The position numbers were made by a program, and so were the translations under genes. The notes beneath the pieces were generated by a model, which was not told the origin of the DNA, ran no database searches, and saw only the letters and a program-made list of their open reading frames with translations. A stretch of DNA of 64,000 nt from Planctomycetaceae bacterium (GTDB taxonomy: Bacteria > Planctomycetota > Planctomycetia > Planctomycetales > Planctomycetaceae). The stretch lies in contig JAKFUF010000010.1 in NCBI GenBank assembly GCA_021732845.1, forward strand, positions 1 to 64,000, in the 5' to 3' direction. Of the stretch, positions 1 through 64,000 are shown one piece after another (position 1 is the first letter of the stretch; each line of letters opens with the position of its first letter).

Positions 1-54
1 CCGTGCCGCTAATGCCGCTGGCCAACCGCCCCAACGGGGCAGGATTCGACAGCC

Positions 55-303
55 CAGGGCGCAGCCGACGAATGTCGGCGGAGCCCTGGGTCGGAGTCGG
101 TGCGAGAAAGGGAGCCCCAACGGGGTGGGATTCATTGAACATCCGACAAACATCACGGTCACGCCCCGATTGGGGCTGCGTTGTTCGTCGTCATTGCACC
201 CAGGGCTCCGTTGGCGTTGCCAACTTCGCCCTGGGCTATCGAATTCTGCCCCGTTGGGGCTGACGATGCGACACTCCGCGGTGTTGGGTTTCGGGCAAGC
301 CCG
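55..303. repeat. Long intergenic repeat, copy A (inverted partner at 52017-52264)
   Basis: About 248 bp that match the reverse complement of 52017-52264 almost throughout, with a few substitutions and short indels. It contains small palindromes built on CAGGGC/GCCCTGG and CCCCAACGGGG. The shared block runs from the CAGGGCGCAGCCGACG end to a GCCCG end. Short open frames that cross it are explained by the repeat. Bases 1-626 hold no gene I can support; 304-626 also carry AACCACGAA-type short repeats. Confidence 0.85.
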
Positions 304-626
304 TGATGTGCCTTTCGTGGTTATTCCTTCACGGAATGATGGTCGAGATTTCGTTCACCTGGTTCACTGAACCACGAAAGGCACGAACAACACGAAAGGT
401 CGAACCACGAGTCGCGCAATCCTCAACGAATGAGAAAACGCCGAGTTCAGGTCAATGGCTCCCGGGTCGATTTCGCCGTGCGAGTCCTTCGTGCCGGGGT
501 ACTACAAGAGGGTTTCGCGGCCTCCAGAAGCGGCCGGCCTTGCACGGACGCCGGCAGCCGCTTGCCACGCGCTCTGACCGCAGGTATGTTCGCCGTTACG
601 CCATCTTCCGCGTTGCGAGGTCGATC

Positions 627-1913
627 ATGCCCCGTGTGACTCGAAGAACCCTCCTGGCTTCTGGCAGCCTGACTTTGGGCGGTGCGGTTCTTTCCAATGT
701 GCTGAGTCTCCGGGCGGCAGAGCCGGCCCGTTCGCGCTCCACTTCGGTGATCTTCGTCACCATGGGTGGCGGTGCGTCGCAGTTCGAGACGTTTGATCCC
801 AAGCCGGACGCCCCCTCCGAGTACCGCGGCGAGTTTGACGGGATTTCCACGGCTCTCCCCGGCTTTCAGTTTTGCGAACTGCTGCCGGAACTGGCCAAAG
901 CGTCCGGCCGGCTGGCCATCGTGCGGTCGGTGCATCACGAGCAGGCGAGCCACATCGCCGAACACATCGTGGAGACCGGGTATGACCTGACCAACTTCAG
1001 CAGCACGCGCGAGGGCGACATGCCGAGCATCGGCTCGGCGGTTTCACGGGTGCGCGGCGCCGGAGGATCATCGGGAATTCCGGCGTATGTTTCGCTGCCC
1101 AGGCACCACGCGTATTCCAATCCCCACTGGCTGGGTGCCCAGCATCATTTCTTTGCCGTGGATGGCGACCCCAACGCGGCGGCGTTCGCCGTCGACAACC
1201 TCGCCCTTTCAAACTTACTGACAGTGGACCGCCTGCGCGACCGCCGTGCCTTGCAGACGGCATTTGGAGCGAGGAGCACGCTCGAAGATCGCCATGGCGC
1301 GGCAGGGGTGATTGACGCCTTCTCGCAGCAGGCCTTTGACCTGATTACGGGCGAGAAGGCCCGCCGCGCGTTTCGCATTGGCGACGAGGACCCGCGGCTC
1401 CGTGACCGCTACGGGCGAAATGCCTTCGGTCAGCGGCTGCTGCTGGCGCGGCGGCTCGTGGAGGCGGAGGTCCCCTACGTCACCGTCCGCTTGTTCGACT
1501 GGGACGATCATTCCGAACTGCCGAAGCTGATGCGGGTCCGCGGGCCGATGTTTGACACTGGTGTCGCGGCGCTCATCGACGATCTGCATCAGCGCGGCAT
1601 GCAGCGGAATGTGCTCGTCGTGGCGATGGGAGAGTTCGGCCGGACGCCGCGCATCAACCCCAACCGTGGCCGCGACCACTATCCCGGTGTCAACAGCATC
1701 CTGCTGTCGGGCGGCAGGTATCAGATGGGCCAGGTCATCGGGGCAACGGACCGGCATGGCATCGCGGTGAGCCACGCGCCGTATCGGCCGCAGAATGTGA
1801 TCACCATGGTCTATCAACACCTGGGCATCGACGCCGGACTGGCGTTCAAAGACTATTCGGGACGCCCGCGCTATCTGCTGGAAGAACGTGGAGTGATCAA
1901 GGAGCTGATCTGA
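627..1913 (+). CDS. DUF1501 family exported protein
   Basis: A 428-residue member of DUF1501, a family related to alkaline phosphatase/sulfatase folds and very abundant in planctomycetes. The ATG at 627 is chosen because it is followed directly by a Tat-like signal: the RRTLL twin-arginine motif near residue 5, then a hydrophobic stretch. The frame stays open upstream to 303, but that part is repeat-like and low in coding character. Family landmarks visible are VTMGGGASQFETFDP after the signal, a GRDHYPG motif near the C terminus and a GEFGRTPRIN motif just before it. It stands alone here, without the DUF1549/DUF1553 partner usually next to DUF1501 genes. The family's reaction is not established; export to the periplasm is inferred from the signal. 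Confidence 0.9.
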   Translation: MPRVTRRTLLASGSLTLGGAVLSNVLSLRAAEPARSRSTSVIFVTMGGGASQFETFDPKPDAPSEYRGEFDGISTALPGFQFCELLPELAKASGRLAIVRSVHHEQASHIAEHIVETGYDLTNFSSTREGDMPSIGSAVSRVRGAGGSSGIPAYVSLPRHHAYSNPHWLGAQHHFFAVDGDPNAAAFAVDNLALSNLLTVDRLRDRRALQTAFGARSTLEDRHGAAGVIDAFSQQAFDLITGEKARRAFRIGDEDPRLRDRYGRNAFGQRLLLARRLVEAEVPYVTVRLFDWDDHSELPKLMRVRGPMFDTGVAALIDDLHQRGMQRNVLVVAMGEFGRTPRINPNRGRDHYPGVNSILLSGGRYQMGQVIGATDRHGIAVSHAPYRPQNVITMVYQHLGIDAGLAFKDYSGRPRYLLEERGVIKELI

Positions 1914-1965
1914 TACACGGAATCACCTGTCCGGCGCAAGTCAATTCCGGGATTTCAAATTTCCC

Positions 1966-2167
1966 GACCGTCACGGATTTTGGGGGCGGGCTCCGTCATG
2001 TGGATGGAGGTGGACAGGATGAAAAGGATGGTCGAGGATCAGGAAAGGATCTGTTTGTGTCGGCGTTCCATAAAATCATCCTTGCTGATCCTCTCTCATC
2101 CTTCCAATCCTGTCCCAAAATCCTCACTCAAGACAACCGGCCGGCCCCCCAAAAATCCGTGACGGTC
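1966..2167. repeat. Long inverted repeat (GACCGTCACGGAT arms)
   Basis: Arms 1966-1987 and 2144-2167 are reverse complements with a single indel (GACCGTCACGGATTTTGGGGG against its complement). Between them are GGACAGGAT/GGAAAGGAT purine-rich words and, on the other side, their complements (ATCCTTCCAATCCTGTCC), so most of the 200 bp could fold back. It is flanked by TTTCAAATTTC-type AT-rich ends. Bases 1914-2367 contain nothing else I can support. Confidence 0.8.
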
Positions 2168-2367
2168 AGAAAATTTCAGATTTCACAGTCTGTACGGCGT
2201 CGTCGACCTGTCTGCGACATCTCAGTGCAGGATGATTCCGTCCTGTATGCACAGTTTTTAAAAATGACATATTGTTGTTGAAATTCAATATAAAATTGCA
2301 AATTCCATAAGCCAAAACGTACGTTCATCGTCATCATCACGGTGGCGGGCGGAAAGCGGTAGAAATC

Positions 2368-3306
2368 ATGCGTGAGTCGGTCCTCGTCACGGGTGGCGGA
2401 GGTTTCATCGGCACCTGGGTGCTGCGCGAACTGCTTCACCGTGGCTTGCAGCCCGTCGTCCTCGACCAGCAAAAGAACGACGACCGTTGGCGGCGGGTGC
2501 TGGGCGACGACGCCCGCCGGGTGGTGTTCGTCCCCGGCGGACTGCTCGACCGCCCGCTGCTGAAGCAAACCGCCGAGCAGCACCAGGTGACGCACATCAT
2601 CCACCTCGCGGCGCTGTTGACGCCACAGTGCCAGCAGGACCCTTTTGCCGGCTGCGAGGTCAATGTGCTGGGCAGCGTGGCTGTCTTTGAGTTGGCGCGG
2701 ACGCATCCGGGCATCAAGGGGATGTCGTACGCCAGTTCCTACGCCGTCTATGGCCCCGAGGCCGACGACAGTGGACTGGGGCTCAAGGCGGCTGACAACC
2801 GGCCGCCCGCGCTTTACGGCGCGTTCAAGATGGCCGTCGACCTCATCGCCGAACAGTACTGGCGGCACTTCGGCGTCGCCTCCCTCGGCATCCGACCGCA
2901 TGTGGCTTACGGTCCCGAACGCACCGTGGGCCTGACCGCCGGCCCCTCGCTGGCCGTGCGGGCTGCCGTTCTGGGCGAGCCCTGCACCATCAACTACACC
3001 GGCCGCGTCGGTTACGACTACGTCGAAGACGTGGCCCGTGCGTTCGTCCAGGGCGCCCTCGAAACTCCCCGTGGCTCAGTCGTCGTGGACCTCCCCAGCG
3101 AACTTGCCACCACTCAGGAATTCGCCGACACCATCCGCCGTGTCCTCCCCGGCACGCTGATCACCGTCGACGGCCCCGCCATCCCCTCCAATGTCCCGCC
3201 GCAGCCGAACTACATCGGCAACCTGTTTCCAAGCTGGCGGGCGACAACGCTGGAAGAGGGTGTGAAGGCGACGGCAGAGTTTTATCGGGATGGGTTGCCA
3301 CGTTGA
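2368..3306 (+). CDS. NAD-dependent epimerase/dehydratase (extended SDR)
   Basis: A 312-residue extended short-chain dehydrogenase/reductase of the nucleotide-sugar epimerase type. The N-terminal Rossmann motif VTGGGGFIG is at residues 7-15, the SSYAVYG serine region near 123, and the catalytic YxxxK is Tyr150/Lys154 (YGAFK). The start ATG is followed at once by the first beta strand, so no upstream extension is needed. A role in nucleotide-sugar or related substrate conversion is a family inference; the exact substrate cannot be read. Its nearest neighbours do not form an obvious polysaccharide cluster. It converges with the LOG-family gene, with about 20 bp between their stop codons. Confidence 0.9.
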   Translation: MRESVLVTGGGGFIGTWVLRELLHRGLQPVVLDQQKNDDRWRRVLGDDARRVVFVPGGLLDRPLLKQTAEQHQVTHIIHLAALLTPQCQQDPFAGCEVNVLGSVAVFELARTHPGIKGMSYASSYAVYGPEADDSGLGLKAADNRPPALYGAFKMAVDLIAEQYWRHFGVASLGIRPHVAYGPERTVGLTAGPSLAVRAAVLGEPCTINYTGRVGYDYVEDVARAFVQGALETPRGSVVVDLPSELATTQEFADTIRRVLPGTLITVDGPAIPSNVPPQPNYIGNLFPSWRATTLEEGVKATAEFYRDGLPR

Positions 3307-3327
3307 TCTTTGAGCCCTTCACCCGTG

Positions 3328-4365
3328 TCAGTGGTGGGACCGTGGCCCGTTGATGACATCCACCATTTGCCGCAGGCGACCGAAGCCGTGGCGGTTGAAG
3401 CGGAAGACGAGGCGGGGGAGGTCCCGCAGGTGGGCGTCGTCGACTTCCAGGGGCAGGGCGGCGGAGCGGGCGATCTTGCCGGATTCGATGATGTCGGCGA
3501 AGTCGGTGTTGAGCCGGTCCAGCAGTTCTTCGCTCGGCTCCTGGTTGAGGCGGAACACGAGGTCCCGCTTCACGTACCGCATGCTGTGGTACACACTGTA
3601 GAAGTGCAGAATCTCGCGGTGTGCCTCGTCCACGCTTTCGGTGATTCTGAACAGCGACATGTCCGCGGGCGAGATCAGGCGGCGGTCCAGCAGTTGGTCG
3701 ATGACGAACTTTTCCCAGCCCTTCCAGTAGCCACCGCCGGGTTCGTCCACCAGCACAATCGGCATCAGGTCGCGTTTGCCCGTCTGCACCAGAGTCAGCG
3801 TTTCAAAGCCTTCATCCTGGGTGCCGAAGCCACCGGGGAAGAGGGCGATGGCATGCACCTCTTTGACGAACAGCAGCTTGCGGGTGAAGAAGTACTTGAG
3901 GTGAATCAGCTTTTCGTCGTTGAGGATGACCGGGTTGGCATCCTGCTCGAAAGGCAGAATGATGTTCACGCCGATCGACATCGCCTTGCCGGCCCCGATG
4001 TGGCCGGCCTCCATGATGCCGCCGCCGGCACCGGTGACCACCATCCAGCCGTCACCGGCCATCTTGCGGCCGAACTCGATCGCGCTTTGAAACACGGGCT
4101 CGTGCGGCGGCGTGCGCGCCGAACCGAACACGGTGATCTTGCGGTTGAGGCGAAACGGCTTGAAGATTTTGAAGGCGTACCGCAGCTCCTTGAGCGCCCG
4201 CGCCAACAGCTTGACATCGCCGCGGCTCGCCTGGTCGCGAGCCAGCTTGTCGGCCGACCGTTTAATGTCTTCGATCAGCGCCGCCTGGTCGTACGGCTCG
4301 ACGGTCTGTTCCGTCGGCATGACGAGCGATTCGGACAGCCTGGAAGCGGGGAGGGGATCAGACAT
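3328..4365 (-). CDS. LOG-family protein (lysine decarboxylase-like fold)
   Basis: Protein of about 345 residues with the LOG/TIGR00730-type nucleotide-binding signature: [17 protein letters not shown] followed further on by the [12 protein letters not shown] motif, the family's PGGxGTxxE active-site motif. LOG enzymes release free cytokinin-type bases from nucleoside monophosphates; many bacterial members act as nucleotide 5'-monophosphate nucleosidases. The N-terminal 80 residues and the C-terminal 100 extend beyond the core, making it longer than the roughly 190-residue plant-type LOG. The ATG at 4365 is preferred over a TTG nine codons upstream. The large antisense frame opposite it is a shadow of its codon bias. 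Confidence 0.88.
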
Positions 4366-4474
4366 GGCATTCCGGGGATGGATGAGTCTCAATTGCGTGC
4401 GGGTGTATTCTTTCAGATCTGCCGCTGGCGATAAACGCTGGAATCTGATGGCCTCTCAGGCACGGCACGGGGAA

Positions 4475-4627
4475 TTGGACAGGATGTGACAGGAGAGAAA
4501 AGGACGAGTGAGGATGCTGTCGCGGGAGGCCGCTGGCAGGAATTCCTTCCCGATCCTTTCACATCCTATTGAATCCTGTCCAACCGCCAGAGGTCATTTT
4601 ACTGTGAAATTTGAAATCTGAAATTCC
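4475..4627. repeat. Inverted repeat (TTGGACAGGAT arms) with TTTCACAGT tail
   Basis: TTGGACAGGAT at 4475-4485 pairs with ATCCTGTCCAA at 4573-4583, and further purine words (GACAGGAGAG, AGGACGAG) have loose complements. It is followed by ACTGTGAAATTTGAAATC, the AT-rich arm that recurs at 12472-12625 and 48086-48113. It is the same element type as 1966-2167. The rest of 4366-4790 holds no gene. Confidence 0.75.
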
Positions 4628-4790
4628 ACCTTTGTCGTGCCCGCGGCGCGGCGGATCAAATGCATCCTGCACGGCGCTCAAGCCCGCTTGACGGACTTTG
4701 AAATCGCTTCCAGAATGTCGCAGGCGGTGCCGGGTCTTCAGGGACGTGTACCGTAAACTCTCACGGAGGGACCGGGAAACCGGGCGGATC

Positions 4791-6182
4791 ATGCAGAGAC
4801 AGAAAATCGCCGCAGTTCTCAAGAACAGTGCGGTGGGGTCGGAACTCGATGTCCGTGGCTGGGTCCGGACCAAGCGCGAATCCAAGCAGGGGTTCGCCTT
4901 TGTCGAACTCAACGACGGCAGTTGCTTCGCCAGCCTGCAGGTCGTGATCGACCAGTCGGTCCCCAACTACGCCGAACTGATGCAGCAGTTGACCACCGGG
5001 GCCAGCCTGCGGGCGATCGGCGAACTGAAGGCCTCGCCCGCCAAGGGGCAGACCGTCGAGCTGCATGCCAAGTCGGTGCAGGTCTACGGCACCGCCGACG
5101 CCGAGAAATATCCGCTGCAGAAGAAGCAGCATAGTTTCGAATTTCTGCGCGAGATCGCCCATCTGCGCTCGCGAACCAACACGTTCGGCGCGATCGCCCG
5201 CGTCCGCAACGCGGTAAGCAGCTCGATCCACAATTTCTTCCAGAGCCGTGGCTTCCTGTATCTGCATGCCCCGATCATCACCACCAGCGACTGCGAAGGC
5301 GCGGGGCAGATGTTTCAGGTCACCACGCTCGACCTGGCGAAGCTGGCGCACTCGAAGACGGATGTCGATTTCACTCAGGATTTCTTCGGCAAGCGGGCCT
5401 CCCTGACGGTCAGCGGCCAGTTGGAGGCCGAAACGGTCGCCTGCTCGGTGGGCGACTGCTACACGTTCGGCCCCACGTTCCGCGCGGAGAATTCAAACAC
5501 CGCACGGCACCTGGCCGAGTTCTGGATGGTCGAGCCGGAAATGCCGTTCTACGAGCTGACCGACAACATGCAGCTCGCCGAGAGTTTTATCCGCACCACC
5601 ATCCGCGAGGTGCTGGAACACTGCCCGGAGGACATGGCGTTTTTCAACCAGCGGATCGACACCACCATATTGGAGACGCTCCGGAACATCGTCGAACACG
5701 ACTTCATCCGCCTGCCGTACACCGAGGCGGTCGACATTCTGCAGAAATGCGGCCAGAAGTTCGACTACCCGGTCTCTTGGGGGATCGACCTGCAGTCGGA
5801 ACATGAACGCTATCTGACCGAGCAGCACTTCAAGCAGCCGGTCATCCTGTTCGACTATCCGCGGACGCTGAAGCCGTTTTACATGCGGTGCAACGACGAT
5901 GGCAAAACCGTGCGGGCGATGGACGTGCTGGTCCCGCGCGTCGGCGAGATCATCGGCGGCAGCCAGCGTGAAGAGCGGCTGGACGTGCTGCTGAGCCGCA
6001 TGGCCGAGTGCCACCTGAACCCCGAGGAATACTGGTGGTATGTCGACCTGCGGCGCTACGGCACCGTACCGCATGCCGGCTTCGGCTTGGGGTTGGAACG
6101 CCTGCTGTTACTGCTGACGGGAATGGCGAACATTCGCGACGTGATCCCGTTCCCCAGAACGCCCAAGCACGCGGAGTTTTAG
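4791..6182 (+). CDS. asnS: Asparaginyl-tRNA synthetase
   Basis: A 463-residue class IIb aminoacyl-tRNA synthetase, matching the usual length of bacterial AsnRS (about 466). It charges tRNA-Asn with asparagine in the cytoplasm. The N-terminal OB-fold anticodon-binding domain covers roughly residues 10-115 ([11 protein letters not shown]). The catalytic domain shows motif 2 ([21 protein letters not shown] region, FRAENS being the diagnostic part) and motif 3 (GFGLGLERL) followed by the AsnRS-type ending [10 protein letters not shown]. The ATG at 4791 is chosen because the family start aligns there; an open stretch upstream lacks similarity. It appears monocistronic and is followed by intergenic hairpin repeats. 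Confidence 0.96.
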
Positions 6183-6193
6183 CCACGGGTATT

Positions 6194-6369
6194 GTAGTGT
6201 GGGCTTCAGCCCACTTTGGGTCGATTTGAACGGCCTGGGAAGGCCAGTTTTTGAAGATGGCGAACGCTGAATCAGCCGGAGGCCGTTAGGCCCCGGTTCT
6301 ACCCGTGCCAAATAGATAGCGGCGATCACGCAAATTCGGGAACCGGACGCTAACGCGTTCCGGCTGATT
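6194..6369. repeat. Two intergenic palindromic repeats after asnS
   Basis: First, a TGGGCTTCAGCCCA hairpin at about 6200-6215, the same design as the GTTGGCTTCAGCCAAC hairpin of the 13.8 kb array. Second, at 6271-6369, an element beginning ATCAGCCGGAGGCCGTTAGG and ending GGACGCTAACGCGTTCCGGCTGAT, whose ends are imperfect reverse complements. A second copy of the latter is at 35050-35155. No gene is supported in 6183-6422. Confidence 0.8.
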
Positions 6370-6422
6370 TTTGAAAATAGCCAGCCGTCCCAGGAAGGCC
6401 ATTCTACTCGCAGGACAATCTG

Positions 6423-7580
6423 GTGCCCGATCCCTTCATCACCCATTTTCATCAACACGGCCCCCCCTGCGTCATCGCGATGACCGGCGGCGGCATCTCG
6501 GCACTGCACGCGCTGCTGTCGGTGCCGGGGGCCTCGCGGACGGTGCTGGAGGCGGTTGTTCCGTATGCCCCGCCAGCGCTGGACCAGTGGCTCGGAAAGG
6601 CTCCGGACCAGTACTGCAGTGAAGCCACGGCGCTGATGATGGCGGCCGTGGCTCACCGCCGGGCGCGGCAGCTTGCCGTCGCTCAAAAACAGGATCCCGA
6701 TACGGCGCTGGGACTGGGCTGCACGGCCTCCCTGGTGAGCGACCGCCCCAAACGCGGGCCGCACCGCTGCCATGTGGCTGTGCATTCGTCGCGAGCCACG
6801 GCGGCCTGGAGTTTGGAGTTGGAGAAGGGGGCTCGCGATCGCGCGGGCGAAGATGCCGTCGTCGGGCAACTGGTGCTGCTGGCGTTGGGTTGGGGAGCGG
6901 CATTTGAGCCAGCGGTGCTTCCGAAATTGTCTTTGCGAGACGCTGAAACGATTCTGCCCCACGAGGCCCACGGTGCGCCACTGATGGTCGACCTGGCCCA
7001 GGGACTTCGCGACTTGGTGTGGTCGAAGGGGAAGGTGCTTACGGAAAAAGTCTCGCCTGCGCCGGTCGGCATCCTGTGTGGCTCATTCAACCCGCTGCAC
7101 CAGGCGCACAAGCACTTGCAGGAGTTCGCGGCCCGCAAGCTCGGCGGGCCGGTGGCTTACGAACTGTCAATTCGCAACGCCGACAAGCCGCCACTGGATT
7201 TTCTCACCATCGCCCGCCGCGTGGCTCAGTTCGGCGAGGCACCGCTGGTGCTGACCAACGCCGCCACGTTCAACGCCAAGTCCCGGCTGCTGCCGAACAC
7301 CACCTTCGTCGTCGGGTTCGACACCGCCGAGCGGATCATCCTGCCCAAGTACTACGGGGGCGGCCAGGAGGACCTCGACAGGGCGATGGGCGAACTCCGT
7401 CAGAACAACTGCCGCTTCCTCGTCATGGCCCGCGCCGCCGAGGGCCATGTCCGGGAATTGGGAGACCTGCACATCCCCACTGAGTTCGAAGATTTGTTCG
7501 TGGGAGTTCCGGCGGAAGAGTTTCGGGAAGACTTGTCGTCGACAGAGTTGAGAAAAGCGGCCAGCGAGTCTGCCGGATAA
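6423..7580 (+). CDS. CinA-C-like / NMN adenylyltransferase-like fusion protein
   Basis: A 385-residue two-domain protein. The first ~200 residues resemble the CinA C-terminal (nicotinamide-nucleotide amidase) domain: an SEATALMMA helix and the GLGCTASLVSDRPKRGPHR segment match its GxGxTAxLxSD...KRGxHR pattern. From about residue 215 a nucleotidyltransferase domain begins with GILCGSFNPLHQAH (the family HxGH motif, here HQAH) and ends with LSSTELR, equivalent to the ISSTxxR motif of NMN/NaMN adenylyltransferases. Both halves point to pyridine-nucleotide metabolism. A GTG start at 6423 is chosen because AGGAC lies about 7 bases upstream; an ATG 19 codons later is the alternative. The catalytic activity of either half is not proven. 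Confidence 0.75.
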   Translation: MPDPFITHFHQHGPPCVIAMTGGGISALHALLSVPGASRTVLEAVVPYAPPALDQWLGKAPDQYCSEATALMMAAVAHRRARQLAVAQKQDPDTALGLGCTASLVSDRPKRGPHRCHVAVHSSRATAAWSLELEKGARDRAGEDAVVGQLVLLALGWGAAFEPAVLPKLSLRDAETILPHEAHGAPLMVDLAQGLRDLVWSKGKVLTEKVSPAPVGILCGSFNPLHQAHKHLQEFAARKLGGPVAYELSIRNADKPPLDFLTIARRVAQFGEAPLVLTNAATFNAKSRLLPNTTFVVGFDTAERIILPKYYGGGQEDLDRAMGELRQNNCRFLVMARAAEGHVRELGDLHIPTEFEDLFVGVPAEEFREDLSSTELRKAASESAG

Positions 7581-7592
7581 CCCAGCGGCGTG

Positions 7593-10500
7593 TTACGGCT
7601 TGGGTGCAGACGGTTCTGCCGCGTCGGGGTCGCTCTTCGGCTCGACAGCGTTCGACTGTTCTGGAATTGGCTCTGCCGGCTTCGGGGCCTCAACCTTTGG
7701 TTCCTGTGGCTTTGGCTCCTGTGTCTTGGCCTCCGCTGGCTTCGGTTCTTCCGGCGTCGCCTCCTCGGGATTCGGCTTGGCCGGAACGGCCGGCTCCGGC
7801 TGGGCCTCGTCCGGTTTTGGCTCTGTGCGGGCCTTCTTCATTTTCAGCAGAATGCGTTCGGAAAACGGCGAAGTCGAGAGATCGTCTGGCACGGTCTCTG
7901 CGGCGGGAATGAGCAGCAGATCGAGGTTGTCCTGTTGCCACTTCAGAGCGATGCGGTAGACCAGCTTGTCCTCTTTGTCAAACAGCCGGCCCTCCAGGTA
8001 TTGACGATGCTCCCATTCCACACGGAACTCGGCCAACACTGGCGGAGGCGTGGCGGCTGGCTGATCCGCAGCGCCACCATTCTGTGCGACTGGAATTAAA
8101 TTGCTCAGCACCACCGTGTTCTCGTCGAAGCGGACACTCGTCAACTGGTTGGCCGGCAGCGTGCCGCCTTTCAGTTCGGCGGAGGTGCGAATCCATTCTC
8201 CCCGCAGTTTCGCGAGGAAGCCCATTGAGAAATCGATGACCTGAAAGTTCAGCGAACTGGAGATCAGGACCCGGTCGCCCACGGAGCCGGTCACCAGGAA
8301 TTCGCGCCGCGGCAGCGACAGTTTCCGTTCGAGAACCTTGGACTTTCCCTCTTGGGGATCTTCGACGCTGGCCGGATAGGAGAATTCCTTGCCGTCGGTC
8401 AGATCCTTGACGGTCAGCTTGATGTCGCCACGCAGCTTGAACAGGTACGTTTCTTCGAAGCTATAACCGGCCGGCTGCTCCTGAGGGATCGCCCTGGGGA
8501 TGTTCGGGGCAGCCTCCGGAGGAACCCGTCGGGCAATTCGGGCGTGGTATTCGCCCTCTTTGGGTTCGGTGTTGTCGGGACGGCGTCCGTCCGGAACACC
8601 AAACTGGATCACGAGTCCCTCAGGTGTGGCTTCCAGAACTCCCCGAATCGCCCGTCCCAGTTCGTCGCGGGCATCGAGCGTCCGCAGGTTGTTCTCCAGC
8701 GCGCCCAGGTCGAAGGGAACGGCGTAGCTCACCGTGACGCGTGTGCCCTGCACGAGCCACGCCTTATGCTCGAAGTTGCCTGCGGCCCCGACTTCCAGTG
8801 GAAATTCGCCACTCTCTTCCACGAGGTCAAATTCACCCTGAATCCGGTCGAGCGGGCTGCCCTCCACCACCATCAGCAGTGCCAGGGTGGTGCCCGCCGG
8901 AACCGGACCCGAACCAAAACCACCCATCATCATCCCGGAGCCCATGGCGGGCGGCATCGGGGCCATGGCAGCGGGGGTGGCCATGCCCTGCGGCGACGCT
9001 GTGGCCGGCACCTCGCCATTCATGGCCGTCAGGGTGACGGTCATCGCCTCACCCATCAGGACAAAATCACCCCGAAATTTGAGCCGGCCGTCGAGGTCAA
9101 ACAGATCAAAACTGGAGTTTCCGGGGGCCTCTGCGAACCCTCCCCCTCCCATGCCCATGCCGGGCATTCCGGACATCGGTCCCCCGGCCGCTGGCACCGC
9201 CATACCCAAGCCGGGCATTCCACCGATGCCAGCGGCAGGCTGGTCCGCGGCACCCAGGCTCCAGCGGCACTGGTAGGTCGAACTCTTTTTGTCATTCAGG
9301 CTGAGGATGGCGGAATCGCCGTGAAACGTGAGCCACGGGGCCTGTCCCAGTGGGATCTCCGCTCCATTCTGGCTGGCCGTCAGTGGCTTCCACCGCGCCT
9401 GGAGACGCTGCAGGACTGGGTTTTCGACCACGGTCATCTCATGTTGCTGATGAGCCACGAGGTGAATGGCACGGGAATAAATGAGTTTGCGGCCGGATTC
9501 GTCACCACCATCGCTCTTGAAGCCCATGACGAGGTATTCGCCGGCCGGCAGGGCGAACTGCAGGCTCATCGGCATTTCGGCGTCGTTCTTGCCGTCGGAT
9601 CCGTCGATCTTCTTTTCTTGTTTGGTCTGCAAGTTGCGAAAGACAACCGTCAAATCCAGAGGCTTGGTCAATGTCACTTGGGCATCCCCGCCTTGTTGCG
9701 CCGCGGCGAGTTCTTGTGCGGCGCGCATGCGTTCGGCCACCGCGAGTTGTGCCGCCTGCTCCGCCTGCATCCGGGCATGCATCTGCAGGATATTGGCGCG
9801 CTGATAGGAACTGATGACCGTGAGCGGCACGGTCATGATGCAGGTGAGCGGGACCATCACGAGTCCGGCCCCCACGGGGAGCCACGGGGAGTACAGCGCC
9901 ATCTTCCGCAGCAGTTCCGCGGCGCTCCAGACGACGCCGGCGGCGATGATGTTGAGCCACAGAATGAACGTGACCTGATGATCACCGCTGGTCGTGGTTG
10001 CGAAGTCCCAAAAACTCAGTGCCGTCACGGCTGCAATCTTTGTAATCAGCACCCAGCCGCCGGCTGAGACGCCGCTCCACGTGACACGGCGGAACAGGAA
10101 GTTCCACAGCCCCAGCACCATTCCGCAGAACATGATCATTGGCACGATCATGCTGACTCCGCCGATGGGAAGCCGGTTTGCGGGATGCGGCGCCGACAGC
10201 AACGTCAGGACCGCGGCAACTTCCAAACCGGCACCAATCATGAAGAGAATGGAGTTGCTCATCCCTGGACCGGGCAGATAGCTCCGCTTTGAAGCTGGCG
10301 ACTTTCCGCCTGGCGACTTGCCGATCTGGGGCTTGCCTGCGACATCGTCAGTGGACTTCGCCCGCGCCGGCATGAATGCGGCCACAGGAGTCGCCTGCGG
10401 CTGTTCACTGGCATCCTGTTCGTCCCGCACCAGATCAAGCACTGCTTCCGGCAGCGGCATCAGTTCGGGCCGTTGGTTGTGCGCCAGGCACTGCTCCAGC

Positions 10501-11648
10501 ACCGTCGCCACCTCGCTGGCAGTCTGGTAGCGTTCGGTCCGCACCTTGGACATCAGTTTGTTAATGACCGCCGCCAGCCACACGGGAACTTCGGGGTTCA
10601 ACTCGCGGATCGGCCGGGCCGGTTCTTCGCACACCCGCCGCAGCACGCCCATCACCGTGCTGGCCCGGAACGGAGCGCGGCCGGTACACATCGCGTACAT
10701 CACGCTGCCCAGACTGAACAGGTCGGTGCGAAAGTCGATCTCATCGCCGCGGGCCTGTTCGGGCGACATGAACTGGGGCGTGCCGCTCACCACGCCAGTC
10801 ATGGTCATCGAGGCGTCATCGACCGCCCGCGCCAGCCCGAAATCCGTGAGCTTCACGCGCTGGACGCCGTTTTCCAGCAGAATATTGGCCGGTTTCACGT
10901 CGCGATGCACCAACCCCTGCGCATGTGCGGCGGCCAGCCCCGAAGCGGTCTGCAGGCCGATGCGCAGAATCTCGCGCAGTTGCAGCGGGCCGACATCGTC
11001 GATCCGTTCCTGCAGAGACTGGCCGGGGACGCAGGCCATGACAATCATCGGGAGCGGTCCCGACTCGTCGACTCCGTGAATGGTGACGACGTTCTCATGC
11101 ACGACAGCCGCGGCGGCCTGGGCCTCGCGCACGAACCGCCGCCGCGCGGCGGCCACCGTGGCAAGCTGCGGGTTCATCACCTTCAGGGCGACCACGCGGT
11201 GCAGCGGCGGATCGAACGCCTTCAGCACCATTCCCATGCCGCCCTGTCCCAAGATCTCTTGGATCTGGTACTCGCGCAACTGGCCCAGGTGCTGCCCATC
11301 GCCAGCGGGGTTCAGGAACTCCAGCCCGGTGCCCGCCCGCGGCCGTGGCTTCTCCACGTCGATGGCATTGCCGTTCGCTGTGTCGAACCGGGCCAGGATT
11401 TCCCGCAGCCGGGCATCCACCGGAACCGGTGGCTCGCGCAGGTGTTCGGCCACCTGCTGCCACGACCGCATCCCCGCCGTGAGCTTTTCAATTGCCTTCT
11501 GCCAGGCCGGCTGGGACTCGATCAGTCCCATGACCTCGATCTGTTCGGCGGGGGTCAGATCCCCCTCAAGCAGTTTCTTCAGCAGTTGCACGTCCGGCGT
11601 GGGGCCGTTGTCCGCAGACGCTGGTGAATTGGCGGGTGGCGTGGACAT
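7593..11648 (-). CDS. Large membrane-anchored Ser/Thr protein kinase
   Basis: A 1351-residue protein. Residues 127-390 form a Hanks-type kinase: glycine loop GQGGMGMV (134-141), VALK lysine 156, HRD 248-250 with DVKPAN, DFG 269-271, and an SPE motif near 295. About 450-620 is hydrophobic, with several likely membrane segments, followed by an Ala/Gln/Arg-rich probable coiled coil. The remaining ~700 residues contain a Gly/Met/Pro-rich stretch and beta-rich segments, ending in a Lys-Pro-Glu-rich tail. The N-terminal ~90 residues (LLEGDLTPAEQIEVMGLI) look helical, like an anti-sigma or adaptor region. Its ATG directly follows the stop codon of the ECF sigma gene, so the two are surely co-expressed; kinase control of the sigma factor is inferred. 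The large outer region suggests sensing of envelope signals. Confidence 0.92.
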   Translation of the reverse strand: MSTPPANSPASADNGPTPDVQLLKKLLEGDLTPAEQIEVMGLIESQPAWQKAIEKLTAGMRSWQQVAEHLREPPVPVDARLREILARFDTANGNAIDVEKPRPRAGTGLEFLNPAGDGQHLGQLREYQIQEILGQGGMGMVLKAFDPPLHRVVALKVMNPQLATVAAARRRFVREAQAAAAVVHENVVTIHGVDESGPLPMIVMACVPGQSLQERIDDVGPLQLREILRIGLQTASGLAAAHAQGLVHRDVKPANILLENGVQRVKLTDFGLARAVDDASMTMTGVVSGTPQFMSPEQARGDEIDFRTDLFSLGSVMYAMCTGRAPFRASTVMGVLRRVCEEPARPIRELNPEVPVWLAAVINKLMSKVRTERYQTASEVATVLEQCLAHNQRPELMPLPEAVLDLVRDEQDASEQPQATPVAAFMPARAKSTDDVAGKPQIGKSPGGKSPASKRSYLPGPGMSNSILFMIGAGLEVAAVLTLLSAPHPANRLPIGGVSMIVPMIMFCGMVLGLWNFLFRRVTWSGVSAGGWVLITKIAAVTALSFWDFATTTSGDHQVTFILWLNIIAAGVVWSAAELLRKMALYSPWLPVGAGLVMVPLTCIMTVPLTVISSYQRANILQMHARMQAEQAAQLAVAERMRAAQELAAAQQGGDAQVTLTKPLDLTVVFRNLQTKQEKKIDGSDGKNDAEMPMSLQFALPAGEYLVMGFKSDGGDESGRKLIYSRAIHLVAHQQHEMTVVENPVLQRLQARWKPLTASQNGAEIPLGQAPWLTFHGDSAILSLNDKKSSTYQCRWSLGAADQPAAGIGGMPGLGMAVPAAGGPMSGMPGMGMGGGGFAEAPGNSSFDLFDLDGRLKFRGDFVLMGEAMTVTLTAMNGEVPATASPQGMATPAAMAPMPPAMGSGMMMGGFGSGPVPAGTTLALLMVVEGSPLDRIQGEFDLVEESGEFPLEVGAAGNFEHKAWLVQGTRVTVSYAVPFDLGALENNLRTLDARDELGRAIRGVLEATPEGLVIQFGVPDGRRPDNTEPKEGEYHARIARRVPPEAAPNIPRAIPQEQPAGYSFEETYLFKLRGDIKLTVKDLTDGKEFSYPASVEDPQEGKSKVLERKLSLPRREFLVTGSVGDRVLISSSLNFQVIDFSMGFLAKLRGEWIRTSAELKGGTLPANQLTSVRFDENTVVLSNLIPVAQNGGAADQPAATPPPVLAEFRVEWEHRQYLEGRLFDKEDKLVYRIALKWQQDNLDLLLIPAAETVPDDLSTSPFSERILLKMKKARTEPKPDEAQPEPAVPAKPNPEEATPEEPKPAEAKTQEPKPQEPKVEAPKPAEPIPEQSNAVEPKSDPDAAEPSAPKP

Positions 11649-12257
11649 CTAGTCGTCTCCAAAGGGCTCGTCGCCCAGCAGGATGTGAATCTGTTCTTTG
11701 AGCCGCGACATGACCCGGGCTTTGGCGAGATAGACCGCCGCCACCGACATTCCCAACGGCTCCGCGACCGCTTTGGCCGCCTCGCCGTCCACCGCCGTCC
11801 GCCAGAACGCCTGCCAGGTGGTGTCTTGAAAGTCACCCCGCACCTGCCAGGCGGCATAATGAAACACCTGCCGGTAATAGTTCATGTCCCAGTCGGTGCT
11901 TTCCCCATTGCGGTCAGGCTGGTTCTGCAAGAGTTCAATTGAACCGGAATCCCCTGTCCCCGTGGATTCCTTTTTCTGTCCGCGCCAGAAATCGACGATG
12001 CGGCAGTTCACGATTTTGAACAGCCACGTGCGAAACTTCCCCAGGGCGGGGTCGTACTCCAGCGACCGGGCGGCGTGCACCACGGTCCGCAGCACGTCCT
12101 GCGTCAGGTCCGCCGCGTCCGCATCCTGCAGGCCCCGGCGTTTCGCAAAGCCATACACAATAGGCGCATACAATTCCGAGAACCGTTCCCACGCCCACCC
12201 GTCGCGGGGATCGCGGAGGCGGATCAACAAGCTCGGTTCTGTCAGTGGAAGACTCAT
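11649..12257 (-). CDS. ECF-type RNA polymerase sigma factor (kinase-linked)
   Basis: A 202-residue sigma-70 family ECF factor. Region 2 is visible in the DADAADLTQDVLRTVVHA segment and the following KFRTWLFKIVNCRIVDFWR; region 4 is in the last ~60 residues with a helix-turn-helix (AKAVAEPLGMSVAAVYLAKA). The ATG at 12257 is chosen because AGAAAGGGCGG lies just upstream; the open frame extends further but lacks similarity. The stop TAG touches the kinase ATG with no gap. Planctomycete ECF groups linked to Ser/Thr kinases are known, and this pair fits them; the target regulon is unknown. Confidence 0.9.
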   Translation of the reverse strand: MSLPLTEPSLLIRLRDPRDGWAWERFSELYAPIVYGFAKRRGLQDADAADLTQDVLRTVVHAARSLEYDPALGKFRTWLFKIVNCRIVDFWRGQKKESTGTGDSGSIELLQNQPDRNGESTDWDMNYYRQVFHYAAWQVRGDFQDTTWQAFWRTAVDGEAAKAVAEPLGMSVAAVYLAKARVMSRLKEQIHILLGDEPFGDD

Positions 12258-12471
12258 GCCGCCCTTTCTCTCTGAATGGATTCGCAGCATCGTCTTCGGT
12301 CTATCGCGAAAACGCACGGCGGCAGAAAATTTTCGGCCCCGATCCATTGCCCGTCGCATGCCAGCGATTCGGCAGGTGCTATGATCCGCGGTGCGACGAT
12401 GGGGTTGTCGCCTGCGGTGTCGTCTTCCAAATCACTCCTGCAATCGATGCTCAGGTGAGTACGGGCGAAAG

Positions 12472-12625
12472 AATCTCAAATTTCAGAGTTCAAATTTCAC
12501 AGTAAAATACTTGTCGCAGCATCCACACTGTGGGGCAACAGTTACATTCGCGCCATTGAAGCTCAGTCGACAGTTCGGTGTGGCTGAACAGACTGTGAAA
12601 TTTGAGATATTTGAGATTTGAAATT
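12472..12625. repeat. Inverted repeat with TTTCACAGT arms
   Basis: The left arm 12472-12503 (AATCTCAAATTTCAGAG... ending TTTCACAGT) pairs with the right arm 12592-12625 (ACTGTGAAATTTGAGATA... onward), about 32 bases each with a few mismatches. Similar arms occur at 4600-4627 and 48086-48113. It lies between the divergent sigma-factor and glycosyltransferase genes; no further gene is seen in 12258-12716. Confidence 0.8.
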
Positions 12626-12716
12626 GGCTTTTGTCGGACACCTCAAATTTGAAACCTCGTCTTTGAGTCGACCATCCTTGCTTCAAACCACCCTCCACAC
12701 GGACCACCCCGCCTCC

Positions 12717-13838
12717 ATGTCGCAGCGTCTCAAAGTGTTGCTGGTCATCCCCACGCTCGATCAGTCCGGGGCGGAGAAGCAATTGACGCTGCTGGCAACA
12801 GGCTTGCCGCGCGAGGCGTTCGATGTGCATGTGTTCGCCCTGACCCGCGGCGGCCCCTATGCCGAGACTTTGCAGGCGGCGGGGATTCCCGTGACGGTGT
12901 TCGGCAAGCGGTTCAAGTTTGACCCCGGCGTCCTGCGCCGCCTCAAGCGGGCGATCCTCGCCCTGAAACCTGATGTCGTCCACCCGTGGCTCTTTGCCGC
13001 CAACGCCTACGTCCGCCTCGCCCTGGGCCGCCGCCCCGCCATCCCGATCATTGTCTCGGAACGCTGCGTCGATACTTGGAAGAGCCGCTGGCAACTGTGG
13101 CTCGATCGCTGGCTGGCTCCGCGTGCGGCAATGCTCGTGGGAAATTCACCGCCCGTCGTCGACTATTACCGCGCCCTCGGCTTTTCGCCAGAGCGTTCAC
13201 TGGCGATCCCCAATGGAATGCCTCTGCCGCCCCCCCTTTCGTCCGCCGAGCGCCCACAGGCCAAGACAGCGGCGCTCAACAAGCTGGGATTGGATCCGAA
13301 CGTCTTTGTCGTCGGCTATGTCGGCCGACTGGCACCACAGAAGCGGGTGGAAGACCTCGTCTGGGCCTTTGAACTGCTGCGGATCATCCAACCGCAAACC
13401 GCGTTTCTGATTGTTGGCGATGGTCCGGAGCGCGCCCGGCTGGAGAGTTTTTGTGCGCAGATCAAGCTCATGGATCAGGTCCGGTTTCTCGGCCACCGGG
13501 CGGATGCCAGCGCGTGGCTCACCGTGTTCGATGCCTTCTGGCTGGGCAGTGCCTTCGAGGGACAATCCAACAGTCTGATGGAAGCAATGGCCTGTGGCTT
13601 GCCCTCCGTTGTCAGTGACATCGCCCCCAATCGGGAACTGATCACCGACAACGAAACCGGTCTCGTGGTCCCCGTGGGCGACCGCGCCGCGTTCACAAAG
13701 GCCACACAACGGCTGATGCTGGAACCGGAACTGGCCGCCCGCCTGGGTGCGGCAGCCCGTTCCAAAATCGAAACCGAATTCAGTGTTTCGAAAATGGTGG
13801 AGCGCTACGCGGAGGTGTATCGAAGCGTCGTCCCGTAG
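12717..13838 (+). CDS. Glycosyltransferase family 4 (GT-B)
   Basis: A 373-residue GT4-type retaining glycosyltransferase with two Rossmann-like halves. The N-terminal acceptor domain starts KVLLVIPTLDQSGAEKQL. The C-terminal domain shows VGYVGRLAPQKRVEDLV, then VGDGPERARLE, and the donor-binding E-x7-E region (FEGQSNSLMEAMACGLP). Such enzymes build lipopolysaccharide, exopolysaccharide or glycolipids in the cytoplasm using nucleotide sugars; the substrate cannot be told. The ATG at 12717 is chosen because the family begins there; the upstream extension runs into the repeat. The stop TAG at 13836-13838 lies inside the first unit of the 48-bp tandem array. Confidence 0.92.
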   Translation: MSQRLKVLLVIPTLDQSGAEKQLTLLATGLPREAFDVHVFALTRGGPYAETLQAAGIPVTVFGKRFKFDPGVLRRLKRAILALKPDVVHPWLFAANAYVRLALGRRPAIPIIVSERCVDTWKSRWQLWLDRWLAPRAAMLVGNSPPVVDYYRALGFSPERSLAIPNGMPLPPPLSSAERPQAKTAALNKLGLDPNVFVVGYVGRLAPQKRVEDLVWAFELLRIIQPQTAFLIVGDGPERARLESFCAQIKLMDQVRFLGHRADASAWLTVFDAFWLGSAFEGQSNSLMEAMACGLPSVVSDIAPNRELITDNETGLVVPVGDRAAFTKATQRLMLEPELAARLGAAARSKIETEFSVSKMVERYAEVYRSVVP

Positions 13839-14215
13839 CGTTGGCTTCAGCCAACTCGGTGAACCGTCGGCGTGGACCTCCCGTAGCGTTGGCTTCAGCC
13901 AACTCGGGCAACCGTCGGCGTGGACCTCCCGCAGCGTCGGCTTCAGCCAACTCGGGCAACCGTCGGCGTGGACCTCCCGCAGCGTTGGCTTCAGCCAACT
14001 CGGGCAACCGTCGGCGTGGGCCTCCCGTAGCGTTGGCTTCAGCCAACTCGGTGAACCGTCGGCGTGGACCTCCCGTAGCGTTGGCTTCAGCCAACTCGGG
14101 CAACCGTCGGCGTGGACCTCCCGCAGCGTTGGCTTCAGCCAACTCGGTGAACCGTCGGCGTGGACCTCCCGTAGCGTTGGCTTCAGCCAACTCGGGCAAC
14201 CGTCGGCGTGGACCT
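13832..14215. repeat. Eight-copy 48-bp tandem repeat with internal hairpins
   Basis: Eight contiguous 48-bp units begin at 13832, 13880, 13928, 13976, 14024, 14072, 14120 and 14168. Each starts CCCG(T/C)AGCGT and contains the perfect hairpin GTTGGCTTCAGCCAAC (one unit has GTCGGC), ending in GTCGGCGTGGACCT. Units differ at only a few positions (GTAGCG or GCAGCG; CGGTGAACC or CGGGCAACC). Because 48 is divisible by three, several frames on both strands stay open across it, but these merely repeat 16 residues. An inverted partial copy is at 14242-14259. Confidence 0.95.
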
Positions 14216-14241
14216 GACCGGGGATCCACACCGTCCGGGTG

Positions 14242-14259
14242 GGCTGAAGCCAACGCTAC
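14242..14259 (-). repeat. Inverted single copy of the array hairpin
   Basis: GGCTGAAGCCAACGCTAC is the exact reverse complement of the GTAGCGTTGGCTTCAGCC core of the array. The CTA at 14256-14258 is the stop codon (TAG) of the converging SDR gene. Confidence 0.9.
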
Positions 14260-15041
14260 CATGCTGTCCATCCCCCGTCGATCGTGAGGTTCTGGCCGGT
14301 CATGTAGCTGCTGGCGGCACTCGCCAGAAAGACGATCGCCCCCTTGAGTTCCTCGGCGTGCCCCATGCGGCCCATCGGGCTCTTGGTGCAAAGGCGTTCG
14401 ACCATGGCGGCTGGGGCCTTCTCGCTGGGGAACGGGCCGGGGCTCAGGCAGTTGACGCGGACGTTGTCTTTCCCCCAATAGACCGCCAGGTGCCGGGTCA
14501 TGTGAATCAATCCGCCTTTGAGCGTGTGGTAAGCCACGGGGCTGCCTGGACAAACGCCGGCATAGGCATCGGGATAGGACGCGACCTGGCCATACATCGA
14601 GCCCAGCAGAACCACGCTGCCCGGTGCGTTCCGCTGCACCACATGGTCACGCAGGAGACGGGACAGCACGAAATACCCCGTTGCATTTCCCAGATGCCGC
14701 GTGAACTGTTCCGCCGTCACGGTCGTCCAATCGTTCCCCAGTGCTTCGTGGCCATTGTTGACCAGCACGTCAATCTGCCCGACGGCGGCCAGCGCATCCC
14801 GAAACTGTTTCTCGACGATGTCGGGCTGCATGTGATCCAACGCGGCCCCGACATGCCCCTTGCCGGGCAGGGCGGCGGCGGCCTCCTGCGCCCGGTGTTC
14901 ATCGCGGCTGGTCAGCAGGACCCGCGCCCCGGCCTCCGCCAGCGCCCGCGCCATCGCCGACCCCAGATGCCCCGTCCCGCCGCTGATCAGCGCGGTCTTG
15001 CCGGTGAGATCGAACAACTGCTGGATGGTCGCTTCGCTCAT
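14256..15041 (-). CDS. SDR family oxidoreductase
   Basis: A 261-residue classical short-chain dehydrogenase/reductase. The cofactor loop is ISGGTGHLG (the TGxxxGxG variant), followed by a TSRDE segment after strand 2, NNGHE in place of NNAG, the catalytic Ser in LLGSMYG, and YxxxK as YHTLK. The C terminus ends in the family-typical LTIDGGWTAW. The ATG at 15041 is preferred over one nine codons upstream because GAGGG lies five bases before it. The substrate is unknown; these enzymes reduce or oxidise sugars, polyols, ketones or acyl groups with NAD(P). The gene converges with the GT4 gene across the 48-bp array. The 303 bases between its start and the next gene show no other feature. Confidence 0.9.
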   Translation of the reverse strand: MSEATIQQLFDLTGKTALISGGTGHLGSAMARALAEAGARVLLTSRDEHRAQEAAAALPGKGHVGAALDHMQPDIVEKQFRDALAAVGQIDVLVNNGHEALGNDWTTVTAEQFTRHLGNATGYFVLSRLLRDHVVQRNAPGSVVLLGSMYGQVASYPDAYAGVCPGSPVAYHTLKGGLIHMTRHLAVYWGKDNVRVNCLSPGPFPSEKAPAAMVERLCTKSPMGRMGHAEELKGAIVFLASAASSYMTGQNLTIDGGWTAW

Positions 15042-15344
15042 GAAAAGCCCTCGGGAAGTTGAAGTCATTGCCGTGGATCACCGGCACGAACGCGCACGCC
15101 ATCCATTCCAACGGATTCCTCGGGTTCGCGTTGCCCCGCCAGATTGGCAAATTCGCATCAACGGATGCGTGCGCCAAGGGCCGCACCAACGCGACTCAGG
15201 ACACCGGCAAGAATCAGTCATCTTTCTAGCGCACTTCCTTTCAGCCACGCTCATCGCCACCACCAATTGCCGCAGGCTTGCCCCGTCGATGATGTCTCTC
15301 CACAATCTGGACAGGTTCCCATTTGTCTCTTGGCGGAGCGGGTC

Positions 15345-16448
15345 ATGGCGAAGCAGTATCGCGTGGCGGTGATTGGCAGCACGGGACGCGGCGACTATGG
15401 GCACGGCATCGACACCGTCTGGAAGGAGATTCCAGTTGCCGAAGTCGTGGCTGTCGCCGATGCGAACGAGGCCGGTAGGGCGGCCGCCGTGGCGAAGACC
15501 GGTGCGAAGCAGGCATATGCCGACTATCGCGAAATGCTGGACAAGGAAAAGCCGGACATTGTCGCCGTCGGTCCGCGCTGGATTGACCAGCACCATGCCA
15601 TGCTGACGGCGTGCATCGAGCGGGGCTGCCATGTCTACATGGAGAAGCCGTTCTGCCGCACCCTGGAAGAGGCCGACGACATTGTGCGGCTCACGGAAAT
15701 GACCCATGCCAAGCTGGCGATCGCCCACCAGACGCGGTATTCGCCGGCGATCACCGCCGTGCAGCGGGTGATTGCCGACGGGCTGCTGGGGACGGTGCTG
15801 GAGCTGCGAGGGCGGGGGAAGGAGGACGGCCGCGGCGGTCCGGAAGACCTATGGGTCTTGGGAAGCCACGTGATGAACCTGATGCGGACCTTTGCCGGAG
15901 AACCGAGCTGGTGCTTCGGATCGGTGACCCAGCAGGGCCGGCCGATCACCAAGGCCGACATTGTGGAAGGGAAGGAGGGGCTGGGGCCACTGACGGGTGA
16001 CGCCGTGCAGGCGATGTACCAGTTCAAGAGCGGGCCGACGGGGTATTTTGGAACCCGCCGTTCGCAGGGTGGCGCGCCCTCGCGGTTCGGCCTGCAGATT
16101 TACGGATCAAAAGGTGTTCTGGAGATTCTGCCGGGCTTCGGCGAAGCGGTCAATTTTCTGGCCGATCCTGGCTGGTCGCCCGGCCGCAGCAGCAAGGCCT
16201 GGATGCCGGTGTCGTCGGCGGGGGTGGGCAAACCCGAACCGGTCAAGGGACGCGGGCTGCATGACGGCAATGTTGCCGCCGTGACCGACCTGATCGCGGC
16301 CATCGAAGGCAACCGTGCCCCGTTGTGCGGCCCGAACGATGCGCGGGCCACCATCGAAATGATTCTCGCCCCGTTTGAATCGCAGCGGTTGGGAAAGCCG
16401 GTCGCCCTGCCCTTGGAGAACCGCAAACATCCGCTGACGCTGCTGTGA
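15345..16448 (+). CDS. Gfo/Idh/MocA family oxidoreductase
   Basis: A 367-residue NAD(P)-dependent oxidoreductase of the glucose-fructose oxidoreductase/inositol dehydrogenase family. The N-terminal Rossmann domain begins YRVAVIGSTGRG and contains the EKPF motif (YMEKPFCRTLEEAD), in which the lysine is the usual catalytic or binding residue. The C-terminal alpha/beta domain follows from about residue 130. The ATG at 15345 is the family start; the open frame upstream is non-coding in character. Planctomycetes carry many such genes for sugar-derivative turnover; the substrate is not readable. Confidence 0.92.
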   Translation: MAKQYRVAVIGSTGRGDYGHGIDTVWKEIPVAEVVAVADANEAGRAAAVAKTGAKQAYADYREMLDKEKPDIVAVGPRWIDQHHAMLTACIERGCHVYMEKPFCRTLEEADDIVRLTEMTHAKLAIAHQTRYSPAITAVQRVIADGLLGTVLELRGRGKEDGRGGPEDLWVLGSHVMNLMRTFAGEPSWCFGSVTQQGRPITKADIVEGKEGLGPLTGDAVQAMYQFKSGPTGYFGTRRSQGGAPSRFGLQIYGSKGVLEILPGFGEAVNFLADPGWSPGRSSKAWMPVSSAGVGKPEPVKGRGLHDGNVAAVTDLIAAIEGNRAPLCGPNDARATIEMILAPFESQRLGKPVALPLENRKHPLTLL

Positions 16449-16536
16449 GCCACGCGGCGGATACACGTGCACCGGCTGGGATGGTAAACTGACGACTCTG
16501 TGACGGTGACCGGATCTTTCCTCGTGGTCGTAAAAC

Positions 16537-17133
16537 ATGTCCCCCGACGGATGGGCGATCCTCCTGCTGATGGCCGGCATGGCGCTGATCATCGCCGAAG
16601 TTTTCATCCCGTCCGGAGGGCTGATTTCGATCGCGGCCGCCATCGCGCTGGTGTTGTCGCTGGTCTGCGCCTGGTGGGCGTGGTATGCCCGGTTGCCGCT
16701 GTACTTTTGGGGGTTCGTGGTCTTTGAAGCCGGCATGCTGCCCCTCACCATTAGTGTGGCCTTGTGGATCTGGCCGAACACTCCGATCGGACGCAAAGCC
16801 ATGCTGGAGGCTCCTCTGGCCGCGGATTCGACGGCGTTTCCCGATGAATCCGCCAAAATCCAGAGTTTGGTCGGCAAATCCGGGAAGACCGACACCATCT
16901 TGAACCCTGCCGGAATGATGAAACTTGACGGACAGCGGCTGCACTGCCAGAGCGAAGGGATGATCATTGAATCCGGCGCGCCGGTGACCGTGGTCTCGGT
17001 GCGGGGGCAGCGGTTGGTTGTGCGCCGGTCCACACCGTCGGTCGAGCATCCAGAACCCGCAAATCTCAATGCCGCGAAGAGTTCAGAATCAACCCGCGCC
17101 AGCGACCCGCTCCTTGACTTCGAACTCGAATAA
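16537..17133 (+). CDS. NfeD-like membrane protein
   Basis: A 198-residue protein with two or three N-terminal membrane segments: one near 8-27 with GMALIIAEVFIPSGG, one near 28-48, and one near 55-75. A C-terminal soluble domain of about 65 residues (GKSGKTDTILNPAGMMKLDG...) matches the OB-fold of NfeD proteins. NfeD partners work with flotillin/SPFH proteins in membrane microdomains, and here the next gene is floA, 66 bp downstream in the same direction. It lacks the serine-protease domain of long NfeD forms. Confidence 0.85.
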   Translation: MSPDGWAILLLMAGMALIIAEVFIPSGGLISIAAAIALVLSLVCAWWAWYARLPLYFWGFVVFEAGMLPLTISVALWIWPNTPIGRKAMLEAPLAADSTAFPDESAKIQSLVGKSGKTDTILNPAGMMKLDGQRLHCQSEGMIIESGAPVTVVSVRGQRLVVRRSTPSVEHPEPANLNAAKSSESTRASDPLLDFELE

Positions 17134-17199
17134 CTGCTACCAAAGCACAATCGGTTCTGCCGTTCCTCCCAGTTTCACACCGCTGTCACAAGAATCCTC

Positions 17200-18300
17200 A
17201 TGCTGACTCAAGCACTTCTGGCAGAGATTGCGGTTCCGCCGGTCGCTCCTCTGTTTGCCCAACCTCCGCCACCCGATGGACTGATCATCTGGATCATTCT
17301 CGGCGGCGCGCTGGCGTTTTTCATCGGGATCATCTTCTTTGCGATCTTTGCCCGGTACTTCAGCCTCTGGATCCAGTGCAAACTGACCCGCGCGGACATC
17401 AGCCTGTTCTCGCTGATCATGATGACGTTCCGGAAGGTGAACGCCTCGGAGATCGTCCGCTGCAAGATCATGGCGGTCCAGGCACAACTGACCAAGAACT
17501 ACCCCATCACCACCCAGCATCTGGAGGCGCACTTCCTGGCTGGCGGCAACGTGAAAAAGGTCATTCAAGCCCTGATTGCCGCCCACAAGGCGCACATCAA
17601 GCTGGACTGGCGCTCGGCCAGCGCCATTGACCTGGCAGGCCGGAATATCCTGGAGGCGGTGCAGACGAGTGTTTATCCCAAGGTGATCGATGCTCCCGAT
17701 CCGAAACAGTCCGGCGCGCAGTCCGCCCTCAGTGCGGTGGCGGCCGACGGCATCGAACTGCGCGTCCGGGCGCGTGTCACGGTGCGGACGAACCTGGAGC
17801 AGTTGATCGGCGGGGCCACCGAGGAAACGGTCATTGCCCGCGTGGGACAGGGGATTGTTCAAGCCATCGGCAAAACCCCATCCTACAAGGACGTGCTGGA
17901 GCATCCCGAGTGGATTTCCGAAAACGTGCTGGCACTGGGCTTGGAAAAGCAGACGGCGTTCTCCATCGTCTCCATCGACATCGCCGATATTGATGTGGGC
18001 CAGAACATTGGCGCACGGCTGCAGGCCGACCAGGCCGAGGCCGATATGCGCGTCGCCCAGGCCAAGGCCGAGCAGAAACGAGCCGAGGCGATGGCCCGCG
18101 AACAGGAAATGATCGCGGGAGTTCAGGAAAATCGGGCCAAGGTGGTGCTGGCCGAGGCGGAAGTGCCCCAGGCCATTTCCGCGGCATTCCGCTCTGGCAG
18201 ACTGGGGCTGATGGATTATTATGAACTGAACAACGTGCAGGCGGACACCAAGATGCGGACGACCATCGCCGGCGACGGCATCGTGGCCACCCGAACTTAG
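17200..18300 (+). CDS. floA: Flotillin-like protein FloA
   Basis: A 366-residue flotillin-like SPFH protein of the FloA/YqfA type. One N-terminal hydrophobic segment lies near residues 28-50 ([15 protein letters not shown]), followed by the characteristic [21 protein letters not shown] region and an SPFH domain with [18 protein letters not shown]. The C-terminal Ala/Glu/Gln-rich coiled coil runs from about 265 to 330. It scaffolds ordered membrane domains. It is preceded by nfeD-like DNA, the standard pairing. Its stop is followed directly by the 27-bp twin repeat. Confidence 0.94.
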
Positions 18301-18354
18301 CCGCTGATTAAGAAATGCGCTTCGCCGCCGCTGGTTAAGTAATGCGCTTCGCCG
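18301..18354. repeat. Two-copy 27-bp direct repeat
   Basis: CCGCTGATTAAGAAATGCGC and CCGCTGGTTAAGTAATGCGC, each continuing TTCGCCG, lie head to tail at 18301-18327 and 18328-18354, two mismatches apart. They begin at the first base after the floA stop codon. Confidence 0.9.
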
Positions 18355-18396
18355 CATGTTGGTGCGGCATCAAGTCTCAACGCGCAGGAATGTGCC

Positions 18397-19029
18397 ATGT
18401 TCGCCCCGCTGTTCGCCGCTGACGAATTCGGCACGATCGTCTCGTTGATTGTGATCGTGATGGGGGCGATTGGCTGGGTCATCAACCTGATCTCCAATCA
18501 GAACCAGCCCAAGGCTCCTCCGCCACGGCGGAAGCCCCGCGAAGAGCGGGAGCCGGAAGAGATCAGCATGTTTTTGGATGCCACCTCGCCGCAGCCTTCC
18601 CGGCAGCCACAGAAGCAGAACCGCAAACCACAGCAGCAAAAGCCAACCCCGCAGCAGAAACCGCCTCGTCGCGAAAGCCTTCAAGATCAAAATCGGCGCG
18701 AGGCGTCGACCCGGCCGGGGCAAGAATTGTCCCAACGGGGGATGCAGGGCTCCAACCTGGGTGGTGGCATTCGTGCCCGCGGCGCGGAAATGGATCAGAA
18801 GGTCTCCAAGGATGTGGCGGCCATGGCGGGCCAGGCACCTGTCGCGGCCTCCGTCACGCAGCACCTGGGAACCTTTGCCGCTGGCGAGGCGGCCGCCCGA
18901 AAAGCCTCGGGGGAGTCGACGGAAGCCGCCCAGGTGATCATCGCGGCCCTGCGAAATCCGGCGGCCATCAAGCAGGCGATCCTCGTCAACACACTGCTCT
19001 CCCCGCCGCCCGGGCTGCGCAAACGGTAG
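18397..19029 (+). CDS. Membrane-anchored Gln/Pro-rich protein, unknown function
   Basis: A 210-residue protein that I do not recognise. One hydrophobic segment lies near residues 12-32 (IVSLIVIVMGAIGWVINLI), followed by a basic and acidic patch (RRKPREEREPEE), then a long Gln/Pro/Arg-rich low-complexity stretch (about residues 65-110) and an Ala-rich helical C-terminal half. It sits between floA and a glycosyltransferase in one strand, with only 3 bp to the latter, so it is probably co-transcribed with both. Membrane association is inferred. Confidence 0.75.
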   Translation: MFAPLFAADEFGTIVSLIVIVMGAIGWVINLISNQNQPKAPPPRRKPREEREPEEISMFLDATSPQPSRQPQKQNRKPQQQKPTPQQKPPRRESLQDQNRREASTRPGQELSQRGMQGSNLGGGIRARGAEMDQKVSKDVAAMAGQAPVAASVTQHLGTFAAGEAAARKASGESTEAAQVIIAALRNPAAIKQAILVNTLLSPPPGLRKR

Positions 19030-19032
19030 CCC

Positions 19033-20172
19033 ATGGCTTCTTCCGACAGCACCATCGTCGCCCTGAAACCGTCCGCGGAATTGGGGGAATTCGGTTCATC
19101 CGACCCCGTCACGGTGCTGATGCTCAGCAGCCGCTTTCAGGTGCGCGGAAGTTGTGCCACGACCCTGCGGCTGCTGGAGCGTCTGCCCGGCTGGCTGATC
19201 TACCCGCGGCTCATCTGCCCCGATGCACAACAAGTCAATGTCCAGCGGCGTCGCCAGTTGCAGATCCGCGAGATTTCCCACCTCGACTTCCCGATCCTGG
19301 GGCGGTTTCTGCTGCGCAACTTGCTGACCGAACTCCAGGCCCAGCCACCGGATGTCATCCACGTCCAAAGCCGGCGGATGCTGGCGGCAGGGAACTGGCT
19401 GGCCCGGCAGCTCAAGCGGCCGCTCATTCTCACGGTTCACGACTATCTGCGGCATCCTGAATGCCTCCGCGTCGACCGCAGCACCTGCCGCCGCATCGTG
19501 GCCGTGAGCGAGGCGGTGAAGGCCGACTTGATCACCCAGACCGGCTTGCCAGAAGAGCTGATGACGGTGGTCTGCAGCGGGGTGGAAACCGGCGTGGTGA
19601 CGGAAGTCCAGCCGCTGGAAACAGGACACGTGCCGGTCGTCGGCACGGCCGGGCCGCTGGAAACCGTGAAAGGGCTGCCGTACTTTCTCGAAGCGGCTGC
19701 CAAGGTGCTTGCCACCGGCAGGGATGTTGAGTTCTTGATCGCTGGAGCCGGCCCCGAAGAGAAACGGCTGCGGCGGCTGGCCCAGAGCCTGGGGATCTTT
19801 CACAAGGTCACCTTCGTCCCCTATCTGCTGGAGTTCGGGCGGTCGCTGGCGGCGATGGACATCTTCTGCCTCCCGTCGCTGCAGCAGGGCCTCGGCGCGG
19901 TCATGCTGGAGGCGATGGCACTGGGACGGCCGGTCATCGCCACCGGCGTGGGCGGCGTGAACACCATTGTGCGCGATGGCGAGACGGGATTGATGGTGCC
20001 ACCCTCCAACAGCGAAGAACTCGCCCGGCACATCATCGAACTGCTGGAGAACCCCGACCGCGCCCGCGCGATCGGCAACGCCGCCCGGCGGCTGGTCGAG
20101 TCCGAATACAGCGTCGACCGGATGGTCAAACAGTTCGTGCAGATTTATCGGGATGTGCAGAAGGTGACGTAG
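19033..20172 (+). CDS. Glycosyltransferase family 4 (GT-B)
   Basis: A 379-residue GT4-type glycosyltransferase. The N-terminal half has the VTVLMLSSRFQVRGSCATTL start and an ILTVHDYLRHPECL segment; the C-terminal half has VVGTAGPLETVKGLPYFLEA, LIAGAGPEEKRL, the E-x7-E region (LQQGLGAVMLEAMALGRPV, with a Gln in place of the first Glu) and GETGLMVPP. The ATG is 3 bp after the previous stop, so translation is probably coupled. The donor and acceptor are unknown. The start is followed by about 25 residues before the first strand, longer than usual. Confidence 0.9.
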   Translation: MASSDSTIVALKPSAELGEFGSSDPVTVLMLSSRFQVRGSCATTLRLLERLPGWLIYPRLICPDAQQVNVQRRRQLQIREISHLDFPILGRFLLRNLLTELQAQPPDVIHVQSRRMLAAGNWLARQLKRPLILTVHDYLRHPECLRVDRSTCRRIVAVSEAVKADLITQTGLPEELMTVVCSGVETGVVTEVQPLETGHVPVVGTAGPLETVKGLPYFLEAAAKVLATGRDVEFLIAGAGPEEKRLRRLAQSLGIFHKVTFVPYLLEFGRSLAAMDIFCLPSLQQGLGAVMLEAMALGRPVIATGVGGVNTIVRDGETGLMVPPSNSEELARHIIELLENPDRARAIGNAARRLVESEYSVDRMVKQFVQIYRDVQKVT

Positions 20173-20196
20173 GGAATCCTTGGCCTCCGGGATTCC
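20173..20196. terminator. Hairpin between convergent genes
   Basis: GGAATCC (20173-20179) pairs with GGATTCC (20190-20196) across a 10-base loop, right after the glycosyltransferase stop and before the converging toxin gene's end. There is no U tract, so an intrinsic terminator is only possible. Confidence 0.35.
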
Positions 20197-20217
20197 GCAA
20201 TGGAAATCTGAGAGTGC

Positions 20218-20742
20218 TCATGATCCGGCCATCATCATGGCCAGCGTCTGCGAACTCAAAAAGAGGCGATAGGGATTGCCCGGCAACTCTGCGAAATCCC
20301 AGCGTTGGTAGAACGCCTTGGCTCGATCATCGATGCAGTCCAGAATGACCGCCACGAAAGCAAATGTCTGGCCTGCCTCGTGACAGTCACGCAATGCCTG
20401 TGCCAACAGCAGATTGCCGAGCTTCTGGCCTTGATCAGCCACGCTCACTCCCAGCCAGGCGAGGATCGCCACAGGCAGCGCACGTCGAGGCAGCTTTCGC
20501 GCGAGATCGGAGGGCAGGTCACCAAAATCGACCTGACCTGTCGCCAGCGTGTAGAACCCGGCAATCACGCCTTTCTGAACCTGCAGGACTTTCGTGGCGG
20601 AGAGGTGCTTGTCCTGATGCTGCAGCGCCTTGGTGTGCAGCCAATCATTGACCTCGCCCTGGCCACAATCAAACTGGCGGCGCGGGTGGCTACGCTGCAA
20701 TGGTTGGAGCGAGAACCCCTGGGGGAGGGCCACGCCGCTCAC
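20218..20742 (-). CDS. GNAT toxin of a type II TA pair (TacT/AtaT-like)
   Basis: A 174-residue GCN5-type acetyltransferase. Marks of the toxin family are the FDCGQGEVNDWLHTKALQHQ segment near the N terminus (family F.CG...N.WL), an acetyl-CoA loop QGQKLGNLLLAQAL, and AKAFYQRWDFAEL near the C terminus, whose tyrosine is the usual catalytic position. Such toxins acetylate aminoacyl-tRNA and stop translation. The ATG overlaps the antitoxin stop by 4 bases (ATGA), the standard arrangement. The family is about 160-175 residues long, so this one appears complete. Confidence 0.88.
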   Translation of the reverse strand: MSGVALPQGFSLQPLQRSHPRRQFDCGQGEVNDWLHTKALQHQDKHLSATKVLQVQKGVIAGFYTLATGQVDFGDLPSDLARKLPRRALPVAILAWLGVSVADQGQKLGNLLLAQALRDCHEAGQTFAFVAVILDCIDDRAKAFYQRWDFAELPGNPYRLFLSSQTLAMMMAGS

Positions 20743-21035
20743 CGTCGGCCTCGCATGATCGCCCCCAGCCGCTTCTGGGCTGGTGTGAGCTTTGGGGGAG
20801 CCTGCAACGCCTGCCAGAAGGCCAGTTGTTCCTCAGCGCTAAGCAGGATCGAATGGTCGCGGGCACTGGCCACCTCGCGCCGCGCCTGGGCGACAGTGAC
20901 CGTTCGCACGTAATCACTGACACTGATCCGCCGCAGTTCAGCCGCCTGGGTCAGTGCTTGTTTGCTCTCCGCATCCAGCCGAACCATCAGCGGGCTGACT
21001 TTGTCGGCGGTCGTCTCGGTGGTTTTTCTGGTCAT
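20739..21035 (-). CDS. DUF1778-type ribbon-helix-helix antitoxin
   Basis: A 98-residue antitoxin. Its N-terminal half (SPLMVRLDAESKQALTQAAE, then ISVSDYVRTV) fits a ribbon-helix-helix DNA-binding fold; the C-terminal part (LLSAEEQLAFWQALQAPPK) matches the toxin-blocking tail of DUF1778 proteins. The ATG at 21035 is preceded by AAGGGGA at good spacing; an upstream TTG extension is unlikely because it would run through the operator. It should neutralise the GNAT toxin and repress the operon by binding the palindrome 22 bp upstream. Confidence 0.88.
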   Translation of the reverse strand: MTRKTTETTADKVSPLMVRLDAESKQALTQAAELRRISVSDYVRTVTVAQARREVASARDHSILLSAEEQLAFWQALQAPPKLTPAQKRLGAIMRGRR

Positions 21036-21057
21036 GACCAATCCCCTTGGAAAACAG

Positions 21058-21078
21058 TGTATTGCAAATTGCAATACA
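21058..21078. promoter_or_regulatory. Palindromic operator of the GNAT/DUF1778 pair
   Basis: TGTATTGCAA at 21058-21067 and TTGCAATACA at 21069-21078 form a perfect 10-bp inverted repeat around one central base, 22 bases upstream of the antitoxin ATG on the minus strand. Antitoxins with a ribbon-helix-helix fold bind such sites to repress their own operon; binding here is inferred. Confidence 0.7.
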
Positions 21079-21196
21079 GTCAACGCCGGGAATTGCGACA
21101 TCACGCTGGCGGCTGGTGGGATCTTCCGAGGTGTGGGAAGATGAGATCGATCGGATCGAACTCAGATTTCATGCTTCAAGACCGGGGCGGACATCA

Positions 21197-22795
21197 ATGA
21201 ACCTGATGCGGCAATTCTTCTTCGCGGAGGAATCGCCCCGGCGGCTGGCCCTGGTGCGGATCTGCCTGGGCATCGTGCTGTTTTATGACGCGGCAGCTCA
21301 TTGGCCCTACGCGGTCGAACTGTATTCGACCTACGGTCCCCCCCTGCCGGTCTTCATTCGCCACGAGCCACTGCCCGCCGGCAACGGCTCGCCCATGACC
21401 ACCATCCCGAAGTTCTCCGGCCCGGACTCGTCGGCGATGGTGACGCTGGGGCAGGCGGTTGAGCCACGACAGGAAGCGAAACCGCCGGCCCGGCAGACTG
21501 TGACCACCTTTCATCCGCCAATTCCCGGCCCAACGCTGGCCGTGCTATTGGCCACCCTGCAACTGTTCGTCCTGGCCGCGGTGACCGTCGGCTGGCACAC
21601 GCGCACCAGCCTGTGGCTCACCTTCACCCTGACCCTGTACCTCGGCCTGCTTGATGGTTCGACGACGTTTGCCAAGTATTCGGTGCTGGCCCTGCATTTC
21701 CTGCTGCTTCTGACTCTGTCGCCGTGCCACCGTATCTGGTCCCTGGACAGCCTGCGATTCCCATCGACCGCGGAGGGCATGGCAGGAGCGGCCTGGACGC
21801 GGCGGCTGATGCAGTTGCAGGTGTGCCACATCTATCTGGGTTCGGCCCTGACCAAGCTGCAAAACCCCACCTTCGTCAGTGGCGACCTGCTGCAGTTCTC
21901 ACTCCTGGACCACGACTGGGGCGGGCGCTGGCTCGGAATGTGGCTGGCCACGCAGCCACACGTGGTTGTTCTTGCCAGCCTGTTGGTACTCCTGATCGAA
22001 CTCCTGTTTCCGTTCTTGGTCTGGGTGCCGGCCCTGCGGATCCCCATGCTGTTCGCCGCGGCGATGCTCCACCTGGGCGTGTGGCTCACCCTCAACGTCG
22101 GCATCTTCTCGCCCCTGATGTATTCGTGCCTGATCGTCTTTCTCACCGACAAGGATTTGGATTGGCTGGCTCCGTTTGCCAGACGAATGACACGAGGGCT
22201 GGCCAGTGATTTGCGGCTCGTATTCCGTCCGCGAACGACGAGCTTGTCAGACATCACCGCAGCCGGTCCTGGCGGCGCACTGACACGAAGCCACTCGTCG
22301 TGGAAGCGAATCATTTCGTATGTCCTGACCGCTGCCGCCGTCATCGGCTTGGGAATGGCGTGGCAGGTGCTGGAAGATCCCTACGGGGCCTTTGGCCGCC
22401 GCGAGATGCCAGGGTTGAAGCTTCTGTCCCGCGCGGACGTCGACCAGATGCTCACCCAACGGCTGCCGCCCTATGGCCACTACCTGCACCATGTCCGGCT
22501 TGGCAGCCGCGTCAGCGGACATCAGGCGTTTGGCAACACCTACCAGTTCCGGCACGGCCAGCGCGTGTATGTCGTCGTGCAATTCAATCAGCACCCCAAG
22601 CTGAAACTGGAGGGGCTGCTGATTGACCCCAACGGCAACGAAGTCGCCCGTTACACGCACACCGTCGAGCCGAATTTCGGTTATGCCATTGACGGCTTCG
22701 AGCTGACAACGCCGCTCACGCCCGGTTCCTACACCATCATCCTGCAGGCCGATGGGTTCCAAGTGGGGCTGCGGAATTTTGAATTGCTGCCGTGA
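21197..22795 (+). CDS. HTTM-domain multi-pass membrane protein
   Basis: A 532-residue membrane protein. It starts with an ESPRRLALVRICLGIVLFYD segment typical of HTTM domains (the membrane part shared with vitamin-K-dependent carboxylase) and has about eight or nine hydrophobic segments through residue ~385. A soluble C-terminal domain of about 130 residues follows (YGHYLHHVRLGSRVSG...), probably beta-rich. The ATG at 21197 with GGGGCGG upstream is chosen; a longer frame would overlap the antitoxin operator. Carboxylase activity should not be assumed. It converges with the Toprim gene. Confidence 0.8.
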   Translation: MNLMRQFFFAEESPRRLALVRICLGIVLFYDAAAHWPYAVELYSTYGPPLPVFIRHEPLPAGNGSPMTTIPKFSGPDSSAMVTLGQAVEPRQEAKPPARQTVTTFHPPIPGPTLAVLLATLQLFVLAAVTVGWHTRTSLWLTFTLTLYLGLLDGSTTFAKYSVLALHFLLLLTLSPCHRIWSLDSLRFPSTAEGMAGAAWTRRLMQLQVCHIYLGSALTKLQNPTFVSGDLLQFSLLDHDWGGRWLGMWLATQPHVVVLASLLVLLIELLFPFLVWVPALRIPMLFAAAMLHLGVWLTLNVGIFSPLMYSCLIVFLTDKDLDWLAPFARRMTRGLASDLRLVFRPRTTSLSDITAAGPGGALTRSHSSWKRIISYVLTAAAVIGLGMAWQVLEDPYGAFGRREMPGLKLLSRADVDQMLTQRLPPYGHYLHHVRLGSRVSGHQAFGNTYQFRHGQRVYVVVQFNQHPKLKLEGLLIDPNGNEVARYTHTVEPNFGYAIDGFELTTPLTPGSYTIILQADGFQVGLRNFELLP

Positions 22796-22808
22796 AAATT
22801 TACAGTTG

Positions 22809-22839
22809 GATCCCGCAAGAATCGACTGCGAGCGGGGTC
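22809..22839. terminator. Hairpin between convergent genes
   Basis: GATCCCGC (22809-22816) pairs with GCGGGGTC (22832-22839) with one G-U wobble, in the 46-bp gap between converging stop codons. There is no T run on either side; it may act in both directions. Confidence 0.35.
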
Positions 22840-22841
22840 TG

Positions 22842-23486
22842 TCAAATTCCAAAGAGCTGGCGGAACCATGCGACAAAGGGCTGAGAATACGGACAGGTCG
22901 GATCGAGAATTGTATGATCGACCGCTTCGTGCAGTTGCGGGCCGGGTTCGTCCTGCCAGGCGAGGAAGGTGTGCATCCAGGCCTTGTCGAGATGCACACT
23001 TTTGAATGGAGCGCCATGCTTGCTCTTCGCCTCGTCGCGAGCAACCTTGGCATAATCCCAAAGTGGCTGATGTTCGGACCGCACCAGGTACTTCAAAAAA
23101 GTTTCCAGCATACCGGACGACAGATTGTCCGGCATGATCCAAGCGCCCAGCCGAATTCCGTAGGGGTTGACCGCGGAGATGAAGCCCGTGGAAGGGATCG
23201 TTGCAGGCATGTCGCTGAATTCCTGGGAGAACCAGCTCCTCATTCGCTGCCAAACGGTGTCGACAGATTGGTCCGCATCGAGAATGATCCCCAAAGCGTG
23301 CAGCCCCGGCTCTTTCAGAAAAGCCGAGGCGTCGACCTTCGTCAATGCGTTTTGGCCCAAGTCCTGAATACTGACGGGCTCATCGCCCTTCTGCCATGAG
23401 ACACCGTTTTTCTCCATGAGATACGGGATGAGCCGCCGGTCTTTGGCACCTTCCACGAGCAGCCGATTTGAATGCGAACGCCCCAT
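22842..23486 (-). CDS. Toprim-like protein (DUF3226-type), partner of the AAA ATPase
   Basis: A 214-residue protein. LLVEGAKD (VEG at 11-13) and ILDADQS (DAD at 70-72) are the glutamate and DxD acidic motifs of a Toprim nuclease/primase fold, and the overall layout matches DUF3226. Its ATG starts one base after the ATPase stop codon, so the two are translationally coupled. Toprim domains coupled to ABC-like ATPases are the business end of OLD nucleases and of split versions such as PARIS. Nuclease activity is inferred, not shown. It ends 46 bp from the converging HTTM gene. Confidence 0.75.
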   Translation of the reverse strand: MGRSHSNRLLVEGAKDRRLIPYLMEKNGVSWQKGDEPVSIQDLGQNALTKVDASAFLKEPGLHALGIILDADQSVDTVWQRMRSWFSQEFSDMPATIPSTGFISAVNPYGIRLGAWIMPDNLSSGMLETFLKYLVRSEHQPLWDYAKVARDEAKSKHGAPFKSVHLDKAWMHTFLAWQDEPGPQLHEAVDHTILDPTCPYSQPFVAWFRQLFGI

Positions 23487-23487
23487 C

Positions 23488-24597
23488 TCAGCGCACCTCC
23501 AATCCGCGGCGGGCGACAGCGAGGATCTCTGCTTCGGTGTAGCTCACCGCAGACTGACGGTCCTGCTCGATTCGTTGGATCGACACGTTGGAAAGCGCTT
23601 CAGGAGATTCGTGACAGATCGTGGCCAGCGACTCATAACAATCCCGACTGTGAGTCGTGGCGAACACCTGCACATTGAGTTCTTCGGCAGCGTTCCCGAT
23701 GAACGACCACATTCTGTCCATGGTGGTGTAGTGCAAGCCGGTGTCGATTTCGTCAATCAACAAGACTCCATTGGCGGATTTGGCGAGTGCCAAGGCAATT
23801 GTCAGCAGTCGATTGACTCCGTCTCCTAACACCCCAATGGGAAGCGGCTTGGCGACCCCCTTTAGCCGAACGACGATTTGAGGCATGCGGTTCCGATCCT
23901 TGGGGGCAAAGCGCTCGATTCTTTCGTCGAGCGATTGCAATGCCCGAAGAACCAGGCCTTCCTCGTCGGTCAGCGTAATGTCATCAATCAACGAGACGAG
24001 GTCTCGAGTAGAAAGTCCGCTTGTGGGCACGTAAGTCGTGCGAAATTCCTGGTCCGCGGCGTCGCGCCAGGCACTCCCCGCCTGAACTCCACCACGAGGT
24101 GAAAGCGGCGATGTCCAGATTTGTTTGGATTGCAGATCAGTGGCTGAAACGGAAAGCGTAAACCCCGATGGCACGAACGGTTCGTCGATATTTTCCGTCA
24201 ATGCGGGGGCGAGGGTGGTCGTGGTTCCGGTCACATGACCGTTGACCGGAGATGCTTTTACAACTTCAAGATGACAACTTTGAAGATGCGTATCGAGTGT
24301 CGCTGACAATGACATGGTGCTTCCATGCCGCAGTTCGAATCCGTGAAACCAGCAGTTCAGGTCGATTTCATCGAACAGGTTGCGCGCATCGCTGCCATTA
24401 TGCGATGACTCTCCCCGACGCACACCGATTGACCAAAGGATCTTGGAATCAGCCTTCGACATCACGACTTGGATCGCTTCGAGCAAAGAGGTTTTGCCCG
24501 AATTATTCATTCCAACAAGCAGGTTTACCCTGCCCAGCGCTGCGATCTCGAAGCGGCGGAATGAACGATAATTTTCAACGAGAAGGTTCGCGATCAT
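23488..24597 (-). CDS. AAA (ABC-like, OLD-family) ATPase
   Basis: A 369-residue ATPase. It begins LLVENYRSFRRFEI, typical of SMC/RecF/OLD-like ATPases, with Walker A GMNNSGKT at 29-36. An ABC signature-like LGDGVNRLL lies near 256, Walker B LLIDEIDTGLH with catalytic Glu near 283, and an ATTHSRD H-loop His near 316. There is no Toprim in this chain; that part is encoded by the next gene. The ATG at 24597 is preceded by GGAAG; the 35-codon extension upstream has a TTG start and no similarity. Together with the Toprim gene it looks like a split OLD/PARIS-type defence module; this role is inference. Confidence 0.82.
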   Translation of the reverse strand: MIANLLVENYRSFRRFEIAALGRVNLLVGMNNSGKTSLLEAIQVVMSKADSKILWSIGVRRGESSHNGSDARNLFDEIDLNCWFHGFELRHGSTMSLSATLDTHLQSCHLEVVKASPVNGHVTGTTTTLAPALTENIDEPFVPSGFTLSVSATDLQSKQIWTSPLSPRGGVQAGSAWRDAADQEFRTTYVPTSGLSTRDLVSLIDDITLTDEEGLVLRALQSLDERIERFAPKDRNRMPQIVVRLKGVAKPLPIGVLGDGVNRLLTIALALAKSANGVLLIDEIDTGLHYTTMDRMWSFIGNAAEELNVQVFATTHSRDCYESLATICHESPEALSNVSIQRIEQDRQSAVSYTEAEILAVARRGLEVR

Positions 24598-24671
24598 GTT
24601 CTGCTTCCACGTTGGGAGCCACTCTGAATCAGAGCAGTGTATAGCCGCGAAACCGTTCTTCTCAATCCGTT

Positions 24672-24710
24672 CCAAAAATGAAAAGACCCGCACGTTTTTC
24701 AACGCGCGGG
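24672..24710 (-). terminator. Intrinsic terminator of the DUF1501 gene
   Basis: Read on the minus strand, CCCGCGCGT (24710-24702) and ACGTGCGGG (24695-24687) form a 9-bp stem with one G-U pair, followed by TCTTTTCATTTTT. It begins about 30 bases after the DUF1501 stop codon and lies upstream of the ATPase start. Confidence 0.75.
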
Positions 24711-24741
24711 GCTCATTCAGCTCAGAATCGCATCCCTCGGC

Positions 24742-26055
24742 TTAGCCGATCAGTTCTTTGATCGGGGTGCCGCCGTTGGCGAGCTTCATCGGACGGCCAC
24801 GCTTCGAGGTGTGGACCGTGTCGAGTGGAATGCCGAGGGCGTGGGCGACGGTCGCCCAAATGTCGCCGGGGAGGTAGCTCTTGTCGACGATGCCGGTGCC
24901 GTCCTTGTCGGTGGCTCCGACAGCGACGCCACCCTTGAGTCCGCCGCCGCCAACCATGACAGACCAGCTCGCGGCCCAGTGATCGCGACCGGTGTCCTGA
25001 TTGATGCGTGGCGTACGGGCGAATTCACCCATCCACACGATGCAGGTGTCTTTCAGCAGACCGCGTTCTTCGAGGTCGCTGGTCAGGCCGGCAATGGCCT
25101 TGTCGAGGATCGGCAGGCGGGCGTTCTTCAGGGTGTTGAAGACGTCCTGGTGCAGGTCCCAGCCACCCAGATCGACTTCGACAAATGGAACGCCAGCTTC
25201 CACCAGACGGCGAGCCATGAGGCAGCCGTTGCCGAAGCCACCGGCCCCACCCATGCCCATCATGCCACGACCCATCGGGGCGGCAGTGGGGACATACTTG
25301 GCGAGCGTTTCGGGCTTCTCGTTGGTCAGCTTGAAGGCCTCCATCTGCTTGGAGGTCATCAGGTTGACGGCCTTCTGGTAGACATCTTTGTGGTCGGTCG
25401 GGGACTGGCCACGGTTGGTCTTGATGAAGCCGTCTTCGATCGAGGCCAGCATCGACAGCCGCTGGTTCAGGCGGGCATCGCCCATCCCTTCCCGCATGGA
25501 GGCGTTCTGAATTTCGCCGTTGTTGCCGACGACGAACGGGGCGTGCATCATGCCCAGGAAGCCGGGACCCATGCTCGCTCCACCGATGGAGACGAACGAG
25601 GGGATTTCCAGTTCCTTGCGCTTCGCGCCCAGCTCGTAGCTGACAACCGAGCCGAAGGTCGGATGGACGACGGTGGGGTTCGGCACGTAGCCGGTGTGCA
25701 TGAAGTAGCGGCCGCGGCCGTGGTCGGCTTCGCGGGTGCTCATCGAGCGGACGACCGACAGGTTCTTCATGACCTTGGCGGTTTCCGGCATGTGCTCGGA
25801 AATCTGCAGGTCGCCGGTGGTGCTGATGGGCTTGAATTCGCCACCGTTCTTGGAGCCGGGCTTCAGGTCCCAAATGTCGATCGTCGGGGGGCCACCGCTC
25901 ATCCACAGCAGGATGCAGGCCTTCTGATTCTTCTTGAGCGTGTCGGCGTTCGCCGCCAGGTGATTGATGAACTGCAGGCCGGGAATGGCCATGGCGCTGG
26001 TCGCCATGTGCGTCATGAAGTGACGGCGAGACATCCCGAATGGGGTGGTGCTCAT
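24742..26055 (-). CDS. DUF1501 family protein (Tat-exported)
   Basis: A 437-residue DUF1501 protein. The Tat-type signal [18 protein letters not shown] is at the N terminus. Family landmarks are [20 protein letters not shown], a [11 protein letters not shown] segment, [19 protein letters not shown] and the C-terminal [11 protein letters not shown] region. The ATG at 26055 is chosen so the signal is near the start. It is downstream of the DUF1549/DUF1553 gene in the same direction, 140 bp apart, the standard planctomycete pair. The molecular function of the pair is not established. A hairpin terminator follows the gene. Confidence 0.93.
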
Positions 26056-26195
26056 GGGGTGATACCTGAATGCTTGAGGGAACGAAAAAGCGAGTGAAAC
26101 CGGTGTTGAGCGAACGTCTGATTCAGCCACGACTCCCGCCTGCCCTGTCATGCAACAGCATTTCAGCAGCAGGCGGAGCGGTCTTTTTTCACATC

Positions 26196-27956
26196 TTAGT
26201 AGTTGAAGATGAACTCGTTGCAGTTGAGCAGGGCCCAGTAAAGATCCTGATAGGCTTCCAGGGCATTCTTCGCTCCACTGAGCACCTTCTTGGCTTTGGC
26301 AACCTCACCCGGGGTGGGGTTGCGGGCCAGGGTGGCCATGTACAGAGTTCGGATCTTGACGCCTTCATTGCCCTTGCCGTTGATGATGGATGCAAGATGC
26401 GTGCCATTTCCGGCACTCAGTGCTTTTTGCATCAGTTCCCCGTTCATCATCATCAGGGCTTGGGGAATCGTCCCGTCGAAGGTCGAGGCATCGTCGTTCT
26501 CATCCGTGCCGAAGGCGAGGATGAACTGACCGAGCCACTGCCGCCGCTGACGTTCCGCCGCTTCCCAGTTGCCCGATCCCGCCTTGTGGGCGTTGGTGGC
26601 GATGATGAGTGAGTCATACAACTGTTCCGCCGTCATCGACTTCATATACACGTGGCTGAACAACTGAGGCTCGCCCGCCGCCGGGTTGTCCTTCTGGTTC
26701 TTGGAGTTGAACCGGCTGGAGAGGTTGTACGCCTCGCTGTTACAGATCCAGCGGATCACGTTCTTCAGGTCGTAGTTGTTCTTCACCAGTTCGCGAGCCA
26801 TCCGCGCGATGACTTCCGGGTGCGACGGAGCATTGTGCGGCCCCATGTCGTCCACCGGCTTGGTGAAGCCGTAGCCCAGGAAGTGCGCCCACATCCGGTT
26901 GACAATCGACAGAGCCAATTGTGGCTCTTCACCTTGCGTCACCAGTTTGGCCAGCTCTTTGCGGCGGTTGGTGCTCTGGCCGGGGTCGACATCCACGCCG
27001 TTGTAGCGCGGATACGCCACCTTCATCAGGGCGTTACGGGTCTCGAAGAAGACGCCTTCCTCGGCATTCATCGGCGTCAATTCCAGATGGTCCGTGACCA
27101 TCCGGCCGGTCTTTTCGTCGTATTTCTGAATGCGTTCCGAGCGAACCTGTTTGAAGAAGCTGTTGAACTCCCAGAACTGGTCCTGCTTCCATTCGTTGAA
27201 CGGATGGTTGTGGCACTGCGTGCATTGCACCTGCTGCCCGAGGAACAGTTTGGCGCTCATCGCGGTGGCGGGCACGGCCCCGTCGTTCAGGTGTGACAGC
27301 AGGAAGTTCGCAGCTCCGTTCTTGGTGTTATCCCCTTCAGCCGTCAGCAGATCGGTCACGATATCCGACCAGGGACGGTTCTTGGCGAACGATTCCCGCA
27401 GAAACTTTTCGAGGGCTGGACGATCGATGTCGCGGGGCATCCCGCGACCGATCAGCAGGTTGGTCCAGATGGTGGTGAAGTTGCGGACGTAGCTGGGGTC
27501 TTCCAGCAGCGTCTCGATCATCTTCGACCGCTTGGCCTTGTCTTTGTCGGCCAGAAACGCTTCCGTGACTTCGAGATCGGGAACGTGGCCGACAATGTCC
27601 AAGTGAACGCGACGAAGCCACTCGCCATCGTCGGCAGGATCCGACGGCATCACTTCGTTGGCCGTCCAGCCATCGCGAATTTGCGTGTTGATGAACCCGA
27701 TCAGGTCCTCAAACGAACCGGTGTAGCCGGTCGAATAGATCTTTTCCGGCAGCTTGATCGGAGCAGATTCCGCAGCCTTTGCTTCGGGCTTGGCGTCAGC
27801 CTTGCCTTCGGCTTTCGCTTCGGGTTTGGCTTTTTCGCCCGGCTTGTCCTTGTCAGCGGCGGTGACCGGCACAAACATCGCCAGCCCAATCAATCCCACG
27901 CTCATCACACCTAGCACGCGAAGTGCCATTGACCGACCCCTGGTCACGGGAATCAT
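26196..27956 (-). CDS. DUF1549/DUF1553 domain exported protein
   Basis: A 586-residue exported protein. A hydrophobic signal ([20 protein letters not shown]) is followed by a Lys/Ala/Glu-rich linker (about residues 35-70) and then the DUF1549 domain ([20 protein letters not shown]). It contains CTQCHNHPF, a CxxCH motif able to hold haem, and a DUF1553 domain toward the C terminus ([26 protein letters not shown] region). There is no separate cytochrome domain of the PSCyt type. The start could be the ATG at 27956 or one nine codons on. It is probably transcribed with the DUF1501 gene. Confidence 0.92.
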
Positions 27957-28449
27957 GTAAATTGCTCCAAGAAGTCACTGACTGAGATGCGGTGAACGAT
28001 GCGACAAGCAGCTTGTCCGTCTCTTTATCGGTCTCTGAAATTTGTGCTGCAGTTTGAGCCACTGAGCGATTTTGATCGTCGCAAAATGATACACAATTTC
28101 AAGATCGTACAGCAAATTCAGACGCTATGAGACGGAAGACGACCGTGGGCGAGATGCTTTCGTGGAAAACAGAGGCTTAATTGGGCAATCGCAGGTAGCA
28201 ATCGACTGATGCGAGCCACTGTGTTCACACTTAAGTATGCCTATGCGAAGCTGGAATTGCAATGTTTATGCCGGAAGCTGCTATTTCATTGAACTCCTCG
28301 TTTCCGTTGTGACAGCTTTGCATCACAGCCTTGCAGTTTGTCTGTGAGGTTCACACTATCCAGCCAGCACTGCTGACTGCCCCGGAGGATCCACCCGACT
28401 GGCGGCAGCGGCATCCTGACGAAAATACATCCTGACAGGACTGATCCTC
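27957..28449. other. Intergenic region between divergent genes
   Basis: 493 bp, noticeably richer in A and T than the flanking genes, between the divergent DUF1549/DUF1553 and SGNH genes. It must hold both promoters, but I see no convincing -10/-35 pair, no long palindrome and no coding frame with normal codon bias. Confidence 0.6.
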
Positions 28450-29712
28450 ATGCGAAACCTGCTCCGCTGGTGTGTGGTAGTTGTCGTGGCCAGTTGTTGT
28501 ACGCCGGCTGCCGCCGCAGACTTCTTCTTCAAGGATGGCGACCGGATCGTGATGATCGGCGACAGCATCACGGAACAGCATCTCTATTCGAACTATGTCG
28601 AGATGTGGACCGTGACCCGCTTCCCCGCCTGGAAGCTGACGTTTCGCAACGTCGGCATTGGCGGTGACCGTTCGGTCGGCGGCAATGCCCGCTTCGCGCG
28701 GGATGTGGTTTCCTACGAGCCGACGGCAATGACCGTCGACTTCGGCATGAACGACGGCAGCTATCGGGCCTTCGGCGAAGACACCTTCAAGCCATACATG
28801 GACGGATTGCAGGGGATGGCTAACCAGGCGGCCGCCGCCAAGATCCGTGTCGCGTGGGTCACGCCACAGCCACTGGATGACAGCGCGCCGGGCAAGACGG
28901 CCCTCACCGGCTACAACCAGACGTTGGAGAAATTCTCGGAGGGGGTGAAGACGATTGCCGACAAGAACGGCGGACTGTTCGTCGACCAGTTTCATCCGTA
29001 TTTGAGCGTCCTCGACGCGGCCCGCGCCAAGGGGTCGAATTATCAGCGGATCACCGCGGGCGACGCCGTCCATCCCGGCCCGCCGGGCCAGGCGCTGATG
29101 GCCGCCTCAATTCTGAAGGGGCTGAGCTTCCCGTCGCTCGTGTCGTCGGTGGAATTGGAAGCCACGGGCAAGGTGGTCGCCGCCACCAACTGCCAGGTGG
29201 AACAGGTCGTCGCCAAAGACGGTGGCCTGAGCTTCTCCCGCCTGGATGCCGCCCTGCCGTTCTTCCCCGCGGAAGCTTCCAGCATTCTGCCCTCCGCCCC
29301 GATTCTGGAGGAGTTGAATGACTACCGGCTAAAGGTCACGGGACTGGCTGCCGGGAAATACGAAGTCCAGATTGGCGGAACGAAGGTCGCTGAACTCACC
29401 TCGGAGCAACTGGCCGTTGGAGCCAACATCGCCGCCAGTGCCCTTGCGGCAGGTCCGATTGCCGAGCAGGTGAAGGCGGTCAAGACGGCGGTCGAGACCA
29501 AGAACCGCATCCATCACGATGCGATTTTCCGGGGCATCGTTTTGACGAATGTTCCAGACTGGGTGTACGAAATCATTCCCCGGCCGGAGCTGGAGAAAAA
29601 GCGGACCGCCATGATTCAGGAACGGCTGGCGAAGGTGGCCGCCCTGGATGGCGAAGTGGCCAAGGCCCTGGTGATGAAGGCCAATGCCTTCACCATCGTG
29701 CCGGTGAAGTGA
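28450..29712 (+). CDS. Secreted SGNH/GDSL hydrolase
   Basis: A 420-residue secreted hydrolase. A signal peptide (LLRWCVVVVVASCCTPAAAA) is followed by SGNH block I GDSITEQ, block II glycine in GIGGDRS, block III Asn in FGMNDGSY and block V as DAVHPGPPGQ (Asp and His). The SGNH domain covers about residues 25-240. The C-terminal ~180 residues are an extra domain of mixed beta and helical character. The family removes acyl or acetyl groups from carbohydrates or lipids; the substrate is not readable. Confidence 0.9.
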   Translation: MRNLLRWCVVVVVASCCTPAAAADFFFKDGDRIVMIGDSITEQHLYSNYVEMWTVTRFPAWKLTFRNVGIGGDRSVGGNARFARDVVSYEPTAMTVDFGMNDGSYRAFGEDTFKPYMDGLQGMANQAAAAKIRVAWVTPQPLDDSAPGKTALTGYNQTLEKFSEGVKTIADKNGGLFVDQFHPYLSVLDAARAKGSNYQRITAGDAVHPGPPGQALMAASILKGLSFPSLVSSVELEATGKVVAATNCQVEQVVAKDGGLSFSRLDAALPFFPAEASSILPSAPILEELNDYRLKVTGLAAGKYEVQIGGTKVAELTSEQLAVGANIAASALAAGPIAEQVKAVKTAVETKNRIHHDAIFRGIVLTNVPDWVYEIIPRPELEKKRTAMIQERLAKVAALDGEVAKALVMKANAFTIVPVK

Positions 29713-29835
29713 CCGAGCCGCGCCCATGGCTCGGAGTTTTTCGGTGCGGATCACCCAGCCTGCAAGCGTCCAATCCCGTCTTCTGATGATCATTGGCCGC
29801 CGCAGGTGGGGTATCGAACCAGAAGGCGGAACACG

Positions 29836-30062
29836 ATGTGGGATGAGATCTGGCGGACCATGCAATCAGAATTCTCCGACCTGCCCGATGCGGCAGGGGT
29901 GACCCGGCTCACGATGCGGCTGGTGCACATGCTGGTGGCGCTCGCGTCGGCCCCGTGCGGAGCACCGTCTTGGCAGTCGTGATTTTGACAACCGTCCCCA
30001 GAGGCCTGCGTCTGTTCGAAAGCCGTGAAAAGCCGGCCCCCGCTCCAGAGCAGGAGAATTAG
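29836..30062 (+). pseudogene. Decayed MgtC/SapB-family gene
   Basis: From the ATG at 29836 the frame reads MWDEIWRTMQSEFSDLPDAA, then GVTRLTMRLV, the N terminus typical of MgtC/SapB membrane proteins, but jumps at once to HMLVALASAP, which belongs about 30 residues later in the family, so an internal deletion is implied. After a frameshift, LAVVILTTVPRGLRLFESRE followed by a stop at 30060-30062 matches the end of the same domain. Most of the membrane core is missing. I recognise the family from memory of its N terminus; no alignment was run. Confidence 0.6.
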
Positions 30063-30120
30063 TAGCCCCGGATCAAGTCGATTTGAGCATGCGGGCGAAT
30101 GCAAAGGCAGGCGTGAGCGC

Positions 30121-30987
30121 ATGAACTGGCTCGTGTACCACATTGTCAGTGGAGACGCCTTCTTCACGGGCATTGCCCTGCTGATCATCGGTGCGGTGGC
30201 TTCCACCCGCACCCGGCCAGTCTTCGACCGGATCGCCGGCGTCAGCTTTTTGATTGGAGTCATCGCCGTCATCCTCTCGTCGACGGCGATTCCCTACTGG
30301 TTTTACGCCATCGCCACAGTGTCCACCCTGGTGTGGATCGCGTCACTTTACAAACGGCCCTGGCGCAGGTGGGCTCCGCATCTGACCGCAACCCTGTGGC
30401 TCGTTGCCGCGCTCCTCGAAATCCCCTTCCACTTCCTGCCATCGCTGTCTCCCATCAGCGATCGCCATGTGGCGATCCTCGGAGACTCGGTGACCGCGGG
30501 CATGGGTGCCGATGACCCCTCCGAAACCTGGCCCTCCCTCCTGGGCCGCACACATCACCTGCAGGTTCAGAATCTTTCGCACGTGGGCGAAACGGCGGCC
30601 TCCGCGTTGAAACGAGCAAAGTCTCGGCAGATTTCTGCGCCGATTGTCATCGTTGAGATAGGCGGCAACGACATTCTCGGCTCCACGTCCGCTGCCCAGT
30701 TCGCGCGCGACCTGGACGCGCTGCTCCAGCATCTCCAGGCACCCGGCCGGCAGGTCGTGATGTTTGAGCTGCCCTTGCCTCCGTTCTGCCACGAGTACGG
30801 ACGCGCTCAGCGGAGGCTGGCCGCCAAACACCATGTCCAGCTCATCCCCAAGCGGGTGTTCCTGTCAGTCCTCGCCAGCGGCGACGCGACGCTGGACTCC
30901 ATCCATCTTTCGCAATCCGGTCATCAATTGATGGCCGATTCCGTGTGGCGCATGCTGCGCCTAGCGTTGCATCGCAGCGGCGGGTGA
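30121..30987 (+). CDS. Membrane-anchored SGNH/GDSL hydrolase
   Basis: A 288-residue protein with three or four N-terminal hydrophobic segments (about residues 13-110), then an SGNH domain: AILGDSVTAGMG (block I), EIGGNDILG (block III) and DSIHLSQSGHQLMA (block V Asp/His). The ATG at 30121 is chosen because it is followed at once by the first membrane segment; the open frame upstream belongs to the MgtC remnant. Catalytic Ser, Asn, Asp and His are all present, so it should be active as an esterase at the membrane. The substrate is unknown. Confidence 0.85.
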   Translation: MNWLVYHIVSGDAFFTGIALLIIGAVASTRTRPVFDRIAGVSFLIGVIAVILSSTAIPYWFYAIATVSTLVWIASLYKRPWRRWAPHLTATLWLVAALLEIPFHFLPSLSPISDRHVAILGDSVTAGMGADDPSETWPSLLGRTHHLQVQNLSHVGETAASALKRAKSRQISAPIVIVEIGGNDILGSTSAAQFARDLDALLQHLQAPGRQVVMFELPLPPFCHEYGRAQRRLAAKHHVQLIPKRVFLSVLASGDATLDSIHLSQSGHQLMADSVWRMLRLALHRSGG

Positions 30988-31098
30988 CGCTGCAGATGAA
31001 TGAAATGCACACGCGCATCTATCTTTGATCGCAAATTGTCGCGTCCAGGAATACACTGGCCTGTAAGTGCCTTTTAGCCTTGATGGACGGGAATACCA

Positions 31099-32823
31099 AT
31101 GGGCGACCAAGACGAGACCATTCACTATCCGCAATCCATCGGTGATGAGTCGCGAGCCCCTCCGTCGGCATCCGACACCAATTTGCGCTTGCGTGGCTTC
31201 GGCGATTACGAGTTGCTCAGTGAGATCGCCCGCGGCGGGATGGGAGTGGTTTATAAGGCCCGGCAAGTCAGCCTTAACCGGCTCGTTGCTCTCAAGATGA
31301 TCCTGGCTGGAGAATTGGCCTCACTTGATGAAGTTCGGCGATTTCACACGGAGGCTGAAGCTGCAGCCCTGCTTGATCATCCGGGAATAGTCCCAATTTT
31401 TGAGATCGGTCAATACGAAGACCAACACTTCTTCTCAATGGCCTTTGTTGAAGGTGAAAGTCTGGCGAAGCGGGTGATGAAGGGTCCCCTGCCATCACGA
31501 GAAGCGGCCGAAATCATGATCGAGGTGTCGCAGGCCGTGAATTACGCCCATGTCAAAGGTGTCATTCACCGCGACTTGAAACCGGGCAACATCCTGTTGG
31601 ATAGAAATGGGAGACCCCGTGTGACGGACTTCGGAGTCGCGAAGCTCACGCGGTGCGGCTCAGATGTGACTGGGACCGGGCAGATTCTGGGGACCCCGAG
31701 TTACATGCCGCCCGAACAGGCTGCCGGTAAAACCGACCAGATCGGTCCGCTCGCGGATGTTTATTCATTGGGTGCGCTCCTGTACTGCCTGCTTATAGGA
31801 AGGCCACCCTTTCAGGCGTCCAACGCTCTGGACACGTTGCTGCAAGTTATTGAACAGGAGCCGGTGGCGTTGCGCAAGTTGAATCGAGACGTGCCTCTCG
31901 ATTTGGAGATTATAACCCTTAAATGCCTTGAGAAAAATCCCGCCAGTCGCTATCGATCGGCAGGCGACGTGGCCGCCGATTTACAGCGGTTTCTCGACGA
32001 TGAGCCGATCCTTGCCCGTCACCTCGGGGTCGTAGGGCGTCTCCGACGTTGGAGCAGGCAGAAACCCCTCGCGAGTGGTTGCCTGATCAGTGCGGGTGGG
32101 CTGATTGGATTTTCTGCGGGGATCGCTTGCTTCGTCGGCGCTGTCATCTCCCTCGGTTTTTTCTCCATCGACACTGTCGGCTGGGCAATGAAGCCGCCCA
32201 ATTTGGCATTCTCCCTGCCACCAAGTGGGGGACAGACGCCGTTGATTCGACTGGAACCCGGAACGCTTAACCGAGTGGTATTGCACATGCAAATTCGATC
32301 GACATCCTTTGAGATGGACGGTTCCGACCCCTTCACACCTGATGAGGGCCTGAATGGTGCAAGCGACGACGCGGGCGAGAACTCCGGCAAACAAGCAAAT
32401 CCAACTCAAGGACAATCACGGGGACAATTCAATTTCCCGGTCAAATACTCGATTTTCGACGCGGCGGGGGAGACACTCGATCAGGCGTCCACTGTTGCCG
32501 ACTGGAGCGGCCTTCAGTTGTCCCAGATTTTGTCAGTCGACAAGGATTTCACAACGGTCATTACCCACATGGAACTCTGCAAACTGCGCTCTCCAACCTC
32601 GGGACAGGTGCAGGTGCGGGTCGCAGTCGCCCCTGACGAGATCTTCTACGCACAGGCTCAAAGGCTGGAATTGCGGATCTATGAAAGAATTCCCGACGGT
32701 GCAAGGTTCGGACTGCTGGGGGGGGCATTGTTTTTGGTCAGTCCGTTTGTTCTCCTGGCCGGACTCGTGTTGCTCCTTTACGGGCCATTTCTGATCATTA
32801 TGCGGACGATCAAGCGGAAGTAA
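31099..32823 (+). CDS. Membrane Ser/Thr protein kinase
   Basis: A 574-residue Hanks-type kinase. The kinase domain spans about residues 37-300: ARGGMGVVYKA, VALK, HRDLKPGN, DFG (VTDFGVAKL) and MPPEQ in place of SPEQ. A hydrophobic segment near 330-360 leads to an outer domain of about 170 residues, and a second hydrophobic segment lies at the very C terminus (about 540-568). So a loop between two membrane segments is exposed outside the cytoplasm. The ATG at 31099 is chosen; nothing upstream resembles the family. No dedicated partner gene is adjacent. Confidence 0.9.
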   Translation: MGDQDETIHYPQSIGDESRAPPSASDTNLRLRGFGDYELLSEIARGGMGVVYKARQVSLNRLVALKMILAGELASLDEVRRFHTEAEAAALLDHPGIVPIFEIGQYEDQHFFSMAFVEGESLAKRVMKGPLPSREAAEIMIEVSQAVNYAHVKGVIHRDLKPGNILLDRNGRPRVTDFGVAKLTRCGSDVTGTGQILGTPSYMPPEQAAGKTDQIGPLADVYSLGALLYCLLIGRPPFQASNALDTLLQVIEQEPVALRKLNRDVPLDLEIITLKCLEKNPASRYRSAGDVAADLQRFLDDEPILARHLGVVGRLRRWSRQKPLASGCLISAGGLIGFSAGIACFVGAVISLGFFSIDTVGWAMKPPNLAFSLPPSGGQTPLIRLEPGTLNRVVLHMQIRSTSFEMDGSDPFTPDEGLNGASDDAGENSGKQANPTQGQSRGQFNFPVKYSIFDAAGETLDQASTVADWSGLQLSQILSVDKDFTTVITHMELCKLRSPTSGQVQVRVAVAPDEIFYAQAQRLELRIYERIPDGARFGLLGGALFLVSPFVLLAGLVLLLYGPFLIIMRTIKRK

Positions 32824-32886
32824 GGATCGCGGCAACACCAACTGTCCCTTTATGGTATCATTTTTCAGGATTGGTTGTGGTTGGCG

Positions 32887-33133
32887 ATGACTGCTTCTGA
32901 AACACGAAAGCCATCCCCTGACTCCTCTTTATCCTTTGAGGCGCGGATGCGGAGTCTCTATGAGTTGCTGTCGGAAAAGGACCGGCGGCGTTTTGCCGCG
33001 TTTGAGGCGGAACGGCTGGGCCACGGCGGCATTGAATACATCTCCAATATCATTCGCGATTGCCCGAATTCCTGCGGATGAGGCCTTTTACACTTGGCAG
33101 ATGGTCGCGTGCGGCCTGATCTCGATCCCGTAG
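32887..33133 (+). pseudogene. N-terminal remnant of an ISAzo13-type transposase
   Basis: The frame from the ATG at 32887 gives MRSLYELLSEKDRRRFAAFE, then ERLGHGGIEYISNII, the conserved N terminus of ISAzo13-family (Rhodopirellula-type) transposases. It stops after about 64 residues; in another frame LADGRVR follows, which resembles the LxxGRVRxPGGGRK segment that should come next. The DDE catalytic part is absent, so this is a dead fragment. No terminal inverted repeats or target duplication were seen. Confidence 0.6.
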
Positions 33134-33227
33134 CTTAGACCATCACCAAGTTCTGGGTCCAGACACCTCAAATCGGCTACAATTCACGTCCCGATCTGGA
33201 TTTGAACTGTTCCGAGAGACTTGAGGC

Positions 33228-34985
33228 ATGTCGCAGTGCACCGAGCGCGTCGACCACAATCCGCTCGATTCCTGGGCGACAACCTGGCTCCTCGCGGTGA
33301 GCCTCCTCATCGGCCTGGTGCTTGTGGGGGAGACCCACACGCGGGGCATCGACCCGGATGAATTGGAACACCTGCACGCCTCGTACATGGTGTGGACGGG
33401 GGCTGTTCCCTACCGCGATTTTTTTGAGCATCACACCCCGGCGCTGTACTATGCCGCGCAGCCGCTGTTCTGGGTGTGCGGTGCCGAAATCAAGGTGCTG
33501 TGGCTCGCCCGACTGATCATGATCGCCTGCGGCATGGGCACCTTGTGTCTCACGTTGCGGCTGGCAGCGTGCCTGCTGGCACCCCGTCACGATCCTCGCG
33601 CCATCCTTAGCCAATCGTCTCGTGCCGAGTGCTTGAGTCGCGGGTCAGCCCATCGGGCGGCACGGCTGGTCCCGTGGATGGCGGTTGCCCTGCTGGCCTG
33701 GTCCTCGATCTTTCATCTCAAGACCCTCGAATTCCGGCCTGATGGCCCGGCCACACTGCTGCTCATGGCAGCGGCCCTGCAGGTGGTCGCGCTCCGCGAA
33801 GCGCCCCAGAAAACCTGGCGCGTTCTGCTGGCGGGATGTCTGGCGGGGTTAGCCACGCTGTTCACGCAGAAGAGCATTGTTCCCGCAGCGGGGATGGTGC
33901 TGTGGATGCTGACCGACAGTCTTGAGAGCCGCCGGGAGCATCTGCTGAAACAGATCTTCCTGTTTGCCGTCGGCGGAGCCGTGCCGTGGTTGCTGACGAT
34001 CGCCGCGTTTGCCACATGGGGAGCGGCGGATGACCTCTTGCATTCGACGGTGTACCGGTTGTGGGCCTGGCCGCTGCGCAGCCACAAGTGGTCGCACCTG
34101 CGGCCGACACTCGCCGCGGATCTAACCATCTGGGCGGCGGCGCTGCTGGAGATCCTCTGTCTCCCGGTGGCTCTGGTCCAGTCCTTCTTCCAGCGTGACA
34201 AATCGTCTGGCCGCAGACCTCCCTTCGGCTGGGTCGGCCCCGTGGTCGCGACCGCTTGGTGCATCTTTTCACTGGTCTGGGTCAAAGCGGCGTATGCACA
34301 ATTCTATCTGCTCTGGTTTCCGTGGCTCGCGATTCTCGCCGCCCGCCGCCTGATGCAGATCGTCGAATGTGCCTCTGTCCGGTGGCTGCTGGTGTGGGTC
34401 GCCCCGGCGGCGCTCGTGCTGGCGATGCTTCAAGAGCAACTGTGGCTGCGCGCCGAACTTCTCGGCGAGGACGGTGCCCTGCCGTGGCTCTCGCAGACCA
34501 TGCGCCCCGCCACCTACCCGGTCGCCTGGGCCTTCCTGCTGCTGTTTGCGGGCGCGGTGTTCGCCGCCAGCCAGGGCCGGCGCGGCGCCGCGGTGACCTG
34601 CCTGTCACTCTTGGGAATGGTCTACAGCCTGTTCCGCTTCGCCGATGCCTATGCCTGGCCGAATGACCTGCAGGTGGAAACGATGCATGCGATCCAGACA
34701 TCGGTCAAGGCAAATGGCCGGGTCCTCGACGGCTTCACCGGCCTGGGTGCCCTGCGCCAACACTCGCTCTACTGGTGGTGGATCAATGACTACTCGTGGC
34801 AGATGATGTCCGAAGCGGAGCGCACCGGAATTCTGGAAACCCTCAAAAAGCTGCCCCCGGAGGCGGTCCTGTACGACGCCGAACTCCGGCGACTTCCCGA
34901 GCCCGTCAAGGACTGGATTGAATCCCACTATCGGCCCACGGGTATGGGGGCGCTGTGGCTGCCCAACGAAGAATTCGCGGAGTGA
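33228..34985 (+). CDS. GT-C family (GT39-like) membrane glycosyltransferase
   Basis: A 585-residue polytopic membrane protein with about 11 hydrophobic segments. The first loop holds TRGIDPDELEHLHASYM, an Asp/Glu-containing motif in the position of the GT-C catalytic acidic motif. GT-C enzymes transfer sugars from polyprenyl-phosphate donors outside the membrane. The C-terminal ~80 residues are a soluble segment. The ATG at 33228 has TTGAGGC directly upstream. Neither donor nor acceptor can be read; no partner flippase or synthase is adjacent. Confidence 0.82.
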   Translation: MSQCTERVDHNPLDSWATTWLLAVSLLIGLVLVGETHTRGIDPDELEHLHASYMVWTGAVPYRDFFEHHTPALYYAAQPLFWVCGAEIKVLWLARLIMIACGMGTLCLTLRLAACLLAPRHDPRAILSQSSRAECLSRGSAHRAARLVPWMAVALLAWSSIFHLKTLEFRPDGPATLLLMAAALQVVALREAPQKTWRVLLAGCLAGLATLFTQKSIVPAAGMVLWMLTDSLESRREHLLKQIFLFAVGGAVPWLLTIAAFATWGAADDLLHSTVYRLWAWPLRSHKWSHLRPTLAADLTIWAAALLEILCLPVALVQSFFQRDKSSGRRPPFGWVGPVVATAWCIFSLVWVKAAYAQFYLLWFPWLAILAARRLMQIVECASVRWLLVWVAPAALVLAMLQEQLWLRAELLGEDGALPWLSQTMRPATYPVAWAFLLLFAGAVFAASQGRRGAAVTCLSLLGMVYSLFRFADAYAWPNDLQVETMHAIQTSVKANGRVLDGFTGLGALRQHSLYWWWINDYSWQMMSEAERTGILETLKKLPPEAVLYDAELRRLPEPVKDWIESHYRPTGMGALWLPNEEFAE

Positions 34986-35049
34986 CTAACTGTGACATTT
35001 AGGACCGCGGCAAGAATAACTGTCGATTTTTGACGAGCCGCACAGCCAA

Positions 35050-35155
35050 TGAGCCGGAGGGCCTTAGCCGGCCTTAGCCCCCGGTTGGAGGATGATCGGA
35101 AGACGCCAACGCCACGAACCGGACGCTAACGCGCGCTAACGCGTGCCGGCTGATG
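35050..35155. repeat. Intergenic repeat, second copy of the GAGCCGGAGG/CCGGCTGAT element
   Basis: It begins GAGCCGGAGGGCCTTAGCC and ends GCGTGCCGGCTGAT with an internal CGGACGCTAACGCG; the ends are imperfect reverse complements. It is the same family as 6271-6369, with small internal duplications (GGCCTTAGCC and GCGCTAACGC repeated). Confidence 0.85.
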
Positions 35156-35218
35156 AATCTGCCCTCAATCGGCGTCCATCCCAAGCAACTTCACCATGTT
35201 ATTGTTGCCGCGATCCTT

Positions 35219-35370
35219 AAGTCGATATCCAGCAGCGAACGCCGTCAGGACAACCAATGAAGTTGTTGGTCAAGTCGTCCGGCGTGGCAAAGCGGTCCAG
35301 AAATCGCATGGTCATAATATGAACCACGAATCTTACGACTTTCACGAGTCATCAAACGGCATGGGATCGA
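35219..35370. repeat. 150-bp direct repeat, copy 1 (copy 2 at 40613-40773)
   Basis: Shared words in the same order are TCCAGCAG, GAACGCCGT, TTGTTGGTC, AACCACGAAT and GGCATGGGATCG, with about three quarters identity overall and short indels. It ends 6 bases before the next start codon. Together with the preceding repeat it fills 34986-35376, which holds no other gene. Confidence 0.8.
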
Positions 35371-35376
35371 GCGTCT

Positions 35377-36069
35377 ATGAAACAAACACGCACCCGTTTT
35401 GAACGCTGGTTGGAAGGTTCCCTGACGAAGCGGTCGGCGGAACTCGAAAAACTGCTGTTCGCCGCGATCGATGCCTATGACATCATTCTGGATGAGAATC
35501 GGCTGGATGCCGCATTGCTGGCTCCGATTGTGGAGGCGGCCTGCGACTCGCACGCGCTGCTTTATGAGAACGTGCCACGATTCCTGGGGAAGCTGACCGC
35601 CGAGTCCCCTCTGGCCCGGGAGAGTGTTGAAAGAATGGCTGTGGACTCGAAGAGCCACGTGCGGTTCAACGCAATTCTGTGCTTGAGGAAAGAGACGCCC
35701 CCGGATTTCACCTTGCGTCTGCTTCAACAGGGGCTTCGCGACAAAAGCAGCAGAGTTCGGACAAAAGCTGCCGATTGGGCTGGACGCTTGCTTGTCGCTG
35801 AGTTGGTGCCGGATTTGGAGGCCGCATTCGCCAAGGAGAAGCACGAAACGACAAAAGGAACGCTTGAGTTTGAATTGCGGCTGCTCCGCGACGGGTACAT
35901 CTTGGAACCGGATGAGGACGATGACGACCATTTCAGTATCACGGTTCGTATCCCCAACGGAACCCGAGGTGGCTGGGTTTCACGATCGGAATTGGACCAG
36001 CGCGGCATCCAGGCCATTGTGGCTGAACTGACGTTGGAAAGATTCTGTCATCACAGCGAGATGTACTGA
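35377..36069 (+). CDS. HEAT-repeat-like protein, unknown function
   Basis: A 230-residue protein that I cannot assign. From about residue 40 to 180 it consists of short alpha-helical pairs with HEAT-like spacing (SKSHVRFNAILCL, KSSRVRTKAADWAG). The C terminus carries an acidic patch (EPDEDDDD) and a segment rich in beta propensity. It is followed 22 bp later by the second orphan gene on the same strand. The codon bias is less GC-rich than that of its neighbours, and repeats lie on both sides, so it may be recently acquired. No catalytic motif is seen. Confidence 0.7.
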   Translation: MKQTRTRFERWLEGSLTKRSAELEKLLFAAIDAYDIILDENRLDAALLAPIVEAACDSHALLYENVPRFLGKLTAESPLARESVERMAVDSKSHVRFNAILCLRKETPPDFTLRLLQQGLRDKSSRVRTKAADWAGRLLVAELVPDLEAAFAKEKHETTKGTLEFELRLLRDGYILEPDEDDDDHFSITVRIPNGTRGGWVSRSELDQRGIQAIVAELTLERFCHHSEMY

Positions 36070-36097
36070 AATTCTTTAGGGAGGAGGTTCGGTGAAA

Positions 36098-36796
36098 ATG
36101 CCCAAGCACAGGTTGATTGCTTTTCACCCAGCGGGAACTCCGGATAGCGACTATGGTCGTATTCGCACTAATGGCATGTGGTATCAGGAATGGCAGGGAG
36201 GCTACCACGACATCTTGAAGCGAGGGTATCCGCGACCAAAGCACAAGACGACGATTCTCGCCGAGCTTCATTCACCAATAACTCCAGACTTCCTGCACGG
36301 CGGTGCAGTCGATGTGCCATTTCTGGTCTCGTCACGCGTCAAGCAAATCATCCGCCAAGAGAAGTTGACGGGAATACGCTTCAGCCGCGTGGAGATTGCA
36401 AAGGTCGCAACAAAGGGCAAACGCCACCGGCAGCAGACTCGGGGGGAGCCCGAAGATCAGATTCTCAAGGCCAAGGACCAGGCATCTGCAGTCGCGCCCC
36501 CATCACTGCACGCGGTCTATGTGACGGGGCGGTTCGACATCGTTCCCGAATTCCCCTCGGGCCGCTGCCCGGACTCCTATGTGACGCCCTACGATTTGCC
36601 AACCTCCGGCACCATGCCCGATCTCTGGTGCCCGACCATTCAGGGTCGAACTTTTGCCGCGTGGTTCTACTGCTCTCAACGGTTCCGTGACGTGATCACG
36701 AAGCATGCGTTTTCCAACATTGAATTCGAATCGTTTGAGGAACAAATGGCCAGATTTAGAGGCGATTTGCGACGTTACGAACAGGAGAAAAACTGA
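36098..36796 (+). CDS. Immunity-protein-like orphan (Imm11/double-CXXCG-like pattern)
   Basis: A 232-residue protein. Two segments, VSSRVKQIIRQEKLTGIRF and CSQRFRDVITKHAFSNIEF, share the pattern S-x-R-hydrophobic...L/F-x-x-I-x-F found in Imm11-like and double-CXXCG proteins, where it recurs near the C terminus. Two cysteines in the last third are not paired as CxxC, so I do not claim the family. A GGAGGAGG ribosome site ends at 36087; it allows either the GTG at 36092 or the ATG at 36098, and the ATG is chosen. It probably forms an operon with the HEAT-like gene. No toxin gene lies nearby. Confidence 0.6.
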   Translation: MPKHRLIAFHPAGTPDSDYGRIRTNGMWYQEWQGGYHDILKRGYPRPKHKTTILAELHSPITPDFLHGGAVDVPFLVSSRVKQIIRQEKLTGIRFSRVEIAKVATKGKRHRQQTRGEPEDQILKAKDQASAVAPPSLHAVYVTGRFDIVPEFPSGRCPDSYVTPYDLPTSGTMPDLWCPTIQGRTFAAWFYCSQRFRDVITKHAFSNIEFESFEEQMARFRGDLRRYEQEKN

Positions 36797-36820
36797 TCAG
36801 CTGCGAAACCAACGCCAGCG

Positions 36821-36880
36821 GCGTAGTGCATAGGCCCGTTGACCACCGAGGTGAACTCGGTGGGGTTTGGAGGCTCGACT
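36821..36880. repeat. Intergenic CCACCGAG hairpin repeat
   Basis: CCACCGAG (36843-36850) pairs perfectly with CTCGGTGG (36856-36863) over a 5-base loop. The flanking words GCGTAGTGCATAGGCCCG and GGTTTGGAGGCTCG recur, inverted and rearranged, at 59097-59200. Confidence 0.8.
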
Positions 36881-36897
36881 TGGCGGGCCGCAAGGGC

Positions 36898-37293
36898 CTA
36901 TCCCTTGTTGGCGAGGGCCGCCATTCGTTCGGCGATCATATGGTTGAAGGCTTCGTTCGCCGGGCGGATTTCAAACGGCCCCATTTTGACGCCAGGGTGT
37001 TTCGACATCAGCGCGATGGCGTGGTTCAGGTCGCGCGCTTCCAACAGAAGAATGCCGCCGAGCGTTTCCTTGGTCTCGGCATATGGACCATCGGTGACTT
37101 CGACCTCGCCCTCCTTGAACCGCAGCGTGACCGCATTGCGGGCGGAATCGAGCGCTTCTCCTCCGATAAAATGACCGCCCCGTCGAAGCTCATCGTCGTA
37201 CGCCAGGCACTCTTCCACCATTCTCTGCCCTTCTTCCGGCGGAAGCTGAGCAAACTTTGACTCGTCGTAGAACCCCATGCATACGTATTTCAT
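36898..37293 (-). CDS. YCII/DGPF-domain protein
   Basis: A 131-residue YCII-related (DGPF) protein. [13 protein letters not shown] opens the ferredoxin-like fold, and [14 protein letters not shown] carries the diagnostic DGPF-type motif (here DGPY). The ATG at 37293 is used because MKY is the typical family start. ECF42 sigma factors are typically encoded beside such proteins, and here an ECF42-like sigma gene lies upstream on the same strand. The activity of DGPF proteins is not known. A 78-base hairpin element sits between the two genes. Confidence 0.9.
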
Positions 37294-37314
37294 CTGCTTC
37301 GCCCTTGTCTGACT

Positions 37315-37392
37315 GCATGATTCCAGCACACCTATCGTGGATCTGTTCGCTGGCGCTCCTTCAGATCCACTGGCGGTGTCCTGGAATCATGC
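37315..37392. repeat. 78-bp three-stem palindrome between sigma factor and YCII gene
   Basis: GCATGATTCCAG (37315-37326) pairs with CTGGAATCATGC (37381-37392); ACACC (37328-37332) with GGTGT (37375-37379); GTGGATCTG (37337-37345) with CAGATCCAC (37362-37370). All three stems are perfect, separated by small mismatched loops, with a 16-base terminal loop. It begins 22 bases upstream of the YCII start on the minus strand. It may be a repeat element, an attenuator, or both. Confidence 0.9.
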
Positions 37393-37495
37393 GGGATAGT
37401 TGCGCCGGCATCGACCAGTGCCGGCCCCTTTTCCAATAGTCGAATGTGACCCAGCGCAAATCGACATGGCTGCCCCAATTTTCCAAAAAGCAAAC

Positions 37496-38755
37496 CTATC
37501 GGCGCAGTTCTTCAATCCTGGCCGCCAGAAACCGCTTCTCAGGCTCCAGTCGGGCAAGCTCCAGCGCACGCTGAAATGCAGCGCGGGCTGCAGACGGCTT
37601 GCCTGCCCGGCGCAGCAGTTCGCCACGGGCCGAGTGGGCAAACAGGTAGTTATCCAGTTCTCCCCGGCCGAGGATCTCATTGATGATTTCCAGTCCCGCC
37701 TCGGGGCCATCCCGCATGGCCACCGCCACGGCCCGGTTGAGTTCCACCACCGGCGAGGAATCGATGCGCTGGAGGACGGAGTACAGGATGACGATCTGAT
37801 TCCAGTCGGTCGCCGCAGCCGTGGCTGCCTCGGCATGGATGGCGGAGATGGCCGCCTGCAGGGTGTACGCCCCAAACCTCCGCGACCGCAGCGCCTGCTC
37901 CACCAGGGCCGTCCCCTCGCCGATCATGGGGGAGTTCCAGCGGGAACGGTCCTGGTCCATCAGCAGAATGATCTCACCGTCAGCAGAAACCCGCGATTCC
38001 CGCCGTGACTCATGCAGCAGCATCAGCGCCAGCAGCCCTTTGACCTCCGGATCAGGCAGCAAGTCATGCAGCAACCGACCCAGCCGAATCGCCTCGGCCG
38101 TCAGATCCACCCGGATCAATGATTCTCCCTGAGACGCCGCATAGCCTTCATTGAACACCAGATAAATTGCCGAGAGCACCGCATCGAGCCGTTCCGGCAA
38201 GTCAGCCAGCGACGGAACGACGTAGGGGATTTTGGCATCACGAATCTTGGCCTTGCCGCGGACGATCCGCTGGGCCATCGTCGCCTTGGAGGTCAAAAAT
38301 GCGCGGGCGATCTCTTCGGTGGTCAGGCCGCAGACTTCACGCAGCGTCAGTGGGACCTGCAGCTTCTGGTCGATGTCGGGGTGACAACAGGTGAAGATCA
38401 GCCGCAACCGGTCATCCTCGATTTCCGTGGCAGCGCGGGTCGCGTTTTCTTCCGCCAGATCTTCCAGTCGCGAAGCCAGTTCTGGCTGCCGGTCTTTCAG
38501 CCGTCCGCGTCGACGAAGGGCATCGATCGCCTTGAACTTTCCGGTGGAAATGAGCCACGCCCGCGGATTGGCCGGCACGCCATCGCGCCGCCAGATCTCG
38601 ACCGCGGCCGCATACGCCTCATGCATCGCATCGTCCGCCAGGTCAAAATCGTTCAACAGGCGGACCAGCGAGGCAAACACCCGACGCGACTCGAAACGGT
38701 AGAGGTCGTCAATCTGGTCGCGGATGTTCGCCGTGGCTGCGGATTGCATGTCCAT
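37496..38755 (-). CDS. ECF42-type sigma factor with C-terminal TPR-like extension
   Basis: A 419-residue sigma factor, twice the usual ECF length. Region 2 starts near residue 15 (IDDLYRFESRRVFASLVRLL) with DDAMHEAYAAAVEIWRR; region 4 holds LTTEEIARAFLTSKATMAQRI. The last ~230 residues form a helical extension (AIYLVFNEGYAASQGESLIR, ending with a TPR-like ALELARLEPEKRF) found in ECF42 proteins, which is thought to control activity without an anti-sigma factor. The neighbouring YCII gene supports this group. The ATG at 38755 is given; the third codon's ATG is better spaced from GAAGG and may be the true start. Confidence 0.9.
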   Translation of the reverse strand: MDMQSAATANIRDQIDDLYRFESRRVFASLVRLLNDFDLADDAMHEAYAAAVEIWRRDGVPANPRAWLISTGKFKAIDALRRRGRLKDRQPELASRLEDLAEENATRAATEIEDDRLRLIFTCCHPDIDQKLQVPLTLREVCGLTTEEIARAFLTSKATMAQRIVRGKAKIRDAKIPYVVPSLADLPERLDAVLSAIYLVFNEGYAASQGESLIRVDLTAEAIRLGRLLHDLLPDPEVKGLLALMLLHESRRESRVSADGEIILLMDQDRSRWNSPMIGEGTALVEQALRSRRFGAYTLQAAISAIHAEAATAAATDWNQIVILYSVLQRIDSSPVVELNRAVAVAMRDGPEAGLEIINEILGRGELDNYLFAHSARGELLRRAGKPSAARAAFQRALELARLEPEKRFLAARIEELRR

Positions 38756-38758
38756 CCT

Positions 38759-39334
38759 TCATCCCGCAGGGCCGGAGTTGCTCGCGGCGGGCAGCGATTC
38801 GAACAGCGCGACCACACGCGAAAGAATCTCCGCGGGTTCCGCCATGCGCCCGGCACCGAGTTCGCCGCAACTGAGCCACCCGACGCCAGGGTCGACAAAC
38901 AACACCCCGTCGGCCCGCAATTGCGACACATTGCGCTGGACGCTGGGCTTGGCCCACATGTCGCAGTTCATGGCGGGAGCCACGAGGACCGGGCCGGTGA
39001 ACGCCAGATAGGCGGTGGAAAGCAGGTCGTCAGCGATGCCGTGGGCCAGTTTCGCCAGGCAGTCGGCGGTGGCCGGGGCGATGACCAACAGCTCTGCCCG
39101 CCGTGGCAGACCGATATGTTCACCCAGCGGATGTTCCTGAGGTTCGAACATCCGGGAATGCACCGGGCGGTTGGTGAGCGCGGAGAATGTCGTGGCTCCG
39201 ATGAACTGGTGTGCGGCTTCGGTCATGATCACCGAGACCCGCGCCCCGCCCTGAACCAGCCGGCTCGTTAGTTCTGCCGCCTTATAGGCGGCGATTCCGC
39301 CGGTCACCCCCAGCAGGATTTCACGATCACGCAC
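38759..39334 (-). CDS. coaC: Phosphopantothenoylcysteine decarboxylase (CoaC flavoprotein)
   Basis: A 191-residue HFCD-family flavoprotein. LLGVTGGIAAYKAAEL begins the FMN-binding fold; HIGLPRRAELLVIAPATAD contains the catalytic His, and APAMNCDMW is the PxMNxxMW substrate-clamp motif. It decarboxylates phosphopantothenoylcysteine in coenzyme A synthesis. Only the CoaC half is present, whereas many bacteria fuse it to CoaB; the ligase must be elsewhere. A GTG start at 39334 opens the family N terminus. It is 3 bp upstream of the ECF42 gene, so the two are likely co-transcribed; I see no functional link. Confidence 0.92.
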   Translation of the reverse strand: MRDREILLGVTGGIAAYKAAELTSRLVQGGARVSVIMTEAAHQFIGATTFSALTNRPVHSRMFEPQEHPLGEHIGLPRRAELLVIAPATADCLAKLAHGIADDLLSTAYLAFTGPVLVAPAMNCDMWAKPSVQRNVSQLRADGVLFVDPGVGWLSCGELGAGRMAEPAEILSRVVALFESLPAASNSGPAG

Positions 39335-39567
39335 CGAATTTCTCCGAACTGACTCCGCTTTGATCGCCCTAAAATATCATACGCTTCCGGCACTGTCCCG
39401 CGTTGAAGTCCAACACCGGATCGCATGGCATATCTGTCCCCGCCAGCATGGCGTTTTGACGATCGGGGGTTTGAGGTTGCTTCCCGGCGGTTTTGTTGGA
39501 AACATGGAGACGGCTGTTCCGAAAACAGTGGTATCGGCATTCCGCAACGCCCCGTTGGGTTCGAACC

Positions 39568-40512
39568 ATGCTTCAAACGACCTTTCTGTGGCTTGCACTC
39601 CCAGCGCTCGCCTTTGCCGATGGTGCCGATTCTTCCCCGGCCGTCACGATTGACGCGGCCATGATCCGGCTGATCGATCAGGTGGAGGTGCCGGCACGGG
39701 ACAACGGCATGCTGGTCGGGGTGATGGCCCGCGAGGGACTGATCGTCAAAGAGGGCGAGCTGCTCGGTAAAATCGACGATACACAGCCGAAAATCGCCCT
39801 GCAGAAGACCGAACACGAGTTGCAGATCGCCACGCGCAAGGCGGAAAGCAAGGTGGCCATTCAGGCTGCCATCAAGTCCCGCGAGGTGGCGGAGTCGGAC
39901 TTGAGCCGGTCGGTCGAAGCCCGCAAGAAGTTCAAAGAGAGTGTTTCCGAGGCCGAGATCGACTCCCTGCGGCTCAAGGCCGAGAAGGCTGCGCTGGAGG
40001 TTCAGCAGGCGGAAGAGGAACAGGAAATCGCCGGCATCACCCGCAGGGTGAAGCAGGACGAGGTTGAGACTGCCCGTGCGATTTTGGAACAGCGGCTGGT
40101 GCTGGCCCCATGGCCCGGGATGGTCGTCCAGGTTCACAAACGCCGTGGCGACTGGATGCAGACCGGCGACAAGGTGGTGCGGCTCGTCCGCCTCGACCTG
40201 CTGCGGGTCGAAGGGTATGTCCTGCCAGCCGACCTGCCGCGGACCGAAGTGGGTGCCCCGGTCCGGTTCATCGCCAGTGCCGGACTGCAGCCAGGCCAGG
40301 TGCCGGCGGCCGGGAGCCCCGAGTACCGTGGAAAGATTGTGTTCGTGAGCCCCGAGCTGGACCCCGTCAACGCACAGATTCGCGTCTATGCCGAGATCGA
40401 GAACCCAGAGTTCCAACTTCGCCCCGGCCAACGCGGCCGGCTGCTGATCGGCGGAACCGCCCCGGAGAAGGTCGTGGAAAAGACGGCGAAAGCCGTGCAG
40501 GCGAAAAAGTAA
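39568..40512 (+). CDS. HlyD/RND-type membrane-fusion adaptor
   Basis: A 314-residue exported protein with a short signal (LQTTFLWLALPALAFADG). A biotinyl-lipoyl-like half (VPARDNGMLVGVMAREGLIV) is followed by a long coiled-coil hairpin (about residues 80-180), then the returning half (LVLAPWPGMVVQVHKRRGDWM) and a beta-barrel ending. This is the periplasmic adaptor layout of tripartite efflux or type I secretion. No inner-membrane pump or outer-membrane channel is adjacent, so its partner is unknown. The ATG at 39568 is chosen for the signal peptide. Confidence 0.82.
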   Translation: MLQTTFLWLALPALAFADGADSSPAVTIDAAMIRLIDQVEVPARDNGMLVGVMAREGLIVKEGELLGKIDDTQPKIALQKTEHELQIATRKAESKVAIQAAIKSREVAESDLSRSVEARKKFKESVSEAEIDSLRLKAEKAALEVQQAEEEQEIAGITRRVKQDEVETARAILEQRLVLAPWPGMVVQVHKRRGDWMQTGDKVVRLVRLDLLRVEGYVLPADLPRTEVGAPVRFIASAGLQPGQVPAAGSPEYRGKIVFVSPELDPVNAQIRVYAEIENPEFQLRPGQRGRLLIGGTAPEKVVEKTAKAVQAKK

Positions 40513-40612
40513 CGCCCGTCGCATTGCGTTGACCAAAATGCATGCCCGGCAAGAGTAATCCAATGGTTGTTCTCTGCCGGGACGAATCGCAGCAACAATC
40601 AATGTGACATTG

Positions 40613-40773
40613 AAGTCCATCTCCAGCAGTGAACGCCGTTAGGGATAACGAATGAAGCTGTTGGTCCAGTCGGTCGGTCTGGCAAAATGGTGTGGGAATC
40701 GTACGGTCTTAATTGAACCACGAATTTTTACGAATCTTCCGAATTTCACGAATCATCAACCGGCATGGGATCG
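40613..40773. repeat. 150-bp direct repeat, copy 2
   Basis: The counterpart of 35219-35370 in the same orientation. It ends in CATGGGATCG like copy 1. No gene is seen in 40513-41154; the rest is the 87-bp duplication and a promoter candidate. Confidence 0.8.
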
Positions 40774-40823
40774 CGGGCGATCGAATCCTTCTCGTTGTGT
40801 TCGACCCTCAGTTTCCGCTCTGT

Positions 40824-40997
40824 AACCCCGACAGCGGATGAGGAAGGTGGCGCAAGCCACCCATCCGCGGCAGGGGTTCCGCAGCGAGCAAAACTGACCC
40901 GCGAGCGAGGAACCCCGATAGCGGATGAGGAAGGTGGCGCAAGCCACCCATCCGCGCCAGGGGTTCCGCAGCGAGCAAAACTGACCAGCGAGCGAAC
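40824..40997. repeat. Tandem 87-bp duplication with GGTGGC hairpins
   Basis: Units 40824-40910 and 40911-40997 are nearly identical. Each contains GGTGGCGCAAGCCACC, a 6-bp hairpin with a 4-base loop, and the words AGGGGTTCCGCAGCGAGC and AAAACTGACC. Frames through it are open on both strands because the period is a multiple of three; I do not regard them as genes. Confidence 0.9.
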
Positions 40998-41110
40998 CTG
41001 TGTCATCCGGTCGTGTCTTCTCTGCGCCACCCTGTTCATTTCGCACGGGCGGTCTGGATTTTTCAAAAACTCCGTGGTTTCGCCACTCGCCTTTGGCGGG
41101 CAACTCTCCC

Positions 41111-41116
41111 TATAAT
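41111..41116 (+). promoter_or_regulatory. TATAAT -10 box candidate upstream of phoH
   Basis: A perfect TATAAT lies 39 bases before the phoH GTG. No good TTGACA-type -35 is seen 16-18 bases further upstream. Confidence 0.35.
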
Positions 41117-41154
41117 TCTTGTGGGTGCAAGCCCTTGCACAGTGAGGTTCGCGT

Positions 41155-42177
41155 GTGACGCAAGCCTCGCGTGATGGTCGCCATGCCACGCACGCAACCT
41201 TGACTGGTATTCGCATGCTTGATGCCTCGATTGCCTTTACGAACCCCGAACACATTCAGGCCCTGTTCGGTGTTCAGGACCGCTATCTGCGTCAGATGCG
41301 CGAACACCTCGGGATCAGCGTCACGGTCCGCGGCGACGAACTGCGGCTGCGTGGCTCAGACGAACAATTGCGTCGCGGCATCGCCACATTTTCTGAACTG
41401 CGGGCGGTCATCGCTGCCAAGGGCTATCTGACGGACGCTGATGTCCACGCTGCGCTGGGGCTCAAGATCGCCGCCCCCGCCATCCCGCACGAAGGAACCG
41501 TGGATCTCTTCGAAAAAGCGCGGCGCGTGGCTGCCCGCAGCCCCGGCCAGGTTGAATACATTCAGGCCATTCGTGACAACGATCTGGTGTTTTGCCTTGG
41601 CCCCGCCGGCTGTGGCAAGACCTATCTGGCTGTCGCGATGGCGCTGAACGCCTTGCGTCAGGAGCAGGTGAAGAAAATTGTTCTGGTGCGTCCCGCTGTC
41701 GAGGCCGGCGAGCGGCTGGGCTTCCTGCCGGGCGACATGCTGGCCAAGGTCAACCCGTTCCTGCGGCCGCTGCTGGATGCGCTGGTGGACATGCTCGATT
41801 ATGAGCAGGTCAAGCGCTACATGGAGCGGGATGTCATTGAGATTGTCCCGCTGGCGTTCATGCGCGGCCGGACCCTCAACAACACGTTCGTGATTCTGGA
41901 CGAGGGGCAGAATACGACGGTCACGCAGATGAAGATGTTTCTGACGCGCATGGGCGTCGGTTCCAAGATCGTCGTGAACGGCGATGCCTCACAGTCGGAT
42001 CTCCCGGTGGATGTCGTCAGCGGGCTGATGGACGCCGTCGATCGCCTGATGCATGTCGAAGGGGTGACGGCAATTGAGTTGACGGGTCGCGACATCGTCA
42101 GACATCGCCTGGTCCGTGAAATCGTCAAGGCCTACGACGACAATCCGGCTGCGCATTTACTTCGGCGAAAGGGCTGA
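41155..42177 (+). CDS. phoH: PhoH-family ATPase
   Basis: A 340-residue PhoH/YbeZ ATPase. Residues 20-110 form the N-terminal KH-like region; Walker A is GPAGCGKTYLAV, the conserved VRPAVEAGERLGFLPG follows, and Walker B is VILDEGQNTT, which ends in the family TVTQMKMFLTRMG. Such ATPases act with RNA-decay and ribosome factors. The GTG start has GAGG 7 bases upstream; the ATG at 41215 lacks such a site. The next gene encodes a 7TM-HD phosphohydrolase, the usual neighbour; ybeY is not present here. Confidence 0.93.
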   Translation: MTQASRDGRHATHATLTGIRMLDASIAFTNPEHIQALFGVQDRYLRQMREHLGISVTVRGDELRLRGSDEQLRRGIATFSELRAVIAAKGYLTDADVHAALGLKIAAPAIPHEGTVDLFEKARRVAARSPGQVEYIQAIRDNDLVFCLGPAGCGKTYLAVAMALNALRQEQVKKIVLVRPAVEAGERLGFLPGDMLAKVNPFLRPLLDALVDMLDYEQVKRYMERDVIEIVPLAFMRGRTLNNTFVILDEGQNTTVTQMKMFLTRMGVGSKIVVNGDASQSDLPVDVVSGLMDAVDRLMHVEGVTAIELTGRDIVRHRLVREIVKAYDDNPAAHLLRRKG

Positions 42178-42336
42178 CGTAAAATCCAGCTTGTGACGTT
42201 ACACTTTTGTGTGACGCTCATCTGCACAGGCGGGAGTTGCTGGAGCCACGGGCGCTGCAACCACTGCCACGGCGCTGGTCCGATCCTTCGCCTGCCGGCG
42301 GCCGTGCATCCGGCAAGCGACTCAACAAGATGACAA

Positions 42337-44718
42337 ATGGCATTGTTTACCGCACGGCGGGGGCGGCCGCGAGGGGCCAGCATCCGGCTGGCGTCTGGTC
42401 AGACGCATGAGTTCTTTCAGGCTCTGCGTCGTCGCACGGTTTTGCTGAAGCTGCTGCTGTGCATGCTGGCGATCGTCGCCATGACCATCTCGGTCCAGGC
42501 ATGGACGATTCCCGTCGGCTTCCGTTTGGGACAGCAGCCGCTTCACGGAATCGCGGCCAAGACGGACTTCACATTCGTCAATGCCCAACGCACGATGAGC
42601 GCCCGCTCGCGGGCGGCGGAACAGGTGCCATTCCTCTTTCGCAGCGATCCTGCACCGTTGACGCGGCTTCCCGAAGAGTTTCGAACCGCCCTCTCCCAGT
42701 TCGCGCAGGCAAGGTCGTTGGAAGAGGTTTCCAGCGAGACCCGCATGGCGTTTGGTTTGGAAGCAACGCCGGGTCCGCCGGCCGGTCCACCGCCATCAGC
42801 TCCAGCCGCGGCAAAACCCGCTCCAACCACCCCGACCGCGCAGCAGGTGGCTTCGTTCACCCAATTGAAGCAGATTGCCACCGATGAGCAGTCGCTCCCC
42901 GGCATCGTCAACGCATTGACGAAGTTTCTGGAGCCGCTTTCAAAGCTGGGGCTGCTTTCAACGGAGGAACTGGAACGCAGCAACATCCGCGTGACGGACA
43001 GTCTGGCGATTTTGGATGAGCCACCGCTGCCAGTCGATGGCAGGGCAGTCGCTCCATCCGATCCCTCCAAACCACCCTTCCGCGTGCAATTGGAAGAGGT
43101 CCAGATCCGACAGTTGCTGGGTCCAACGGGGAAACTGCACGCGCAGTGGGAAAAATTTCCGTCACTAATTCCCATCCGGCCGGAACTGGAAAGCTGGCTG
43201 ATCGCGCGGGCTCCCGAGACTTTGCACTACGACGATGTCGAGACTGAGGCCCGGCGCAAGTTGGCGCGGGACACCACCCCGGATGTGCTGGACTCTTACA
43301 CGCGCGGCAAATTGCTCGTTGCGCCGGGCGAGCAGATCACGGAAACCACGCTGGCCATTCTGCAGGCCGAAGCGTTCAAGGTGGAGTCGCAGGTGACCCT
43401 GTCCCAGCGCGTCACCCGCGTTGTGGCCGTGTTCCTGATGCTGCTCGTGCTGGCGATCCTCAACGGCTATTACCTGGTGCGGAATGAGCCGAACCTTGTG
43501 AAGAACGCCGCGCGGCTCACGATTTATCTATCGGTGCTGGTGCTGACCGTGGCGATCGGACGGGTGATGTCTTACGACCCCTGGCGCGGTGCCGTCGGGC
43601 CGCTGCTGGTCACGGTGATGATCTTCGCCATCGCCTACAATCAGGTGCTGGCGACTGTCACCGCGTTTTCGCTCTGTCTCATCATCACGCTGTCCACGAT
43701 GGGTGACCTAAGCCGGTTCGTGGTGTTGATGAGTGCCTCGGCGACATCGGTCATCCTGCTGCCGCGCGTGCCCAGCCGGTCCACACTGGTGGTGGTTGGT
43801 TTCTGGGCGGCCGCGACCTACTTCCTGCTGCACTGGGGGATGGCCATTCTGCAGGAGCAGACGAACACCGCCATCTGGCTGGAAAAGTCGATCTGGTACC
43901 AGAGCCTGCTGGGCGCTGGGTGGTGCCTGTTCGCCGGGTTCCTGGTCTCGGGCAGTCTGCCGTTCATTGAATCGCTGTTCGGTGTGGTGACCGACATCAG
44001 CCTCCTGGAACTGGGCGACGTTTCGCACCCGTTGCTGCAGGAACTGGTGCGGCGTGCGCCCGGCACCTACAACCATTCGATGACGGTGGCGAGTATTGCC
44101 GAAACCGCCGCCGAATCGATTGGAGCGAACGGCCTGCTGGTGCGTGTCGGGGCCTACTTTCACGACATCGGCAAAATGCTCAAGCCAAACTACTTCATCG
44201 AAAACACGCTCGCGGGCGAAGAGAGCCGGCACGACAGCCTGGCTCCGGCCATGAGCACGCTGATCATCATTGGCCACGTGAAGGATGGCATCGACCTGGG
44301 GCAGCAGCACAATCTGCCCGCCCCCCTGATCGACTTCATTGAACAGCACCACGGCACAACACTGGTGGAATACTTCTTCCACGAAGCCGCGCGGCTGGTG
44401 GAAGAGCAGCCCGATCACAAAACCGATGCCGAAGAGTCGCAGTTCCGCTACCCGGGCCCCAAGCCACAGACGAAGGAGGCGGGCGTGCTGATGCTGGCGG
44501 ACGCTGTTGAAGGAGCCAGCCGAACCTTGAGCGAGCCGACGCCGAAGCGAATTGAACGCCTCGTGCATGGCATCGCCATGAAGCGTCTGCGCGACGGCCA
44601 GTTCGACGACAGCGGCCTGACGATCACCGAATTGAGCACGGTGGAGGAGACGCTGACCAAATCCCTGATCGCGATCTATCACGGCCGCATCAAGTATCCG
44701 GAACAACGTTCGGCGTGA
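42337..44718 (+). CDS. 7TM-7TMR-HD phosphohydrolase (PgpH-like)
   Basis: A 793-residue membrane phosphohydrolase of the PgpH/YqfF type. One N-terminal membrane segment near 35-57 precedes an extracytoplasmic 7TMR-HDED domain (about 60-360, with a Pro/Ala-rich linker near 145-165). Then come about seven membrane segments (365-560) and a C-terminal HD domain with YFHDIGKM and the downstream IEQHHGTTLVEYFF His pair. PgpH hydrolyses c-di-AMP; that substrate is a family inference. phoH lies 159 bp upstream, and the pair is conserved across bacteria. Confidence 0.92.
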   Translation: MALFTARRGRPRGASIRLASGQTHEFFQALRRRTVLLKLLLCMLAIVAMTISVQAWTIPVGFRLGQQPLHGIAAKTDFTFVNAQRTMSARSRAAEQVPFLFRSDPAPLTRLPEEFRTALSQFAQARSLEEVSSETRMAFGLEATPGPPAGPPPSAPAAAKPAPTTPTAQQVASFTQLKQIATDEQSLPGIVNALTKFLEPLSKLGLLSTEELERSNIRVTDSLAILDEPPLPVDGRAVAPSDPSKPPFRVQLEEVQIRQLLGPTGKLHAQWEKFPSLIPIRPELESWLIARAPETLHYDDVETEARRKLARDTTPDVLDSYTRGKLLVAPGEQITETTLAILQAEAFKVESQVTLSQRVTRVVAVFLMLLVLAILNGYYLVRNEPNLVKNAARLTIYLSVLVLTVAIGRVMSYDPWRGAVGPLLVTVMIFAIAYNQVLATVTAFSLCLIITLSTMGDLSRFVVLMSASATSVILLPRVPSRSTLVVVGFWAAATYFLLHWGMAILQEQTNTAIWLEKSIWYQSLLGAGWCLFAGFLVSGSLPFIESLFGVVTDISLLELGDVSHPLLQELVRRAPGTYNHSMTVASIAETAAESIGANGLLVRVGAYFHDIGKMLKPNYFIENTLAGEESRHDSLAPAMSTLIIIGHVKDGIDLGQQHNLPAPLIDFIEQHHGTTLVEYFFHEAARLVEEQPDHKTDAEESQFRYPGPKPQTKEAGVLMLADAVEGASRTLSEPTPKRIERLVHGIAMKRLRDGQFDDSGLTITELSTVEETLTKSLIAIYHGRIKYPEQRSA

Positions 44719-44745
44719 CATCGCCTCCACCACTCCACCAACCGC

Positions 44746-44869
44746 CAGTTCCTTCCCTCTCGATCAGACCGCCAAATCAAAATCAATTTATTTGCGTCCA
44801 TTCGCGTTCATTCGCGGTTCAGACTTGTGAACAGATGACTTTGACCGCAGGAGAGGAACCGCGAATGGA
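44746..44869. repeat. 124-bp direct repeat, copy 1
   Basis: Nearly identical to 45064-45187. Each copy holds ATTCGCGGTTC and GAACCGCGAAT as an inverted pair about 35 bases apart. The words GCGTCCATTCGCGTTCATTC and GGAACCGCGAATGGA are typical of this family. The remaining DNA of 44719-45337 shows no gene. Confidence 0.85.
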
Positions 44870-45063
44870 CGCGAATAAACGCGAATGGATTGTGCGGTAG
44901 AATCGCTGGTGTTTCTTGGGATGGAGGGTGAAAATTGCGTTCACAATTCGGTGTGGAGACACGATCGGTTGTTGCCAGTTGAATGGGCAGCGGCAAGATG
45001 ACACTGATTTATTCCTTCACGGGTGTCTTCACCAACATCCACTTGCCATCTTCTCCACCACTC

Positions 45064-45187
45064 CAGTTCCTTTCCTCTCGATCAGAAAGCCAAATCAAAA
45101 TCAATTTATTTGCGTCCATTCGCGTTCATTCGCGGTTCAGACTTGTGAACAGATGACTTTGACCGCAGGAGAGGAACCGCGAATGGA
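45064..45187. repeat. 124-bp direct repeat, copy 2
   Basis: The second copy, 318 bases downstream of the first and 150 bases before the GxxExxY gene. Confidence 0.85.
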
Positions 45188-45337
45188 TTGTTCGGCAAAA
45201 TCGGTCGTTGTCCGAACCGCTGGAGTTGCCCGGGGTGGAAGTTGCGTTTAAGACGGCAAGAAGGCACGATCGGTTATGGGATGTTGAAATCTCCGTCGTC
45301 TCGTAGTTGCTTCATGTCTCATTCGTGAAGGGAAGGC

Positions 45338-45718
45338 ATGGACCTGTTGCTCTATGATGAAGTCCACCGGATTGTGGGCTGTGCCATGGAGGTATTAAAT
45401 GTTCTGGGGCACGGATTGAATGAGAAGCCTTACGAAAATGCGTTGATGGTCGAGTTTGAACTGCGCGGCATTCCTTTTCAGACACAGATTCACTTCGAAG
45501 TCGCTTACAAGGGAGTGAAGGTCGGGGAATACATCCCCGACCTGCTGTGCTTCGACAAGATCGTGGTTGACACGAAAACCATTGATGGCATTGATGACAA
45601 CACTCTTGGCGAGATGCTCAACTATCTGCGGGTGACCGGTCGGGAAGTAGGAATAATTCTGAACTTCAAACGCGCACGGTTGGAATGGAAGAGGGTTGTC
45701 CTACAGCGGGGTCAGTGA
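45338..45718 (+). CDS. GxxExxY family protein
   Basis: A 126-residue protein of the GxxExxY family (TIGR04256). Its name motif is visible as GLNEKPYENAL, and EYIPDLLCFDKIVVDTKTID resembles the D...(D/E)xK acid-lysine order of PD-(D/E)xK nucleases. Function is not established. A GAAGGGAAGGC site lies before the ATG at 45338. Repeats lie upstream, with no matching copy downstream. Length agrees with the family norm. Confidence 0.92.
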   Translation: MDLLLYDEVHRIVGCAMEVLNVLGHGLNEKPYENALMVEFELRGIPFQTQIHFEVAYKGVKVGEYIPDLLCFDKIVVDTKTIDGIDDNTLGEMLNYLRVTGREVGIILNFKRARLEWKRVVLQRGQ

Positions 45719-45802
45719 CGTGTGCTCACGCCTTACGTCATACTCGAATTCTGCCCCTGAATTGATCACCGGATTGCCGCGCGGCCGTGGGTGGAAGCCT
45801 CA

Positions 45803-47047
45803 ATGTGGGACCAGTTGATGTCGTTTTTCCGACCCTCGCCGCTGACGGACGAGGCCTATCAGGCCAAACAGAAAGAGCTGCTGGCCAAGGCACCCGTGCC
45901 GGTCCTGTGGCTCTTCGGCAAGACGGGCAGCGGCAAGACCACACTGATTCGGCACTTCACAGGCGCGCAGGATGCCGACATCGGCACGGGCTTTAAGCCA
46001 CAGACGATGTTCTCCCGGCAGTATGACTTTCCCTCGCCCGAAGAACCAATCATGCGGTTCCTCGACACGCGGGGGCTAGGCGAAGGCCGGTACGATCCCA
46101 AGGAGGACATCGAGAAGTTTGCCGATGCCGCGCACATCATCTTGGTGACCGTCCGGGCGATGGATCATGCCCTGGCCGAGATCGTCGAGCCGCTGAAAGC
46201 GATCCGCCAGGCACGGCCGCAGCGCCCCATCATGCTGGTGCTGACGAGCCTGCACGAAGCCTACCCAGGCAGCCAGCATCCGCACCCTGATCCCTTCGAG
46301 GCCGGCAGCCCGGCGGAAGTGCAGGAGGCATTGGCGCGCGCTGGGCGGCCAGAGTCGGCCGAGCAGGAGTTCACTCCGGGGCTCGTGGATCTGGCCCGCT
46401 CGATCAGTCTGCAGGAGGAGCGTTTTGCCGGGCTCGTCGACCGCATTGTCGCGATCGACATCACCCCGCCACTGGAAGGGTTTAACGATCCAAATTTTGG
46501 ACACACGCGGCTCGAAAAAACGCTGCTGGAGCTGCTTCCGGCCGCTTATCGCGAGGCACTGGTCAACTATGCCACATTGTTGCGGCCGCTGGCGGATCTG
46601 AACGAGCGTCGCGCCTTGCCATACATCCTCGGCTACAGCACGCTGGCAGCCACGGCAGGGGCCGTGCCGATCCCGTGGGTCGACATTCCGGTCGTGCTGG
46701 CGATCCAAACGCACCTGCTCTACCGGCTGGCTGGCATTTACGGTCAGGAACTGCACGCCGGAACGCTGCGGACGATGGTCGCCGCGGTGGGCGGAAGGCT
46801 GCTGATGCGGCTGGCCATGCAGGAGGCACTCAAGTTCATTCCGTGGGTTGGCATTCCCGCTGGTGCCGCGATGGCCTTTGGGTATACCTATGGCATGGGC
46901 AAGGCCTGCTGCTGGTACTTCGGCGAAATCTGCGCCGGCAACGCGCCTCGACCTGAGGACCTCGAACGCATCTGGAGCGAACAACTCCTGCAGGCGGCCC
47001 GCTTCTGGGAGCACAAGTCGGCAGACAAGGCGGGAACATCATCGTAA
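45803..47047 (+). CDS. GTPase with C-terminal DUF697-like membrane domain
   Basis: A 414-residue protein. G1 is LFGKTGSGKTTLI near residue 40; G3 is LDTRGLGEG; G4 is probably LVLTSLHEA in place of NKxD. From about residue 260 a helical hydrophobic region (LGYSTLAATAGAVPIPWVDI, then two more hydrophobic helices) matches DUF697, which associates with membranes. The ATG at 45803 is chosen over a GTG four codons earlier because GGAAG precedes it. The role is unknown; related GTPases regulate membrane processes. Confidence 0.82.
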   Translation: MWDQLMSFFRPSPLTDEAYQAKQKELLAKAPVPVLWLFGKTGSGKTTLIRHFTGAQDADIGTGFKPQTMFSRQYDFPSPEEPIMRFLDTRGLGEGRYDPKEDIEKFADAAHIILVTVRAMDHALAEIVEPLKAIRQARPQRPIMLVLTSLHEAYPGSQHPHPDPFEAGSPAEVQEALARAGRPESAEQEFTPGLVDLARSISLQEERFAGLVDRIVAIDITPPLEGFNDPNFGHTRLEKTLLELLPAAYREALVNYATLLRPLADLNERRALPYILGYSTLAATAGAVPIPWVDIPVVLAIQTHLLYRLAGIYGQELHAGTLRTMVAAVGGRLLMRLAMQEALKFIPWVGIPAGAAMAFGYTYGMGKACCWYFGEICAGNAPRPEDLERIWSEQLLQAARFWEHKSADKAGTSS

Positions 47048-47093
47048 ACGTTGACGGGTCACATACCGGAAAACATCGAACAGCCACAACTTC

Positions 47094-47495
47094 ATGCCTG
47101 ACGCCTCTCCCATCATTGATGTCTCCCGTTGCCAACGGCTGATGGCCCACGCCTGGATGGTGCGGACATTCATCAAGCATTCTCCAGAAGTCGAAGATTT
47201 TCCCGACCTGATGGGAATTGTCCGCAGCGTGTTCGACATCTCGCGGGCGCTGGAGACTCGTGTCAACGACCCCGTCGCGTACCTCCAAATGCTGCGGCGA
47301 AAAATCGGCAAGTTGCGGAAGGCCACGGCCGAATTCGCCATCCAGGCCCCGCTTGCGTCAGACCACACGAACTTCAAGCAGGCCGTCATTTCCATGCAGT
47401 CCTGCCTGGCCGATCTGGAACAGCTCCTGCAGGCTGCTGGCACCGTGGCGTCACTTCCGGTCGTTGACGAGACGGAAGCCAACCACGAGGAGTGA
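47094..47495 (+). CDS. Small helical protein, unknown function
   Basis: A 133-residue protein that I do not recognise. It is mostly helical (HAWMVRTFIKHSPEVEDF, YLQMLRRKIGKLRKATAEF), with an acidic C-terminal end and no membrane segment. It is in the same direction as the GTPase, 46 bp apart, and the SRPBCC gene begins about 100 bp after it, so the three may form one transcript. Confidence 0.75.
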   Translation: MPDASPIIDVSRCQRLMAHAWMVRTFIKHSPEVEDFPDLMGIVRSVFDISRALETRVNDPVAYLQMLRRKIGKLRKATAEFAIQAPLASDHTNFKQAVISMQSCLADLEQLLQAAGTVASLPVVDETEANHEE

Positions 47496-47593
47496 CCTCG
47501 AAAGCTTTGGTAGCCAATGGATACGGGGGGAACGTAAGATGCAGAGACAAACACGGTCTGCGTCTTTCCCATCGAACTTCTCCCGGGCTCCCC

Positions 47594-48043
47594 ATGCCGG
47601 AATTTCTTACGAGTGTCAGCCTGAAAGCACCGCAGCAGCAGGTTTACGATTTTCTGCTGCGTCCGGAAAATGTCCTCAAGGTCAGCCCGCCAGACATCGG
47701 GCTGCAGTTCGTGCAGGCCCCCGACGTGATCCGACTGGGTTCGGTGATCGAGTTCAAGATTCAAGCCTGGGGACAAGTCCAAGTCTTTCTCCACGAGATC
47801 TCCGAACTCGTGGAGCCCAGCCGGATTGTCGAACGGCAGGTGAAGGGGTTGTTCAAACAGTGGATTCACGAGCACACCCTCGCCACTGGGGCAGACGGGA
47901 TAACGCTCGTGACGGACAAGATCGTGTTTGAGCCACCGGGCGGACTGGTGGGGATGCTGCTAACGAAGAACCGCATCCTCGATCATCTGGAAGATGGCTA
48001 TTTCCATCGGCATCAGAAGATGAAGAAGCTGCTGGAAGGGTGA
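47594..48043 (+). CDS. SRPBCC-fold protein
   Basis: A 149-residue START/Bet v1-like protein: FLTSVSLKAPQQQVYDFLLR begins the fold, a beta sheet follows, and the C-terminal helix is YFHRHQKMKKLLEG. Such proteins bind hydrophobic ligands or act as polyketide-cyclase-like enzymes. The ATG at 47594 is chosen; the upstream 34 codons are poor in similarity. It lies before a kinase gene, with a repeat arm in the 78-bp gap. Confidence 0.85.
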   Translation: MPEFLTSVSLKAPQQQVYDFLLRPENVLKVSPPDIGLQFVQAPDVIRLGSVIEFKIQAWGQVQVFLHEISELVEPSRIVERQVKGLFKQWIHEHTLATGADGITLVTDKIVFEPPGGLVGMLLTKNRILDHLEDGYFHRHQKMKKLLEG

Positions 48044-48085
48044 GGCAGCAAGGCCCGTCCCGCAATCTCGCACAACAAAGTCACG

Positions 48086-48113
48086 TTACTGTGAAATCTG
48101 AGATTTGAGATTC
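48086..48113. repeat. Single arm of the TTTCACAGT repeat family
   Basis: ACTGTGAAATCTGAGATTTG, continuing AGATT, equals the right arm of 12592-12625. No partner arm is seen within 200 bp. It ends about 9 bases before the kinase GTG. Confidence 0.75.
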
Positions 48114-48121
48114 TGCTGTCC

Positions 48122-49459
48122 GTGATCGACCCGATCGTATTTCCTGACCCTCCGAAGGACGCCAGCGGATCGCACGAAGGCGCGTATGACGCCGTTTTCG
48201 TGGGACTGCCTGTGTCGCATCCGACAACGGGGGCGAGTTCCCGCGACGAAGTCGAACTGGCGGCGACGGCGTTTCAAGAAGCCTTGCGGCGCGGCGAGCG
48301 GCCCTCCATCGAAGAGTTTGCCCGGCGGTATCCGCAGCAGGCAACGCAGATTCGGGAAATCCTGCCGCTGGTGGCGGCAATGGAGCGCTGGAAGACAAAC
48401 CGCGAGATGCAGGGTGCTCGCGCGGTCACCACCGCTCCGCCCCAGTTCGAACGCTTGGGCAACTGCCGCATCCTGCGTGAGATCGGCCGTGGCGGCATGG
48501 GCGTTGTCTTCGAAGCGGTGCAAGAACCGCTGGGACGCCGCGTGGCGGTGAAATTACTGCCCTGGCGGTTTGCCGAGAGTTCGCTGTGGCGTCGGCGGTT
48601 TCACCGCGAAGCGCGGACAACCGCACGGCTGCGGCACCGGCACATCGTGCCGGTCTATGAGTTTGGCGAGCAGGAAGGCTGGTGCTATTACGTGATGCAG
48701 TTGATCGAGGGCCTGTCGCTCGACCGGATCATCAAGCTGCTCAAGGAGCCACCGGGTGCGGTTTCGGCGCGGGAGATGGAACGGATCTTCGCGGCAGGGC
48801 CAGAGGCAGCCAAGGTCATCCACAAACCATTGACCCCCGTCCGGCCGGTGGGTGACACCGACAGCCGTGTTTTTCGGCGTGATGCGTGGGCGCAGATCGC
48901 GAAAGTCGGTCTGCAGGCAGCGGATGCGCTGCGGTACGCACATGGGCGTGGGACGCTGCACCGGGACATCAAGCCTGCCAACCTGCTTCTGGACTGCAAT
49001 GGGGCAATCTGGCTGGCGGACTTTGGCATCGCCTCTAGAAAAGACCCGCTGAGCGAGTCGGGCGAGCACTTCGGCGGCACGCTACCCTATCTGGCTCCAG
49101 AGCAACTGGACGGCCGAACGGACGAGCGGAGCGACATTTATGCCTTGGGCATCACGCTCTATGAACTCTGTACGCTGACCCCAGCGTTTGAGGGAGCCAC
49201 GCGGATTGAACTCTTGGACAAGCTGCGGCATCAGTCGCCCCGCGCGCCGCGGACGATCAATCGTCACCTCCCCGTCACGTTGGGGAGGATCCTCTTGAAG
49301 GCGACCGATAAGACACCCGAGAAGCGGTTTCAGACCGCCGGCGATCTGCTGCAGGCGCTGCGGCGGTTCCACCGACAACTGCTTGGTCAGGAACCACAGC
49401 CGCCGAAGTCACCGTTGGGCAACCTGTTCGGCGGCCTCTTCGGAAAGCAGGATCCGTAA
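48122..49459 (+). CDS. Soluble Ser/Thr protein kinase
   Basis: A 445-residue kinase with no membrane segment. Residues 45-100 (FQEALRRGERPSIEEFARRY) are a short helical domain found before kinase domains in other planctomycete proteins. The kinase core runs about 113-425: GRGGMGVVFEA, AVKLL, HRDIKPANL and DFG (LADFGIAS), with APEQL in place of SPE. An insert of about 45 residues lies before the HRD region. A GTG start at 48122 immediately follows a repeat arm; no other in-frame start precedes the N-terminal domain. Confidence 0.88.
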   Translation: MIDPIVFPDPPKDASGSHEGAYDAVFVGLPVSHPTTGASSRDEVELAATAFQEALRRGERPSIEEFARRYPQQATQIREILPLVAAMERWKTNREMQGARAVTTAPPQFERLGNCRILREIGRGGMGVVFEAVQEPLGRRVAVKLLPWRFAESSLWRRRFHREARTTARLRHRHIVPVYEFGEQEGWCYYVMQLIEGLSLDRIIKLLKEPPGAVSAREMERIFAAGPEAAKVIHKPLTPVRPVGDTDSRVFRRDAWAQIAKVGLQAADALRYAHGRGTLHRDIKPANLLLDCNGAIWLADFGIASRKDPLSESGEHFGGTLPYLAPEQLDGRTDERSDIYALGITLYELCTLTPAFEGATRIELLDKLRHQSPRAPRTINRHLPVTLGRILLKATDKTPEKRFQTAGDLLQALRRFHRQLLGQEPQPPKSPLGNLFGGLFGKQDP

Positions 49460-49527
49460 GCCGGGCAGCGGTCTTTCGCCACTGATGGCGTCAGCCTAGG
49501 CCATCACCCGACGGACCCGCCCGCCGT

Positions 49528-49746
49528 TCAAATCACGCCGCCATGGGTGCGGTAGGGGGTGGCGAAGTCGGGGGCGTCCAAGCCCCAGATCCGCTCCCAG
49601 ATGTCCGGGATGTGACGCAGGCCTTCCGACGTGTAGATCAGTTCTTTGGCCCGGGTGTCGGGGCTGGAACTGTAAATCGGCAGAATGCAGCCGACATTGA
49701 TCAGTACACTCAGCGCGAGCAATCCGCTCAACAGCAGAGATCGCAT
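49528..49746 (-). CDS. Small lipoprotein, unknown function
   Basis: A 72-residue protein: SLLLSGLLALSVLINVGC is a signal with a lipobox (NVGC) whose cysteine is near residue 20. The mature part is about 53 residues. GGAGG lies six bases before the ATG at 49746. The family is not recognised; it has the length and layout of small outer- or inner-membrane lipoproteins. Confidence 0.7.
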   Translation of the reverse strand: MRSLLLSGLLALSVLINVGCILPIYSSSPDTRAKELIYTSEGLRHIPDIWERIWGLDAPDFATPYRTHGGVI

Positions 49747-49884
49747 CGGAATCCTCCGAGAATGACCAGTCCTTGATCGCGTCGTGGCTCTGCCATCCAG
49801 AACCACGATTTCCATGCAGCGAAGATTCGTTTGCGGGGCTGAAAGTCCGCGAATGCGGGCTTGGAAGGGATTCGGTGTGAGCTG

Positions 49885-50280
49885 CTAAAGCGTCTCGTCC
49901 GCAGTAGTTGCGACAACAGGAACCGGTTCGATCGACGGTGCTGGCACGTCTTCCAAGACCTGACCGTTCTGGCTCTGCTGCGCCTCTCTCGCGGCTTGTT
50001 CTTCAAGCAGCCGCACGCGTTCTTCCATCTCTTTGCCGGGCTTGAAAGTCACGACGTACTTCTCCGGAACAAACACTTTGTCGCCCGTCCGGGGATTCCG
50101 CGCCTTCCTCGCCGCACGCTTCTTCACCTCAAACACACCGAAATTGCGGAGTTCAATCCGCTTTTCGGCAATCAGCGTTTCGACAATGGCGTCGAAAGTC
50201 TTCTGCACGATTTCCTTGGTCTTGAGTTGAGTCAGACCAATTTCGTCGGAGATCGCCTTGACGATTTCTTTCTTTGTCAC
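49885..50280 (-). CDS. HU-family DNA-binding protein with acidic C-terminal tail
   Basis: A 131-residue HU/IHF protein. The N-terminal 90 residues are a standard HU subunit: [19 protein letters not shown], then GFGVFEV-type [20 protein letters not shown] with the proline-tipped DNA-binding arm, then [13 protein letters not shown] tail of about 40 residues rich in Glu, Gln and Pro follows, which is uncommon. GTG start with AGGAGA 8 bases upstream. It packages DNA as a dimer. Confidence 0.92.
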
Positions 50281-50498
50281 GACTCGATTCTCCTAGAGGC
50301 GTCGTCCGCTAGCCCGTCCACTGAGTCAGCATCACAGTGTTTTAACTGTAATGCCTTGTGAGACTTAGTGTCAAGCCAACTCAACGCCCCGCGAAAAAAT
50401 CGATGGAAGCCTGCCTCCGGCGGGTGGAAGGTCCACAACACCGGGTGAATGCATCCTGCCAATCGTTATCGGCGTTACATTCGGCAAACTTTGACAAT

Positions 50499-50930
50499 TC
50501 AGGTTGATTTCTCGAAAACTCCTGGTTCCTTGGCCATTTCCTTCAGGAAATGGTGCAGGGGGCGATATTCCCACGGTGCTTCCGCCGTGGCATGCGCCGT
50601 TTTGAGCTGCGCCAGGTACTTCTCCGTCAACTGCTCGCCCACGCCGGCGTAATTCGGATCACAAAAATACACCCGACAGCCAAATGGCCTCCGCTCCCGC
50701 GCGGTGCACAGGCCTCCGATTTGGAAAGGGCAGGTGGCGTCATCGACAACCGACCCGGCTGGCAGCCCATCTTCCAGCAGCAACTCGGCTTCTGTCCGCG
50801 AGATGAACAGCGTGTGCCCATACTCGCGAAACCGGCAGCAGCGGCCGCTCAGTTCACAGACCGGTGCCGCCGCCGCAACATCCGCCGCCAGTGCCTCATA
50901 GATCTCCAGCAATGCCGCGCGCGTGGTCAA
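50499..50930 (-). CDS. YkgJ-type cysteine-cluster protein (second of pair)
   Basis: A 143-residue protein: CELSGRCCRF holds a GxCC-like motif, ATCPFQIGGLCTARERRPFGCR provides further Cys residues, and CRVYFCDP gives another. This is the layout of the YkgJ family, which binds metal or an Fe-S cluster. A TTG start overlaps the stop of the first gene by 4 bases (TTGA). Function is unknown. Confidence 0.8.
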   Translation of the reverse strand: MTTRAALLEIYEALAADVAAAAPVCELSGRCCRFREYGHTLFISRTEAELLLEDGLPAGSVVDDATCPFQIGGLCTARERRPFGCRVYFCDPNYAGVGEQLTEKYLAQLKTAHATAEAPWEYRPLHHFLKEMAKEPGVFEKST

Positions 50931-51343
50931 ATGCGGATGACCGCCTTCTGAGCCTCGATATGCTCAATTTGATGGAGCTTGCCCTGTCCCGCGCCGGGGC
51001 AACCAGGTTTGATCGCCTCCCAGTCTTCAGGCGTCTCCAGGTTTGAATCCCAGAACGGCCAGGTACGGCACTGCCGCGGCCGCACGGGGTAGATCGTACA
51101 CCCCCGCCCCTGTCCGTCAAAAAATGTGCAGTCGCCGTTGGCGAATTCTTTGAGGCTCGTGCGCCGGCCCACCAGCCGCGTGTGCTCAAGCTTCATTTCG
51201 CCAATCGACTTGCCGATGTACTCGGCAATTTTTTGCTGCTCCTCCTGAGTCACCCAGACCACACCTTCCGCGCCTGTGCAGCAGTTGCCGCACTGTGTGC
51301 AAGTGAAGGCCAGACCGTCCTTGTACCACGGTTCGTCAGCCAT
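50927..51343 (-). CDS. YkgJ-family cysteine-cluster protein (first of pair)
   Basis: A 138-residue YkgJ protein: CTQCGNCC is the diagnostic cluster near residue 15; CTIYPVRPRQCRTWPFW is the second conserved block; GCPGAGQG is the third. It probably binds a zinc or Fe-S centre. It starts with an ATG at 51343 and is divergent from the MarR gene, 148 bp away. It is followed by a second YkgJ-type gene through a 4-base overlap. Confidence 0.9.
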   Translation of the reverse strand: MADEPWYKDGLAFTCTQCGNCCTGAEGVVWVTQEEQQKIAEYIGKSIGEMKLEHTRLVGRRTSLKEFANGDCTFFDGQGRGCTIYPVRPRQCRTWPFWDSNLETPEDWEAIKPGCPGAGQGKLHQIEHIEAQKAVIRI

Positions 51344-51419
51344 TGTTGAAGGTTCCCGCTGGTCAGTCGTTCGCCAAACCCATGAATTATCATTCTATCG
51401 AATTCCGCAAGTGCCGTGC

Positions 51420-51439
51420 ATCTCAGCGGAAACTGAGAT
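51420..51439. promoter_or_regulatory. Palindrome upstream of the MarR gene
   Basis: ATCTCAG (51420-51426) and CTGAGAT (51433-51439) are perfect inverted arms 6 bases apart, in the intergenic region between the divergent MarR and YkgJ genes. The size suits a dimeric MarR protein. Confidence 0.5.
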
Positions 51440-51491
51440 AACTTGCGCGGGTGGCGCAGATCCCTTGTCCGAAATCCTGGAACCCTGATGC

Positions 51492-51953
51492 ATGACTGAC
51501 ACGTCCGCCTCCTCTCCCAGGTTCGACTCGCTGGAGCAGGAGGCGTACCTCAACTTGTGGCGGACCTACGACCGGTTGCGGGCGATTGAAGATGAGCTGT
51601 TCGACCGGTTCGATCTCACCGCCCAGCAATACAACGCCCTGCGGCTGCTGAAAGTGGTCCATCCGGGCACGCTGCCCACGCTCAAGTTGGGCTCGAAGCT
51701 CATTTCCCGCGCCCCCGACATGACGCGGCTGCTCGACAAGCTGGAAAAGCGAAACCTCATCGAGCGGCAGCGGCTGCCGGGAAATCGCCGCGTGGTGGAG
51801 GTCGGCATCGCCCCCGCCGGCATGGCCCTCCTCGAAGAACTCGCCCCGCTGGTGCTGGAGTGTCACCGCCGCCAACTCGGCCACGTCGACCCGACCACGC
51901 TGCAGGAACTGGTCACGCTGTTGCACCGCGTTCGACTGCCGCATGAGGCATGA
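51492..51953 (+). CDS. MarR-family transcriptional regulator
   Basis: A 153-residue winged-helix regulator. LNLWRTYDRLRAIEDELFDR begins the dimer helix; FDLTAQQYNALRLL precedes the recognition region SKLISRAPDMTRLLDKLEKR; the wing is ERQRLPGNRRVVEVGI. It binds DNA as a dimer and usually responds to small molecules or oxidants. The palindrome at 51420-51439 is a candidate self-regulatory site. Confidence 0.92.
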   Translation: MTDTSASSPRFDSLEQEAYLNLWRTYDRLRAIEDELFDRFDLTAQQYNALRLLKVVHPGTLPTLKLGSKLISRAPDMTRLLDKLEKRNLIERQRLPGNRRVVEVGIAPAGMALLEELAPLVLECHRRQLGHVDPTTLQELVTLLHRVRLPHEA

Positions 51954-52016
51954 CATTGCCCGGCCAGAGACCGCAAAGTAGCCGAGTCACTCCGTGACTC
52001 GACACTACTCAGCGCG

Positions 52017-52264
52017 CGGGCTTCGTCCGGAACCCAACCCGGAGTGGACGATCGTCAGCCCCAAGGGGGCAAAATTCGACAGCCCAGGGCGAAGTTGGCA
52101 ACGCCAACGGAGCCCTGGGTTCAACGACAACGAACGACAGAGCCCCAAGCGGGGCGTGACCAGTGAAGTTTGTCGGATGTTGAATGAATCTCACCCCGTT
52201 GGGGCTGTATTTCTAACTCCGACTCCGACCCAGGGCTCCGCCGACATCCGTCGGCTGCGCCCTG
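52017..52264. repeat. Long intergenic repeat, copy B (inverted partner of 55-303)
   Basis: The reverse-complement counterpart of 55-303. It lies between the converging MarR and hypothetical genes and fills most of 51957-52278, which holds no other gene. Confidence 0.85.
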
Positions 52265-52278
52265 ACACCACGAACTCC

Positions 52279-52689
52279 TCAAGGCGTGTCGCGACTTTCC
52301 AGCGTGTTAATTACCGCATGCTCCGGAAACTTCTTGTGCTCCAACCGGTGGCACAGAATTTCGACGGCACCCGGCTGCTCCAGAAACTCGGCGATGGCTT
52401 GATATGCCGCGGGGTCAGCCAGGGCCGCGACGAATGGGGTGAAGAAGTGCATGGATTGTGCCGTGAGGTAGTTCATCGGCCGCACCGATTCCAGGAACAT
52501 CATTGCTGGCAACTGCATCCCTCGGGCTTCGATGGCCAGGCACAACCGTTCGACCAGCGCCTGCTGCGCGGGAGTCATCACGGTGGCCTCTGGCGGCGGC
52601 ACCGCGAACGCATGTTTGAGCCACTGCCAGTTCAAGGGAACTCCGCGGAATTGATCGATTGAAGGCCTTCTGGGACCGACGCTGCTCAC
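52279..52689 (-). CDS. Small conserved-type protein, unknown function
   Basis: A 136-residue protein that I do not recognise. It begins with a GTG at 52689 overlapping the stop of the preceding small gene (GTGA). It is mostly helical (MTPAQQALVERLCLAIEARG, AYQAIAEFLEQPGAVEILCH), with no catalytic motif. An ATG 37 codons on is an alternative start. It is likely the last gene of a three-gene unit with the PAP2 gene. Confidence 0.7.
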   Translation of the reverse strand: MSSVGPRRPSIDQFRGVPLNWQWLKHAFAVPPPEATVMTPAQQALVERLCLAIEARGMQLPAMMFLESVRPMNYLTAQSMHFFTPFVAALADPAAYQAIAEFLEQPGAVEILCHRLEHKKFPEHAVINTLESRDTP

Positions 52690-52889
52690 CGTTCTTGTGG
52701 CTCAGCCGCCAACCTGCGAATCGCGTCCTCGTTCAACCGTGCCAGCCGCACAACTTCCGAAATCGTGGCTCCCATTTGCTCATAAAAGCCACAGCCACTG
52801 GCTTGCCGGCCGAGCAGTTGATGCAGGAAAAAAGTCCCAACCCCTGACGCGGCGTGTGGATTGCCCGGCCGCCCGCTGAAACGCAGCAC
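52686..52889 (-). CDS. Small GTG-start protein between PAP2 gene and 136-residue gene
   Basis: A 67-residue frame. GTG at 52889 lies 10 bases after the PAP2 stop and its TGA overlaps the next GTG by 4 bases (GTGA). Predicted features are an early glycine/proline-rich stretch and a C-terminal helix (EVVRLARLNEDAIRRLAAE). The tight coupling on both sides and a typical residue content support it, although the frame is short. Confidence 0.45.
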   Translation of the reverse strand: MLRFSGRPGNPHAASGVGTFFLHQLLGRQASGCGFYEQMGATISEVVRLARLNEDAIRRLAAEPQER

Positions 52890-52899
52890 AATCCTGTTG

Positions 52900-54057
52900 T
52901 TACCGGCGGAACTCCATGCCGAGTCCAATCCCATTTCCGATGGGTATTGGCACCAGGGAGAAATGTTCGTTCCCTGTCTGTGTGGTGTCGATTGCCGCAC
53001 TGGCGGCGAAGGCAATGAACCATCCCAGACAGACCTGGGAAAAGTAGTGGGCGTCGTCGTTGAGGCGGCTGATTCCCGGCAGGGCAGAAGCGGCGTACAG
53101 CCCAGTTTTCAGCAGTGGGTTTTCGGTCATCCGGGCGGCCGTCAGAAATGGGACGGCACCGACAAAGGCGTGCCCGCTGACTCCGTTGTTGTCCTGGAAG
53201 AAATTCCAATGCGACGAAGGCTCGCGGCTCGTCTCGTTGGGTCGGGAACCACCAGTTGCCTGCTGCATCACAAGCATAAACGGGGCGCCCACCGCGAGTG
53301 TCCGCATCCCGCGGCCTCCCCACTCTCCAACCGTTTCTTTTCCAGGAATGTCACCCGGCACAAGGTTCCATGCGGCTGCGCCGGCGAGGACTGGAATGGT
53401 GTAGAGGCCGTTCCCAAACGGCTTGATAAACGACGCTGCACGGTCGGTTTCGCGAGAGCGAAAGTCGCGCTGGTATTCTTCCTCAAATTCCTGATCGAAG
53501 TTGGTGTTCGCCATGGCCGCACCGCCGCCAAAGGCCAGCGCCAAATAGGTCAGGCTGGCGCGTCCGTAAAAGTTCCGGTGGTCTTCAACCACATGCGACC
53601 AGACATCCCGCGGCAGCTTCTCACGCAGCGGCTGGTCTCGCGAGTCTTCAATGAACCAGGTGGGTTCTGTGTAAACACCATGGCTCGGCGGCAGATTCCC
53701 CGCCTCCACTGAACTTGCCGGCTCGGCCACGGCTGGCTCGGGTTCGCTTTGTGCGCGAAAGACCTGTTGCGGCGAACTGAGGCAGAAATTCTTGTGCACG
53801 GTCGAGTCGCGTGCCACTGAATCAGGTGGCATACCGCTCCTGTCGAATTTGGCGGATGGAGCAACGATTGTCTTCGCAGCGGGTGTGGCCGCTGGCAAAT
53901 GCTGGCCCATTGGCGGCATGAGCAGCCCGTGCGGGCTGCGATCCACGAAAGTCGAGACGTTTGACTGGCAGCCACAGACGCTGAGCAAAATCAGGATATT
54001 GATCGCGCGGGTCAAAACAGATCGCGACCCGGCAACAAGGCTTACAACAGCTCGCAT
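52900..54057 (-). CDS. PAP2-superfamily phosphatase, probable lipoprotein
   Basis: A 385-residue protein with an N-terminal signal ending in a lipobox-like LSVCGC. A variable region of about 140 residues is followed by the PAP2 domain (about 195-370). The domain holds the motif-1 region GGSRP, motif 2 SGHAF, and motif 3 SRLNDDAHYFSQV (here Asn-Asp in place of Val-Tyr, with His retained). The family removes phosphate from lipids or small molecules. The ATG at 54057 is preferred, because a longer frame starts before any signal. It is probably a lipid-phosphate phosphatase of the envelope. Confidence 0.85.
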   Translation of the reverse strand: MRAVVSLVAGSRSVLTRAINILILLSVCGCQSNVSTFVDRSPHGLLMPPMGQHLPAATPAAKTIVAPSAKFDRSGMPPDSVARDSTVHKNFCLSSPQQVFRAQSEPEPAVAEPASSVEAGNLPPSHGVYTEPTWFIEDSRDQPLREKLPRDVWSHVVEDHRNFYGRASLTYLALAFGGGAAMANTNFDQEFEEEYQRDFRSRETDRAASFIKPFGNGLYTIPVLAGAAAWNLVPGDIPGKETVGEWGGRGMRTLAVGAPFMLVMQQATGGSRPNETSREPSSHWNFFQDNNGVSGHAFVGAVPFLTAARMTENPLLKTGLYAASALPGISRLNDDAHYFSQVCLGWFIAFAASAAIDTTQTGNEHFSLVPIPIGNGIGLGMEFRR

Positions 54058-54182
54058 GTGGAATCCGCTCCCGCAGTGTTGGCGGTCTGCGCGCGCCTGC
54101 CCGAGGCCATGTTCGTTCCACGGCGTCATTTGGATTGGCCGCAACGTCTGCTGTGGCTATGGAGATGGAGAGTCGCGGGCTT

Positions 54183-54398
54183 TTACGGCGAAATGCCGGA
54201 ATCGTCAATATGGGAGAAGGGCCAGCGGACGTTTCTAAACTCGAATTCATCGAGTTCGATCGGCAGCACACCTCCGACTGGATTCGCGATGCACATCGGA
54301 GTCACCGGTGTCTGCCCCGTGCCGGGCTTGAACCGGCACTTCGGGCATTCACGGGCCGGGGATTTTGCGGTCGTGCGCGGGGAAGCAAGAAATGCCAA
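54183..54398 (-). CDS. Possible small cysteine-motif protein
   Basis: A TTG-start frame of 71 residues with strong GC bias at third codon positions. It contains RECPKCRFKPGTG, a CxxC motif, and one later Cys (PMCIANPVGG). The end is FEFRNVRWPFSHIDD. I do not recognise it. Weak points: TTG start, no clear ribosome site, no known relative. A tRNA-like T-arm at 54316-54345 falls inside it and was rejected. The remaining 54058-54537 is unassigned. Confidence 0.35.
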   Translation of the reverse strand: MAFLASPRTTAKSPARECPKCRFKPGTGQTPVTPMCIANPVGGVLPIELDEFEFRNVRWPFSHIDDSGISP

Positions 54399-54537
54399 GA
54401 AAAGATAACTTGTGAATATTACAGTGTCACAATGCTCGAAATCTCTATGGTAAGGACCCGTCCAAGGCCGAGTGCGAAAACAACGAGATGAATGGAATAG
54501 TTCGCAGACGGACGTGAGCGGTCCCATGGCGTGGTGC

Positions 54538-57500
54538 TCACTCCGCTGGCAGTTCCGCCGGCGTGGCTCGCGTCATGTTGAGCGAGGCATCGACGGTGTT
54601 CTCGAAGCCGTTGATGATTCTCTCGTCGACCACTTCGGCGACGACGCGCTGGGCGAAGCGGTAGCCTTCCCAGAAGCCCACCTGGGCGCCGTCGATGACG
54701 GGGTTGGTGAAGCGCGTGCCCAGCACGCTGCGGTGATGTGTCGGGCGGGCGATCTTCTCATCCAGCCGGGTCGAGCGGTTTTGCACCCAGTCGACCGCCT
54801 TGCTGATCCGCTGCATGTTTCCCTGTGAGGAGACGCTGTAGTCCGAAATGGAGACTTCGGGGAGGTTGATCACCGTCGCCCCTTCGGCCACGGCGGGGCG
54901 GCGGGCGTGAGCCACGCGGCCTTCGGCATTCTCGACGGTGGGCAGAATCTGCGTTCGGCCAGGCACGGTCGCCGACAGGGCGTCGTCGGCCAGGCGGAAG
55001 ACGCTCCACTCGCCCACGGCCATGGCGTTGTAGGTGACGTTGTTCAAGTCCCAGCCACTTTGAGGCTGGTTGATCGACTTTGGCAGGTTGGCATAAAGGG
55101 CCAAGGGCGAGTACGTGGTGGACTGCCAGGCGTGCAGGTCCACATCGTCCCAATACAGCGGCTGCTCCAACGGAGTGCCGGCCGCGATGGCCGGCTCAAT
55201 TTCGCCCGACACTTTGGCGCTGGTCGTTGGGCTCTTGAGCCGGTGAGATTTCGCGGCCAACGCGGGAATCGCCGCGACGGTGTTGTAGATCGTCCGCAGC
55301 GGCCGGCCGTCCAACTGCGTCTCATCGAAGCTGGTACCGGAGAGTTCCAGAATGGTGGGTGTCAGGTCGGCCAGCCGACAGGGGCTGTCGACCCGCGCGC
55401 CGCGGCGGATGCCGGGACCCGACAGGTACCAGGTGGCATGCATTGACTCGGCCAGCGGGTAGCCGTGGGTGGTACCGGGGGTGCTTTGCGTGGCGATGAT
55501 CCAGCCGTGACGCGCGGTGACGACGAGGTCCGGAGCGTAGTTGCGTTCCTGCTCTTTGATGTTCTGCTGCCACAGCATGTGTCGTGTCAGGGCGACAACA
55601 CTGTCGGGGTAGTCCGTCCCCGTCGTGACCCACAGCCACTCGGTCTCGTCATGGAACTGCGGCAGGAACCCTTTGCGGGTCGCCGCCAGCAGTCCCAGCG
55701 GATCGGTCGCCGCCTGCGGCACAGGCTCCCAAGAGACGCTGCCATCGGTGCAGGGGGCGACGTTTTGCACGGGCGTGTAGCGGTAGAGCCACCGACCGTC
55801 CGGGCCGCACTGGCGCTCGATGACCGCCTGTCCGCGGTCACACGTGGTGATCAGGATGGAACAGTCGTCGAGCTTCATCAGCACGAGATCAATGGGGTTA
55901 TGCAGTTGACCGCAGTCATCGGCCTTGGTGGCCCCAGCGAGGGTCAGCGGCAGGTTGATCGGCGTCAGATGCCCGGCCAGGGGATACTTGAGCAACTGGC
56001 CTGGGGCGGACGGACCACTCCAGTTGCCGGAGGGGTAGCCACCGCGCGGGAAGTACAGCCGGGCGCAGCCGTCGGAGTCGCCGTCGATAAACACGAACTG
56101 GCGGGAGTTGTCGCCCGCATGGCAGTTGGCATAGCGGTGTTGTTTGACCGACAGCCCCAGGCCGCCGCCGCACCACTCGCCCTTCGCATTGATCCGGCGT
56201 GGCTCAAACAAGAACTCATTCGTCAGGTCAAATTTGGCGAGATGCCCGAACTGACCGCCGAGGTGGCCGTGATCGCTGACCAGAATCAGGTATGTCGATT
56301 CGAGGCGGCCCTGTGAACGCAGTTCGGCCGTAATTTCCCCAACGAGTTTGTCCGCGCGGGCGATCGTCTTCCGCGTGCTGCCAAACTGTCCGCGGCACTG
56401 CTTGTGGCTCACCGAGTCGGTCTCCGGCAGCCAGATAATGGTGACCGGATGCTTTTCGCGCAACAGATGATGCACGGCGAAGTGCGTGTTCGCATCGTCG
56501 ATGTATTGCCACGCATCCTGCGCCTGCAGGTATGGCAGGTGCCGCGTCATGCTCCGCATCCACAGCGGCGGAGGGATCGTTGTCATCACGGGCAGCACGC
56601 CTGTCGCCCAGTCGCTGCCCTGCCCCCGCAAATGGTTGTAGAGGGCGGGGGTGTTGCTGGTCTTCGATTCTTCGAAACGAGCGGCCTCTTCTGGTCCGTG
56701 GAAGACACCCACGGTGGAAGCCTTGGTGTTGAGGATCGCCCGGTCGAGTCCCTGCGGGTTCAACTGCCGCGCGCTGCGGTTGGGACCCATCGGTTCCAGG
56801 AACGACTCCGAACTCATCCGCAACCGGCTGAACCGCGTCTGTCCCTTGAGTCCGTGCCGGTCGGAGAAGCATCCCGTCCACATCGTGCCATTGGAGGTGA
56901 TGGTGTCGGACGGGAAGGCGGTGAAGGCGTTCTGCATGTAGACGCCGCCCTGCACGAAGTGCTCGGTCAGGTGCGGGATGTGCTGCATGGCCGACATCTC
57001 TTCGACAATGTCTGGACGCAGTCCGTCGACATAGATCACAACGACATCGCCCGGGCAGCCAGGCCGACCCTGTGGAACATCGCAGGGAACTTCCGTTCGG
57101 AAGGTGGCGGGCTGGACATTCGTGGGTTTGGAAATATCGGCGTAAAACTCGCCGCAGTTCGCCGAGGCGTCAAAGTCATTGATGCCCAAATAGAGCCGGC
57201 CCATCTCTTCGGGAACCCAGCTCCGTCCCGCTCCGACAAAGAAGGGGCAACCTGCGCCAATTCTGCCGATCAGGCAGAAGCAGGGAGCCGGGCCGCGACC
57301 GGCGGCAGGCAGGGGAAATTCCTGAGTGTGCCATTCATCGCGGTAAAGAAATGTCCCCTGTGGGCCGACAACCCGCTCTTCGTCCCCGCGAATCTTCTCC
57401 ACCTTGCCAATTTCCAGCCGACCGGTGGCACTGATCGTCAGGGGCTCACCCGCCCGAATGTCGATTCCGGTGTCACTCCACGGTTGATTCCCCGCGATGA

Positions 57501-57672
57501 TCAGGGCGTTTTCTGGAACGTACACGGCGCTGGCGATGCCCGTGGCATCGGGTGCCGTCGGAGCGCATCCCCCCAGGCTCACGAGGAACAAGGTGAGCCA
57601 CAGGCAAAAACGCCTTTCAGCGTGCCAGCGCACAGACGCCGGGGAGAACAACGGGAGCCGATCAAGAAGCAT
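54538..57672 (-). CDS. Lipoprotein with PA-IL-like lectin domain and alkaline-phosphatase-fold domain
   Basis: A 1044-residue lipoprotein: FLVSLGGC is a lipobox signal. Residues ~50-190 resemble the PA-IL galactose-binding lectin: ALIIAGNQPWSDTGIDIRAG, GRLYLGINDFDASANCGEFY. From ~208 an alkaline-phosphatase-superfamily domain follows: VVVIYVDGLRPDIVEEM (metal Asp), AFPSDTITSNG (nucleophile Thr or Ser), LVSDHGHLGG, HGYPLAESMHATWY and ADLTPTILELSG. The last ~200 residues are a different, helical part. The family includes phosphodiesterases and sulfatases; the substrate is unknown. It is exported and held at the membrane by lipid. Confidence 0.85.
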   Translation of the reverse strand: MLLDRLPLFSPASVRWHAERRFCLWLTLFLVSLGGCAPTAPDATGIASAVYVPENALIIAGNQPWSDTGIDIRAGEPLTISATGRLEIGKVEKIRGDEERVVGPQGTFLYRDEWHTQEFPLPAAGRGPAPCFCLIGRIGAGCPFFVGAGRSWVPEEMGRLYLGINDFDASANCGEFYADISKPTNVQPATFRTEVPCDVPQGRPGCPGDVVVIYVDGLRPDIVEEMSAMQHIPHLTEHFVQGGVYMQNAFTAFPSDTITSNGTMWTGCFSDRHGLKGQTRFSRLRMSSESFLEPMGPNRSARQLNPQGLDRAILNTKASTVGVFHGPEEAARFEESKTSNTPALYNHLRGQGSDWATGVLPVMTTIPPPLWMRSMTRHLPYLQAQDAWQYIDDANTHFAVHHLLREKHPVTIIWLPETDSVSHKQCRGQFGSTRKTIARADKLVGEITAELRSQGRLESTYLILVSDHGHLGGQFGHLAKFDLTNEFLFEPRRINAKGEWCGGGLGLSVKQHRYANCHAGDNSRQFVFIDGDSDGCARLYFPRGGYPSGNWSGPSAPGQLLKYPLAGHLTPINLPLTLAGATKADDCGQLHNPIDLVLMKLDDCSILITTCDRGQAVIERQCGPDGRWLYRYTPVQNVAPCTDGSVSWEPVPQAATDPLGLLAATRKGFLPQFHDETEWLWVTTGTDYPDSVVALTRHMLWQQNIKEQERNYAPDLVVTARHGWIIATQSTPGTTHGYPLAESMHATWYLSGPGIRRGARVDSPCRLADLTPTILELSGTSFDETQLDGRPLRTIYNTVAAIPALAAKSHRLKSPTTSAKVSGEIEPAIAAGTPLEQPLYWDDVDLHAWQSTTYSPLALYANLPKSINQPQSGWDLNNVTYNAMAVGEWSVFRLADDALSATVPGRTQILPTVENAEGRVAHARRPAVAEGATVINLPEVSISDYSVSSQGNMQRISKAVDWVQNRSTRLDEKIARPTHHRSVLGTRFTNPVIDGAQVGFWEGYRFAQRVVAEVVDERIINGFENTVDASLNMTRATPAELPAE

Positions 57673-57851
57673 GCATGTACCGCCATGCAGGTCACGCGCG
57701 CCGAGCCGCTCGACGGAATGCGACCTGCAATCCGATCCAAAGTGAGGATCGTCAAGGTCGGCAAATCCGCATCAACCGCCCTGTTTGGCACACTAAACCC
57801 CGCTCAACCGGCCCGGTAAAATGTACGGGATGGTCAAATTCTGCCGCCAGC

Positions 57852-58958
57852 TCACTGGCGGCTCAACTGACCGCCCGGCAGCCGCCGGATGAAACGCTTC
57901 ATCTCCAGAATGGTGATGGTCGCCAGCACGCGTGAGGTCTCCAGCGGCGACTGTTGCAGCACAAAGTCGACAGTCACTGGCTCGGTCGTGATCAGGTTGA
58001 GAATCTGCCGCTCTTGGGGGTCCAGCGTGAGTTCCCGCGCCGAATGCACCGATTCGCCTGGAGCGGTGGTGACCGGATTGACCATTGGTCCCAGCACGCT
58101 GAGGATATCGTCAACGTTTCTGACCAGCGTCGCGCCATCGCGGATGATGTCGTGGCAGCCTTCGCTCGCCAGACTGTCGATCGGGCCTGGTACGGCGAAC
58201 ACATCCCGTCCCTGTTCCAGGGCGTGCCGCACGGTATGCAGGGCACCACTGTTTCGCGTGGCTTCAATCACCAGCACCGCCAATGACAGCCCGCTGATGA
58301 TGCGGTTGCGCTGTGGGAACAGGCCTGGCAGCGGGGCCTGATCGAGGGCACACTCGCTGAGGATCGCACCCTGCTGAGCCACGCGTCCGGCGAGATCAAA
58401 ATGTTCAGGTGGATAGATGTGCTCGACGCCCGTTCCCAACACGGCCAGCGTGCGGCCCGCCTGAAGCGCACCGAGGTGAGCCGCCGCGTCAATGCCGCGC
58501 GCCAGACCGCTGACAACGGTCACGCCGGCACGGGCCAGGGCCGCGCCCATCTTTTCCGCCTGCCGCCGGCCATAGGCCGTGCACCGCCGCGAGCCCACAA
58601 TGCCAATCGCCAATTGATCGCGTGGCTCAAGTGTCCCGCGGCAATACAGCACCGAGGGTGGGTCGGAAATCTGCTTCAAAACTGCCGGATAGCGGGCGTC
58701 GTCCCGCAGAATCAGCTCCACCCCCAAGCTGCGGCAACGCTCCAATTCCCGTTCCGCCTCGCCGCTGCTGGCGGCGGCGACAATGGCCGAGGCCAGCTTT
58801 GGACCAATCCCCTCGACTTCCAGCAGGACGCCGCGCGAAGCCGCGAACACGCTGGCAGGACTGCCAAAATATTCCAGCAGAGATTGCTGCGTCCGCGGAC
58901 CAACGCCGGGAATCAAATTCAACCGGAGCGCGGTCAGAATCTCATCGTCAGTAGGCAT
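57852..58958 (-). CDS. dprA: DNA-processing protein DprA
   Basis: A 368-residue DprA/Smf protein. A helix-hairpin-helix-rich N terminus (about 12-70: LIPGVGPRTQQSLLEYFG) precedes the Rossmann-like DprA domain (about 90-300): GIVGSRRCTAYGRRQAE, VSGLARGIDAAAHLGAL, FPQRNRIISGLS. The C-terminal winged helix follows (about 305-368). It loads RecA on incoming single-stranded DNA. Length agrees with the family. Confidence 0.95.
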   Translation of the reverse strand: MPTDDEILTALRLNLIPGVGPRTQQSLLEYFGSPASVFAASRGVLLEVEGIGPKLASAIVAAASSGEAERELERCRSLGVELILRDDARYPAVLKQISDPPSVLYCRGTLEPRDQLAIGIVGSRRCTAYGRRQAEKMGAALARAGVTVVSGLARGIDAAAHLGALQAGRTLAVLGTGVEHIYPPEHFDLAGRVAQQGAILSECALDQAPLPGLFPQRNRIISGLSLAVLVIEATRNSGALHTVRHALEQGRDVFAVPGPIDSLASEGCHDIIRDGATLVRNVDDILSVLGPMVNPVTTAPGESVHSARELTLDPQERQILNLITTEPVTVDFVLQQSPLETSRVLATITILEMKRFIRRLPGGQLSRQ

Positions 58959-59096
58959 CGGACCTCCGGAGCATTGAGCATCAATTCAGCAATGCAGACG
59001 ATACGTGCGTTCAGTACACTTGGCAAGTTCAGAGGGGCCTGCGAGGTCATCCAGCTAGCGGCACAGTTCGAAAACCGGAACAGCGCTGACGCGACA

Positions 59097-59200
59097 TGGA
59101 ACCCCACCGAGCTCGCCTCGGTGGATTCGGGCTTCTGCACTAGCTAGGCGCGTCACCAACTCACAGCGTAGTGCAAAGGCCCGTCTCCATCGAGACAAGC
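59097..59200. repeat. Intergenic repeat with CCACCGAG hairpin and inverted half-copy
   Basis: CCACCGAG/CTCGGTGG pairs around 59105-59125, as at 36843-36863 but inverted, and TAGTGCAAAGGCCCG follows around 59165. It resembles two half-copies of the 36821-36880 element facing each other. It occupies most of 58959-59325, which holds no gene. Confidence 0.75.
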
Positions 59201-59325
59201 TCGAAGGGGATGAGCCAATCAAAAATCGAAAATGGCCAAGCCCATGACTCTTGCTCGACAGCCGCAACCGAATCAGGCACGATGTGCGCTCCCCGTGAGA
59301 CTCATCGATCCTTGGAGAGCCCCCC

Positions 59326-60537
59326 ATGACCTCCGCACCGCGCCAGTGGCGTTCTGGACCAATCTTTTCCGCCATGATGCTATTGGGACTGCTGCTCAGT
59401 CCGCCGCTGCTGGCAGCCGGACCCGAGCCCGTTCTGCTGTGGCCGGATGGGGCACCAGGCGCGGTCGGAACCGAAGACCAGGACAAGCCAGCGGTGCGGA
59501 TTTATTCGCCGCCAGAAGGGCTGGGGAACGGAACGGCCGTGGTCATCTGTCCCGGCGGTGGCTATGCCATTCTGGCGACCGATCACGAGGGGACGCAGGT
59601 TGCCCGCTGGTTCCAATCGAAAGGTGTGACCAGTCTGGTGCTGCGGTACCGTCTGGGAAAACGCTACAAACATCCGGCACCGCTGGAAGACGTGCAGCGC
59701 GCCATCAGATACGCGCGGGCCAATGCCAGCACGCTCAAGATTTCGCCGGACCGGGTCGGCGTGATGGGTTTTTCGGCGGGCGGGCACTTGGCATCGACCT
59801 TAGCCACACACTTCGACCGCGGCCGCAAGGACAGTCAGGACCCGATCGATCGGGAAAGCTGCCGGCCGGACTTTGCCATTCTCGGCTATCCTGTGGTGAG
59901 TTTGACCGCGGACTTCTCGCACAAGGGGTCTGGAGGCAACCTGCTGGGCGAGAACCCCAGTCCTGAGTTGCTGAAAAACCTGTCCAACGAAACGCAGGTG
60001 ACCGCCGAAACGCCGCCCACATTCATGTTCCACACGGCGGAAGACACGGGTGTGCCACCAGAGAACAGTGTGGCCTTCTTCCTGGCGCTGCGCAAGGCCA
60101 AGGTTCCGGCGGAACTGCACATCTTTCAACAGGGGCCACATGGAGTCGGACTGGCTCCCGGCGAGCCCGCGCTGTTCACATGGAAAGACCGCCTGCACGA
60201 CTGGCTTCGCCAGAACGGGTTGCTGACCAGCGGGATGCGGGCCAAGGTGAGCGGGAAGGTGACGGTGAACGGCAAGCCATTGCGGTGGGGACAAATCTCC
60301 CTCGTTCCGGTGGACTCGAAGGACAAGCCGGTCGGCTTTGCCATGATCTCGAACGGCAATTTTCAGATCCCCGTCGAACGCGGGCCGTTTGCCGGTGAAT
60401 ATGACGTCGTGATCATCGATCAAGGGAACGTCATTGCCGAGCCGACGATTGAGGATGCCAAACAATTGACCAAAGGGCAGATCCGCGCGACGGTCAAGGG
60501 CGAAGTGAACGTGTTCGATTTCTCCCTGTCAGACTGA
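59326..60537 (+). CDS. Secreted alpha/beta-hydrolase esterase with C-terminal beta module
   Basis: A 403-residue protein with an N-terminal signal (MMLLGLLLSPPLLAAG). The hydrolase core (about 40-305) has the oxyanion segment VICPGGGYAILA, the nucleophile elbow GFSAGGHLAS, the acid in HTAEDTGVP and the catalytic His in QGPHGVGL. The last ~80 residues (VSGKVTVNGKPLRWGQISLV) form a beta-sandwich module of the carboxypeptidase-regulatory type that planctomycetes often attach to exported proteins. The family is that of xylan/sugar acetyl esterases. The next gene is 9 bp downstream. Confidence 0.88.
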   Translation: MTSAPRQWRSGPIFSAMMLLGLLLSPPLLAAGPEPVLLWPDGAPGAVGTEDQDKPAVRIYSPPEGLGNGTAVVICPGGGYAILATDHEGTQVARWFQSKGVTSLVLRYRLGKRYKHPAPLEDVQRAIRYARANASTLKISPDRVGVMGFSAGGHLASTLATHFDRGRKDSQDPIDRESCRPDFAILGYPVVSLTADFSHKGSGGNLLGENPSPELLKNLSNETQVTAETPPTFMFHTAEDTGVPPENSVAFFLALRKAKVPAELHIFQQGPHGVGLAPGEPALFTWKDRLHDWLRQNGLLTSGMRAKVSGKVTVNGKPLRWGQISLVPVDSKDKPVGFAMISNGNFQIPVERGPFAGEYDVVIIDQGNVIAEPTIEDAKQLTKGQIRATVKGEVNVFDFSLSD

Positions 60538-60546
60538 ACAGGACGC

Positions 60547-61107
60547 ATGGCTGACCCGTCTCCTCGCTCAACCAACCGAACCGGTCGCTTTCGTCGAAAG
60601 CGCCGGTTCGGCCGGGGGACGCTGGCGTTTTTCGGCTTGGTGCTGCTGTTCGCGACACGCTACTGGGCTGAGCCACGAACGCGGGTGCCGCTCAACTCTG
60701 GCACGCTGGTCTTTGTCGAGCGGGTCGTCGATGGCGACACGCTGCTCTTGGCCGATGGCGAACGGGTGCGTCTGCTGGGGGTGAACACGCCAGAGACCAA
60801 GCACCCCTCCAAACCTGTCGAACCGTTTGGTGAAGAAGCCAGCGCGTTTACCCGCTCCCTTGTCGAGGGCCGCACCGTGCGGTTGGAACTGGACCGCGAA
60901 CGCCGGGACAACTACGGCCGGATTCTGGCTTATGTCTATTGTGATCAGCGGTTCCTCAACGAAGAGCTGATCCGCGCCGGCCTGAGCTTCGCCCAGACGC
61001 GGTTCCCCTACAGCGAGCAGATGAAACGCCGTTTCAAGGCAGCGGAAGCCGAGGCCCGCAGCCACCGCCGTGGTTTGTGGAGCCTGCGACGGGAACCGAT
61101 CCCCTGA
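60547..61107 (+). CDS. Thermonuclease (SNase) family protein
   Basis: A 186-residue SNase-fold protein. One membrane anchor near residue 28-38 follows a strongly basic N terminus (RFRRKRRFGRG). The nuclease domain has VDGDTLLLADGERVRLLGVNTPE, with the catalytic Asp and Glu, then RDNYGRILAYVY with the catalytic Arg, and ends ARSHRRGLWS. It degrades DNA or RNA outside the cytoplasm when membrane-held. The ATG at 60547 is 9 bp after the esterase stop. Confidence 0.9.
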   Translation: MADPSPRSTNRTGRFRRKRRFGRGTLAFFGLVLLFATRYWAEPRTRVPLNSGTLVFVERVVDGDTLLLADGERVRLLGVNTPETKHPSKPVEPFGEEASAFTRSLVEGRTVRLELDRERRDNYGRILAYVYCDQRFLNEELIRAGLSFAQTRFPYSEQMKRRFKAAEAEARSHRRGLWSLRREPIP

Positions 61108-61121
61108 ACCGCCATGCATGC

Positions 61122-61149
61122 CGGGGCTCCGCGATGCCCGGAAGCCCCG
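61122..61149. terminator. Hairpin between convergent genes
   Basis: CGGGGCTCCG (61122-61131) pairs with CGGAAGCCCCG (61139-61149) with one bulge. It is in the 68-bp gap between the SNase stop and the beta-helix stop. There is no T run. Confidence 0.4.
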
Positions 61150-61175
61150 CCGATTGCACCCGCCCGCGCCACGTG

Positions 61176-63344
61176 TCACTTGATGACAAACAGGACCGAC
61201 CGCAGCCGTGGTTGACCATCGGCGGTCAGTTCCCCATCAATGGAGAAGTAGAACAGGTAAGTTCCAGCCGCCAGCGTCTTGGGTGTTTTGAGATTGAACT
61301 GGAATTTGTCCCCCTCCTGGCGAAACTGCAAATCGGGATTTGAGTTTCCTGGGCTGGCGACAGGCAGCAGCGTGTCGGGTGTCGCCAGGGATGCAATGCC
61401 GACAGCGGTGATGATGATCGGTGAAGTTGCGGTCGGCGCGTCGACGAGCTGGACGACAATTGGAATGGTGCTGCCCGCCTGCTTGGGTTTCGGGGAACCG
61501 GAGGCATCGACAACCTGATACGAGACGTAGGGGTTGCCCCCCGAAAAATTCCCGGAGAATTCGGATGTGTTGCCATTTGAGTCCGTCGCTGTTGCCGTGA
61601 TGTAGGTGCCGACCGGCAGGGAGAACGGCAGAGTGATGCTCCCCGTTCCGCTCCCGCTGCCATTGGTGGTTACCGTCGCCGACTCAAGGTATCTCTCCCC
61701 CTCCCAAAGTCCACGGCTGTTCTTGGCCGTGTTGGCGTAGAAATCGATGGTGAATGTTCGATTCGCCGCCGAGTTTAGCGTGAAGTGAACCACTGTCTGA
61801 CTGGCGTCGCTGACAGCCGAATTAACGATGGGGAAGTTTTGCAGATTGTTTGGACCAGCGTCACCGTCCAGAGTGTCATTCGCAGTGGGTCCATTCGGTC
61901 CATTGATCGGATAGTCCCCGCCGAGATCGATGCCCAACCCGTGGTTGGAGTGAATCGAGTTCCCCTGGATGCGGTTGCCGGTGGGGTTCGCGCGAAGATT
62001 GACCACCCACACGCCGGCCCCGCGCACGTTCTCATTGCCGGTGTCGCGCTGGCCTCCGTTGTACGCAATCGTATTCGCCAGCGCCGCGGTTGAGCCCCCA
62101 ATCTGGTTGCCAACGGCCCCGATGCCAATGGCCACACCCGCGTAAAGATTGCCCAGCGGCTGGGTGCCCGTCACATCCGTGCCGATGAAATTGCCCGTCA
62201 CCTGGGAGTTGACCGCCGCCAGCGAGGTGCCTCCGGAGGCGAGCGCAACGCCAGTTCTGTTTCCGGAAATGATGTTCCGTTCGGCGACATCCGCCACGCC
62301 GTCTCCGTCGCTGCCAATCCGGTTTGAGGTGGAGCCCAGCAGCGAGCCGACACCCTGCCAGTTGCCCAGGGCTCGGGTGCCCGTGCTGTCGGTCCCGATG
62401 AAGTTGCCCGCCACGACATTGTTGGATGCCGCCGAGAGCAGCACGCCATAATAGGTGGCGGCGATGACATTCCTTTCAGCGGCATCGTTCAAAAGGTCGC
62501 CGTTGGTGCCAATCCAGTTGTTCGATGAAGAGGTGATCAGGATGCCATAGGATTGGCTGTGAAAGTTCACCGTATAGCTGGGGAGGCCGTCGGGGGCTGT
62601 CAGGCCGCTCACGTCCGTGCCGATGAAATTGCCCTGAATGCGGTTGCCGCCGTTGGTGGTCAGATGGATCGCCATGTTGTCGCCGAAGCCACGGCCCAGG
62701 TTGTCGGCGAATCCGTTGATGGCCAGTCCCTGCACCGTGCTGTTGCCGGCGCTGATTGTCAGAAGTTTGGAGAAGCTGCCATTGTTGAGCACGACCTGCT
62801 GTCCGTTCAGTTCCACCCGCAAAACCGCGTTCTCTCCGGCGGCCAGGGTATTGCGGCTGGCGCCAGACTGACTGTAGCCGTCAATGATTACGGCGCGGGT
62901 GATCGCCGGCAGGACCGCCGTCGGCTGGATCGACCACCAGCTCTGGGAAAAGTCGGGGTCAATGTCGGAGATCGTCGTGTCATCAGCCGCAGTGGTGTGC
63001 GCGACGTTCGCCGTGCTGACGTGTCCGGTCAATCCGTCGTCTCGATAATAGAAGTGACGCGTGTCATTCGCGGCGAAGTCGAACGTGATCGTGTGCGGCT
63101 GGGCGCTGGGTGTTGCATTCGCATCCAGAATTGCCTGCCGCAGCGTGCCGCCGCCGGCATCGTTTGTGCTTGTGACCACAAATGTTGACAGCACGACGCG
63201 GCATTCCAGAACCTCCGGGTGCGCCACGCCGCCGTAAAATCTGCGCCGTGGCCGAGGCGGGTTGATGAGCGAACCAAGGGAACGACCCAGGTGCTGAAGT
63301 CGTGCGGAAAGATCGACTTTGCGAACCCACGGCGAAAGAAGCAT
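61176..63344 (-). CDS. Exported parallel beta-helix protein with LExRxxLS-type motif
   Basis: A 722-residue protein. The N terminus is basic (RRRF) and then carries HPEVLECRVVLSTF, which resembles the LEPRxLL(S) motif of large planctomycete surface proteins. FVVTSTNDAGGGTLRQAILD is the usual opening of a right-handed beta-helix; Gly-Asn-rich coils with GNFIGTD repeat about every 35-55 residues (residues ~190-420). The last ~120 residues are a different beta domain. GGAGAGAAC precedes the ATG. Substrate or binding partner unknown. Confidence 0.82.
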   Translation of the reverse strand: MLLSPWVRKVDLSARLQHLGRSLGSLINPPRPRRRFYGGVAHPEVLECRVVLSTFVVTSTNDAGGGTLRQAILDANATPSAQPHTITFDFAANDTRHFYYRDDGLTGHVSTANVAHTTAADDTTISDIDPDFSQSWWSIQPTAVLPAITRAVIIDGYSQSGASRNTLAAGENAVLRVELNGQQVVLNNGSFSKLLTISAGNSTVQGLAINGFADNLGRGFGDNMAIHLTTNGGNRIQGNFIGTDVSGLTAPDGLPSYTVNFHSQSYGILITSSSNNWIGTNGDLLNDAAERNVIAATYYGVLLSAASNNVVAGNFIGTDSTGTRALGNWQGVGSLLGSTSNRIGSDGDGVADVAERNIISGNRTGVALASGGTSLAAVNSQVTGNFIGTDVTGTQPLGNLYAGVAIGIGAVGNQIGGSTAALANTIAYNGGQRDTGNENVRGAGVWVVNLRANPTGNRIQGNSIHSNHGLGIDLGGDYPINGPNGPTANDTLDGDAGPNNLQNFPIVNSAVSDASQTVVHFTLNSAANRTFTIDFYANTAKNSRGLWEGERYLESATVTTNGSGSGTGSITLPFSLPVGTYITATATDSNGNTSEFSGNFSGGNPYVSYQVVDASGSPKPKQAGSTIPIVVQLVDAPTATSPIIITAVGIASLATPDTLLPVASPGNSNPDLQFRQEGDKFQFNLKTPKTLAAGTYLFYFSIDGELTADGQPRLRSVLFVIK

Positions 63345-63385
63345 GTTCTCTCCAGACTGGCGGAGCCAAGGAATGGGAAAGGAGC

Positions 63386-63490
63386 GTCAGCGTGTCCGGG
63401 CCTCGGCCTGGACACACTGACCCGGATTGCACGCACGGAGATTTCGTCGGTACTCTCTGCGGCGGAAAAGCGGCAGCGCTTCTGCCGCTT
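63386..63490. repeat. Two hairpin elements in the 63.3-63.8 kb intergenic region
   Basis: First, GTCAGCGTGTCC (63386-63397) and GGACACACTGAC (63410-63421) pair with one mismatch, and the GGCC words between them pair too. Second, AAGCGGCAG (63468-63476) and CTGCCGCTT (63482-63490) form a perfect 9-bp stem with a 5-base loop. The rest of 63345-63778 shows nothing I can support. Confidence 0.75.
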
Positions 63491-63778
63491 CAAGGAATGG
63501 GATGCGCCATTCAGAGAAGGACGCTTGTGCGAAGTGAGCGGCGGTCGGTCACCAACAGCGGCAGCCAGATGCGTGATGGCCTTTGTTGTTTGCCACCTGC
63601 CGCATCTGAAGATGCGATTCTCCGCGGCAAACCTGCCAGAATTCCGCGGGTGGCCGCGGGAAAAGGATCTGGAGATGCAGTCCATGGAGGTTCGTGGCGG
63701 AAATTCGCGCAGGCATCGCATACGATGGCCTCTCGCGGTTGACTTCACAGCCGCGCCGCTGATGTTCCAGGGTTTGAC

Positions 63779-64000
63779 ATGCTACTGCTCGTGAGCCACG
63801 ACTTGTTTTTTGGCAGCAAGATTACCGGCACCGCGCAGGCACTGGGGCTCAAGTTGCAGGTGGCTGGGACGTGCGCTGGGGCAGTGGCGGCAGTTCAGGC
63901 GGGCGAGTTTCAGGCGATCTTGCTCGATCTCACGCTGCCGCAACTGCAGATCGAAACCTTCGTGAGCGCGCTGCCGACGCCGCGGCCGGAGATTGTGGCG
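63779..64000 (+). CDS. Receiver-like protein, 3' end cut by window
   Basis: The first 74 residues of a gene that runs past the window end. LLLVSHDLFFGSKITGTAQA opens a fold in which AILLDLTLPQ places an Asp at the phospho-acceptor position of a response-regulator receiver domain. The N-terminal acidic pair that binds magnesium is absent (SHD instead of DD), so it may be a degenerate receiver. The rest cannot be seen. Confidence 0.6.
   Translation, partial: MLLLVSHDLFFGSKITGTAQALGLKLQVAGTCAGAVAAVQAGEFQAILLDLTLPQLQIETFVSALPTPRPEIVA

Follow-up and report, generated by a model that had tools for sequence, protein, structure and literature searches.

A coupled ABC ATPase and DUF3226 Toprim gene pair of the PDC-M38 kind in a planctomycete genome

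Gene content and surroundings of the cassette

The sequence analyzed here, hereafter the window, is a stretch of 64,000 nucleotides from the 9.25 Mb genome of a Planctomycetaceae bacterium (assembly GCA_021732845.1, contig JAKFUF010000010.1). Its reverse strand carries a two-gene cassette, and both open reading frames are intact in the window. The first gene begins with ATG at 24597, ends at 23488, and encodes an OLD/Rad50-type ABC ATPase of 369 amino acids. The second begins with ATG at 23486, ends at 22842, and encodes a Toprim protein of 214 amino acids, a putative metal-dependent nuclease effector of the DUF3226 family. As the original prediction held, the Toprim gene starts one base after the ATPase stop codon, the junction reading CGC TGA G ATG. 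The codon immediately preceding the stop (23491..23493, reverse strand) encodes the C-terminal R369 of the ATPase, and the codons for E367 and V368 provide a Shine-Dalgarno-like GAGGTG (23494..23499, reverse strand) upstream of the Toprim start.

Upstream of the cassette and on the same strand lies a DUF1501 gene, separated from the ATPase gene by a terminator-like hairpin with a 10-bp stem followed by TCTTTTC (24687..24710, reverse strand). A sigma-70-like promoter match, TTGAGA-18-TACACT (24636..24665, reverse strand), then precedes the ATPase start. Both signals are consensus matches only; their order suggests that the two genes are transcribed as a separate unit. Downstream, a convergent HTTM gene of 1.6 kb extends to position 22795; an HTTM neighbor was also sought in relatives, none of which came from the genus of the host. 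At 55.2%, the GC content of the cassette falls below the 61.0% of the window, and just 1.1% of stretches of the same length have so low a value. Similarly, third-position GC is 0.61–0.68 in the cassette versus 0.76–0.83 in most of the genes compared. This low GC content suggests acquisition, without proving it. Elsewhere in the window, a 574-aa open frame (31099-32823, forward strand) has a third-position GC of 0.63, which is low for the window.

The cassette had been placed beside a toxin-antitoxin pair in what was thought to be a small defense island. The toxin-antitoxin pair is real, and consists of two overlapping genes of the TacAT kind (20218-21104, reverse strand): a TacA1/DUF1778-like antitoxin (20739-21104; TacA-like match, 1.4e-10) and a toxin partner (20218-20742) with weak matches to GNAT acetyltransferases. 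However, the HTTM gene lies between this pair and the cassette, and the two are thus not adjacent. The island itself also failed to appear. When 50 window genes were examined with PADLOC, 41 families were matched; the 25 of these 41 that were listed are all of kinase type, each matched by three genes, and none of these 25 represents a known defense system beside the cassette. Ten neighbor genes scanned at sister copies of the cassette in the same genome revealed no known defense system, and transporter and sugar-metabolism genes surround these copies, which are on contigs C43 and C40. In a sample of neighbors around related loci, the most common PADLOC families are PDC-S03 (7 of 148 neighbors) and mad3 (5 of 148), both somewhat more common than any family at a distance of at least 6 kb. 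A true enrichment of defense neighbors was considered and set aside, given that the near and far sets differ only slightly and that many matches are to generic models (kinases, TnpB-like Cas12f models). Overall, enrichment for defense genes around related loci is at most weak.

An OLD-type ATPase with a separate Toprim protein

The ATPase carries the motifs attributed to it in the original prediction, namely a Walker A motif (GMNNSGKT), a Walker B motif (LLIDEID, with D282/E283), and an H-loop histidine (H316). Searches with profile models, which had been proposed as a check, identified both proteins. The ATPase matches Pfam AAA_15 (E=1.5e-23) and the PADLOC model PDC-M38A (E=2.1e-72), with residues 1-369 aligned to model positions 1-383. 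Additional matches were obtained to AbiLi over the full length (3.5e-51) and to AriA in part (4.8e-25), and the N-terminal part shows RecF-like similarity. By structural comparison, the AlphaFold model (pLDDT 89.3) is about equally close to Rad50, SMC, PtuA, GajA, and AriA, with Z scores of 17-19 (AriA structure 8v46, Z 17.4).

The window copy is unusual at one position of the ABC signature. The signature serine is present in 71 of 72 aligned ATPases, the sole exception being the window copy, which has valine (V256; 23830-23832, reverse strand). Turning the GTG codon into one for serine would require changes at two or more bases, and a single sequencing error is therefore no explanation for this difference. 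The substitution may alter ATP hydrolysis. Overall, the window copy deviates at only 2 of 50 conserved ATPase columns and 2 of 34 conserved Toprim columns, and therefore does not look decayed.

The Toprim protein contains the expected VEG (E12) and DAD (D70/D72) motifs and matches Pfam DUF3226 (E=1.2e-57) and PDC-M38B (E=4.8e-60). NCBIfam yielded no match to this protein, and the Pfam and PADLOC models for DUF4435, AriB, and AbiLii/RloB gave none at E<=1, which agrees with the earlier description of the partner as DUF3226-like rather than DUF4435. A non-Toprim fold, which had been named as evidence that would count against the prediction, was not encountered: the fold is that of a Toprim domain. 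The top four Foldseek matches to the AlphaFold model (pLDDT 95.3) are C-terminal regions of Class 2 OLD proteins (6njx, 6njw, 6njv, and 6nk8), with E values of 1e-3 to 1e-2 and TM scores of 0.44–0.50. With VIA-align, the model was matched to Pyrococcus PH0156 (2p62; Z 12.8), OLD 6nk8 (Z 10.7 over 164 residues, rmsd 4.2), GajA (Z 8.0), and AriB (8ux9; Z 6.7), where values of Z below 8 possibly reflect no more than a common arrangement. A sequence search of solved structures returned AriB and one small Toprim protein, at non-significant E values only.

The active site of the Burkholderia pseudomallei OLD nuclease is formed by E400, E404, D455, D457, T506, E508, and K562 (PMC6755086). Based on motifs and spacing, E12, D16, D70, D72, E128, and K168 of the Toprim protein would correspond to E400, E404, D455, D457, E508, and K562, respectively, with no counterpart assigned to T506. 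Among 73 aligned Toprim proteins, E12 is found in 72, D16 is D or E in 72, and D70, E128, and K168 are each found in all 73, whereas D72 is present in 60 and is N in the other 13. E12, D70, E128, and K168 thus show little or no variation.

Weak matches to the DUF3226 profile, below the cut-off, also occur in long open frames of other genomes. Each of three such frames that were examined has an N-terminal ATPase match, and the C-terminal part of one (660 aa) also matches the Toprim profile built here (5.9e-6). This is the pattern that would be expected of single-chain OLD-type proteins.

The likeness to Class 2 OLD proteins and GajA extends to both halves of the cassette, with an OLD-type ABC ATPase and a Toprim-plus-helical nuclease region whose candidate catalytic residues would correspond by motif and spacing. 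The difference is that one chain in those proteins is two chains in the cassette. Gabija differs further, in that no gene for a UvrD-like GajB helicase lies beside the cassette, where HTTM and DUF1501 genes are found. For AbiL/RloAB (AbiLi-AbiLii), the ATPase matches AbiLi over its full length, but the Toprim partner lacks a match to AbiLii/RloB. The closest correspondence is with PDC-M38, a candidate anti-phage system in PADLOC. Both proteins match its models over essentially their full length, the genes are adjacent in the same manner, and the cassette shows no difference in kind. All 61 homologs in each of the two alignments match PDC-M38 models as well. Since the PDC-M38A and PDC-M38B models are present in PADLOC-DB 2.0.0 of 2023, the cassette is not undescribed; that part of the original prediction of an undescribed split OLD must be given up, while the split-OLD description is well supported by the Foldseek matches and the conserved residues. 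The portion of the literature covered by our search contained no mention of DUF3226 or PDC-M38 and no experiment on the family.

Coupling of the two genes and their distribution

The two genes are consistently found together. In genome and viral collections, the ATPase gene lies directly upstream of the DUF3226 gene at 83 of 84 loci, and the exception is at a contig edge. The same arrangement was seen at nine of nine loci among sister copies and relatives, a tenth locus being only a C-terminal fragment. The genes are mostly separated by 2–3 bases, and overlap at some loci. Pairwise identities of the ATPases and Toprim proteins are correlated in a mirror-tree comparison (r=0.91; permutation maximum, 0.22), to which the shared ancestry of the loci contributes; the two genes coevolve. 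Some loci have neighbors on the same strand, but none of these belongs to a family that keeps a constant position, as a third conserved gene would. A natural fusion of the two proteins was also sought, and the only candidate (L103) lacks the Walker B region of the ATPase and is therefore a broken pair rather than a genuine fusion.

The 3′ end of the ATPase gene offers a possible explanation for how expression of the two genes is linked. Across the family, the ATPase ends in a Glu-(Val/Ile)-Arg tail. The final arginine is present in 72 of 72 ATPases and is encoded by all six arginine codons across the loci, and its conservation is thus at the protein level. The invariant glutamate might be viewed in the same way, but its codon usage suggests a ribosome-binding site, either in place of or in addition to conservation of the residue. 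The codon corresponding to E367 is GAG at 62 of 67 loci, compared to 23 expected from each gene's own glutamate codon use, and none of 100,000 simulations gave a count as high. This bias fits a Shine-Dalgarno GAGGT serving the Toprim gene, and hence translational coupling.

The host genome contains additional copies. A second intact pair is located on contig C43 (L014:8950-10712), a third on contig C40 (L015:5620-7344) has a Toprim gene that runs to the contig end, and a C-terminal fragment is present at C190:128-292. The C43 and C40 pairs are only about 26-35% identical to the window copy. More broadly, 21 of 294 Planctomycetota genomes (7%), spread over 21 genera, contain DUF3226, as do 8 of the 59 genomes of a search of relatives and 51 of 244 genomes (about 20%) of a sample of the cyanobacterial phylum. 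Even within one cyanobacterial genus it is present in 5 of 11 genomes, one of which has fragments only. At six loci (L045, L074, L083, L087, L096, and L103), the reading frame of the ATPase or of the Toprim protein is disrupted, which suggests that the pair is dispensable, or else that there are assembly errors. The pair thus has the patchy distribution of an accessory element.

Possible functions of the pair

We consider it probable, but by a distance short of certain, that the cassette is a two-gene, toxin-antitoxin-like anti-phage system (PDC-M38) with the architecture of an OLD nuclease divided between two chains, in which an ATPase restrains a nuclease that is triggered by infection. This reading draws support from the full-length PADLOC matches of both genes, their consistent adjacency and correlated identities, the Shine-Dalgarno-like site at the end of the ATPase gene, the OLD-like fold with its candidate catalytic residues, the patchy distribution, the related pairs on plasmids and next to phage tail genes, and the low GC content of the cassette. 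The closest experimental parallels are AAA ATPases of other pairs that neutralize TOPRIM_OLD toxins in E. coli (PMC10440598), AriA–AriB (PMC12409363), and GajA (discussed in PMC12796447); Krishnan et al. 2020 is cited elsewhere (PMC12839542) for Toprim-linked OLD ABC ATPases. The two proteins would be made together by coupled translation. By analogy to relatives among OLD, Gabija, PARIS, and AAA-Toprim toxin-antitoxin systems, they would then assemble, with the ATPase, dimerized around ATP, restraining the nuclease. During infection, a signal such as a phage protein, DNA ends, or falling ATP levels would alter the nucleotide state and free the Toprim subunit, which would then cut nucleic acid by using a two-metal active site of the OLD type. 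This cleavage would halt phage growth, probably via cell death or arrest. DNA and tRNA are both candidate substrates, and the OLD-like active site leans toward DNA. Several observations speak against an anti-phage function, including the lack of known defense systems among the neighbors scanned and PADLOC families listed, the weak enrichment of defense genes around related loci, the stable loci beside core genes and near-single group of cyanobacterial copies described below, and V256 in the window copy.

A more specific proposal is offered tentatively, and we would not yet bet on it. The DUF3226 pairs might constitute a separate OLD class, in which a nuclease region of the Class 2 type exists as its own chain and is held by a compact ATPase. 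The invariant C-terminal Glu-(Val/Ile)-Arg tail of the ATPase might contribute to the switch that restrains or activates the nuclease, and the trigger and substrate might be distinct from those of PARIS.

Three other explanations are each unlikely to be correct, but warrant attention. One is that the cassette is a variant of PARIS (AriA-AriB; proposed Class 4 OLD), where the ATPase would sense a phage anti-restriction protein and release the Toprim subunit, whose target would be host tRNA, as for AriA/AriB. The split ATPase and Toprim genes, their order, and their architecture are alike. Furthermore, the rule used to define PARIS (Rousset et al., PMC9122126) includes an AAA_15/AAA_21 ATPase with a threshold of 32 bits, and the cassette ATPase scores 84.5 bits against AAA_15. 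It also resembles AriA by its partial model match and its fold, and structural comparison of the Toprim model returned AriB among other proteins. However, the DUF4435/AriB partner of PARIS is lacking from the cassette, whose Toprim protein is a DUF3226 protein of 214 aa, compared to AriB chains of 308-316 aa, and is structurally nearer to the C-terminal regions of Class 2 OLD proteins than to AriB.

It is similarly improbable that the pair is a host-integrated nuclease with a cellular role in repair, replication, or the cell cycle, rather than a defense system. Such a role has been shown for Cran1, an OLD-family protein of Saccharolobus (PMC12796447). This explanation gains from the absence of defense systems among the neighbors scanned at the sister copies and the PADLOC families listed for the window, and also from the situation in Cyanobacteria. 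There, the pair keeps constant positions next to core genes at a small number of loci, both in Nostocales (aldo/keto reductase, bifunctional nuclease, and riboflavin synthase; alaS) and in Pseudanabaena (metH); the gene names are our reading of the sequences. The cyanobacterial rows of the tree form nearly one group, and the tree within the phylum is largely vertical, unlike that of fast-moving defense genes. Conserved occurrence in core contexts with a known housekeeping role had been named as evidence against the original prediction; these stable loci exist, but no housekeeping role is known. Against a cellular function, most genomes lack the pair, even inside one genus, broken copies exist at several loci, and some related pairs are carried by small plasmids or adjoin phage genes. 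The pair thus shows both long residence and patchy loss. As a separate observation, seven Nostocales loci (L024, L030, L044, L047, L058, L075, and L079) have aldo/keto reductase-like and bifunctional-nuclease-like genes in common upstream, most also have a riboflavin-synthase-like gene upstream, and Uma2/DUF820-like frames are nearby in some.

The pair might instead be a plain toxin-antitoxin or addiction module, in which the ATPase neutralizes a Toprim toxin and maintenance relies on post-segregational killing with no sensing of viruses, although we doubt this to about the same degree. The genes are tightly coupled, the first is antitoxin-like, and related pairs reside on two small Acinetobacter plasmids of 9.7 and 13 kb. 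Also, analogous AAA ATPases have been validated in E. coli, for other pairs, as neutralizing TOPRIM_OLD toxins in toxicity assays (PMC10440598). However, most copies were found on chromosome-like contigs, and only five of 72,556 plasmid records matched the pair. The ATPase family also keeps a complete set of ABC motifs, which would seem to exceed the need of a simple neutralizer. With regard to mobile elements more generally, a related pair adjoins phage tail genes on a Plesiomonas megaplasmid, four matches were found among viral contigs and none among the phage records searched, and the window DNA itself had no match among plasmids. Finally, it seems very improbable that the pair mediates recombination without nuclease activity, in the manner of RecF (ABC ATPase) and RecR (Toprim), despite the RecF-like N-terminal part of the ATPase and the common Toprim fold. 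The candidate residues for two-metal catalysis, E128 and K168 among them, do not vary, and the best fold matches are OLD nucleases.

Pairs of an ATPase and a Toprim protein are a repeated theme in bacterial immunity, and only a few of them are understood (PARIS, Gabija, and some retrons). The cassette belongs to a kind that is already catalogued as the candidate system PDC-M38 and is still uncharacterized. This DUF3226 pair, carried by approximately one-fifth of sampled Cyanobacteria and 7% of Planctomycetota, looks nearest to the single-chain OLD nucleases. The characterization of even one such pair would tell whether a split OLD acts like PARIS, on tRNA, or like OLD and Gabija, on DNA.
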